A stretch of 34,794 nucleotides of DNA from an uncultured Clostridia bacterium (GTDB lineage Bacteria > Bacillota > Clostridia > TANB77 > CAG-465). The DNA lies in assembly GCA_944388565.1 (NCBI GenBank), contig CALXJG010000007.1:1-34794 (forward strand). The letters run 5' to 3'. The position numbers and the translations under genes were made by a program. The notes below the pieces were generated by a model. That model made no database searches, was not told where the DNA came from, and worked only from the letters and a program-made list of their open reading frames with translations. Below, piece by piece: positions 1-34,794 of the stretch (position 1 is the stretch's first letter; each line of letters opens with the position of its first letter).

Positions 1-30
1 AGAAATCATCTTCTTAAAGAGTTAGCATAA
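1..30 (+). CDS. C-terminal end of an ORF cut by the window edge, possibly an IS transposase
   Basis: One frame reads RNHLLKELA and then TAA at 28-30, entering from outside the window. It lies 21 bases before a repeat that resembles an insertion-sequence end. IS3-type transposase genes often stop just inside the right terminal repeat, so this could be such a C-terminus. Nine residues are too few to identify a family, so the call is positional inference only. Confidence 0.3.
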   Translation, partial: RNHLLKELA

Positions 31-51
31 AGTATACACTTTTTTTATAAA

Positions 52-71
52 TGTCCTTGACAAAGGGTACA
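52..71. repeat. Probable terminal inverted repeat of an IS element (right end)
   Basis: Read on the minus strand, the 20 bases begin TGTACCC and end GGACA. The element at 34724-34743 also begins TGTACCC and ends GGACA, and the two agree at 14 of 20 positions in inverted orientation. That is the level of identity expected between the left and right ends of one IS3-like element. No transposase is visible in full, so the family is inferred. Confidence 0.4.
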
Positions 72-175
72 CTTTAATTTTTGAATCTGTCTTTTTTTTA
101 TTCACATATTTCATAAAAAAATGCATATAATAAAATAAAGTTTGCTAAAATGTGTACAAAATGTATCTAAAGCAA

Positions 176-204
176 TTGACTTTTTACCAAAAATGATGTA
201 AAAT
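176..204 (+). promoter_or_regulatory. Sigma-A promoter of the ATPase/TOPRIM-like pair
   Basis: The -35 box is TTGACT (176-181), followed by a 17-base spacer and the -10 box TAAAAT (199-204). It reads toward the ATPase gene, which starts 34 bases further on behind a strong AAGGAGGT ribosome binding site (222-230). Confidence 0.65.
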
Positions 205-223
205 TATTAAAAATGATGCAAAA
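189..223. repeat. Two direct repeats overlapping the promoter, possible operator
   Basis: The 15-mer AAAAATGATGYAAAA occurs at 189-203 and again at 209-223, differing at one base (T or C). The repeats are exactly 20 bases apart, about two helical turns. The first covers the -10 box and the second reaches the ribosome binding site. This arrangement would suit a repressor, but none is encoded nearby. Confidence 0.4.
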
Positions 224-238
224 AGGAGGTATCTTTAT

Positions 239-1606
239 ATGTTTACATATATTAGAGTAAAAAATTTTAAATCATTAAAAGATGTAAAATTTAATTTAAA
301 TAGAACAAAAACTAAAACAAACAATTTTATTGCAATATATGGTGAAAACGGAAGTGGTAAAACTAATTTAGTTGAATTGTTTAAATTTTTACAACAAATT
401 ACTATATCAAGGATTATTGATGTAAAATTAAATATGATGCCAAAAGAATTTTTTGATTTAAAGGAAAAAATGTTAGATAATATTCCTATTGATATGAAAC
501 CTTTATGGCAACTATCAATAAATTTAGAAGAATATAGAATGATAAATGAAAAAGAGGATACTGAAATAGAATATGGATTTAAAATAAATGATAAAGAAGG
601 TTTTTATTCTATAAGGTTTAATACAGAAATAGTAGAAGAGAAGTTATATTATTTTGTGGGAAAACAGAGAGGTTATTATTTTAAATTACTTAAAGATGAT
701 AAAGGGATTGTAAAAGAATTAAACAATAATATTTTTATCAATGAAAAGTATAATAAAGAGTTAGAAGAAAATATAGAAAAATATTGGGGAAAATACTCAT
801 TTTTGTCATTACTTACCTTTGAGGCAATGGATAAAAATGAAGAATATATAAATAGCAATATTTCTTCTAAGATGTTTGACATTATAGATAAGATAGTGTC
901 AATGACAATACATGTGAACAAATGGTTTTTTAAATTTATTCCTGATAATTATCTAAAAAAAGCAGTATTAGCTGATTTGAAGTCTGGTATAGTTTCTAAA
1001 GATAAAATAAATGAAATAAAGAAATATGAAAATGTATTAAATATTTTCTTTACTCAAGCGTATGCAGATATAAAAAGTATCCAATATATTATTGAAGAAA
1101 GAGAAGATAAAATTAAGTACAAATTATATTTTAATAAGGTGATAGGAGGAAATTTAAAATCAATACCAATAGAATTAGAATCAGAAGGGACTAAAAAAAT
1201 CATAGAAGAATTTGATACGTTAATTGGTGCAATATTAGGAGAGACAGTCATTATAGATGAAATCGATAATGGAATTCATGATTTATTAATGAAGAATATT
1301 ATTTTATCTATTAAAGATGAAATAACAGGCCAATTAATAATAACTACACATAATACATTACTATTAGAAATTTTACCAAAAGAATGTATTTATATATTAT
1401 CTGTAGATTATGAAGGAAATAAAAGCATAAATACAATAAAAGAATATGGAATGAAAATACAGAAAAATCATAATGCTCGTGATTTATATTTTAAAGGTTT
1501 ATTTGGAGGTATCCCTACAACAACTTATGTAGATTTTGAAGAAATTAAATATGTTCTTGATTGTTCAAATGATAAAGAGGTAGAAGATTATAGTGAAGAA
1601 ACCTAA
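239..1606 (+). CDS. AAA/ABC-type ATPase (SMC/RecF-like), probable defence-system ATPase
   Basis: This 455-residue protein has the architecture of the AAA_15/AAA_21 (OLD/RecF-like) ATPases. It starts with a typical YIRVKNFKSL strand, then has a Walker A motif GENGSGKT at 35-42, a long helical insert, an ABC-signature-like SEGTKKI, a Walker B VIIDEID near 337-343, and an H-loop THN with His 371. Such ATPases use ATP to control a partner effector, often a nuclease, in anti-phage systems such as OLD/Gabija, PARIS and AbiL. The next gene overlaps it by 14 bases and encodes a TOPRIM-like protein, so the two probably work as one complex. The adjacent IS-like end and its absence from the core sporulation context suggest acquired DNA. 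Assignment to the ATPase class is firm; the defence role is inferred from the pairing. Confidence 0.8.
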   Translation: MFTYIRVKNFKSLKDVKFNLNRTKTKTNNFIAIYGENGSGKTNLVELFKFLQQITISRIIDVKLNMMPKEFFDLKEKMLDNIPIDMKPLWQLSINLEEYRMINEKEDTEIEYGFKINDKEGFYSIRFNTEIVEEKLYYFVGKQRGYYFKLLKDDKGIVKELNNNIFINEKYNKELEENIEKYWGKYSFLSLLTFEAMDKNEEYINSNISSKMFDIIDKIVSMTIHVNKWFFKFIPDNYLKKAVLADLKSGIVSKDKINEIKKYENVLNIFFTQAYADIKSIQYIIEEREDKIKYKLYFNKVIGGNLKSIPIELESEGTKKIIEEFDTLIGAILGETVIIDEIDNGIHDLLMKNIILSIKDEITGQLIITTHNTLLLEILPKECIYILSVDYEGNKSINTIKEYGMKIQKNHNARDLYFKGLFGGIPTTTYVDFEEIKYVLDCSNDKEVEDYSEET

Positions 1607-2162
1607 TTATTGTAAGGGGATAGTAATAGCTCATGGCAAAAGTGAACTGTTGCTTGCAGAACATATAAAAAGTAATCTACATTTGCCTATAGAAATATAT
1701 GCAGAGAAAAATGGGAAGTTGAGCATACAAATAGATGATTTAATAACAATATTAGGAAATAATATATTTAAAAACAAAACGTCATTTAAAAAACAATTTG
1801 TTGTTGAAGAAGAAAATAAAAAAATTAAAAATTTTTTCATTATGCCAATAATGGATTTAGATGATACAACTCAGGAAAAAATCGAAAAATATAAATCTTG
1901 TGAAATGTTTCAAAAACATTGGTTATATTCATATATTATACCAATATGGAATGATAAGAATTTAGATCAAGTATTATACGATTTAAATTTAATTGCAAAA
2001 TTACCTAATAACAGAGAGAAGGGAAAAATATATGAAGAACTGTTTCCAACTAATAGAGGAGAAACTGATTTGCAACAGGTTGAAAAATTATTGAGTTATT
2101 TTAAAAAATCTAAGAAAACTAATATGGATGTGTTTATAAAGAAATGTTTAGATAGTTTATAA
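1593..2162 (+). CDS. Small TOPRIM-like (RloB/OLD-type) putative effector paired with the ATPase
   Basis: This protein of 189 residues starts at a GTG inside the end of the ATPase gene, with a weak AAAGAGG 12 bases upstream. The N-terminus GIVIAHGKSELLL resembles the first TOPRIM motif (hydrophobic strand, then E-G-x-x-E), and MDLDD at residues 87-91 resembles the second, metal-binding DxD motif. TOPRIM nucleases with ATPase partners occur in OLD, PARIS (AriA/AriB) and AbiL/RloB systems. Unusually, the position normally held by the catalytic Glu is His 14 (AHGKSE rather than xEGxxE). This may mark a distinct subfamily or altered chemistry. A terminator follows, so the two genes form a closed operon. 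The fold is inferred from two motifs only. Confidence 0.55.
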   Translation: MKKPNYCKGIVIAHGKSELLLAEHIKSNLHLPIEIYAEKNGKLSIQIDDLITILGNNIFKNKTSFKKQFVVEEENKKIKNFFIMPIMDLDDTTQEKIEKYKSCEMFQKHWLYSYIIPIWNDKNLDQVLYDLNLIAKLPNNREKGKIYEELFPTNRGETDLQQVEKLLSYFKKSKKTNMDVFIKKCLDSL

Positions 2163-2182
2163 AAATTTATCTTCTAATTTAA

Positions 2183-2219
2183 AAAGAAATGTAAGTTAAA
2201 GCTTGCATTTCTTTTTTTT
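2183..2219 (+). terminator. Intrinsic terminator of the ATPase/TOPRIM-like operon
   Basis: A 13-base-pair stem (2183-2195 with 2202-2214, one G-U pair) has a 6-base loop and a run of T. It closes the two-gene unit before spoIID. Confidence 0.8.
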
Positions 2220-2286
2220 GTTAAAAATGTGGACAAACAGTAATAAAAAAACAAGTCATGAATATATATATTATAGGTGATATATA

Positions 2287-3300
2287 TTGAAAAAGTGGCT
2301 TGTTTTTTTATCTGTTTTTTTAGTATTAACAACTATACTTTTCTGTATAAATTTATTTAAAACAAATGAAGAAAAAAAGAAAGAAAAAGAACAAGAAATA
2401 GAAGAAAAGGAAGAAAAAAATACAATAGAGTACAAAGCTAATCAAACAATTAGAGTAAAATTTACTAAAACTGGCGAAATAGTAGCTATGGATATGAACG
2501 ACTATTTAAGAGGAGTAGTACCATCCGAAATGTCACCAACATATAACATAGAAGCATTAAAAGCTCAAGCGTTAGTTGCAAGAACCTATACATATAGAAA
2601 ATTGCAAGCTCATGCTGAAGGCGATGATGCGGATATGTGTGATAGTTATGCACATTGCCAAGCCTTTTACCCAAAAGATAAATTATTTCAGATATGGAGG
2701 CAAAAAGGTTATGATGAAGATACAATACTTGAATTTTGGGATAGAGTAAATACAGCAGTAGTATCAACACAAAATGAAATAATAACATATAATGGAGAAT
2801 GTATAAAAGCATTTTTTCATGCTAGTAGTCCTGAAGGGACAGAAGATATAAGTCAAATATGGGGAGGTGAAAAGTTAAGTTATTTAGTTCCAGTAGAAAG
2901 TAAAGAAGATGAATCATATTCTAATAGAACAAGTAGAGTAGAAATTAGTTATGATGATTTTTTAAATAAATTAAAGGAAAATAGTTTATGTAAGAATTAT
3001 ACCAAAGAAGATATGAAAAGTATAACAATATCGGACTATACAATTTCTGGAAGAGTAAAAAATATACAAATTAAAGATCAAAAAGTAAGTGCTGAAAAAT
3101 TAAGAACTTTAATAGGATTAAAATCTACAAAATTTACAATTAAAAAAAATGACGAGACAGTAGTGTTTAATGTTGTAGGTTATGGGCATGGTATAGGAAT
3201 GAGTCAAGTTGGAGCAAATTATTATGCCAATAATGGGATGGATTATAAAGAGATAATAAAACATTATTACACAGGTGTAGAAATAACAAAATTAGACTAA
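2287..3300 (+). CDS. spoIID: Stage II sporulation protein D, peptidoglycan lytic transglycosylase
   Basis: SpoIID cleaves glycan strands during engulfment, together with SpoIIP and SpoIIM in the mother-cell membrane. The 337-residue protein has an N-terminal membrane anchor (about 4-24), a charged linker rich in Lys and Glu, and the SpoIID domain. VVPSEM contains the catalytic Glu of the family, MCDSYAHCQAF matches its Cys/His motif, and GYGHGIGMSQ is the C-terminal signature. Translation starts at TTG with AGGTGA six bases upstream; no closer in-frame ATG would keep the membrane anchor. It is followed after 15 bases by spoIIQ, so the two engulfment genes are probably cotranscribed. I found no convincing sigma-E promoter upstream. 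Confidence 0.95.
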   Translation: MKKWLVFLSVFLVLTTILFCINLFKTNEEKKKEKEQEIEEKEEKNTIEYKANQTIRVKFTKTGEIVAMDMNDYLRGVVPSEMSPTYNIEALKAQALVARTYTYRKLQAHAEGDDADMCDSYAHCQAFYPKDKLFQIWRQKGYDEDTILEFWDRVNTAVVSTQNEIITYNGECIKAFFHASSPEGTEDISQIWGGEKLSYLVPVESKEDESYSNRTSRVEISYDDFLNKLKENSLCKNYTKEDMKSITISDYTISGRVKNIQIKDQKVSAEKLRTLIGLKSTKFTIKKNDETVVFNVVGYGHGIGMSQVGANYYANNGMDYKEIIKHYYTGVEITKLD

Positions 3301-3315
3301 TGAAAAGGAGAAAAT

Positions 3316-4353
3316 ATGAAAATAAAATTGAATAATATATTTAAAAATAAGAAACAAAAGAAAGAAAAAGAAGAAAAGATAAAAAGTATACCAAACGAAA
3401 AATTTACTAGAATAAGAAAAATACATACAGGAAATAATATTAATAAAAATACAAGAAAAGATATTTTAGAGTATAAGTATAAGCAATTTAAATTATATGA
3501 TAATAATATAAATGAAAATTCCAAAGTGCAAGATACTATTAGTAACACTGAAAAAAAGCATGTTAGAAAAGGAGCAATCTTTGATAATATAGAAGATGTA
3601 GAAGAAAAAGAAGCTATTAAACCACAAAAGAGTAAAGGTAATAAAAGGTTTTCGAAAAGTTATCTTCTTTTATTCTTTTTTATGTTAGTATTAGCTGTTG
3701 TTAGCGTATCCCTAAATATTAAGAAAAATAAAGAATTGAATAATGAGGACTATGCAGTTTTTAATAATACAGATAAAACAGATGAATCTAGTGTATCAGA
3801 GACAAAAAATGAATTACAAGATAATAATACGAGCAATAAAGATACAAATTATGTTGGAAATGAAGATGAACTAAAAGCTGTAAAAGCAAAAGAGGAAACA
3901 AAAACTGAAACAAAAAAAGAAACTACTCCTAAAGTAGTTATAAAACCACTTTCATTTTCAAAACCAATAGATGGAGAAATTATAAAAATGTACTCTATTG
4001 ATAAAGTAATATATTCAAAGACTTTAGAATTGTGGAAAACACATGATGGAATTGATATAAAAGCTGATAAAGGAACTGTAGTTAAATCTATAGAAAAAGG
4101 AAATGTTGAAAAGATATATAATGATTCATTTTATGGTTATACTATTGTAATAGATCACGGTCAAGGGTATAAAAGTAGTTATTCTAATTTATCAGAGGAT
4201 GTATTAGTAAAGGCAAAGCAAACAATAAATAAAGGAACAAAATTAGGTTATATAGGGGATACAGCAATAGGTGAGATAAAAGACGATCCTCATTTACATT
4301 TCATGCTATTTTTAAATAATGAAAATGTCGACCCAACAAGCATATTTAAATAA
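3316..4353 (+). CDS. spoIIQ: SpoIIQ-like M23 peptidase-domain protein
   Basis: SpoIIQ is made in the forespore and binds SpoIIIAH across the intermembrane space to form the channel and ratchet for engulfment. This 345-residue protein has a long basic cytoplasmic part (1-110), one membrane segment near 116-136, a charged linker, and a C-terminal M23/LytM domain (about 215-345). Both catalytic-type motifs are present, HDGID and HLHF. Clostridial SpoIIQ keeps a metal site that Bacillus SpoIIQ has lost, and this protein fits the clostridial type. The usual YAHLS is YSNLS here. The unusually long cytoplasmic region is a noteworthy difference. Position directly after spoIID and before spoIIID supports the name over a generic M23 protein. 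Confidence 0.88.
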   Translation: MKIKLNNIFKNKKQKKEKEEKIKSIPNEKFTRIRKIHTGNNINKNTRKDILEYKYKQFKLYDNNINENSKVQDTISNTEKKHVRKGAIFDNIEDVEEKEAIKPQKSKGNKRFSKSYLLLFFFMLVLAVVSVSLNIKKNKELNNEDYAVFNNTDKTDESSVSETKNELQDNNTSNKDTNYVGNEDELKAVKAKEETKTETKKETTPKVVIKPLSFSKPIDGEIIKMYSIDKVIYSKTLELWKTHDGIDIKADKGTVVKSIEKGNVEKIYNDSFYGYTIVIDHGQGYKSSYSNLSEDVLVKAKQTINKGTKLGYIGDTAIGEIKDDPHLHFMLFLNNENVDPTSIFK

Positions 4354-4447
4354 AAACTACAAATAATAGTAATAAAAAATAATATATGAATAATTATTAT
4401 TTTCTTTGAATAATATGTAATATATCAGTATGAAAAGGGGCGATTTG

Positions 4448-4702
4448 GTGTTAGATATTGAAGAAAGAGCAAAAATTCTTGCAACTTATATAATAGAAAA
4501 TAAAAGCACTGTAAGGCAAGCTGCTAAAAAATTTAATGTAAGTAAATCAACAGTGCACAAGGATATATCTGAAAGACTTGAAAAAGTTAATCCATCACTT
4601 GCAATTGAAGCAAAAAAAGTTCTTGAGATAAATAAATCTGAAAGGCATATACGTGGTGGAATGGCAACTAAAATGAAATATAAAGAGAAAAAAGCAATAT
4701 AA
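4448..4702 (+). CDS. spoIIID: Sporulation transcriptional regulator SpoIIID
   Basis: SpoIIID is a small DNA-binding protein that modulates the sigma-E regulon in the mother cell and helps turn on sigK. The 84 residues contain the helix-turn-helix (STVRQAAKKFNVSKSTVHKD) and the conserved tail with RHIRGGMATKMKYK. I chose the GTG at 4448 because AAAAGGGG lies seven bases before it. An upstream ATG at 4430 precedes that ribosome binding site and would add an unrelated hexapeptide. A short inverted repeat overlaps the stop codon (4693-4710), but its 2-base loop makes it a poor terminator. Confidence 0.93.
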   Translation: MLDIEERAKILATYIIENKSTVRQAAKKFNVSKSTVHKDISERLEKVNPSLAIEAKKVLEINKSERHIRGGMATKMKYKEKKAI

Positions 4703-4786
4703 ATATTGCTTAATTTAAAAAGTTATATTATATAAATAATGTTAAAATAAAAATTGGTTAATTTTGTATAACTTTTATTAAATTGA

Positions 4787-4815
4787 TTGCAAATGAAATG
4801 AAAATGTAATATAAT
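4787..4815 (+). promoter_or_regulatory. Sigma-A promoter of mreB/mbl
   Basis: TTGCAA (4787-4792), a 17-base spacer and TATAAT (4810-4815) lie 30 bases before the mreB start. The cell-shape gene can therefore be expressed in growing cells apart from spoIIID. Confidence 0.6.
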
Positions 4816-4844
4816 TGTAACAGAAAATAACAGGAGGATAAAAA

Positions 4845-5861
4845 GTGATATTTGGACAGGATATTGGAATAGATTTAGGAACTGCCACTATATTGGTATA
4901 TGTAAAAGGTAAAGGAATAGTTTTAAGAGAACCATCAGTGGTAGCAATAGATAAAAATACAAATGAAGTTTTGGCCGTTGGACAAGAAGCTAGAAAAATG
5001 CTTGGGCGTACACCTGGAAATATTATTGCTCTTCGTCCTTTAAAAGATGGCGTTATTTCCGATTATACTATTACAGAAAAGATGTTAAAATATTTTATAA
5101 ATAAAGTATGTGGTAAATTTATCTTTTCTCCTAGAATTATGATATGTATACCATCTTGTGTTACAGAAGTTGAGAAAAAAGCTGTTATTGATGCAGCTAC
5201 TCATGCTGGAGCAAGAAAAGTATATCTTATTGAAGAACCAATTGCAGCTGCAATCGGTGCAGGAATTGATATTGGAAAACCATATGGTAGTATGATTGTT
5301 GATATTGGTGGAGGAACTGCTGACGTTGCTGTTATTTCACTTGGGGGATCTGTAAAAAGTACTTCATTAAAAGTAGCCGGAGACAGATTTGATGAAGCCA
5401 TTATTAAATATGTAAAGAAAAAAAGAAATGTGATAATAGGTGAAAGAACAGCTGAAGATATAAAAATAAATATTGGATGTATGTATCCTAAGCCAGTTGT
5501 TGAAACAATGCTTGTTAAAGGAAGAGATGTTACTACTGGATTACCAGTTGAAATAGAGATAAATTCTGAAGAAATATATGAGGCGTTAAAGGAATGTGCA
5601 AATATAATTGTAGATGGAATTCATTCAGTACTTGAAGAAACACCTCCAGAACTTTCTGCAGATATTTCAGAAAGAGGAATATATATTACCGGTGGTGGCG
5701 GTCTTATATGGGGATTAGATAAGCTTATCGAAGAAAGAACAGGAATACAAGTTATGATATCAGAAGATGCACAATCTTGTGTTGCTGTTGGTACAGGTAA
5801 AGCTTTAAATCATATAGAATTACTTGAAACAGGTAATGCTGTAAAAATTAAAAAATTTTAA
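4845..5861 (+). CDS. mbl: Rod-shape actin homologue, MreB/Mbl family
   Basis: This 338-residue bacterial actin polymerises on the membrane and directs lateral wall synthesis. The actin-fold nucleotide motifs are all visible: DIGIDLGTATILVYV at the N-terminus (phosphate 1), VDIGGGTADVAVIS (phosphate 2), the connecting motif around EEPIAAAIGAG, and the adenosine motif YITGGGGLIWGLD. Translation starts at GTG with AGGAGG six to seven bases upstream. The order spoIIID then mbl is the same as in Bacillus subtilis, so Mbl is the likeliest orthologue; sequence alone does not separate MreB, Mbl and MreBH. Confidence 0.93.
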   Translation: MIFGQDIGIDLGTATILVYVKGKGIVLREPSVVAIDKNTNEVLAVGQEARKMLGRTPGNIIALRPLKDGVISDYTITEKMLKYFINKVCGKFIFSPRIMICIPSCVTEVEKKAVIDAATHAGARKVYLIEEPIAAAIGAGIDIGKPYGSMIVDIGGGTADVAVISLGGSVKSTSLKVAGDRFDEAIIKYVKKKRNVIIGERTAEDIKINIGCMYPKPVVETMLVKGRDVTTGLPVEIEINSEEIYEALKECANIIVDGIHSVLEETPPELSADISERGIYITGGGGLIWGLDKLIEERTGIQVMISEDAQSCVAVGTGKALNHIELLETGNAVKIKKF

Positions 5862-5866
5862 TATAT

Positions 5867-5913
5867 AATAAGAGAATATCATGTGTTTATTTATGATATT
5901 CTCTTATTATTTT
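5867..5913. terminator. Bidirectional terminator between mreB/mbl and the ferritin-like gene
   Basis: A perfect 16-base-pair stem (5867-5882 with 5893-5908), a 10-base loop and T-rich flanks on both sides separate two convergent genes. Confidence 0.85.
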
Positions 5914-5925
5914 CTGCATTTGTTA

Positions 5926-6564
5926 TTAATCTGTAGGTTCCAAACTGGACTTATCTAGCATATTAAATTTTGTTTTACTAATTAAATAATTATATAGGTC
6001 TGCATGTCTTAATTCGTCAACCAATATATGCATTATACTAGAAGAAGAACTTTTATCTGGCATTGCACTCATTATTTTTCTATATTTATTTGCGGCCTCA
6101 ACTTCACTCATTAAGGATTTTTTCAAATTATCTAAGTAAGACATAGGTTGCATTTGAGTATTTGATGTGCTTTGAGGTAAAGTAGTACCAGTAAGTGCAT
6201 AGTAAACATCACGTAATAATTTATTATGTGTTATTTCATTATCACGTATAATTCTAATAATATCTTTATCCTCATCTGATATTGCTTGATTTATTAACAT
6301 ACTGTAAAAAGCTTCGTCATTTGCTTCATCCATTACAGAATCTCTTATCATATTTAAAGCTTCTTGCAAATCACTATCAGTCATTATTCTTTCTGTTTGA
6401 GAAATAGCATAATCAGCAGTATAACTTCTATTTCTTAAATTATAATTATTATATGTATTATTGTTATTATTTAAATAATTACAAATTTGAGATGGTTCTA
6501 TTGCTTCAGGATATTCGTTATAATTATAATTTGTATAATAGTTCCTTTGATTATAATAATCCAT
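5926..6564 (-). CDS. Ferritin-like (rubrerythrin-type) protein, possibly spore-associated
   Basis: The first 50 residues are rich in Tyr and Asn (DYYNQRNYYTNYNYNEY), like many spore-coat proteins. The rest is a four-helix ferritin-like domain with metal-ligand type motifs: DEANDEAFYSML, DNEITHNKLL, SEVEAANKYR and DELRHADLY. These give two ExxH-like pairs plus extra acidic residues, as in rubrerythrin-related di-iron proteins. I place the start at 6564, seven bases after AAGGAGG; the ATG immediately before it (6567) is also possible but only four bases away. A sequence fitting sigma-K (see 6587-6613) lies just upstream. A role as a late mother-cell protein, perhaps a coat protein that handles iron or peroxide, is inference. 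Confidence 0.72.
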   Translation of the reverse strand: MDYYNQRNYYTNYNYNEYPEAIEPSQICNYLNNNNNTYNNYNLRNRSYTADYAISQTERIMTDSDLQEALNMIRDSVMDEANDEAFYSMLINQAISDEDKDIIRIIRDNEITHNKLLRDVYYALTGTTLPQSTSNTQMQPMSYLDNLKKSLMSEVEAANKYRKIMSAMPDKSSSSSIMHILVDELRHADLYNYLISKTKFNMLDKSSLEPTD

Positions 6565-6586
6565 CATATTTCCTCCTTCCATAATA

Positions 6587-6613
6587 TATAGTATGATGTA
6601 TTAATTTTTTTGT
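6587..6613 (-). promoter_or_regulatory. Candidate sigma-K promoter of the ferritin-like gene
   Basis: On the minus strand, AC (6613-6612) is followed by 16 bases and CATACTATA (6595-6587). This matches the B. subtilis sigma-K consensus AC-N16/17-CATANNNTA exactly. No sigma-A promoter with proper spacing was seen here. Confidence 0.5.
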
Positions 6614-6656
6614 TATTTTTTAATAAAAATTTGCAAATTTTTACACACATTGTATA

Positions 6657-6685
6657 TAGACAAATATCATAAAAAATAGTATAAT
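6657..6685 (+). promoter_or_regulatory. Sigma-A promoter of polC
   Basis: TAGACA (6657-6662), a 17-base spacer and a perfect TATAAT (6680-6685) lie 32 bases before the ATG chosen for polC. Confidence 0.6.
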
Positions 6686-6717
6686 AAAAAGTGTCGAAAA
6701 AAGGAGGAAATTTGTCC

Positions 6718-9700
6718 ATGGATAAAAAGGTAAAAGAAGTCTTTTTTAATATTGCAAATGAAGAAAATAAGTTCTGTGAGGCAAAATTAGAAGAAGTTAA
6801 ATTTTCAAAAAAATTAAACGCAGTTATAATAAGTGCCACAAGTGATAATAATATTCCTCTTTACGATATTGAAGATTTTGAAAAAAGAGCATGTAAAGAA
6901 TATGAATTAAATAGCTTTAAAATAGATTATAAATATATTGGAAATGATAATGAAATTACATTAAAAAATATTCAAAATATAATATTAATAATTACTAAAA
7001 AATACGAATATACAAAGAAAATATTTGAAAATTGCAAGATAAATATAGATAATGAAGCTAAGATTATAGAGATAGTATTAGCAAAGAAATTTGCTGATTT
7101 TTTAGCTATAAAGAAAATAGATAAGTATATTAATAAATGTATAGATATCGAATATGGTAGTGGTTATACTGTACTAATAGAAGATGATCCTAATATAGTA
7201 AATAACGATGAAAATAACATTGCTGTTATAAAATTAGATGACTTAGTAAGTAGGAAGTCTAATGAACAGCAGGTAACACCAACAGTAGTATCACCTCAAG
7301 TCAAAAATACTAGTGAAAATAAATTTCCTATTAGACAAAAATTGACTCCAGAGGAAAAAGAAGAAAGAAAGCTTGCTAAAATGCCACAACCAGAAAACGT
7401 TATATATGGAATAAATATAACAACTGCTGAAAAAATAAAGGTAGAAGATATAAATACAAACTATGAAAGAGTTTGTTTTGATGGTGAAATATTTAAAGTA
7501 GATAGTAGAGAATTAAAAAGCGGTAAAATATTATTAACTTTGGATGTTACAGATTATACTAGTACAATAGCGTGTAAATTATTTTTAGATAAGGAAAAGT
7601 ATGAAGAAGTAGAAAAGAAACTTACTAAAGGAGCTTTTATTACTGTACAGGGAAGACCACAATTTGATACATATGCTAAAGAACTTGGAATAATGGTAAA
7701 TAATATAAATACAGCGCAAGCTCCTGAAAAAGAAACCAGAATGGATAATGCACAAGAAAAAAGAGTTGAATTACATTTACATACACAGATGAGTGCAATG
7801 GATGGAGTATCAGCTGCATCAGATATTATAGCTCAAGCTGTAAAATGGGGACAAAAAGCAATTGCAATAACTGATCATGGTGTTGCTCAATCTTTTCCGG
7901 ATGCTATACATTATATAACAGGAAAATTTGGAAAATTGGTAAAAAAGGAAAAAGGGTATCCAACAACACAAGAAATTGTTGATGCAGCACCAATAAAAGT
8001 AATATATGGTGTTGAAGGATATTTAACTCAAGATGTAGAACCTTTTGAAGAAATACCAGATACTTATTGTGTTTTTGATTTAGAAACAACAGGATTTAAT
8101 CCAAAACTTGAAAAAATAACAGAAATTGCAGTATGTAAAGTTAGAAATGGTGAAATAATAGATGAGTTTTCGACTTTTGTAAATCCAGAAAAAAGTATTC
8201 CAAAGAATGTACAAGAACTTACTCATATAACTGATGATATGGTAAAAGATGCCCCTACAATTGAAGAAATATTACCAAAATTTTTAGAATTTACTAAAGA
8301 TACTATATTAGTTGCTCATAATGCAAAATTTGATATAAGCTTCATATCACATTTTGCAAAAGAATTAAAACTTGAATTTAAGCCTAAAGTAATGGATACT
8401 TTAGTTATAGCAAGAGAATTATATACAAGTGTAGAAAATCATAAGCTTGGGACTTTAGCTGAGTTTTTGGGAATAACACTTGAAGGAGCACATAGAGCTA
8501 TAAACGATACAAGAGCAACTGCAAAAGTATTTTTAAGAATGCTTGAAGATGCTAAGAAAAAGGGAATCAATGAACTTGGCTATATGTATAGTGAAATAGA
8601 AGAAGACTCAAAAAAATTACCTTATTATCATATAATAATACTTGCGAAAAATTATGTAGGACTAAAAAATTTATATCGTCTTATTTCATATTCACATGTA
8701 ACCTATTTTAACAAACGTCCAAGAATACCAAGATCTTTACTTAATAGATACAAAGAAGGATTAATAATAGGTTCAGCCTGTGAAAGAGGAGAATTATATC
8801 AATCTATATTTGAAAATCAAGATGAAGAAAAAATTGAAAATATTGCAAAATATTATGACTATTTAGAAATACAACCTTTAGGTAATAATCAATTCTATAT
8901 AGATCAAGGAAAACTAAAATCACAAGAAGATTTAATAAATATAAACAAAAAGATTGTGGAACTTGGGGAAAAGTTAAACATTCCTGTTGTAGGAACATGT
9001 GATGTTCACTTTTTAAATCCGGAAGATGAAATATATAGAAGAATAATAATGGCAGGTCAAGGTTTTAGTGATGCGGATAAACAAGCTCCACTATACCTTA
9101 GAACAACTGAAGAAATGCTTAAAGAATTTGAATATCTAAGTCCAGAAAAAGCATATGAGATAGTAGTTACAAATACTAATAAAGTAGCTGACTTATGTGA
9201 TAGGATAAGTCCAATCTCTGATGAAAAATGTCCACCACATATTGATGGTTGTGAAGATACTATAAAAGATATTGCTATGACAAGAGCTCACGAGTTGTAT
9301 GGTGAAAATTTACCTGAAATCGTTAGTGAAAGGCTTGAAAAGGAACTAGACTCTATTATAAAAAATGGATTCTCGGTTATGTATATAATAGCTCAAAAGC
9401 TTGTTTGGAAATCAAATGAAGATGGTTACTTGGTTGGTTCAAGAGGTTCTGTTGGATCATCATTTGTTGCCAATATGACTGGAATTACAGAAGTTAATTC
9501 ATTAAAACCACATTATAGATGTCCAAATTGTAAATATTCTGAATTTTTAGATTATGGTGTGAAGAATGGATTTGACTTACCTGATAAAGATTGTCCAAAA
9601 TGTGGACATAGATTAGACAAAGATGGTATGGATATACCTTTTGAGACTTTCTTAGGATTTAATGGAGATAAAGAGCCCGATATTGATTTAAATTTTTCAG

Positions 9701-11106
9701 GTGAGTATCAAGCAAAGGCTCATAGATATACTGAGGTAATATTTGGAAAGGGAACTACATTTAAAGCAGGTACAATAGGTACAATTGCTGATAAAACAGC
9801 ATATGGATTTGTTTTAAAATATCTAGAAGAAAGAAATAAAACAATGTTATCTCCTGAAATAAATAGAATAGCACAAGGTTGTACTGGAATAAAAAGAACT
9901 TCAGGACAACATCCTGGAGGAATAATTGTTGTTCCAAAAGGAAGAGAAATTTATGAATTTTGTCCTGTTCAACATCCAGCAGATGATCCACATTCAGATA
10001 TTGTAACAACTCATTTTGATTATCACTCAATTGATAAAAACTTATTAAAACTTGATATACTAGGTCATGATGATCCTACAGTTATAAGAATGCTACAAGA
10101 TATAACAGGGATTGATCCTAAAAAAATACCACTTGATGATAAAGAAACAATGTCAATATTTAGTTCTACCAAAGCTTTAAAGGTAACAAAAGAACAGATA
10201 AATTCTGAAGTCGGTACTTTTGGTATACCTGAATTTGGTACAAAATTTGTAAGAGGAATGCTAGTAGACACTAAACCAACAACTTTTGAAGAACTTATAA
10301 GAATATCTGGGTTATCTCATGGTACAGATGTATGGCTAAATAATGCACAAACTCTTATTGAAGAAGGTACTTGTACATTAAGTGACGCAATCTGTACAAG
10401 AGATGATATTATGATATATTTGATTGATAAAGGCTTGCCTCCAAATCCATCATTTAAAATAATGGAAAGCGTACGTAAAGGAAAAGGCCTTAGTGAAGAA
10501 CAAGAAGCTTTAATGAGAGAACATGATGTACCAGATTGGTATATAGATTCTTGTAAGAAAATAAAATACATGTTCCCTAAAGCTCACGCGGCAGCGTATG
10601 TTACGATGGCTTTTCGTATAGCATGGTTTAAAGTACATATACCAAAAGCATATTATGCAGCTTTCTTTTCAATAAGAGCTGATGATTTCGATAGTGACTT
10701 TATGTTACGCGGTAAAGATGTAGTAAAATCAAAAATGAAAGAGATAGATAATCTTGGAAATAGTGCTGGAAATAAGGAAAAAAATATGTATCCTATACTT
10801 GAAATAGTACTTGAAATGTATGAAAGAAATATAGAGTTTTTACCTGTTGATATTTATAAATCAGATGCTACTAAATTTCTAGTAGAAAAAGATGGAATAA
10901 GACCTCCATTATCATCACTTACTGGATTTGGTGAGGTTGATGCAAATAAACTCGTTGAAGCAAGAAAAGAAGAAAAATTTACTTCAATTGAGCAAATGGC
11001 TGGTAAAGCTAGAATTGGAAAAGTGGCGGTTGAAACTCTACAAAAAGCAGGTTGTTTAAATGGTATGCCAAGATCAGAACAACTTGATATGTTTGACTTA
11101 TTATAG
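6718..11106 (+). CDS. polC: DNA polymerase III alpha subunit, Gram-positive PolC type
   Basis: PolC is the main replicative polymerase of Firmicutes and carries its own proofreading exonuclease. In the 1462 residues I see an N-terminal domain, an OB-fold (about 255-335), a PHP domain split by the exonuclease (VELHLHTQMSAMDG near 349; ITDHG), the DEDDh exonuclease (FDLETTGFNP near 453, ending HRAINDTRAT), a zinc knuckle (CPNC near 935 and CPKCG near 960), and the polymerase core with the catalytic PDIDLNFSG near 986. The C-terminus has a helix-hairpin-helix-like segment. I chose the ATG at 6718, ten bases after AAGGAGG; a GTG at 6691 lies upstream of that site. Length matches the family. Confidence 0.98.
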   Translation: MDKKVKEVFFNIANEENKFCEAKLEEVKFSKKLNAVIISATSDNNIPLYDIEDFEKRACKEYELNSFKIDYKYIGNDNEITLKNIQNIILIITKKYEYTKKIFENCKINIDNEAKIIEIVLAKKFADFLAIKKIDKYINKCIDIEYGSGYTVLIEDDPNIVNNDENNIAVIKLDDLVSRKSNEQQVTPTVVSPQVKNTSENKFPIRQKLTPEEKEERKLAKMPQPENVIYGINITTAEKIKVEDINTNYERVCFDGEIFKVDSRELKSGKILLTLDVTDYTSTIACKLFLDKEKYEEVEKKLTKGAFITVQGRPQFDTYAKELGIMVNNINTAQAPEKETRMDNAQEKRVELHLHTQMSAMDGVSAASDIIAQAVKWGQKAIAITDHGVAQSFPDAIHYITGKFGKLVKKEKGYPTTQEIVDAAPIKVIYGVEGYLTQDVEPFEEIPDTYCVFDLETTGFNPKLEKITEIAVCKVRNGEIIDEFSTFVNPEKSIPKNVQELTHITDDMVKDAPTIEEILPKFLEFTKDTILVAHNAKFDISFISHFAKELKLEFKPKVMDTLVIARELYTSVENHKLGTLAEFLGITLEGAHRAINDTRATAKVFLRMLEDAKKKGINELGYMYSEIEEDSKKLPYYHIIILAKNYVGLKNLYRLISYSHVTYFNKRPRIPRSLLNRYKEGLIIGSACERGELYQSIFENQDEEKIENIAKYYDYLEIQPLGNNQFYIDQGKLKSQEDLININKKIVELGEKLNIPVVGTCDVHFLNPEDEIYRRIIMAGQGFSDADKQAPLYLRTTEEMLKEFEYLSPEKAYEIVVTNTNKVADLCDRISPISDEKCPPHIDGCEDTIKDIAMTRAHELYGENLPEIVSERLEKELDSIIKNGFSVMYIIAQKLVWKSNEDGYLVGSRGSVGSSFVANMTGITEVNSLKPHYRCPNCKYSEFLDYGVKNGFDLPDKDCPKCGHRLDKDGMDIPFETFLGFNGDKEPDIDLNFSGEYQAKAHRYTEVIFGKGTTFKAGTIGTIADKTAYGFVLKYLEERNKTMLSPEINRIAQGCTGIKRTSGQHPGGIIVVPKGREIYEFCPVQHPADDPHSDIVTTHFDYHSIDKNLLKLDILGHDDPTVIRMLQDITGIDPKKIPLDDKETMSIFSSTKALKVTKEQINSEVGTFGIPEFGTKFVRGMLVDTKPTTFEELIRISGLSHGTDVWLNNAQTLIEEGTCTLSDAICTRDDIMIYLIDKGLPPNPSFKIMESVRKGKGLSEEQEALMREHDVPDWYIDSCKKIKYMFPKAHAAAYVTMAFRIAWFKVHIPKAYYAAFFSIRADDFDSDFMLRGKDVVKSKMKEIDNLGNSAGNKEKNMYPILEIVLEMYERNIEFLPVDIYKSDATKFLVEKDGIRPPLSSLTGFGEVDANKLVEARKEEKFTSIEQMAGKARIGKVAVETLQKAGCLNGMPRSEQLDMFDLL

Positions 11107-11152
11107 TTATATGTAGATGTAGTGAAATATTAGTGAAAAGATACATATATGC

Positions 11153-11180
11153 TTGAAAAAAAATAAAAATAGTGTATAAT
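11153..11180 (+). promoter_or_regulatory. Sigma-A promoter of hpf
   Basis: TTGAAA (11153-11158), a 16-base spacer and TATAAT (11175-11180) precede the hpf start by 20 bases, implying a very short leader. Confidence 0.6.
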
Positions 11181-11200
11181 ATAAGTGTGAGGTGATTACT

Positions 11201-11551
11201 ATGAAATTAGATTTAACAGGACTTCGTATAGAAGTAACAGATGCTTTTAGAGATTTTACTGAAAAGAAAATACAAAAACTTTCAAAGTTCTTTGAACCAA
11301 ATACTATATGTCATGTAACTTTTACAGAAAGATCAAAAGGAAAACAACGTATCGATATGAGAATTGAATACAAATCACGTACTTATCTTGCAGAAGAAAA
11401 TTGTGAAGATATTTACTATGGATTAGAAGCTCTAATTAGTAAAATTGAAGGACAAATAAGAAAAGATAAGTCTTTAGCAGAAAAAAGAAGAAAAGAAGGC
11501 ATACCTGAAGATGTAGAAGAAAATATCGAAAATGTACTAGATGAAGAATAA
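11201..11551 (+). CDS. hpf: Ribosome hibernation-promoting factor, short form
   Basis: The protein binds the 30S subunit at the mRNA/tRNA channel and silences ribosomes in stationary phase. The 116 residues contain the S30AE/YfiA domain (MKLDLTGLRIEVTDAFRDF..., YLAEENCEDIYYGLEALISK) and an acidic tail. I chose the ATG at 11201, six bases after GAGGTG. Most Firmicutes have a long HPF of about 175-190 residues whose C-terminal domain makes 100S dimers by itself. That domain is missing, and a strong terminator follows at once, so this is not a frameshift. A separate partner may be needed for dimerisation. Confidence 0.92.
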   Translation: MKLDLTGLRIEVTDAFRDFTEKKIQKLSKFFEPNTICHVTFTERSKGKQRIDMRIEYKSRTYLAEENCEDIYYGLEALISKIEGQIRKDKSLAEKRRKEGIPEDVEENIENVLDEE

Positions 11552-11554
11552 TAT

Positions 11555-11587
11555 AAAGAACTCCTATTTTTTTTAGGAGTTCTTTTT
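11555..11587 (+). terminator. Intrinsic terminator of hpf
   Basis: A 12-base-pair stem (11555-11566 with 11574-11585) has a T-only loop and a T-rich tail, four bases after the stop codon. Confidence 0.85.
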
Positions 11588-11671
11588 CTATATATATTGA
11601 ATAAGATTTTTATATGTGATAAAATTATTATATATGAACCATTTTAGGTACTTAGTAAAGATTACATAATA

Positions 11672-11700
11672 TTGACTTTGTCCATATTTTATGGTATAAT
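11672..11700 (+). promoter_or_regulatory. Sigma-A promoter of the adhesin sortase
   Basis: TTGACT (11672-11677), 17 bases, and TATAAT (11695-11700) lie 32 bases before the sortase start. Confidence 0.65.
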
Positions 11701-11732
11701 AATGATATATTATGTCGAAAGAGGGAAGAGAT

Positions 11733-12332
11733 ATGAAATCAAAAATAACACATGTGATAATAATAATAGTTGCAATAGTTGTAATATCTGCAATTGCAAT
11801 ATTTATAAAGGAAATGTTAAGTAAAACAGAATTGCAAAAATTAAAAACAACAGAAGAGATTGCCAATACTTTGGTGGATATACCAGATCCAGCACAAGGT
11901 GAATTAAAACCAGAAGACATTATAACAGTAAAAAATGGTGCAATAGCAGTAATAGATATACCAAGCCAAGGAATAAGAGGCCAAGTTGTTGAAGGTACAG
12001 ATGATGAAACCTTAAAAAACTATATAGGTAAATTTGAAGGTTGTGCTTATCCTGGGGAATATGGTAACTTTAGTGTAGCAGCTCACAATAATATTTATAC
12101 AGAAATCTTTAGAAATTTATATAAAGTTAAGGTTGGAGATGAAGTTAGAGTAATAACTAGACAAAAAGAGCATATATATAGAGTAAACTCAATAGAAAAA
12201 ATAGCTCCTACAAGAATAGATGTATTAAATGAAGATAAATCTAAACAAGAAATTACTTTAATAACATGCTCTGATATGTCAAGAACAAGGATTTGTGTAA
12301 AAGGAACACTAATTTCTTCAAATGATATTTAA
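11733..12332 (+). CDS. Sortase (class D-like), next to its probable LPXTG substrate
   Basis: Sortases cut surface proteins at LPXTG-type motifs and attach them to the wall or to each other. This 200-residue protein has an N-terminal membrane anchor (about 6-27) and the sortase barrel. The catalytic triad can be read as His in VAAHNN, Cys in TLITC, and Arg in TRICVKG. The loop between the Cys and Arg strands is short, and there is no C-terminal membrane segment, which argues against a class C pilin polymerase. The class is uncertain (A, D or E-like). I chose the ATG at 11733, seven bases after GAGGG. The LPVTG adhesin gene starts 229 bases downstream under its own promoter, so this enzyme most likely anchors it. 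Confidence 0.85.
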   Translation: MKSKITHVIIIIVAIVVISAIAIFIKEMLSKTELQKLKTTEEIANTLVDIPDPAQGELKPEDIITVKNGAIAVIDIPSQGIRGQVVEGTDDETLKNYIGKFEGCAYPGEYGNFSVAAHNNIYTEIFRNLYKVKVGDEVRVITRQKEHIYRVNSIEKIAPTRIDVLNEDKSKQEITLITCSDMSRTRICVKGTLISSNDI

Positions 12333-12477
12333 TAAAACGTATAATATCAACAAAAAGCGACAAATATTTCACAAATGTTACAAAATTAAGTAATTAAAAA
12401 TATATGTAAAGTAATATTCTTAAAAATAGTTATGTAATCACGAAATGTTTATTTTGTAGAAAAATAGCACAAAAATA

Positions 12478-12506
12478 TTGACTTAATCAATAATTTGTGC
12501 TATAAT
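12478..12506 (+). promoter_or_regulatory. Sigma-A promoter of the adhesin gene
   Basis: TTGACT (12478-12483), 17 bases, and TATAAT (12501-12506). The transcript would begin with a small hairpin, GTTATG (12521-12526) pairing with CATAAC (12532-12537), which might stabilise the long mRNA. I see no recognisable riboswitch in 12333-12561. Confidence 0.65.
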
Positions 12507-12561
12507 TATTTTATAAGCGGGTTATGTAAAGCATAACAAAAAAATATGGAGGATAAAAATT

Positions 12562-15531
12562 ATGGAAAAGTTAAAAAATATTAAAAATTTTAAATGGAAA
12601 TTACTTACTATGATATTAGTATTTGTATTATTAGTAGTCCAAATAGGTCCATTTTTAGTTTTAGCTGATGAAAATCAATTAAAATTTTCTTATCAAGTAA
12701 TGCCTACACCAGCTACAAACGAATATTATGGAACACGTTTAGGATTCAGTAAGTTTTGGTTAGGAGATAGTGTTGCATATTGTTTAGATTATGCATTAGA
12801 TTTACCATCATCTAATGGTACTATGCTTAATTATTTAAGAGATGCATCTCCAGTTACAACAGCTGCTTTAATGTATGGTTATCCAAATTATTCAGCTGCT
12901 CAGTTAGGAGTTAATTCAGTAGATGAAGCGGTACTTGCAACTCAACTTGCAGTATGGTCTGTAGCAAAATCTTCAAATCCTACAGATTCTATAAAGACAG
13001 ATAAAATTGTTGATTTTAATAATTTTACACCTGTTCCAGGTTATGAAGAGTATATGCAAAGAGTAATTGCATCTGCTAAAAGAATAGTAAATAGAGCAAT
13101 AAATAATCCAAATTATACAAATCCTCATATGTATGCTAGTTCCGCAGACGCGAAATTAACAAATCAAAGTGGTTTAATAAAAGCTGGTCCATATAAAGTA
13201 GTTGCTACTGGTTATAACGTAAATAGTGTAACAGTTAGTTTAGCAAATCAACCACAATCTGCTAGAATAGTAGACGCAAATGGTAATGAAAAAACTACAT
13301 TTAATAATGGTGATACTTTCTACGTATGGATGAATGAGACAGAAGAAGGTTCTACATTAACTATTAATTTACATTCATCTGGAAGTATAACAGAAGGTAA
13401 AATATATGGTACAGGAAATTCAGGTGACGGTGTTCAAGATTATATAAAACTTTCTAATAAACCTATTGAATTAACTGATAGCTTAGAATTAAAATGGCCT
13501 ACATTAACAGGTTCAATAGAATTTAGAAAAATAGATCAATTTGGTAATTTAGTACCAGGAGCTAAATTTGAATTAAGAGATTCAAGTGGTAAAGTAGTAG
13601 CTCAAGCAACAGTACCTGAAAATGGTATAGTTAAATTTGATAACTTAAAAATAGGTAAATATACTTTAGTAGAAACTGAAGCTCCAGATGGTTATATACT
13701 TCCAATAGAAGGAGTTAATGTCACAGTTACAACAAATGTAACAGTAAGATTTAACTTCCAAAACAGAAAAATAGTTGGTGGATTAAAGATAATAAAAGTT
13801 GATGAAAATAATAAACCACTTGCTGGAGTAAAATTTGAAATATTAGATGAAAACAAAAATGTTATTCAAACAATAACAACAAACTCACAAGGTGAAGCTG
13901 CAACAGATACATTAACATTAGGAAAATATTACTATAGAGAAGTAGAAGCTCCTGAATGGGTTGTTATAGATAAAACAGAACATCCTTTTACAGTAAGTGA
14001 TGCCAATAAAACTATTGAAGTAAGAGTAGAAAATGAATTAGTTAAAGGACAATTTAAAGTAGTTAAAAAAGATGAAAATGGAACACCACTTAAAGGAGTA
14101 ACATTCCAAATCTTAGATGAAAACAAGAAAGTTGTTCAAACAATAACTACTGATGAAAATGGTATAGCACAAACAAAAGAACTTAAAGGTGGAAAATACT
14201 ATTATAAAGAAGTAAAAGTACCAGATGGTATAATATTAGATCCAACAGAATATGAATTTACAATGGATTATAAAGATGTAACTAAAGAAATTGTTAACTA
14301 CTTTGAAAAAGGTACTTTAAAAATTATAAAAGTAGATGAAAATGAGGTTCCACTAGAGGGAATAAAATTTGAAATCTATAACAGCAATAAAGAATTAGTT
14401 GATACAATAGTTACAGATAAAAATGGTGTAGCACAATCTAAACCACTTGTACTAGGAAAATATTATTACAAAGAAGTAGAAGCTCCAGATAATATAGTAA
14501 TAGATGATAAGATGTATGAATTTACATTAAAAGAAAATAACCAAGTAGTAGTTGCTAATATGGTAAATAACTACAAGAAAGGTACACTTAGAATAATAAA
14601 AGTAGATGAAAATGAAGAACCTTTAGAAGGTATAACATTTGAAATCTATAATGAAGATAAACAATTAGTTGATACAATAGTTACTAACAAAAAAGGTATA
14701 GCTGAATCTAAAGACTTAGTACTTGGTACATATTACTATAAAGAGACAAAAGCTCCAGACAACATAATAATAGATAATGAAATGCGTAAAGTTGAAATAA
14801 CTGAAGATGGTCAAGTAGTAATTGCTAATATGGTTAACTACTATAAGAAAGGAAGCATAGAGTTTATAAAGATTGACGATACAGGAGCTCCACTTGAAGG
14901 AGTAACATTTGAAATACTAAACTCTAAAAAGAAAGTAATTGCTACAGTTACTACAAATTCAGAAGGAACTGCTAAAGTTGAAGGATTATTACTAGGAAAA
15001 TATTACTATAGAGAAGTAGAGGCACCAGATAATGTAGTAATGGATAAAAACTTATATGAATTCGAAATAGTAGAACATGAACAAGTTGTTACAAAAGAGA
15101 TTACAAATAAGAGAATACAAGGTGAATTAGTAATAACGAAGAAAGATAAAGACACTAAAGAAGTAATAGCTGGAGTAACATTCCAATTATTAAACGAAAA
15201 CCATGAAGTTATCGACTCAGGAGTAACAGACGAAAATGGTATAGTTAAATTTGGAGGATTACTAAAAGGAAAATATTACTTCAAAGAAGTAGAAGCACCA
15301 GATGGTTATATAATGGACTCTAATGAATATGAATTTAATATAGAAAATGACTCTCAAGTAATTGCTAAAGTAGTATATAATGACCCTGTAAAATTGCCAG
15401 TAACTGGTGGATTTATAGGAACAAATACACTAATAGTAATAATAGTAGCAGTAGTAGTAATAGCAACTTATGTAATAACAATGCTAGTATTAAAAAACAG
15501 AAAAGATAAAGCTGATAAAACTAATCAATAA
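12562..15531 (+). CDS. LPXTG-anchored adhesin with thioester domain and seven CnaB (SpaA-type) repeats
   Basis: This is a 989-residue wall-anchored protein. It has a signal peptide (about 1-36), an N-terminal thioester (TQXA) domain in which Cys 74 (VAYCLDY) and Gln 128 (LATQLAVW) should form the internal thioester, then seven CnaB domains of about 70-90 residues, and an LPVTG signal at 945-949 followed by a membrane helix and a Lys-rich tail. Thioester domains bind host or matrix proteins covalently; CnaB domains form a stiff stalk through Lys-Asn isopeptide bonds, with the catalytic Glu in the recurring YYxEVEAPD. The upstream sortase is its likely anchoring enzyme. There is no separate pilin-polymerising enzyme here, so a monomeric fibre is more likely than a pilus. 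Confidence 0.93.
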   Translation: MEKLKNIKNFKWKLLTMILVFVLLVVQIGPFLVLADENQLKFSYQVMPTPATNEYYGTRLGFSKFWLGDSVAYCLDYALDLPSSNGTMLNYLRDASPVTTAALMYGYPNYSAAQLGVNSVDEAVLATQLAVWSVAKSSNPTDSIKTDKIVDFNNFTPVPGYEEYMQRVIASAKRIVNRAINNPNYTNPHMYASSADAKLTNQSGLIKAGPYKVVATGYNVNSVTVSLANQPQSARIVDANGNEKTTFNNGDTFYVWMNETEEGSTLTINLHSSGSITEGKIYGTGNSGDGVQDYIKLSNKPIELTDSLELKWPTLTGSIEFRKIDQFGNLVPGAKFELRDSSGKVVAQATVPENGIVKFDNLKIGKYTLVETEAPDGYILPIEGVNVTVTTNVTVRFNFQNRKIVGGLKIIKVDENNKPLAGVKFEILDENKNVIQTITTNSQGEAATDTLTLGKYYYREVEAPEWVVIDKTEHPFTVSDANKTIEVRVENELVKGQFKVVKKDENGTPLKGVTFQILDENKKVVQTITTDENGIAQTKELKGGKYYYKEVKVPDGIILDPTEYEFTMDYKDVTKEIVNYFEKGTLKIIKVDENEVPLEGIKFEIYNSNKELVDTIVTDKNGVAQSKPLVLGKYYYKEVEAPDNIVIDDKMYEFTLKENNQVVVANMVNNYKKGTLRIIKVDENEEPLEGITFEIYNEDKQLVDTIVTNKKGIAESKDLVLGTYYYKETKAPDNIIIDNEMRKVEITEDGQVVIANMVNYYKKGSIEFIKIDDTGAPLEGVTFEILNSKKKVIATVTTNSEGTAKVEGLLLGKYYYREVEAPDNVVMDKNLYEFEIVEHEQVVTKEITNKRIQGELVITKKDKDTKEVIAGVTFQLLNENHEVIDSGVTDENGIVKFGGLLKGKYYFKEVEAPDGYIMDSNEYEFNIENDSQVIAKVVYNDPVKLPVTGGFIGTNTLIVIIVAVVVIATYVITMLVLKNRKDKADKTNQ
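13504..15384 (+). repeat. Seven tandem CnaB-domain coding repeats
   Basis: The repeats begin at residues reading SIEFRKIDQ, GLKIIKVDEN, QFKVVKKDEN, TLKIIKVDEN, TLRIIKVDEN, SIEFIKIDD and ELVITKKDKD. Each then has a PLxGVxFEI-type strand and a KYYYxEVEAPD-type strand. Repeats four and five are close at the DNA level too, which suggests recent duplication and possible length variation between strains. Confidence 0.85.
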
Positions 15532-15547
15532 AAATTTAATACTAAAT

Positions 15548-15577
15548 AAAGAAGAATAGGTAAAACTATTCTTCTTT
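15548..15577 (+). terminator. Hairpin after the adhesin gene
   Basis: A perfect 12-base-pair stem (15548-15559 with 15566-15577) with a 6-base loop. Few T residues follow the stem, so termination may be partial and tsaC could be reached by read-through. Confidence 0.55.
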
Positions 15578-15601
15578 GTTGGTGTAAAAGAAGGATTTAA
15601 A

Positions 15602-16654
15602 ATGAAAGAATTAATTGACTTTAAAGAAAAAATAGATAAAGATAAATTAGAAGAGGTTTGTAAAAGCATTAAAGATGGTTCAGTTATAGTATTTCCTACT
15701 GAAACTGTTTATGGCATAGGAGCAAACGCCTTAGATAAAAGCGCTGTAAAGAAAATTTTTATGGCAAAAAATAGACCAACAGATAACCCTTTAATAGTAC
15801 ATATAAGTAATTATGACATGTTAGATAAAGTGGTTAGTAATGTAAGTAAGTATGAAAAGATTTTAATGGATAAATTTTGGCCAGGGCCACTTACTATAAT
15901 ACTTCCAAAGAAAGAAGAAATTCCTAATATAGTAACTTGTAATTTAGATACTGTTGGAGTAAGAATGCCAAGTAATAAAATTGCTATTAATATAATTGAA
16001 AAAAGCGGAGTACCAATTGCAGCGCCTAGTGCTAACATATCAGGAAAACCAAGCGGAACTTTAGTTACAGATATAGTTGATGAGTTAAAAGATAGAGTAG
16101 ATTATATTATCGATGGTGGTATCTCCGATATAGGTCTTGAATCTACAGTTGTAAAACTTGATAATGATGTTGTAAATATATTAAGACCTGGTGCTATAAC
16201 TAAAGAAGATATATTAAGCACAGGATTAAATGTGGTTTTAGATAAGCATCTATTTAAAGATGTAAAGGAAAATGAAAAAGTTGCTTCCCCTGGTATGAAG
16301 CATAGACATTATGCACCAAAAGTAAAAACTATATTAGTTTATAGTAATGATGAAAAAAAAGAATACGATAGAATATGTGATATAATTAATGAGAATAATA
16401 ATAAAAAGATAAGTATTTTAGGATTTAATGAAAATAAAGAAAAATATATAAACAAACCAAATGTTAAGTTTATGTGTATTGGTAGTAAGCATGATTTAAA
16501 TAGTGTTGCTAAAAATGTTTTTACTGTTCTTAGAAAAGTAGATAAATATGATCTAGATTTATCTATTATAGAAGGAGTGGAAAAACAAGGTATTGGACTT
16601 GCAATAATGAATAGACTTACTAGGGCTTGTGGGTATAATGTAATAGAATTGTAA
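15602..16654 (+). CDS. tsaC: Threonylcarbamoyl-AMP synthase (Sua5/YwlC type)
   Basis: The enzyme makes threonylcarbamoyl-AMP from Thr, bicarbonate and ATP, the first step toward the t6A37 modification of ANN-reading tRNAs. The N-terminal YrdC domain (about 15-200) shows FPTETVYGIGANA, KNRPTDNPLIVHI, FWPGPLTIIL, VGVRMPSN and PIAAPSANISGKPSGT. The C-terminal half is the Sua5 domain (after SPGMKHRHYAPK), so at 350 residues this is the long Sua5 form rather than the short TsaC form. The ribosome binding site is AGAAGGA just before the ATG. In many Firmicutes secY, not this gene, precedes adk. Confidence 0.95.
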   Translation: MKELIDFKEKIDKDKLEEVCKSIKDGSVIVFPTETVYGIGANALDKSAVKKIFMAKNRPTDNPLIVHISNYDMLDKVVSNVSKYEKILMDKFWPGPLTIILPKKEEIPNIVTCNLDTVGVRMPSNKIAINIIEKSGVPIAAPSANISGKPSGTLVTDIVDELKDRVDYIIDGGISDIGLESTVVKLDNDVVNILRPGAITKEDILSTGLNVVLDKHLFKDVKENEKVASPGMKHRHYAPKVKTILVYSNDEKKEYDRICDIINENNNKKISILGFNENKEKYINKPNVKFMCIGSKHDLNSVAKNVFTVLRKVDKYDLDLSIIEGVEKQGIGLAIMNRLTRACGYNVIEL

Positions 16655-16740
16655 TATATTGTAAATAAAAATAGAAAAGTATTTACATTTTTAAAAATTT
16701 ATGTAATAATATTAGATGCGATAGGAAGGAGTGAATAAAG

Positions 16741-17361
16741 GTGGTATATGTAATAACTGGAGGCCCTGCAACAGGAAAAGGAACAAGGTCAGATATATTA
16801 TCTAAAGCCTTAAATATTCCACATATATCAACAGGTGATATACTAAGAGATGTAGCTCAAACTAATGAAAAAATAAACAAGAAATTATCAAGAGGCGAGC
16901 TTATTTCTGATGAAATTATAACAGAACTATTAGAAGAAAGATTGTCTAAAGAAGATTGTAAAGATGGATTTATATTAGATGGTTATCCAAGAACAGTAGC
17001 TCAAGCTATTCTTTTAGATGAACTTTTATCTAAATTTAATAAAAAAGTAGATAAAGTTATAGAGCTTATAGCACCAGACGAATTAGTATTTAAAAGAATA
17101 CTTGAAAGAAAAAAATGTGAAAATTGTGGAGCAATATATGGAATAGATTTTCCACCTAAAGTAGAAGGAATATGTGATGTATGTGGTGGAGAACTTTCTG
17201 TAAGGACTGATGATACTAGAGAAACTTTACAAAAAAGAATTAATACTTATAAAGAAAATTCAAAAGATATACTTAATTACTATAAGGAAAAAGGCATTTT
17301 AAAAACTGTAGACTCTTCTAGTCATCCAGAAAGAATGATTAAAGAGGCTCTAGAAGATTAA
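16741..17361 (+). CDS. adk: Adenylate kinase
   Basis: Adenylate kinase interconverts ATP + AMP and 2 ADP. The 206 residues include the P-loop GGPATGKGT (7-15), the AMP-binding region (HISTGDILRD), DGYPRT, and a LID domain with a four-Cys zinc site (CENC near 126-129 and CDVC about 20 residues later), typical of Gram-positive bacteria. It starts at GTG, nine bases after GGAAGGAG. It is 33 bases upstream of map, as in most ribosomal-protein clusters, but secY is not in front of it. Confidence 0.97.
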   Translation: MVYVITGGPATGKGTRSDILSKALNIPHISTGDILRDVAQTNEKINKKLSRGELISDEIITELLEERLSKEDCKDGFILDGYPRTVAQAILLDELLSKFNKKVDKVIELIAPDELVFKRILERKKCENCGAIYGIDFPPKVEGICDVCGGELSVRTDDTRETLQKRINTYKENSKDILNYYKEKGILKTVDSSSHPERMIKEALED

Positions 17362-17394
17362 AGAATAATCTGTAAAATAGAAAGTGTGAAGTTT

Positions 17395-18165
17395 ATGATA
17401 TCAATAAAAAATGAAAAACAAATAAAATTAATGGAAGAATCAGCTGAGGCATTAAAAGCAGCATTAAGAGCAATAGAAGAAAATATACGTCCTGGAGTTT
17501 CTACATTATACTTAAATGAAGTTGCAGAAAATGCAATGAAAAAACATGGTGCAATCCCTGCATTTAAAGGTGTTCCTTGTCCATATAGGGGCGGAAAACC
17601 ATATAAATGGGCTATTTGTACTTCTGTAAATGATGAGATAATACATGGCATACCTTCTAGTAGTGTAATACTAAAAGAAGGAGATATAGTAAGTGTAGAC
17701 CTTGGTACATACAAAAATGGATGGGCATCAGATGCAGGTCGTACATATGGTGTAGGAAAAATATCACCAGTTTGCGAAAAATTAATAAAAGTAGCAAAAG
17801 ATGCATTCTTTGTTGGAATTGATCAAGCAGTTCCTGGTAATAGAGTTGGAGATATTTCAAATGCAATACAAACTTATGTTGAAAAACAAGGTTTTTCTTT
17901 ACTTAGAGAATTTCAGGGACATGGTATTGGACAAGATATGCACGAAGACCCAGGAGTACCTAATATAGGTAAGAAGGGAACAGGCCCAAGATTACAAGCA
18001 GGTATGGCTCTTGCAATAGAACCTATGATCTGTGAAGGAAAGCCAGATGTGTATGTTAAAAGAGATTTATGGACGATTGCAACCGTTGATAAGAAAATGA
18101 CATCATATTATGAAAATACTATTGTTATTACTAATGATGGTCCAAAAATTCTTACTTTAGACTAA
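17395..18165 (+). CDS. map: Methionine aminopeptidase type I
   Basis: The enzyme removes the initiator Met from nascent proteins. The metal ligands can be seen in order: Asp in SVDLGTYKNG, Asp in ASDAGRT, His in GHGIGQDMHE, Glu in AIEPM, and Glu near the end in YYENTIVI. I chose the ATG at 17395, giving MISIKNEKQIKLM, which fits the family start; a GTG nine bases upstream is also in frame and no strong ribosome binding site decides between them. There is no SEC-C zinc extension, so it is the short form (256 residues). Confidence 0.95.
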   Translation: MISIKNEKQIKLMEESAEALKAALRAIEENIRPGVSTLYLNEVAENAMKKHGAIPAFKGVPCPYRGGKPYKWAICTSVNDEIIHGIPSSSVILKEGDIVSVDLGTYKNGWASDAGRTYGVGKISPVCEKLIKVAKDAFFVGIDQAVPGNRVGDISNAIQTYVEKQGFSLLREFQGHGIGQDMHEDPGVPNIGKKGTGPRLQAGMALAIEPMICEGKPDVYVKRDLWTIATVDKKMTSYYENTIVITNDGPKILTLD

Positions 18166-18176
18166 AATAATTATAA

Positions 18177-18208
18177 AAATAGTTCAGTCTTTTAAGGCTG
18201 AACTATTT
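18177..18208. terminator. Terminator between map and a small convergent ORF
   Basis: A 15-base-pair stem (18177-18191 with 18194-18208) with a very small loop. On the minus strand it is followed by a T-rich tract and so works best for the small ORF at 18207-18362; on the plus strand it follows map with a weaker tail. Confidence 0.65.
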
Positions 18209-18362
18209 AATGTTTTGCTATAAAATTTATTACACTATAAACAATTTTTTCGGTAACTTTTAACACTTTATCAAGAAAGTTTGATAAAGATGTTGAAAAG
18301 TCATTTTTCTTTTTTTGTTCTTCTCTTTGTTTTTCATAATCTTCTCTAAAATTATAACTCAT
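18207..18362 (-). CDS. Small hypothetical protein, 51 residues
   Basis: An ATG at 18362 opens a 51-residue frame whose protein begins MSYNFREDYEKQREEQKKK and ends in SVINFIAKH. It has a charged N-terminal helix and an amphipathic C-terminal helix. A weak GGAAG lies seven bases before the ATG, and a terminator in the right orientation begins at its stop codon, which supports a real gene. I do not recognise the family. It fills most of the otherwise empty gap between map and infA; the remainder (18363-18467) is plain AT-rich DNA. Confidence 0.45.
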   Translation of the reverse strand: MSYNFREDYEKQREEQKKKNDFSTSLSNFLDKVLKVTEKIVYSVINFIAKH

Positions 18363-18467
18363 ATTAACACTTCCATTTTTTATTTAATACATATTTAACT
18401 TATACCATATTTATATATTTTTTGCAATAATTTATATAGATTTTGTATATTATTTTTGATATTTTTG

Positions 18468-18496
18468 TTGACAATAACATATATCTTTGTTATAAT
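18468..18496 (+). promoter_or_regulatory. Consensus sigma-A promoter of the infA-rpoA operon
   Basis: TTGACA (18468-18473), 17 bases, TATAAT (18491-18496): a perfect consensus match, as expected for a highly expressed translation operon. A leader of about 60 bases follows. Confidence 0.8.
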
Positions 18497-18566
18497 ATAT
18501 ATGTTAATTAATGCCCTAATAAAATTTAGAGTGTTTTTTATGTATTGTAAATAGGAGGAATTGACT

Positions 18567-18785
18567 GTGGCTAAAGATGATGTGATTGAAGTTGAAGGCG
18601 TAGTTGTCGATGCATTACCAAATGCAAATTTTAAGGTAAGACTTGAAAACGGACATGAAGTACTTGCTCATATTTCAGGAAAATTAAGAATGCATTATAT
18701 TAAAATATTGCCAGGTGATAAGGTTAAATTAGAGTTATCAACTTATGATTTAACAAAAGGAAGAATTACTTGGAGAGCAAAATAA
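18567..18785 (+). CDS. infA: Translation initiation factor IF-1
   Basis: IF-1 binds the 30S A site during initiation. The 72 residues are a single OB-fold with the hallmark sequence [20 protein letters not shown] followed by [15 protein letters not shown] and the conserved tail [10 protein letters not shown] chose the GTG at 18567, eight bases after AGGAGG; an in-frame TTG at 18561 is only two bases from it. This is the first gene of the operon. Confidence 0.96.
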
Positions 18786-18810
18786 TTCCTATTATTTATA
18801 TTTATTAGCA

Positions 18811-18882
18811 ATAAGCAAATAAACTGAAGCGGCTGTAAAAGTGAAAAAGCCTAAGTAACTTTTATTTTAGTTTTTTGTTTAT
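18811..18882 (+). other. Structured intergenic element between infA and rpmJ
   Basis: An outer stem pairs 18811-18825 with 18869-18882 (one G-U and one bulge). Inside, AAAAGT (18837-18842) can pair with ACTTTT (18858-18863), or GGCT with AGCC as an alternative. A T-rich stretch lies in and after the right arm. It could be an attenuator, an mRNA processing site or a protein-binding leader that sets expression of the genes downstream of infA. No known family was recognised. Confidence 0.4.
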
Positions 18883-18935
18883 TATATATACTTACTTTTG
18901 TTAATCATTTAACAAAATTTTAAGGAGGATTTAAA

Positions 18936-19049
18936 ATGAAAGTAAGACCATCTGTAAAGAAAATTTGTGAAAAGTGCAAAGTTATCAGAAGAAACGGCGT
19001 TGTTCGTGTAATCTGTGAAAATCCAAAGCACAAACAAAGACAAGGTTAA
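18936..19049 (+). CDS. rpmJ: Ribosomal protein L36 (bL36), zinc form
   Basis: The 37-residue protein begins [11 protein letters not shown] and holds the zinc ligands Cys 11, Cys 14, Cys 27 and His 32, so it is the zinc-binding C+ form. AAGGAGG lies eight bases upstream. It is separated from infA by 150 bases with the folded element described at 18811-18882, which is unusually long for this operon. Confidence 0.97.
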
Positions 19050-19068
19050 TGTGGGGGTGTAAAATCAA

Positions 19069-19440
19069 ATGGCACGTATAGCTGGAGTAGATTTACCAAA
19101 AGGTAAAGTAGCAGAAATTGGACTAACATCAATTTATGGAATAGGTCGTTCTGCAGCAAGAAAAATACTTGCAGAAGCAGGTATAGAAACTACAAAAAGA
19201 GTTAAAGACTTCACTGAAGAAGAAGAAGCTAAAATAAGAGAAATAATCGAAAGAGATTATGTTGTTGAAGGTGACCTTCGTAAAGAAGTTGCTCTAAACA
19301 TAAAAAGATTAATGGAAATTAATTGTTATAGAGGACAAAGACATAAAAGAAGATTACCAGTTCGTGGACAAAGAACTAAAACAAATGCAAGAACAAGAAA
19401 AGGTAAAGCAAAACCAATTGCTGGAAAGAAAGGAGTATAG
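19069..19440 (+). CDS. rpsM: Ribosomal protein S13 (uS13)
   Basis: S13 sits in the head of the 30S subunit and contacts tRNA and the 50S bridge. The 123 residues begin [12 protein letters not shown], contain the helix-two-turn-helix ([16 protein letters not shown]) and end in a basic tail with [20 protein letters not shown]. Its ribosome binding site lies in the 14-mer GTGGGGGTGTAAAA, which is repeated exactly before rpsD. Confidence 0.97.
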
Positions 19441-19443
19441 AAA

Positions 19444-19836
19444 ATGGCTGGAAAGAAAAAAGTAGTAGCAAAGAAAAAAGTTAAAAAGAATGTATCAACT
19501 GGTGCTGCACATATCCAATCTTCATTTAACAATACAATTGTTACAATGACAGATTCTCAAGGTAATGTATTATCTTGGGCAAGTGCTGGCGGTCTTGGAT
19601 TTAAAGGTTCAAGAAAAAATACTCCATTTGCAGCAGGTCAAGCTGCTGAAGCTGCAGCTAATGCAGCAAAAGAACATGGGTTAAAAACTATTGAAGTATA
19701 TGTAAAGGGTCCAGGTTCAGGTAGAGAAGCTGCAATAAGATCACTTCAAGCAGCAGGTTTGGAAATAAACATGATAAAAGATGTTACTCCAATACCACAT
19801 AATGGTTGTAGACCACCAAAAAGAAGAAGGATATAG
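19444..19836 (+). CDS. rpsK: Ribosomal protein S11 (uS11)
   Basis: S11 lies on the platform of the 30S subunit near the mRNA exit site. The 130 residues carry a Lys-rich N-terminal extension ([14 protein letters not shown]), then the core with [15 protein letters not shown], the [17 protein letters not shown] segment and the C-terminal [12 protein letters not shown]. Only three bases separate it from rpsM, implying translational coupling. Confidence 0.97.
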
Positions 19837-19854
19837 TGGGGGTGTAAAAATAAA

Positions 19855-20484
19855 ATGGCAAGATATACAGATGCAGTTTGTAAAAAATGCAGAAGAGAAG
19901 GTATGAAACTTTTCCTAAAAGGAACAAGATGTAATTCTAACAAATGTTCAGTAGATAGAAGACCATTTGCACCAGGACAACATGGTAAAAATAGAGCTAA
20001 GTTATCTGAATATGGACTTCAACTTAGAGCTAAACAAAAAGCTAAAAATTATTATAGAGTTTCTGAATCTCAATTTAGAAAATACTATGATGAAGCTTTC
20101 AGACGTGAAGGTGTAACATCTGACATATTATTTGAACAATTAGAATTAAGATTAGATAACATAGCATATAGAATGGGTGTTGGAACTTCAAGAGCAGAAG
20201 CAAGACAACTTGTTGGTTATGCAATGTTAGAAGTTAATGGTAAAAAAGTAAACATTCCATCATACATTTGTAAAGTTGGAGATGTTATAAAAGTAAGAGA
20301 TGCTAAGAAAGATAATAAAACAGTAGTTTCTGTTTTAGAAACAAATAAATTAAAAGCAATCCCTTCTTGGTTAGAAGTTAATAAAGAAAAATTAGAAGCT
20401 AAAGTTTTAAGAAAACCTGTAAGAGATGACGTTGAATTAGAAGTTGCAGAAAACTTAATTGTTGAGTTATACTCTAAGAACTAG
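19855..20484 (+). CDS. rpsD: Ribosomal protein S4 (uS4)
   Basis: S4 is a primary binder of 16S rRNA and, in many bacteria, a repressor of its own operon. The 209 residues hold an N-terminal zinc-type Cys set (CKKCRREG, then CNSNKC), FAPGQHG, and the S4 RNA-binding domain (LELRLDNIAYRMG through GDVIKVRDAKK). The Cys-rich form is the zinc-binding one. In E. coli-like order it precedes rpoA, as here. It lies in the alpha operon; no known S4 leader was recognised. Confidence 0.97.
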   Translation: MARYTDAVCKKCRREGMKLFLKGTRCNSNKCSVDRRPFAPGQHGKNRAKLSEYGLQLRAKQKAKNYYRVSESQFRKYYDEAFRREGVTSDILFEQLELRLDNIAYRMGVGTSRAEARQLVGYAMLEVNGKKVNIPSYICKVGDVIKVRDAKKDNKTVVSVLETNKLKAIPSWLEVNKEKLEAKVLRKPVRDDVELEVAENLIVELYSKN

Positions 20485-20547
20485 TTAAAATCATTTAAAA
20501 AAATTAATAGTATGTGTAATCAGAGCATACTAGAAGGAGGAAATAAA

Positions 20548-21495
20548 ATGATTGAAATGCAAAGACCAGAGATAAAATGTGTTGAAGTAGATGTTGACAC
20601 ATATTATGCAAGATTTGAGGTAGAACCTTTAGAAAGAGGTTTTGGAATTACACTTGGTAATTCACTTAGAAGAATATTACTTTCTTCACTACCAGGTTAT
20701 GCAATTAATAGTATAAAAATTGATGGAATAACTCATGAGTTTTCTACAATTCCTGGAGTTACTGAAGATGTTACAGATTTAATATTAAACTTAAAACAAG
20801 TTTGTTTAAAATCTGATGATATGGATCCAAAGGAAATTAGCATAAAAGCAGTAGGTCCTTGTGAAGTAACTGCTGGAGATATAATTACCGATTCTACAAT
20901 AGAAGTTGTAAATAAAGATTTACATTTAGCTTATGTAGATGAAGGTGGACAGTTAAATATTGAAATGACAGTTGTTAAAGGTAGAGGTTATAGTATAGGA
21001 GATAGATCTAAAGATAATACACTTGCTGTAAACGTTTTACCAATAGATTCAATATTTACTCCTGTAAAAAAAGTAAATTTTGATGTTCAAAAGACAAGAG
21101 TTGGTCAAGATGCAGATTTTGATAAATTAGTAATGGAAATTTGGACTAATGGTGTTATAGAGCCATATCAAGCTTTAAGTATGGCTGCAAAAATCTTAAA
21201 TGAACACTTAGAAATGTTTATTGATCTATCAGAAATTGCTAAAACAATGTCTATAATGTCTCAAAAAGAATTATCAATGAAAGATAAACTTTTAGAAACA
21301 GCAATAGAAGATCTAGATTTCTCAGTAAGATCTTATAACTGCTTAAAAAGAGCTGGAATTCATACTGTTGCAGATATTGTTAATAAATCTGAACAAGACA
21401 TGATTAAGGTTAGAAATTTAGGTAAAAAATCATTAGAAGAAGTTATTAATAAGGTAAAGGACTTAGGTCTTGAATTTAAAAATAAAGAAGACTAA
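20548..21495 (+). CDS. rpoA: RNA polymerase alpha subunit
   Basis: Alpha starts polymerase assembly and contacts regulators and UP elements. The 315 residues comprise the N-terminal dimerisation domain (ARFEVEPLERGFGITLGNSLRRILLSS is split here as RFEVEPLERGFG then TLGNSLRRILL) and the C-terminal domain with two helix-hairpin-helix motifs (LDFSVRSYNCLKRAGI; VRNLGKKSLEEV). I chose the ATG at 20548, seven bases after AGAAGGAGG; the open frame extends 12 codons further upstream without a ribosome binding site. Confidence 0.97.
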   Translation: MIEMQRPEIKCVEVDVDTYYARFEVEPLERGFGITLGNSLRRILLSSLPGYAINSIKIDGITHEFSTIPGVTEDVTDLILNLKQVCLKSDDMDPKEISIKAVGPCEVTAGDIITDSTIEVVNKDLHLAYVDEGGQLNIEMTVVKGRGYSIGDRSKDNTLAVNVLPIDSIFTPVKKVNFDVQKTRVGQDADFDKLVMEIWTNGVIEPYQALSMAAKILNEHLEMFIDLSEIAKTMSIMSQKELSMKDKLLETAIEDLDFSVRSYNCLKRAGIHTVADIVNKSEQDMIKVRNLGKKSLEEVINKVKDLGLEFKNKED

Positions 21496-21519
21496 TTAAA
21501 TAAGGAGGGAATAACTAAA

Positions 21520-22041
21520 ATGGCAGGAACAAGAAAACTTTCTAGAACAACTTCTCAAAGAAAAGCTTTACTTAATGGTTTAGTTACATCTTTAGTATTA
21601 AATGGCAAAATAGAAACTACTCTTGCTAAGGCAAAAGAAGTAAAGCCATTAGTTGATAGCTTAATTGACCTAGCTATAAAAGAAAAAGATAACTTTGAAG
21701 TAAAGGAAAAGAAAATTTCAAGAGCAAAACTAGATAAAAACGGTAAAAAAGTTAAAGTTCAAAAAACTTCAAAAAATGGAAATAAATATGAAGTTATTGA
21801 TAGAGAAGTAGTTACAGAAAAAGTTAATATTGATAAACCATCTAAACTTGCAGCAAGAAGAAAAATGTTTAAAACATTAAATAAAGTAAAAGATTTTGAT
21901 GGAAATACAGTTGATTTAACAGAAAAACTATTTAATGAAATAGCACCAAAATATGAAGCTAAAGGCGGTTATACTAGAATCGTTAAGTTAGTTTCAAGAA
22001 AAGGTGACGGAGCAGAAATGGCAATAATTGAATTAATATAG
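21520..22041 (+). CDS. rplQ: Ribosomal protein L17 (bL17) with an internal extension
   Basis: L17 lies near the exit of the 50S peptide tunnel. The N-terminus (RKLSRTTSQRKALLNGL, KIETTLAKAKEVKPLVD) and C-terminus (LFNEIAPKYEAKGGYTRI, GDGAEMAIIELI) are typical. The protein is 173 residues long, whereas most bL17 have about 115-130. The extra part lies around residues 58-115: it is Lys-rich and carries a VQKTSKNGNKYEVIDREV segment. The reading frame is uninterrupted, so it is a true insertion. Confidence 0.96.
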   Translation: MAGTRKLSRTTSQRKALLNGLVTSLVLNGKIETTLAKAKEVKPLVDSLIDLAIKEKDNFEVKEKKISRAKLDKNGKKVKVQKTSKNGNKYEVIDREVVTEKVNIDKPSKLAARRKMFKTLNKVKDFDGNTVDLTEKLFNEIAPKYEAKGGYTRIVKLVSRKGDGAEMAIIELI

Positions 22042-22048
22042 TTATATG

Positions 22049-22079
22049 AAAAGAGGCAAAACTTTTATGCCTCTTTTTT
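22049..22079 (+). terminator. Intrinsic terminator of the infA-rplQ operon
   Basis: A perfect 10-base-pair stem (22049-22058 with 22068-22077) with T residues after it, eight bases past the rplQ stop. Confidence 0.85.
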
Positions 22080-22088
22080 GTATAAATA

Positions 22089-22117
22089 TTGAAAAAAAAT
22101 AAATATTATTGTATAAT
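22089..22117 (+). promoter_or_regulatory. Sigma-A promoter of the membrane protein gene
   Basis: TTGAAA (22089-22094), 17 bases, TATAAT (22112-22117). Confidence 0.6.
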
Positions 22118-22150
22118 TAATTAATAATATTTATAAGGGGTAGATAATAT

Positions 22151-22825
22151 ATGATGTTAATAATTTTTGTTATAGTATTAGCAATACTTTCTATTATTTT
22201 TTATAATGTGCCAGTAATAGGTACTATATTATGTTTAATAGGCCTTGCATTAGGACTAAAAGTTGCTAGAGAGAAAAATTTAATATTTGGTTTACTAGTT
22301 ATGTTTTTAAATTTTATACTTACAGTTTTATCTGTAATAATATTACTTGTTACATTTAATGTAATGCAACAACCAGCTCTTCAAATAGGATATAAACAAG
22401 AATATACCAATATAATTAATGGAATGTTTATGAAAGATCTTGATATTGCAAAAGAAGAAATACAAGGCGATATTAATTCTTATATAAATAAAATTACAAT
22501 GTATAGCAGTAATGAAGTTACAAAAGAACAAGCTGCTGCACAACTATTTATGGATTCTTCAGATGTAACTATCTATTATTCTTCAAGTAATGCTGATAGA
22601 TTAAAAGAGGATATGACAGAAGATACATATAATGGTATAAAAGATATACTAGCACTTAAAGATAAAGAAGTAAGTTACTATTTAATTAATTTTGATAAAT
22701 TATATGAGACAATAGAGCCTATAAGAAAAGTGGAAGAAGATAAAAGAGGATTTTGGCTAATGGATAAAGATGGTAATGTTTATCTAAATATTCAGTCAGC
22801 AAAGGAATATATTTATTCTAAATAG
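22151..22825 (+). CDS. Membrane protein of unknown function
   Basis: I do not recognise this 224-residue protein. The first 70 residues form about three hydrophobic helices (2-18, 20-36, 44-69) with one short basic loop (KVAREKN). The remaining 150 residues are soluble and probably extracellular, with no Cys and a mixed charge; a DUF4190-like N-terminus is possible. It has its own promoter and terminator and so is a single-gene unit. AAGGGG lies ten bases before the ATG; a second ATG follows directly and may be the true start. No function can be inferred from its neighbours. Confidence 0.7.
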   Translation: MMLIIFVIVLAILSIIFYNVPVIGTILCLIGLALGLKVAREKNLIFGLLVMFLNFILTVLSVIILLVTFNVMQQPALQIGYKQEYTNIINGMFMKDLDIAKEEIQGDINSYINKITMYSSNEVTKEQAAAQLFMDSSDVTIYYSSSNADRLKEDMTEDTYNGIKDILALKDKEVSYYLINFDKLYETIEPIRKVEEDKRGFWLMDKDGNVYLNIQSAKEYIYSK

Positions 22826-22829
22826 TAAG

Positions 22830-22867
22830 AAAGACTATACAAATTATAAATAATTTGTATAGTCTTT
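22830..22867. terminator. Bidirectional terminator between the membrane protein gene and tmcAL
   Basis: A perfect 17-base-pair stem (22830-22846 with 22851-22867) has a 4-base loop. It overlaps the tmcAL stop codon and serves two convergent genes. Confidence 0.85.
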
Positions 22868-24046
22868 GTTTATTTTATCATTATTTAATATGCTATGTAT
22901 GTTAGTAGCAAGTACATCGTATTTTAAAAGTCTATTACTATTTTCGCTTATATTTTCCAGTTTATTTTCATTTAATGAAGTAATTAAATCAATATCAGAG
23001 TTACTTGATATTTTAGAAAGTAATTCTTTACCATTATCAGAACATGCGATAACATGAGCATAAGTTAGATTATTATCAATAAAATAGTTAAAATCTTTTT
23101 TAGTTATATTTAGTAATATATTATTTAGCATTCTTTTAATTTTACTCATTTGGTATCTTTTAGATTTAATATTCTGTATTAAATCTTCATAGCTTTTAGA
23201 TATATTAATCGCCTCAAGAATTTTATTTTCTAATCCCTCTGTAACTTCTTGTATACATCCAAGTTCCTCTTTTGTCATAGTGATAATCTTATATTTTAAA
23301 ATTTCAAAAAGGCTATCATTAAATAGAGGATGTTTCGTTGTTATTGTTTTATATACTAGAGGTGGCATATATTTACTAAGTATATTTAATTTACCTGACT
23401 TTATTGAGTTTCTTATGCTAGTTGCACTTGTAAAATTATAACTGTTATTATTTAATATAATTTCATTAAAATCAGACATTTCTCTTTTTATGCTATATGG
23501 TTGTATATTACTATTAATATCTCTTATAGCTTTTATATATTCAATGGCAAGTATATTGTTTGGTAATGATATATTTTCTAATTGTTTGTCAGTTAAATAA
23601 TTACTTAAGGCCTGTTGTCTTGCTACTGCAAATGATATACCAGATTTTAGATATGCTTGAATATCATTCCATATTTTATCTTCATTCTTTTCTGTTATAT
23701 CTACAATTTCCTTTAGAGTAGTTATATCTTCTGATTCACATCCAAAACATATACTATCTATAATTCCTAATTTATCTAAAAGGTTTATAGCACCAAGAGC
23801 AAAATATCTTGAACTAGAATTAGCAAATATAGTAGGTAATTCTAATACTAAATCAGCACCATATTCAGTAGCAAGTTTTGCTCTTGTAAATTTATCATAT
23901 ATTGCAATATTTCCTGATTGAGTAAAACTACCTGACATGACAACAACACATAAGTCACTTTCTGTAACTTTTTTTGACATTTCTATATGATATTTATGTC
24001 CATTATGAAATGGATTATATTCTGCTATTAATCCTACTACTCCCAT
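22844..24046 (-). CDS. tmcAL: tRNA(Met) cytidine acetate ligase TmcAL
   Basis: TmcAL (YlbM of Bacillus) activates acetate with ATP and makes N4-acetylcytidine at the wobble base of elongator tRNA-Met. The N-terminus shows the nucleotidyltransferase motifs GLIAEYNPFHNGH (HIGH-like) and VVMSGSFTQSG, then RAKLATEYGADLVLELP. The C-terminal half is the helical tRNA-binding part. The length of 400 residues matches the family. GAGGTG lies just before the ATG. It is divergent from rnhA; a 12-base palindrome, TATGATATCATA (24082-24093), sits between the two. Confidence 0.95.
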   Translation of the reverse strand: MGVVGLIAEYNPFHNGHKYHIEMSKKVTESDLCVVVMSGSFTQSGNIAIYDKFTRAKLATEYGADLVLELPTIFANSSSRYFALGAINLLDKLGIIDSICFGCESEDITTLKEIVDITEKNEDKIWNDIQAYLKSGISFAVARQQALSNYLTDKQLENISLPNNILAIEYIKAIRDINSNIQPYSIKREMSDFNEIILNNNSYNFTSATSIRNSIKSGKLNILSKYMPPLVYKTITTKHPLFNDSLFEILKYKIITMTKEELGCIQEVTEGLENKILEAINISKSYEDLIQNIKSKRYQMSKIKRMLNNILLNITKKDFNYFIDNNLTYAHVIACSDNGKELLSKISSNSDIDLITSLNENKLENISENSNRLLKYDVLATNIHSILNNDKINKDYTNYL

Positions 24047-24145
24047 AAAAACACCTCTTTTTATTGTTTTTTAATTTAATATATGATATCATAATATATA
24101 TTTTAAGTGTAGCATATATATACAAAATATTCAAGGGGGAATAGT

Positions 24146-24598
24146 ATGCAAGAAAAAATTAAGAATGTTAAGATATATACAGATGGTGCATGCAGTGGTA
24201 ATCCTGGCCCTGGCGGGTATGCAGCAATTTTAATATATAAAGGAATAGAAAAAGAGATATCGGGAGGTGAACCTAATACTACAAATAACAAAATGGAAAT
24301 AACTGCTGTAGTAGAAGGATTAAAACTTCTTAAAGAACCTTGTGATGTAACTGTATATAGTGATAGTGCATATGTAGTAAATGCAGTAGAAATGGGTTGG
24401 TTAGAATCTTGGAAAAAGAATAATTGGATAAAAGCAGATAAAAAGCAAGTAAAGAATATAGAATTATGGGAAGAATTACTAAAATTACTTAGCATACATA
24501 ATGTTAAATTTGTAAAAGTAAAAGGACATAGTGATAATGAATATAACAATAGATGTGATAGACTTGCTGTATCAAAAAGAGATGAATTTTTAATTTAG
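24146..24598 (+). CDS. rnhA: Ribonuclease HI
   Basis: The enzyme cuts the RNA strand of RNA-DNA hybrids. The DEDD catalytic residues are visible: Asp in [14 protein letters not shown], Glu in NNKMEITA, Asp in [11 protein letters not shown] and Asp in NNRCDRLA. His in [11 protein letters not shown] is the conserved active-site His. It lacks the N-terminal hybrid-binding domain of Bacillus-type RnhA-like proteins and has the standard E. coli-like length (150 residues). AAGGGGG is upstream. Confidence 0.96.
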
Positions 24599-24602
24599 TA
24601 AA

Positions 24603-24631
24603 GTATAAAAAATCACCACGTAGCATATGAT
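24603..24631 (+). promoter_or_regulatory. Possible sigma-E promoter of spoIIM
   Basis: GTATAAA (24603-24609), a 14-base spacer and CATATGAT (24624-24631) resemble the sigma-E boxes (about KMATATT and CATACANT). Transcription would begin near 24638, inside the right arm of the adjacent hairpin. The match is partial. Confidence 0.4.
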
Positions 24632-24647
24632 GTTGTGTGGTGATTTT
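24609..24647 (+). terminator. Hairpin that ends rnhA and masks the spoIIM ribosome binding site
   Basis: A perfect 11-base-pair stem pairs 24609-24619 with 24637-24647, with a 17-base loop. The right arm contains GGTGA (24639-24643), the only ribosome binding site of spoIIM. The T-run after the stem is short, so it may act by blocking translation as much as by termination. Confidence 0.65.
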
Positions 24648-24649
24648 CT

Positions 24650-25252
24650 ATGAAAAAATATTTAAGAAATTATATTGAAGAAAATTTTAAGATACTAACA
24701 GTTATATTTTTTTGTATAATAATCGGACTTGTTGTCGGAATTATATTCTATAACGTAATTAATCCTACATTAAAAGAAGAAATAATAAAATCAATGAGAC
24801 AAACTCTTGAGTTAACTAAACAAGAAAATTTTACTGGCATAAATGTTATACGAAATGGCATGGTTGCAAATGCTGTTCTAGTTATGATTATATATCTTAT
24901 TTCTCTTTCTCTTATAGCACCATATTTGATGAGTGTTTTAAGTATTTCAAAAGGCCTTGCAATAGGAGTATATATACCAACTTTATTTCAAATATTTGGA
25001 CCATCTAAAGGGATAGTAGCACTTTTACTTCTTGTTGTATTACCAAATTTAATATATATACCAGCATATATGTATATTTCTGCTAATTCGTTAAGATTTA
25101 ACTATGGTATAATATCAAAAGAAAATTCAAGAACTTCTCTTGTTGTAAAGGAGAGCGTAAAATTACTAATAGGATTTTCAATAATGTTTCTTTCTATAGT
25201 AATAGAACAATTCACAACTTTAGGAGTTATATCACTATATGGAAGCATTTAA
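24650..25252 (+). CDS. spoIIM: Stage II sporulation protein M
   Basis: SpoIIM is a polytopic membrane protein that recruits SpoIIP and SpoIID to the septum for engulfment. The 200 residues have about five membrane helices (near 15-35, 71-95, 100-120, 122-145, 172-192) and the family features NGMVANAVLVM and LSISKGLAIGVYIP. GGTGA lies six bases before the ATG, inside the hairpin described at 24609-24647. It is followed by xerD; B. subtilis also keeps spoIIM close to xerD (ripX), which supports both calls. Confidence 0.93.
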   Translation: MKKYLRNYIEENFKILTVIFFCIIIGLVVGIIFYNVINPTLKEEIIKSMRQTLELTKQENFTGINVIRNGMVANAVLVMIIYLISLSLIAPYLMSVLSISKGLAIGVYIPTLFQIFGPSKGIVALLLLVVLPNLIYIPAYMYISANSLRFNYGIISKENSRTSLVVKESVKLLIGFSIMFLSIVIEQFTTLGVISLYGSI

Positions 25253-25312
25253 TCTATTTATCATTGGTTGAGTTATAATTTTAGAAACATTACATAATTT
25301 TTGTGAAAAAGC

Positions 25313-25341
25313 TTGCAAAATGTCAAAAAATAGTGTACAAT
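25313..25341 (+). promoter_or_regulatory. Sigma-A promoter of xerD
   Basis: TTGCAA (25313-25318), 17 bases, TACAAT (25336-25341), 26 bases before the ATG. Confidence 0.55.
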
Positions 25342-25367
25342 ATTCTAGAACATGGAGGGACAAAACA

Positions 25368-26246
25368 ATGAAAATTATAATCGACGAATTTATTGATAGT
25401 TTGAAATCAAGACAAGCATCACAAAATACAATTGCTTCTTATGAAAGAGATATAATGCAATTTAGTAACTATTTTGAATCAAAAAACAAGAAAATATTTG
25501 ATTTAACAAAAGATGATATGCAAGAATATGTAAATCATTTATTAGCAGAAGGAAAGTCTAATTCAACTATATCAAGAAGTACTGCTTCTATAAAAAGTTT
25601 ATATAGATATCTACTAAGTAAAAACTTAGTTGAAGAAAATATTGCTGAGAATATAGAATCACCAAAAGTAGATAGAAAAGAACCAATGGTTTTAACAGCT
25701 TCTGAGATTGAAAGACTGCTAGAACAACCTGATTTATCTGAATTAAAAGGTCAAAGAGACAAAGCAATGTTAGAAGTATTATATGCTACAGGTATAAGAG
25801 TAACAGAACTTGTATCATTAAAAGTCGATGATGTAAATTTAACTAATGGTTATATAAAAGTTAAGAAAAAGAATTCTGAAAGACATATTCCTCTAGGTAA
25901 TCTTTCTTTAAAATGCTTAAAAGATTATATGAACAAAGTTAGACCATTACTAATTAGAACGGAAGAAGAAAAAACTTTATTTATAAATACAAATGGTCAA
26001 AAAATGACAAGACAAGGTTATTGGAAAATTTTAAAACAATATAAAGATCAAGCTAAGATTGAAAAAGATATAACTCCACATACTATAAGACATTCATTTG
26101 CTGTACATATGTTACAAAATGGAGTTGAACTTAAAACAGTACAAGAATTATTAGGACATACTGATGTTGCATCTACAATGATGTATACACAAATGGCAAA
26201 TTTAAATGAGAAAGATAATTACTTTAATTTAAGTAATAAAGCATAA
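25368..26246 (+). CDS. xerD: Tyrosine recombinase XerD
   Basis: XerD with XerC resolves chromosome dimers at dif near the terminus. The 292 residues have the SAM-like core-binding domain (about 1-90: DEFIDSLKSRQASQNTI...) and the catalytic domain. The catalytic residues appear in order: Arg near 144 (ATGIRVTEL), Lys in the beta hairpin, HTIRHSFA near 238, LGHTDV, and the nucleophile Tyr near 272 (MMYTQM). I chose the ATG at 25368 after GGAGGG; the open frame reaches 16 codons further but covers the promoter. It could be another Xer paralogue, but synteny with spoIIM favours XerD. Confidence 0.92.
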   Translation: MKIIIDEFIDSLKSRQASQNTIASYERDIMQFSNYFESKNKKIFDLTKDDMQEYVNHLLAEGKSNSTISRSTASIKSLYRYLLSKNLVEENIAENIESPKVDRKEPMVLTASEIERLLEQPDLSELKGQRDKAMLEVLYATGIRVTELVSLKVDDVNLTNGYIKVKKKNSERHIPLGNLSLKCLKDYMNKVRPLLIRTEEEKTLFINTNGQKMTRQGYWKILKQYKDQAKIEKDITPHTIRHSFAVHMLQNGVELKTVQELLGHTDVASTMMYTQMANLNEKDNYFNLSNKA

Positions 26247-26252
26247 AAAATT

Positions 26253-26298
26253 CCAGAGAGTAAATTTGATTAACTCAAATTGAAATCTGGTCTTTTTT
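26253..26298 (+). terminator. Terminator of xerD
   Basis: CCAGA (26253-26257) pairs with TCTGG (26286-26290), and an inner AAATTTGA/TCAAATT-type stem continues above an internal loop; TCTTTTTT follows. Confidence 0.7.
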
Positions 26299-26366
26299 AA
26301 CAAAATCCTACATATTATGTAATCTTAATCTTTGCTATTAACACATATAAAATGATTGTTGTAATA

Positions 26367-26395
26367 TTGACATAATATGTTATATATGGTATAAT
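26367..26395 (+). promoter_or_regulatory. Consensus sigma-A promoter of the Asn-rich protein and sortase B
   Basis: TTGACA (26367-26372), 17 bases, TATAAT (26390-26395): perfect consensus. Confidence 0.75.
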
Positions 26396-26426
26396 TATAT
26401 TGTACGTTAATTATTAGGAGGTTATT

Positions 26427-27059
26427 ATGTCTTTATTAAAAAAGTTTGGGAAAGTAACATATATATTTGTAATAGTTTTACTTATGTGTACTTTTTTACC
26501 ATTAAATAAACAAATTATGGCAGAAAGTACAGGTCTTATTGTATCTGGTCCAAGTGTTATTCTTGAAGGTCAAGATGCAGTATTTACAATACAATATAAT
26601 TCAAATGTAAAAACTGTACTTTTATCAGAAGGAGACATTATTTTAAATGGTTTTACAGCAACAAAATATATTTCTGGTAGTGGTAATAAAAGAACGGTTA
26701 CTTTGAAAAATATTAGTGGTACAGGAGATAACAAAACTATAACTATTGCAGCCGGTTCTGCTATCTTAAAAGATGGAACTGAGACTAAGGCTCAAGTATC
26801 TAATATATTTAAAATTAATAAAGCTATACAAAATACTAAACCCAATAATGGTACAAATGTAAGTAATAATACTCCAAATAATAGTAATAATACAAATAAC
26901 AATAACAATAACAATAATAATAATGATAATAATAACAACAATAATAACCAAACAAATAGTAACGAAGAAAACAATCAAACTGAAAATAACACAGAACAAA
27001 ATACAAATAATAATGGTCGTCCAGATGATTGGATTCCTAATCCAAATACGGGAAAATAA
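26427..27059 (+). CDS. Secreted Ig-like protein with Asn-rich tail ending in NPNTG
   Basis: This 210-residue protein has a signal peptide (1-32, cleavage near IMA-ES), a beta-rich Ig/cadherin-like domain (about 36-130), then an extremely Asn-rich linker (about 137-200), and ends with WIPNPNTGK. NPNTG (205-209) fits the (N/S/P)PxTG motif cut by clostridial class B sortases such as that of C. difficile, and a class B sortase gene follows 24 bases later. But no hydrophobic helix or charged tail follows the motif, which usual sorting signals require. No other frame restores one. It is therefore an unusual substrate, or a tethered partner, of the next gene. The exact domain family is not recognised. 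Confidence 0.78.
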   Translation: MSLLKKFGKVTYIFVIVLLMCTFLPLNKQIMAESTGLIVSGPSVILEGQDAVFTIQYNSNVKTVLLSEGDIILNGFTATKYISGSGNKRTVTLKNISGTGDNKTITIAAGSAILKDGTETKAQVSNIFKINKAIQNTKPNNGTNVSNNTPNNSNNTNNNNNNNNNNDNNNNNNNQTNSNEENNQTENNTEQNTNNNGRPDDWIPNPNTGK

Positions 27060-27083
27060 AATGTTTAAGGAGGAATTTAGCTT

Positions 27084-27821
27084 ATGATTAATCTAAAAAA
27101 GAGAAGAAATACTAGAATTTTAATCATATTAATATCAATTTTTGCAATTGCTTTAATTGGATTTTTAATAACATTTTATTTTACAATAAATTCTGGAAAT
27201 GAAACTCAGGAACAAAATAATGAAAATGAACAAACACAAGGTGCAATAAGAAATCTACAAGAAGAAACAATAGCTCTTAATAAACAGTATAATGATGTTG
27301 TGGGATGGCTTAGAATATCAGGTACAAGTATTGATACAGCAATATATCAAGCAGATAATAACGATAGATATTTAAGAAATGATAAAGATAATAAAGAAAC
27401 AAGATGGGGAGAAAATTTCTTAGATTATAGATGTGATATAAATAAAATTAATGAACCAATGCAACATTATATAATTTATGGACATAATACAGAAGTAGAT
27501 ACTAGATTTACACCATTATTTAATTACAAAGATGAAGAGTTCTTTAAAAATCATCAGAATATAGAATTTTCAACATTAAATGGAAATTATAAATTTCAAA
27601 TATTTGCTACATACTCTACAAATACAGATTTCTTTTATATAGATACAAATTTTAAAGATATTAATGAATATGAAAGTTTTCTAAATTCTTTAAAAGCAAA
27701 AAGTGAGTATAACACAAATGTAGAAGTTACAAAAGATGATGTTATATTAACACTTTCAACATGTGATTATTCAATAGAAAATGGAAGATATGTAGTACAA
27801 GCCAAACTTATAAAAGAATAA
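27084..27821 (+). CDS. srtB: Class B sortase
   Basis: Class B sortases anchor specific proteins to peptidoglycan. The 245-residue protein has an N-terminal membrane anchor (about 10-32), a linker rich in Gln, Glu and Asn, and the class B domain: NDVVGWLRISGTSIDTAIYQ, YLRND, the catalytic His in IIYGHNT, the extra helix before the Cys strand (DINEYESFLNSLKAKSEY), the catalytic Cys in LTLSTCDY and the Arg in GRYVVQA. AAGGAGG is ten bases upstream. It is cotranscribed with the NPNTG protein, its obvious candidate substrate. Confidence 0.95.
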   Translation: MINLKKRRNTRILIILISIFAIALIGFLITFYFTINSGNETQEQNNENEQTQGAIRNLQEETIALNKQYNDVVGWLRISGTSIDTAIYQADNNDRYLRNDKDNKETRWGENFLDYRCDINKINEPMQHYIIYGHNTEVDTRFTPLFNYKDEEFFKNHQNIEFSTLNGNYKFQIFATYSTNTDFFYIDTNFKDINEYESFLNSLKAKSEYNTNVEVTKDDVILTLSTCDYSIENGRYVVQAKLIKE

Positions 27822-27827
27822 TATTAT

Positions 27828-27921
27828 AAATAAGCAAAAAGTTAAAATGTAATATAAAAATACGAATATAATTTTATATAAAGCGTATAAATATTACATA
27901 AAATTGACTTTTTGCTTATTT
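27828..27921. repeat. 94-nt imperfect palindrome downstream of srtB
   Basis: A perfect 15-base arm (27828-27842 with 27907-27921) encloses a second stem ATGTAATAT/ATATTACAT (27847-27855 with 27891-27899), then ATACG/CGTAT and TATAA/TTATA at the centre. The whole region can fold on itself. It may be an extended terminator or a miniature mobile element. The right arm contains part of the next promoter. Confidence 0.7.
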
Positions 27922-27932
27922 TATGTTATAAT
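27904..27932 (+). promoter_or_regulatory. Sigma-A promoter of the high-G+C gene
   Basis: TTGACT (27904-27909), 17 bases, TATAAT (27927-27932). Its -35 box and most of the spacer lie in the right arm of the 94-nt palindrome. Confidence 0.65.
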
Positions 27933-27940
27933 AATAGTAT

Positions 27941-28027
27941 GAGATATATTTTATATCTCTTGATAAATAATCAAGAGAAGACTACTGAACAAAAATTTGT
28001 TGGTGTTTTGTAGGCTTTTCTTTTCAT
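27941..28027 (+). other. Structured 5' leader with tandem hairpins
   Basis: Three features follow the promoter: GAGATATA/TATATCTC (27941-27948 with 27952-27959), TCTTGAT/ATCAAGA (27958-27964 with 27970-27976; it overlaps the first by two bases), and an imperfect stem around ACTAC and GTAGG followed by CTTTTCTTTTC. The overlap means the first two hairpins partly compete. The last looks like an attenuator. No known riboswitch class is recognised. Confidence 0.45.
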
Positions 28028-28060
28028 ATATACAACAAAATTATTACAGGGGGAAGAAAA

Positions 28061-28876
28061 ATGACTAAGATGAGCAACTGGCTTTCGGCCCACGCATTGG
28101 CGGTTTTTGTGGCAGTTTTTGCTGCGATTATCGTAACATTTACAATTGTCATCTCGACAATCGTAAATGGTTATGAGGCGAGAATTTCTGAACTTGAGAG
28201 CAAAATCTCTGGTTTGGAAAGTGCTTACGAAGAGCTGGAAAGCTCTATCGGCGAGCGGTTCTCTACTCTTGAAGGCAGAGTAGAATCTGTCGAAAAGACT
28301 GTTTCTAACCTTGAAAAGTCTGTTCAGAAGCTTGAAGAAGCTGATGAAAAGATGGTCAAGGAAATGGAAGAGATTACTAAGATGATTTCTAATATTAAGG
28401 TCGAAGCTGAGGCTGAGGCTGAAGTTGAGGAAACATCTTACGAGGAAGACAACTACGAAGAGTCTTATAACGAGCCGGCTTGGGTTGGTTCTTCTGAGGC
28501 TCCCGTAGTCACGGATATCTCCTCAGCTGTTGAGAAGATTGAAACTCAGGAAACTGAGGACAATGCTTCTTACGAAGCTGAGATGGAAATCCGTGAGAAA
28601 ACTCAGGAAGAGGAAATCACATCTGATGATGTGGTTGTAATTCCTGAGGAACCTGCGGAACCTGAAGCTGTTGAAGAAACAGTTTCTGAGCCCGAAGTCG
28701 TTTCTGAGACAGTTGTCGAAGAGTCGGAAGAAGGCACCATCGAAATCTCCGGTGGAGAAATCGATGGTGGAGAGATCGATGAAAGTCTTGACGAATACGA
28801 TTGGGACAGTGCTCCCGTCGTAGGAGTCGGAGACGACGGTTCTATGGAGGTCGTTTCCGTAGAGCTGGATATGTGA
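28061..28876 (+). CDS. Membrane-anchored coiled-coil protein with long acidic tail; atypical base composition
   Basis: I do not recognise this 271-residue protein. It has one membrane helix (about 12-35), a heptad coiled coil (about 37-115, IxxLExxIxxLE pattern), and an acidic, low-complexity tail rich in Glu, Val and Ser, with GGEIDGGEIDESLDEYDWD near the end. Base composition differs sharply from its neighbours: 29 of 60 bases are G or C at 28081-28140, against 12 of 60 at 27601-27660. It ends in TGA, the only such stop among the complete genes I call here, and uses codons such as GAG and CTG that are rare nearby. GGGGGAAG precedes the ATG. Its own host-like promoter suggests it is expressed. 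Likely horizontally acquired; function unknown. Confidence 0.8.
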   Translation: MTKMSNWLSAHALAVFVAVFAAIIVTFTIVISTIVNGYEARISELESKISGLESAYEELESSIGERFSTLEGRVESVEKTVSNLEKSVQKLEEADEKMVKEMEEITKMISNIKVEAEAEAEVEETSYEEDNYEESYNEPAWVGSSEAPVVTDISSAVEKIETQETEDNASYEAEMEIREKTQEEEITSDDVVVIPEEPAEPEAVEETVSEPEVVSETVVEESEEGTIEISGGEIDGGEIDESLDEYDWDSAPVVGVGDDGSMEVVSVELDM

Positions 28877-28908
28877 CAGCCAAAAACCATATATGTAAAA
28901 GAAACGCC

Positions 28909-28946
28909 ATCACATTGAGAGCGAACCTTTGGTTCCCCGTTGTGAT
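28909..28946 (+). other. Nested hairpin in the 3' region of the high-G+C gene
   Basis: ATCACA (28909-28914) pairs with TGTGAT (28941-28946), and inside GAACC (28923-28927) pairs with GGTTC (28931-28935) around TTT. It lies between the stop codon and the terminator, within DNA of the same raised G+C. A conserved 3' RNA element is possible. Confidence 0.4.
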
Positions 28947-28963
28947 ATTTGTCCCTTTTGGGA

Positions 28964-28998
28964 AATACATCCTTACAATTAGTAAGGGTGTATTTTTT
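28964..28998 (+). terminator. Terminator of the high-G+C gene
   Basis: A 13-base-pair stem (28964-28976 with 28982-28994, one G-U pair) and a T-run. It isolates the gene from spoIIAA downstream. Confidence 0.85.
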
Positions 28999-29064
28999 GT
29001 ATCTTTTTCAAATTTCTACAATTTTCTTTTTTATTATATGTTATACTTTATTTGAGGTGGTAAT

Positions 29065-29370
29065 ATGAGGTATAAATATGAGGACGGAAATTTGAATTTA
29101 AATTTAGATGAAGAATTAGATATGAAGTCTTGTAAACTACTTAGAACTGTCATGGATGGGTACATAATGAAATATCAACCAAAGGAGTGTATAATAGATC
29201 TTAGTGAAGTTAAGTTTATGGATAGTAGTGGTATAGGACTTATATTAGGTAGATACAATTTATTAAAATTAATAGACTCTAAAATGACTATAATAAATCC
29301 AAGTGGTAGTGTAAAAAGATTATTGGAAGTTTCTAATATTTCAAATAATATAACTTTGAGGTGTGAGTAA
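29065..29370 (+). CDS. spoIIAA: Anti-sigma-F factor antagonist SpoIIAA
   Basis: Dephosphorylated SpoIIAA binds SpoIIAB and frees sigma-F in the forespore. The 101 residues form a STAS domain with the signature FMDSSGIGLILGRYN; Ser 54 is the equivalent of the Bacillus phosphorylation site. GAGGTGG lies upstream. No good sigma-H or sigma-A promoter is evident between the preceding terminator and this gene, only a weak TATACT near 29043. The stop codon lies one base before the spoIIAB start, so the two are coupled. Confidence 0.95.
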   Translation: MRYKYEDGNLNLNLDEELDMKSCKLLRTVMDGYIMKYQPKECIIDLSEVKFMDSSGIGLILGRYNLLKLIDSKMTIINPSGSVKRLLEVSNISNNITLRCE

Positions 29371-29371
29371 T

Positions 29372-29824
29372 ATGGAAAATTTTATGAAAATGGAAATAAA
29401 AGCATTACTTGAAAATGTGGCAGCAGTTAGAGTGGCAGTTAGTTCATTTATCTCTAATCTTGATATAACTATTGATGAATTAATGGATGTTAAAACTGCT
29501 GTATCTGAAGCTGTTACAAATGCAATAGAGCATGGGTATTACGGAATATTAGATGATAATTCTACAGTTATTGTAAATATGTATATATCAAGTAATGATT
29601 ATGATGAAATAAAAATAGAAATAATTGATATGGGGATAGGTATAGATGATATAGAACTTGTTACTACTCCAACGTATACATCTAAGCCAGAATTAGAACA
29701 TGCAGGCATGGGATTTACTATAATGGAAACATTTATGGATGAGATATCAATTGATTCTAGTAAAGATAGTGGCACAACAATAACCTTGTTAAAAAGATTA
29801 AAAAAGAAAAAATCTATTAATTAA
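29372..29824 (+). CDS. spoIIAB: Anti-sigma-F factor and serine kinase SpoIIAB
   Basis: SpoIIAB holds sigma-F inactive and phosphorylates SpoIIAA. The GHKL ATPase motifs are clear: the N box SEAVTNAIEHGY, the G1 box IIDMGIGI, TTPTYTSKPELEHAGMG and the G2 box GMGFTIMETFMDEISIDSS, and a closing GTTITL. I chose the ATG at 29372, eight bases after GAGGTG; the result aligns with the Bacillus N-terminus. A terminator follows at once and sigF (spoIIAC), the usual third gene, is absent. Confidence 0.96.
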   Translation: MENFMKMEIKALLENVAAVRVAVSSFISNLDITIDELMDVKTAVSEAVTNAIEHGYYGILDDNSTVIVNMYISSNDYDEIKIEIIDMGIGIDDIELVTTPTYTSKPELEHAGMGFTIMETFMDEISIDSSKDSGTTITLLKRLKKKKSIN

Positions 29825-29832
29825 TATATAAA

Positions 29833-29866
29833 CTCTTCTATCTATTAAGATTTGAAGAGCTTTTTT
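29833..29866 (+). terminator. Terminator of the spoIIAA-spoIIAB operon
   Basis: CTCTTC (29833-29838) pairs with GAAGAG (29854-29859) with an inner ATCT/AGAT stem, followed by CTTTTTTC. Confidence 0.75.
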
Positions 29867-29867
29867 C

Positions 29868-29896
29868 TTGAAAAAATGACATAAATTTGGTAAAAT
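29868..29896 (+). promoter_or_regulatory. Sigma-A promoter of hslO
   Basis: TTGAAA (29868-29873), 17 bases, TAAAAT (29891-29896), 27 bases before the GTG. Confidence 0.55.
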
Positions 29897-29923
29897 ATAT
29901 TATGTAGATAAAGGAGAAATATT

Positions 29924-30796
29924 GTGGAGAATATATTAAAAAAATATTTAGCATATGATGGAATGGTAAAAGTAGTTTTAGTAAATGGAACTAAAATGGT
30001 AAGTGAGGCAAGAAATATACATAATTTATCAAATGTAACTACAGCAGCATTAGGTAGAACTTTAATAATGACAGCGATTATGTCTAGTAAATTAAAAGAT
30101 AAAGATAATAGAATAACAGTACAAATAAAAGGTGATGGTCCTATAGGAAGTATTGTTGCATGTGGTAATAGTAATTTAGATATAAAAGGATATGTATCAG
30201 TACCAGACGTAGAACTACCTTTAAATGACATTGGTAAGTTAGATGTTGCAAAAGCTGTTGGTAAAGGTTATCTTAATGTTATAAAAGATATAGGATTAAA
30301 AGAGCCATATATAGGATATTCTAAACTTGTTACATCTGAAATAGCAGAAGACTTTGCATATTATTTTGTTACATCTGAACAAACTCCATGTGCAGTTGCT
30401 TTAGGAGTTAATATATCAAAAGAAAACAAAGTTGATATGGCTGCAGGGTATATTATAGAGCCACTTCCTGATTGTAGTGAAGATATAATTGATATAATTG
30501 AAAGTATAAATATGAATATATCTAGTGTAACAGGTTTAATGATGGATTTAGACAATATGGATGATGTAGCAAAAACTATTACAGGAGATAATAATATAGT
30601 TTGTATTGAGGAGTTAAATCCAAGTTATAAATGTGATTGTTCTACTTCTAGAATTGATAAAACAATTATTGCCTTAGGAAAAGATGAAGCCTTTAAAATA
30701 TTAGAAGAAAATAATAATAAAATAGAGGTAAACTGTAATTTTTGTAATAAGACATATAAATACAATAAAGAAATGGTTGAAAAATTATTTTCTTAA
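29924..30796 (+). CDS. hslO: Redox-regulated chaperone Hsp33
   Basis: Hsp33 is a holdase switched on when its zinc centre is oxidised. The 290 residues show the core domain (TAALGRTLIMTAIMSSKLK, IKGDGPIGSI, PCAVALGV) and the C-terminal redox switch with CDC and CNFC, the four Cys zinc ligands. It starts at GTG, seven bases after AAGGAG. It starts a likely operon with rluD 12 bases downstream. Confidence 0.95.
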   Translation: MENILKKYLAYDGMVKVVLVNGTKMVSEARNIHNLSNVTTAALGRTLIMTAIMSSKLKDKDNRITVQIKGDGPIGSIVACGNSNLDIKGYVSVPDVELPLNDIGKLDVAKAVGKGYLNVIKDIGLKEPYIGYSKLVTSEIAEDFAYYFVTSEQTPCAVALGVNISKENKVDMAAGYIIEPLPDCSEDIIDIIESINMNISSVTGLMMDLDNMDDVAKTITGDNNIVCIEELNPSYKCDCSTSRIDKTIIALGKDEAFKILEENNNKIEVNCNFCNKTYKYNKEMVEKLFS

Positions 30797-30808
30797 GAAG
30801 GAGACGTA

Positions 30809-31735
30809 ATGGAACTTAAAGTTTTAAATGTTGATGTAGGTAAAAGATTAGACAACTTTATTGTGCAAAATGTTGATAACTTAACCAGAAGTTATATAAA
30901 AAATCTAATAGATGATGAACTTGTAACAGTTAATGGTAAAAAACGAAAGGCAGGATACTCTTTAAAGGAAAATGATATTATTAATATACAAATTCCAGAA
31001 GATAAAGAGGCTAATATAAAAGCAGAGGATATAAAACTTAATATTATGTATGAAGATGATGATATTTTAATTGTGGATAAAGAAAAGGGAATGGTTGTAC
31101 ATCCAGCTAATGGTAATTATAGTGGTACTATGGTTAACTCACTTATGTATTCACATAAAGATAAACTTTCTTCTATAAACGGAACTATTAGACCAGGAAT
31201 TGTACATAGAATAGATAAAGATACATCAGGTATATTAGTGGTTGCTAAAAATGATAATGCACATAAAAAATTGTCTGAACAGTTTAAGGTACATAGTATA
31301 ACTAGAAAATATATAGCACTAGTAAAAGGTATAATTAAAGAAGATACTATGGATATAGACTATCCAATTGGTAGAAGTTCTAAAGATAGAAAAAAGATGG
31401 CAGTTACATATAAAAATAGTAAAGAGGCAAAGACTCATATTAAGGTTTTAAAGCGTTTTTATAATTCAAATGTAACTTTAGTCGAAGCTACACTTGAAAC
31501 TGGAAGAACACACCAAATAAGAGTGCATATGGCATATGTAGGACATCCTTTAGTTGGCGATGAGGTGTATGGAAAAAAAGATCCAAGATTTAAAATTGAA
31601 GGACAAATGTTACATGCTAAAACACTTGGATTTATTCATCCAACTAAAAATAGTTATATAGAATTTGAATCTAATCTTCCAGAATATTATTTGGAAATAT
31701 TAAAAAAATTAGAGAATAAAGAAAAAGGAGAATAA
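30809..31735 (+). CDS. rluD: Pseudouridine synthase, RluA/RluD family
   Basis: The family makes pseudouridines in 23S rRNA. The 308 residues have an N-terminal S4 domain (RLDNFIVQNVDNLTRSYIKNLI is read here as RLDNFIVQN then LTRSYIKNLI), the catalytic motif with the Asp in HRIDKDTSGILVVAKN, and ETGRTHQIRVHMAYVGHPLVGD is present in parts: TGRTHQIRVHM and GHPLVGD. Presence of the S4 domain fits RluD/YlyB rather than RluA. The exact target uridine is not deducible from the sequence. Confidence 0.93.
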   Translation: MELKVLNVDVGKRLDNFIVQNVDNLTRSYIKNLIDDELVTVNGKKRKAGYSLKENDIINIQIPEDKEANIKAEDIKLNIMYEDDDILIVDKEKGMVVHPANGNYSGTMVNSLMYSHKDKLSSINGTIRPGIVHRIDKDTSGILVVAKNDNAHKKLSEQFKVHSITRKYIALVKGIIKEDTMDIDYPIGRSSKDRKKMAVTYKNSKEAKTHIKVLKRFYNSNVTLVEATLETGRTHQIRVHMAYVGHPLVGDEVYGKKDPRFKIEGQMLHAKTLGFIHPTKNSYIEFESNLPEYYLEILKKLENKEKGE

Positions 31736-31787
31736 TCTAATATCTGTTAATTAAATAAAAAGGTTTAAGAAAGTTAAATGGTGATTT

Positions 31788-32474
31788 ATGATTAGAATAA
31801 ATAAATATATTGCAAAATCAGGAATATGCTCAAGAAGAAAAGCTGATGAACTTATTTTAAATGCAAGTGTTAGTGTTAACGGAAAAATTGTTACTGATCT
31901 TGGAATTCAAATTGATGAAAAAAAGGATATAGTAAAAGTAAATGGTAAAGAAATAATTCTAGAGGAGAAAAAAGTATATATAATGCTTAATAAACCTAAG
32001 GGATATGTTACTACAAATAATGAACAATTTGGTAGGAAGTGCACAACTCAACTTATACATGAAGATGTAAGAGTATATCCAATAGGAAGGCTTGATATGT
32101 ATACAGAAGGCTTGTTATTATTTACAAATGATGGTGAATTTGCAAATAGTTTAACACATCCTAAAAATAAAGTTGAAAAGACATATATTGTAAAGGTCAA
32201 TCATAATGTTGATCAGAATAAGCTAAATATTCTAAGAAACGGTGTAGACATTGGAGGCTATATAACTGCCCCTGCTAAAGCTGAAAGTATTGGAGAAAAA
32301 GAAATTAAAATAATTATTTCTGAAGGCAAAAATAGACAAGTAAGAAAGATGTGTGAAGCAGTAGGTTTAAAAGTTTTGAATTTAAAAAGAGTAAAGATTG
32401 GAAATTTAGAACTTGGGAATTTGCCAGTTGGAAAATATAGATATTTAACAGATAAAGAAATAAATAGCATCTAA
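31788..32474 (+). CDS. rluB: Pseudouridine synthase, RluB/RsuA family
   Basis: The 228 residues have an S4 domain (RINKYIAKSGICSRRKADEL) and the RsuA-type catalytic part: LNKPKGYVTT, GRLDMYTEGLLLFTNDG with the catalytic Asp, KTYIV, and GKNRQVRKMCEAVG. The usual Firmicute product is RluB, which modifies U2605-equivalent of 23S rRNA; RsuA or RluF cannot be excluded. It follows rluD after 52 bases, likely in the same unit, and its stop lies inside a hairpin. Confidence 0.92.
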   Translation: MIRINKYIAKSGICSRRKADELILNASVSVNGKIVTDLGIQIDEKKDIVKVNGKEIILEEKKVYIMLNKPKGYVTTNNEQFGRKCTTQLIHEDVRVYPIGRLDMYTEGLLLFTNDGEFANSLTHPKNKVEKTYIVKVNHNVDQNKLNILRNGVDIGGYITAPAKAESIGEKEIKIIISEGKNRQVRKMCEAVGLKVLNLKRVKIGNLELGNLPVGKYRYLTDKEINSI

Positions 32475-32521
32475 CTTATGTTAGATGCTATTTACTTGCA
32501 TTAAAGACAATGCAAGTTTTC
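32462..32521. terminator. Two tandem hairpins between rluB and rpsU
   Basis: First stem, 14 base pairs: 32462-32475 with 32480-32493, over the rluB stop codon. Second stem, 9 base pairs: 32494-32502 with 32509-32517, followed by TTTTCT. They end rluB and probably also act for convergent rpsU. Confidence 0.8.
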
Positions 32522-32548
32522 TATATATAAAGCTTTAAAAGCAAAATT

Positions 32549-32722
32549 TTAGTGTTTTCTTTTCCTAGCAGCTTCTGATTTTTTCTTTCTTTTAACGCTA
32601 GGCTTTTCATAATGTTCTCTTTTTCTTATTTCTGCAAGAACTCCATATTTTGCACATTGCTTTTTAAATCTAGCTAATGCATTATCTAAACTTTCATTAT
32701 CTTTAATTTTAATTCCTGGCAT
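32549..32722 (-). CDS. rpsU: Ribosomal protein S21 (bS21)
   Basis: S21 binds near the anti-Shine-Dalgarno region of the 30S subunit and helps initiation. The 57-residue protein begins [20 protein letters not shown], contains the family signature [20 protein letters not shown] and ends in the basic [16 protein letters not shown]. The ribosome binding site GGAGGG is just before the ATG. The leader includes an inverted repeat GAAAT/ATTTC near the 5' end. Confidence 0.96.
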
Positions 32723-32795
32723 ATTGTTTCCCTCCCCTCAGTGGGAAATACTTGATTTCATTTTAGTTGTATAAGTATTTCTAAACTACTATTAA

Positions 32796-32824
32796 ATTAT
32801 ACAATAGTTTGTTTAATAAGTCAA
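32796..32824 (-). promoter_or_regulatory. Sigma-A promoter of rpsU
   Basis: On the minus strand, TTGACT (32824-32819), 17 bases, TATAAT (32801-32796). A leader of about 70 bases follows. Confidence 0.75.
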
Positions 32825-32940
32825 GTTATGTTGCTAAAAAAGTGGAAAAAGTGGCTTAAAATACTGTTATTTTAAAATAATAATAAAAAATAAAGTTATA
32901 AAAATGTGCTTAAAAAAATAAATTATATATGTATATGTAA

Positions 32941-32969
32941 TTGACTAAACTTCTATTTTGATATATAAT
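32941..32969 (+). promoter_or_regulatory. Sigma-A promoter of the Ctp protease gene
   Basis: TTGACT (32941-32946), 17 bases, TATAAT (32964-32969), 25 bases before the TTG start. Confidence 0.65.
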
Positions 32970-32994
32970 AAATAGGATAAAAAGGAGAATTAAA

Positions 32995-34227
32995 TTGGAA
33001 AAAGAGAAAAAAATAAAAGTAGATAAAGAAAAAGTTTTAAATTATACGCTTATCGCAACTCTAACAACAATAATTTCATTTGTTATTATTTATTCATTAA
33101 TTACTGTAATAAAACCAGTAATTAATGGTGAAAATGCAGTATCTTCAACTGATAATTCTAAATATCTAGAAAGGATTGAAGAAGCATTAGTTAGAATTCA
33201 AAATAACTATATTGACATAGATGATGTAGATATGGATGAATTAATAGATGGTGCTATTAGTGGTATGGCTGATGCAGCAGGTGACCCATATACTCATTAT
33301 GTTACTGAAGAAGAATATAATGAGATGCTTACATCTGGAAATGAAAAATATGGTGGTATTGGTTTGCATTTAACATATGATATAGATAGTGATGCTATAT
33401 TGGTAGTTGGTGTTATGCCAAATACACCTGCATATAATGCAAATATAAAAGCAGGAGATATAATATCAAAAGTTGGTGATAAAGTAGTAACATTAGATAA
33501 CTATACAGAATGTGTTGATGATATGAAAGGTGAAGCTGGAGAGAGTGTTCATCTAACTATATTAAGAGGCGACGAAGTATTTGAAAAAGATATAACACGT
33601 GAGCTAATATCAGCTAATAATGTTGAATCTAATATATTAGATGGAAATATTGGATATATTAAGATTTGGGCTTTTGAAAATAGCATATACGACCAATTTA
33701 AAACAGAATATGATAAATTAATGAAAGGTAATGTTTCAGGTTTAATAATAGATATACGAAATAATCCTGGTGGATTTGTTACTGAAACAGTTAAAATTTT
33801 AGACTTGCTTTTACCAAAAGGTGATGTTTTAAAATTAGTATATAAAGATGGAAGTCAAAAAGTATATAAGTGTACAAACGACAATCAAATAGAGATACCT
33901 TTAGCAATAGTTGCTAACTCACGTAGTGCAAGTGCTTCTGAAATACTTGCAGGAGCAGTTAAAGATTCTGGTAAAGGAGTTATAATAGGTAATAAAACTT
34001 ATGGTAAAGGAATAGTACAAGAAGTACAAAAACTAAGTGTTAGAGGAGCTTTATCAATAACAGTTGCTAAATATTATACAGCAAGTGGAACTGAAATACA
34101 TAAAAATGGTATTGAACCTAATATATCTGTAGATTTACCAAGTGAAGTAGAAAATGAGACTGTTGTTCCTTTTGAAAAAGATACACAATTACAAAAAGCG
34201 ATTGAATATATCAATTCAAAGAAATAA
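32995..34227 (+). CDS. ctpB: C-terminal processing peptidase (CtpA/CtpB, S41 family)
   Basis: This is a membrane-anchored serine protease of the S41 family. The 410 residues have a membrane helix (about 17-40), a helical region, a PDZ domain (GGIGLHLTYD through VHLTILRGDE) and the protease core with IDIRNNPGG, SRSASASEILAGAVKD carrying the catalytic Ser, and TYGKGIVQ carrying the Lys. It starts at TTG, seven bases after AAGGAG. Related CtpB of B. subtilis acts in forespore-to-mother-cell signalling to sigma-K, while CtpA-like enzymes act on the wall; sequence alone does not decide. Confidence 0.92.
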   Translation: MEKEKKIKVDKEKVLNYTLIATLTTIISFVIIYSLITVIKPVINGENAVSSTDNSKYLERIEEALVRIQNNYIDIDDVDMDELIDGAISGMADAAGDPYTHYVTEEEYNEMLTSGNEKYGGIGLHLTYDIDSDAILVVGVMPNTPAYNANIKAGDIISKVGDKVVTLDNYTECVDDMKGEAGESVHLTILRGDEVFEKDITRELISANNVESNILDGNIGYIKIWAFENSIYDQFKTEYDKLMKGNVSGLIIDIRNNPGGFVTETVKILDLLLPKGDVLKLVYKDGSQKVYKCTNDNQIEIPLAIVANSRSASASEILAGAVKDSGKGVIIGNKTYGKGIVQEVQKLSVRGALSITVAKYYTASGTEIHKNGIEPNISVDLPSEVENETVVPFEKDTQLQKAIEYINSKK

Positions 34228-34318
34228 TGTAATAAAAATGTTATTAAACTAAAAAAATAGAAATACAACATGGTAAATATTTATATTTCATGCAAAACAG
34301 TTTTCATAATACTGTAAC

Positions 34319-34343
34319 AAAGCGACTTTTAGGAGTCGCTTTT
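34319..34343 (+). terminator. Terminator of the Ctp protease gene
   Basis: A 9-base-pair stem (34319-34327 with 34334-34342) with a 6-base loop; the T-run is short. Confidence 0.6.
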
Positions 34344-34346
34344 ACT

Positions 34347-34375
34347 TTGACTTTAAGGTCGAAAAGTGTTAAAAT
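34347..34375 (+). promoter_or_regulatory. Sigma-A promoter of veg
   Basis: TTGACT (34347-34352), 17 bases, TAAAAT (34370-34375), directly after the preceding hairpin. Confidence 0.6.
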
Positions 34376-34409
34376 ATAAGACATGAAAGAGCTTATTAGG
34401 GGTGGTAAT

Positions 34410-34694
34410 ATGGTTTCAAAAGATTCACTACTTAAGGTTAAGCAAGAAGTAGAAACATATATAGGACAAGAGATATTTGTCAAAGCAAATATAGGAAGAA
34501 ATAAATGTATTTGCAGAAGAGGAGTCATAGACAGTACTTATACAAATCTTTTTGTTTTTAAAGATAGTGAGACTGCTAATAAGTTATCATATAGTTATGC
34601 TGATTTAGTTACTAACAACTTACAATTAAGTTCAGTAAACGGAGAAGTATTAACTAATTATGACTTTTCTAATCCAAAGTATACAAGATTATAG
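34410..34694 (+). CDS. veg: Veg family protein
   Basis: Veg is a small Firmicute protein with an SH3-like barrel; in B. subtilis it is strongly expressed and affects biofilm formation and spore outgrowth. The 94 residues contain the family features SLLKVKQEVETYIGQ, VKANIGRNKCICRRGVI, TYTNLFVFK and LSYSYADLVTN. I chose the ATG at 34410, shortly after AGGGGTGG; an upstream in-frame ATG at 34383 precedes that site. The protein has a short extension after the usual end (VNGEVLTNYDFSNPKY). Confidence 0.9.
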   Translation: MVSKDSLLKVKQEVETYIGQEIFVKANIGRNKCICRRGVIDSTYTNLFVFKDSETANKLSYSYADLVTNNLQLSSVNGEVLTNYDFSNPKYTRL

Positions 34695-34723
34695 GCGATA
34701 ATAAGAGGTTTGACAGTATATAA

Positions 34724-34775
34724 TGTACCCAATGGAGTGGACACTAAAAAAAAGAGTGTCTTCACATTGGGTACA
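34724..34775. mobile_element. Left end of an IS element: terminal repeat folded into a hairpin
   Basis: The bases 34724-34745 begin TGTACCCAATG and pair imperfectly with 34755-34775, which end CATTGGGTACA, around an A-rich loop. The outer sequence is related to the repeat at 52-71 in inverted orientation. With a promoter facing into the next sequence, this looks like the start of an IS whose body lies beyond the window. Confidence 0.45.
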
Positions 34776-34789
34776 TTTTTGTGTATAAT
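34761..34789 (+). promoter_or_regulatory. Promoter reading into the presumed IS element
   Basis: TTCACA (34761-34766), 17 bases, TATAAT (34784-34789). The -35 box lies in the right arm of the hairpin, and transcription would leave the window. This is where a transposase promoter would be expected. Confidence 0.5.
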
Positions 34790-34794
34790 AATAT

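Follow-up and report, generated by a model that had tools for sequence, protein, structure and literature searches.

The locus between the sortase gene and spoIIAA

The DNA analyzed here is a 34,794-nt stretch (the window) from an uncultured Clostridia bacterium. A forward-strand open reading frame (ORF) of 271 amino acids, ending in TGA and carrying a GC-rich coding sequence that is predicted to be hyper-folded (28061–28876), lies in it between a sortase gene (27084–27821, forward; PF04203, Pfam E 1.1e-10) and spoIIAA (29065–29370, forward; STAS domain, Pfam E 9.4e-15). An earlier note on this DNA had placed the ORF at the spot where dacF often precedes spoIIAA; the upstream neighbor is instead the sortase gene, as it is in the nearest relative (G023, described below), and at 18 of the other loci examined in the genus the sortase gene is directly followed by spoIIAA, with dacF absent. 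Just upstream of the sortase gene, a secreted Asn-rich protein of 210 amino acids with NPNTGK at its end (26427–27059) is probably the substrate of the adjacent sortase.

A long A+T-rich inverted repeat (27828–27921; arms 27828–27845 and 27904–27921) that probably serves as the terminator of the sortase gene overlaps the −35 box of a sigma-A promoter (27904–27932, forward), and both elements are conserved in G023. The promoter scan (11 of 12 matches) returned TTGACT-17-TATAAT with an extended −10 element, in keeping with the host-like promoter described in the earlier note. Downstream follow a leader with two predicted hairpins (27941–27959 and 27974–28021; leader 27941–28021, forward) and a strong Shine-Dalgarno sequence, AGGGGGAAG (28048–28056, forward), which is predicted to be more open than the coding region (unpaired probability 0.61 over −18 to +9 vs. 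0.36 in the coding sequence). An intrinsic terminator comprising an 18-pair stem and a T run (28959–28999, forward) stands before spoIIAA. Judged by these signals, the ORF is a single-gene transcription unit with its own promoter and terminator.

The encoded protein (pI 4.05) has the layout that had been proposed for it, namely a transmembrane helix (residues 12–36; 28094–28168, hydropathy 3.0), a coiled coil (residues 37–112; 28169–28396, with 16 of 22 a/d heptad positions hydrophobic), and an acidic tail of 159 residues with a net charge of −52 (residues 113–271; 28397–28873), all read from the forward strand. An AlphaFold2 model built from a two-sequence alignment (mean pLDDT 66) contains one helix over residues 5–124, which takes in the membrane segment and reaches a pLDDT above 90 mid-helix in the coiled coil, a tail that is disordered for the most part, and, at its C-terminal end, a small beta hairpin located at the motif DWDSAxxVGVxDD, which is common to this protein and its one clear homologue, in G023. 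By the positive-inside rule, the product is probably a single-pass membrane protein oriented N-in/C-out. A PDB sequence search gave no match, defence-system models gave generic coiled-coil matches only, no maturation, coat, lysis, or replicase family was found among the Pfam and PHROG matches, and an Rfam search at the ORF matched no family, so that rRNA, tRNA, and other Rfam RNAs were rejected for this gene. A transmembrane helix adjoining a coiled coil is also found in phage XhlA/haemolysin and Rz-like spanin-type proteins, to which there are weak PHROG and Pfam matches; however, the Pfam matches fall below the curated cut-off and are typical of any coiled coil, and the protein differs in its long acidic tail and in having no lysis cassette nearby.

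Composition and predicted folding of the message

The G+C content of the ORF is 45% and its GC3 is 0.43, compared to genome means of 26% and 0.14. The rise that had been noticed in sample windows, from about 20% just upstream of the ORF to 48%, was confirmed (150-nt windows reach 48%), and the shift extends beyond the stop codon, up to the terminator at 28999. A codon-usage check likewise upheld the claim of differing codons: ATA, TTA, and CAA are absent, CAG is used in 3 of 3 cases, AAG in 82%, and TAC in 71%. The TGA stop is indeed unique among the 33 window ORFs of at least 100 amino acids, although it is a weak sign by itself because 66 of 996 longer ORFs genome-wide also end in TGA. Codon bias linked to high expression was rejected as a cause, given that the genes for EF-Tu, GroEL, and ribosomal proteins have a GC3 of 0.09–0.14.

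The predicted folding energy of the coding sequence is −39.0 kcal/mol per 120 nt, vs. −26.9 ± 1.0 for synonymous shuffles that keep the protein and the codon counts unchanged; when codon-junction dinucleotides were also fixed, the sense strand retained a z of −11.1. Both halves of the ORF are over-folded (z −5.3 and −6.7), and z across shuffle runs ranged from about −9 to −11. In one run of the same test, the ORF scored −9.4, a set of 25 E. coli genes averaged −1.0 ± 1.4, and MS2 genes lay between −7.5 and −14.4, so that the predicted degree of coding-RNA folding equals that of MS2. Local hairpins throughout the reading frame are likewise a feature of Fiersviridae coding sequences, including those of MS2, and of GORS in RNA viruses; unlike the Fiersviridae, the ORF is a chromosomal DNA gene with a sigma-A promoter and has no replicase, coat, or maturation homology. 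Literature searches of partial coverage on hyper-folded bacterial coding mRNAs returned nothing matching.

Synonymous shuffles were also applied genome-wide, since a scan corrected for GC by a quadratic term absorbed too much of the signal. Among 1201 ORFs of at least 100 amino acids, covering the genome except for about 30 kb (contigs C72–C80 and a few contig ends), the three most over-folded were C35:2663–3043, ORF 28061–28876, and C1:71126–71962, each with a GC3 of 0.41–0.43; across the whole set, GC3 and folding showed no general correlation (rho −0.04). Some other strongly folding regions of the genome were tRNA clusters, rRNA, or ORFs with collagen-like repeats. The latter (G000:C44:6257–7087 and C22:803–1675) encode proteins with collagen-like Gly-Pro-Thr repeats, and their DNA is likewise strongly folding.

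Relatives and other over-folded genes

The nearest relative, G023 (Clostridia bacterium STD2_186, public record JAQUWH010000005.1; 843 kb of genome covered), carries a homologue of 380 amino acids, 34% identical, in the same slot between sortase and spoIIAA and with a G+C content of 45%. Because this independently assembled genome has the same gene order, an assembly chimera was rejected. Across promoter and 5′ leader, the two genomes share 80% identity; the leader has a fold z of −2.3 and its G023 counterpart −2.9, and a comparison limited to these two sequences gives six compensatory and five broken pairs. Proteins of the flanking genes are 67–92% identical, whereas their four-fold sites are only 35–66% identical, meaning that silent sites around the ORF have largely turned over. 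Given this turnover, a gene brought in from outside should have shed a large part of its G+C and of its hairpins, and a neutral foreign gene would be expected to show a much reduced GC3; GC3 has nevertheless stayed at about 0.4 in both copies, and recent import of the ORF is improbable. The earlier note had read the ORF as a foreign insertion and had named vertical inheritance with the same composition in all relatives as the outcome that would speak against this; that composition was found in G023, the one relative carrying the gene. Foreign insertion is accordingly not the best reading of a syntenic homologue with the same odd composition, a conserved promoter and leader, and turned-over silent sites on either side.

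The lineage-specific character of the gene, also claimed earlier, is well borne out: of 287 genomes from the order, only the present one and G023 have the full-length family. Homology searches of phage and plasmid records gave no match, and pattern scans of viral contigs and genome contigs found no relative beyond the G023 record itself. Elsewhere in the family (loci L010, L011, L015, L023, L034, and L037), the sortase–spoIIAA slot holds unrelated, often GC-raised, repeat-rich surface-type proteins, and the slot is therefore variable over longer time scales.

Several other genes share the predicted folding. At G000:C35:2509–3080 (L002, L101), a 126-aa ORF with two transmembrane segments lies between genes for an acyl-CoA ligase and a GerW/YtfJ-like protein. 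This ORF (C35:2663–3043), the most over-folded in the genome, has near-perfect predicted hairpins through its coding sequence, and the gene region has a predicted folding energy of −239.5 kcal/mol over 581 nt. Its leader is a 31-pair hairpin (z −8.8 here and −8.6 in G023), in which three compensatory and three broken pairs separate the two sequences compared. At G000:C1:71126–71962 (L138), a 278-aa ORF with a GC3 of 0.41, a predicted over-folded mRNA, and a weakly DUF2802-like N-terminus has a relative in G027 (L139) that is 43% identical, with a GC3 of 0.28 and no over-folding (z 0.1). The gene at C46:4472–5047, between metK and a P-type ATPase gene, is more mildly over-folded than the top three. 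It belongs with L148:7778–8416 to an orphan family that occurs as tandem copies in G009 and G028; of the 287 genomes from the order, 26 contain matches to it. In G023, the syntenic homologues of ORF 28061–28876 and of the C35 and C46 genes are all GC-rich and over-folded relative to their own shuffles (the three z values, in no set order, are −8.3, −3.5, and −5.9), while protein identity between the copies at the three loci is only 32–37%. G023 also contains a GC-raised, single-gene chromosomal unit (L188:10424–11263) for a 279-aa protein that has a C-terminal Tad4 (type I Thoeris inhibitor) domain and resembles Bacillus phage proteins over 81 residues. Because the C1 and C46 products are proteins of other kinds, the cause of the folding probably lies at the RNA level and is not protein-specific.

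Strand comparisons point the same way in part. The antisense strand of ORF 28061–28876 has a z of −4.7, and the strand asymmetry is −11.3 against an expected −6.4 ± 0.7 (about 7 SD); an excess of sense over antisense was also observed in the C46 gene and in the unrelated gene occupying the slot in G014, while two of the seven genes tested (G023_C7 and G023_C35) showed little or none. Pooled over eight genes, GNRA loops numbered 10 on the sense strand and 0 on the antisense strand, vs. 4.3 ± 1.5 in shuffles, and tetraloops numbered 41 vs. 26 ± 5. In most of the eight, the ribosome site was predicted to be more open than the coding region (the start used for G023_C35 in the loop and start-region test was probably annotated too far upstream). 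Strand-specific loops, an open start, and paired changes in the leaders point to selection on the mRNA, insofar as predicted structures can be trusted. Antisense strands are nonetheless over-folded as well (z −4 to −6 in most genes of the class), which leaves room for a mutational contribution. G-U pairs make up 14% of stems in ORF 28061–28876 and 7% in the C35 gene, whose stems are nearly perfectly Watson-Crick.

Origin of the folding and its possible role

The reading we favor, at about an even chance and on predicted folds, is that ORF 28061–28876 is a long-resident, fast-evolving, lineage-specific gene whose message is selected for dense hairpins. A strong sigma-A promoter would transcribe the gene alone. 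Selection on the whole message, including its coding region, would favor closely packed local hairpins but leave the ribosome binding site relatively accessible; the elevated G+C and unusual codon choice would then be mainly a by-product of folding selection and not the trace of a foreign donor. Pairing leaves part of the G+C excess unexplained, because GC3 at unpaired sites is 0.32 and thus still above the host value. Other points against the folding reading are that the gene is present in only two species, that the G027 relative of the C1 gene lacks the folding, that antisense strands are over-folded too, and that the class encodes unrelated proteins, so that no single protein function fits. 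On the modeling, selection acting on how the mRNA folds is the likeliest source of the excess G+C.

Horizontal import from a phage, plasmid, or other donor of moderate GC into a permissive, repeatedly refilled slot, with the donor's composition retained, would account for the unpaired-site GC3, for the absence of the ORF from the 18 congeners, and for the unrelated GC-raised genes found in the slot of other relatives; an autonomous single-gene unit and the Tad4-domain gene of G023, a domain common to Bacillus phages, are also compatible with it. We nevertheless consider it unlikely, as the homologue in the same slot with its conserved promoter and leader amid turned-over silent sites speaks for long residence, the sequence searches yielded no mobile relative, and a donor's composition leaves unexplained both a z of −11 at fixed codon counts and GNRA loops confined to one strand. 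The over-folded antisense strands, the near-perfect C35 stems, and the very fast protein divergence could alternatively reflect mutation at the DNA level—that is, template switching by which inverted repeats become perfect in genes that change fast under weak constraint, with no function for the folded RNA. Such a process predicts neither the raised GC3 nor the sense-strand excess over expectation in three genes (ORF 28061–28876, C46, and G014), and the G-U content of the ORF, the loop excess on the mRNA strand, and the open start region also argue against it, making it quite improbable.

A structured RNA that does a separate job besides encoding the protein is the explanation to which we assign very little probability: RNA-phage-level predicted folding and a structured leader with compensatory changes would suit a bifunctional RNA, but no Rfam family was matched, the coding-region hairpins show no obvious correspondence to those of G023, and the proteins keep recognizable homology and topology, which implies that translation matters.

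If selection for hairpins is accepted, its benefit may lie in message survival. Compaction would prolong or protect the mRNA and so keep up the supply of an envelope protein that is abundant and evolves fast; we regard a long-lived or nuclease-resistant message giving steady output of an envelope spacer or scaffold as a tentative suggestion that leans toward doubtful. It is drawn by analogy from RNA phages, whose compact coding RNA protects their genomes, and from designed mRNAs, in which coding-region structure alters functional half-life upon mammalian delivery (PMC6883848). The product of E. coli lpp, Braun lipoprotein, is a small helical, coiled-coil-forming envelope protein. A long-lived message for such a protein is the feature of lpp that the proposed role recalls, lpp and ompA having been called “the two long-lived E. 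coli mRNAs” (PMC3014915). In the same test, however, over-folding of the lpp coding region is slight (z −2.2), there is no homology, and the protein of ORF 28061–28876 has no lipobox.

On a wider scale, it is conceivable, if doubtful, that some bacterial chromosomes keep a few single-gene units with RNA-virus-like mRNA folding over species-level divergence, an unrecognized class in which selection for compact RNA—serving message survival, escape from nucleases, localization, or packaging—drives base composition and mimics horizontal transfer. An unusual G+C content is commonly taken to indicate such transfer, a reading that fails for ORF 28061–28876, whose composition seems to be linked to how its own message folds. 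If this is true, the gene would offer a natural bacterial test case for the effects of coding-region mRNA structure and would serve as a warning against calling such GC-atypical genes foreign.
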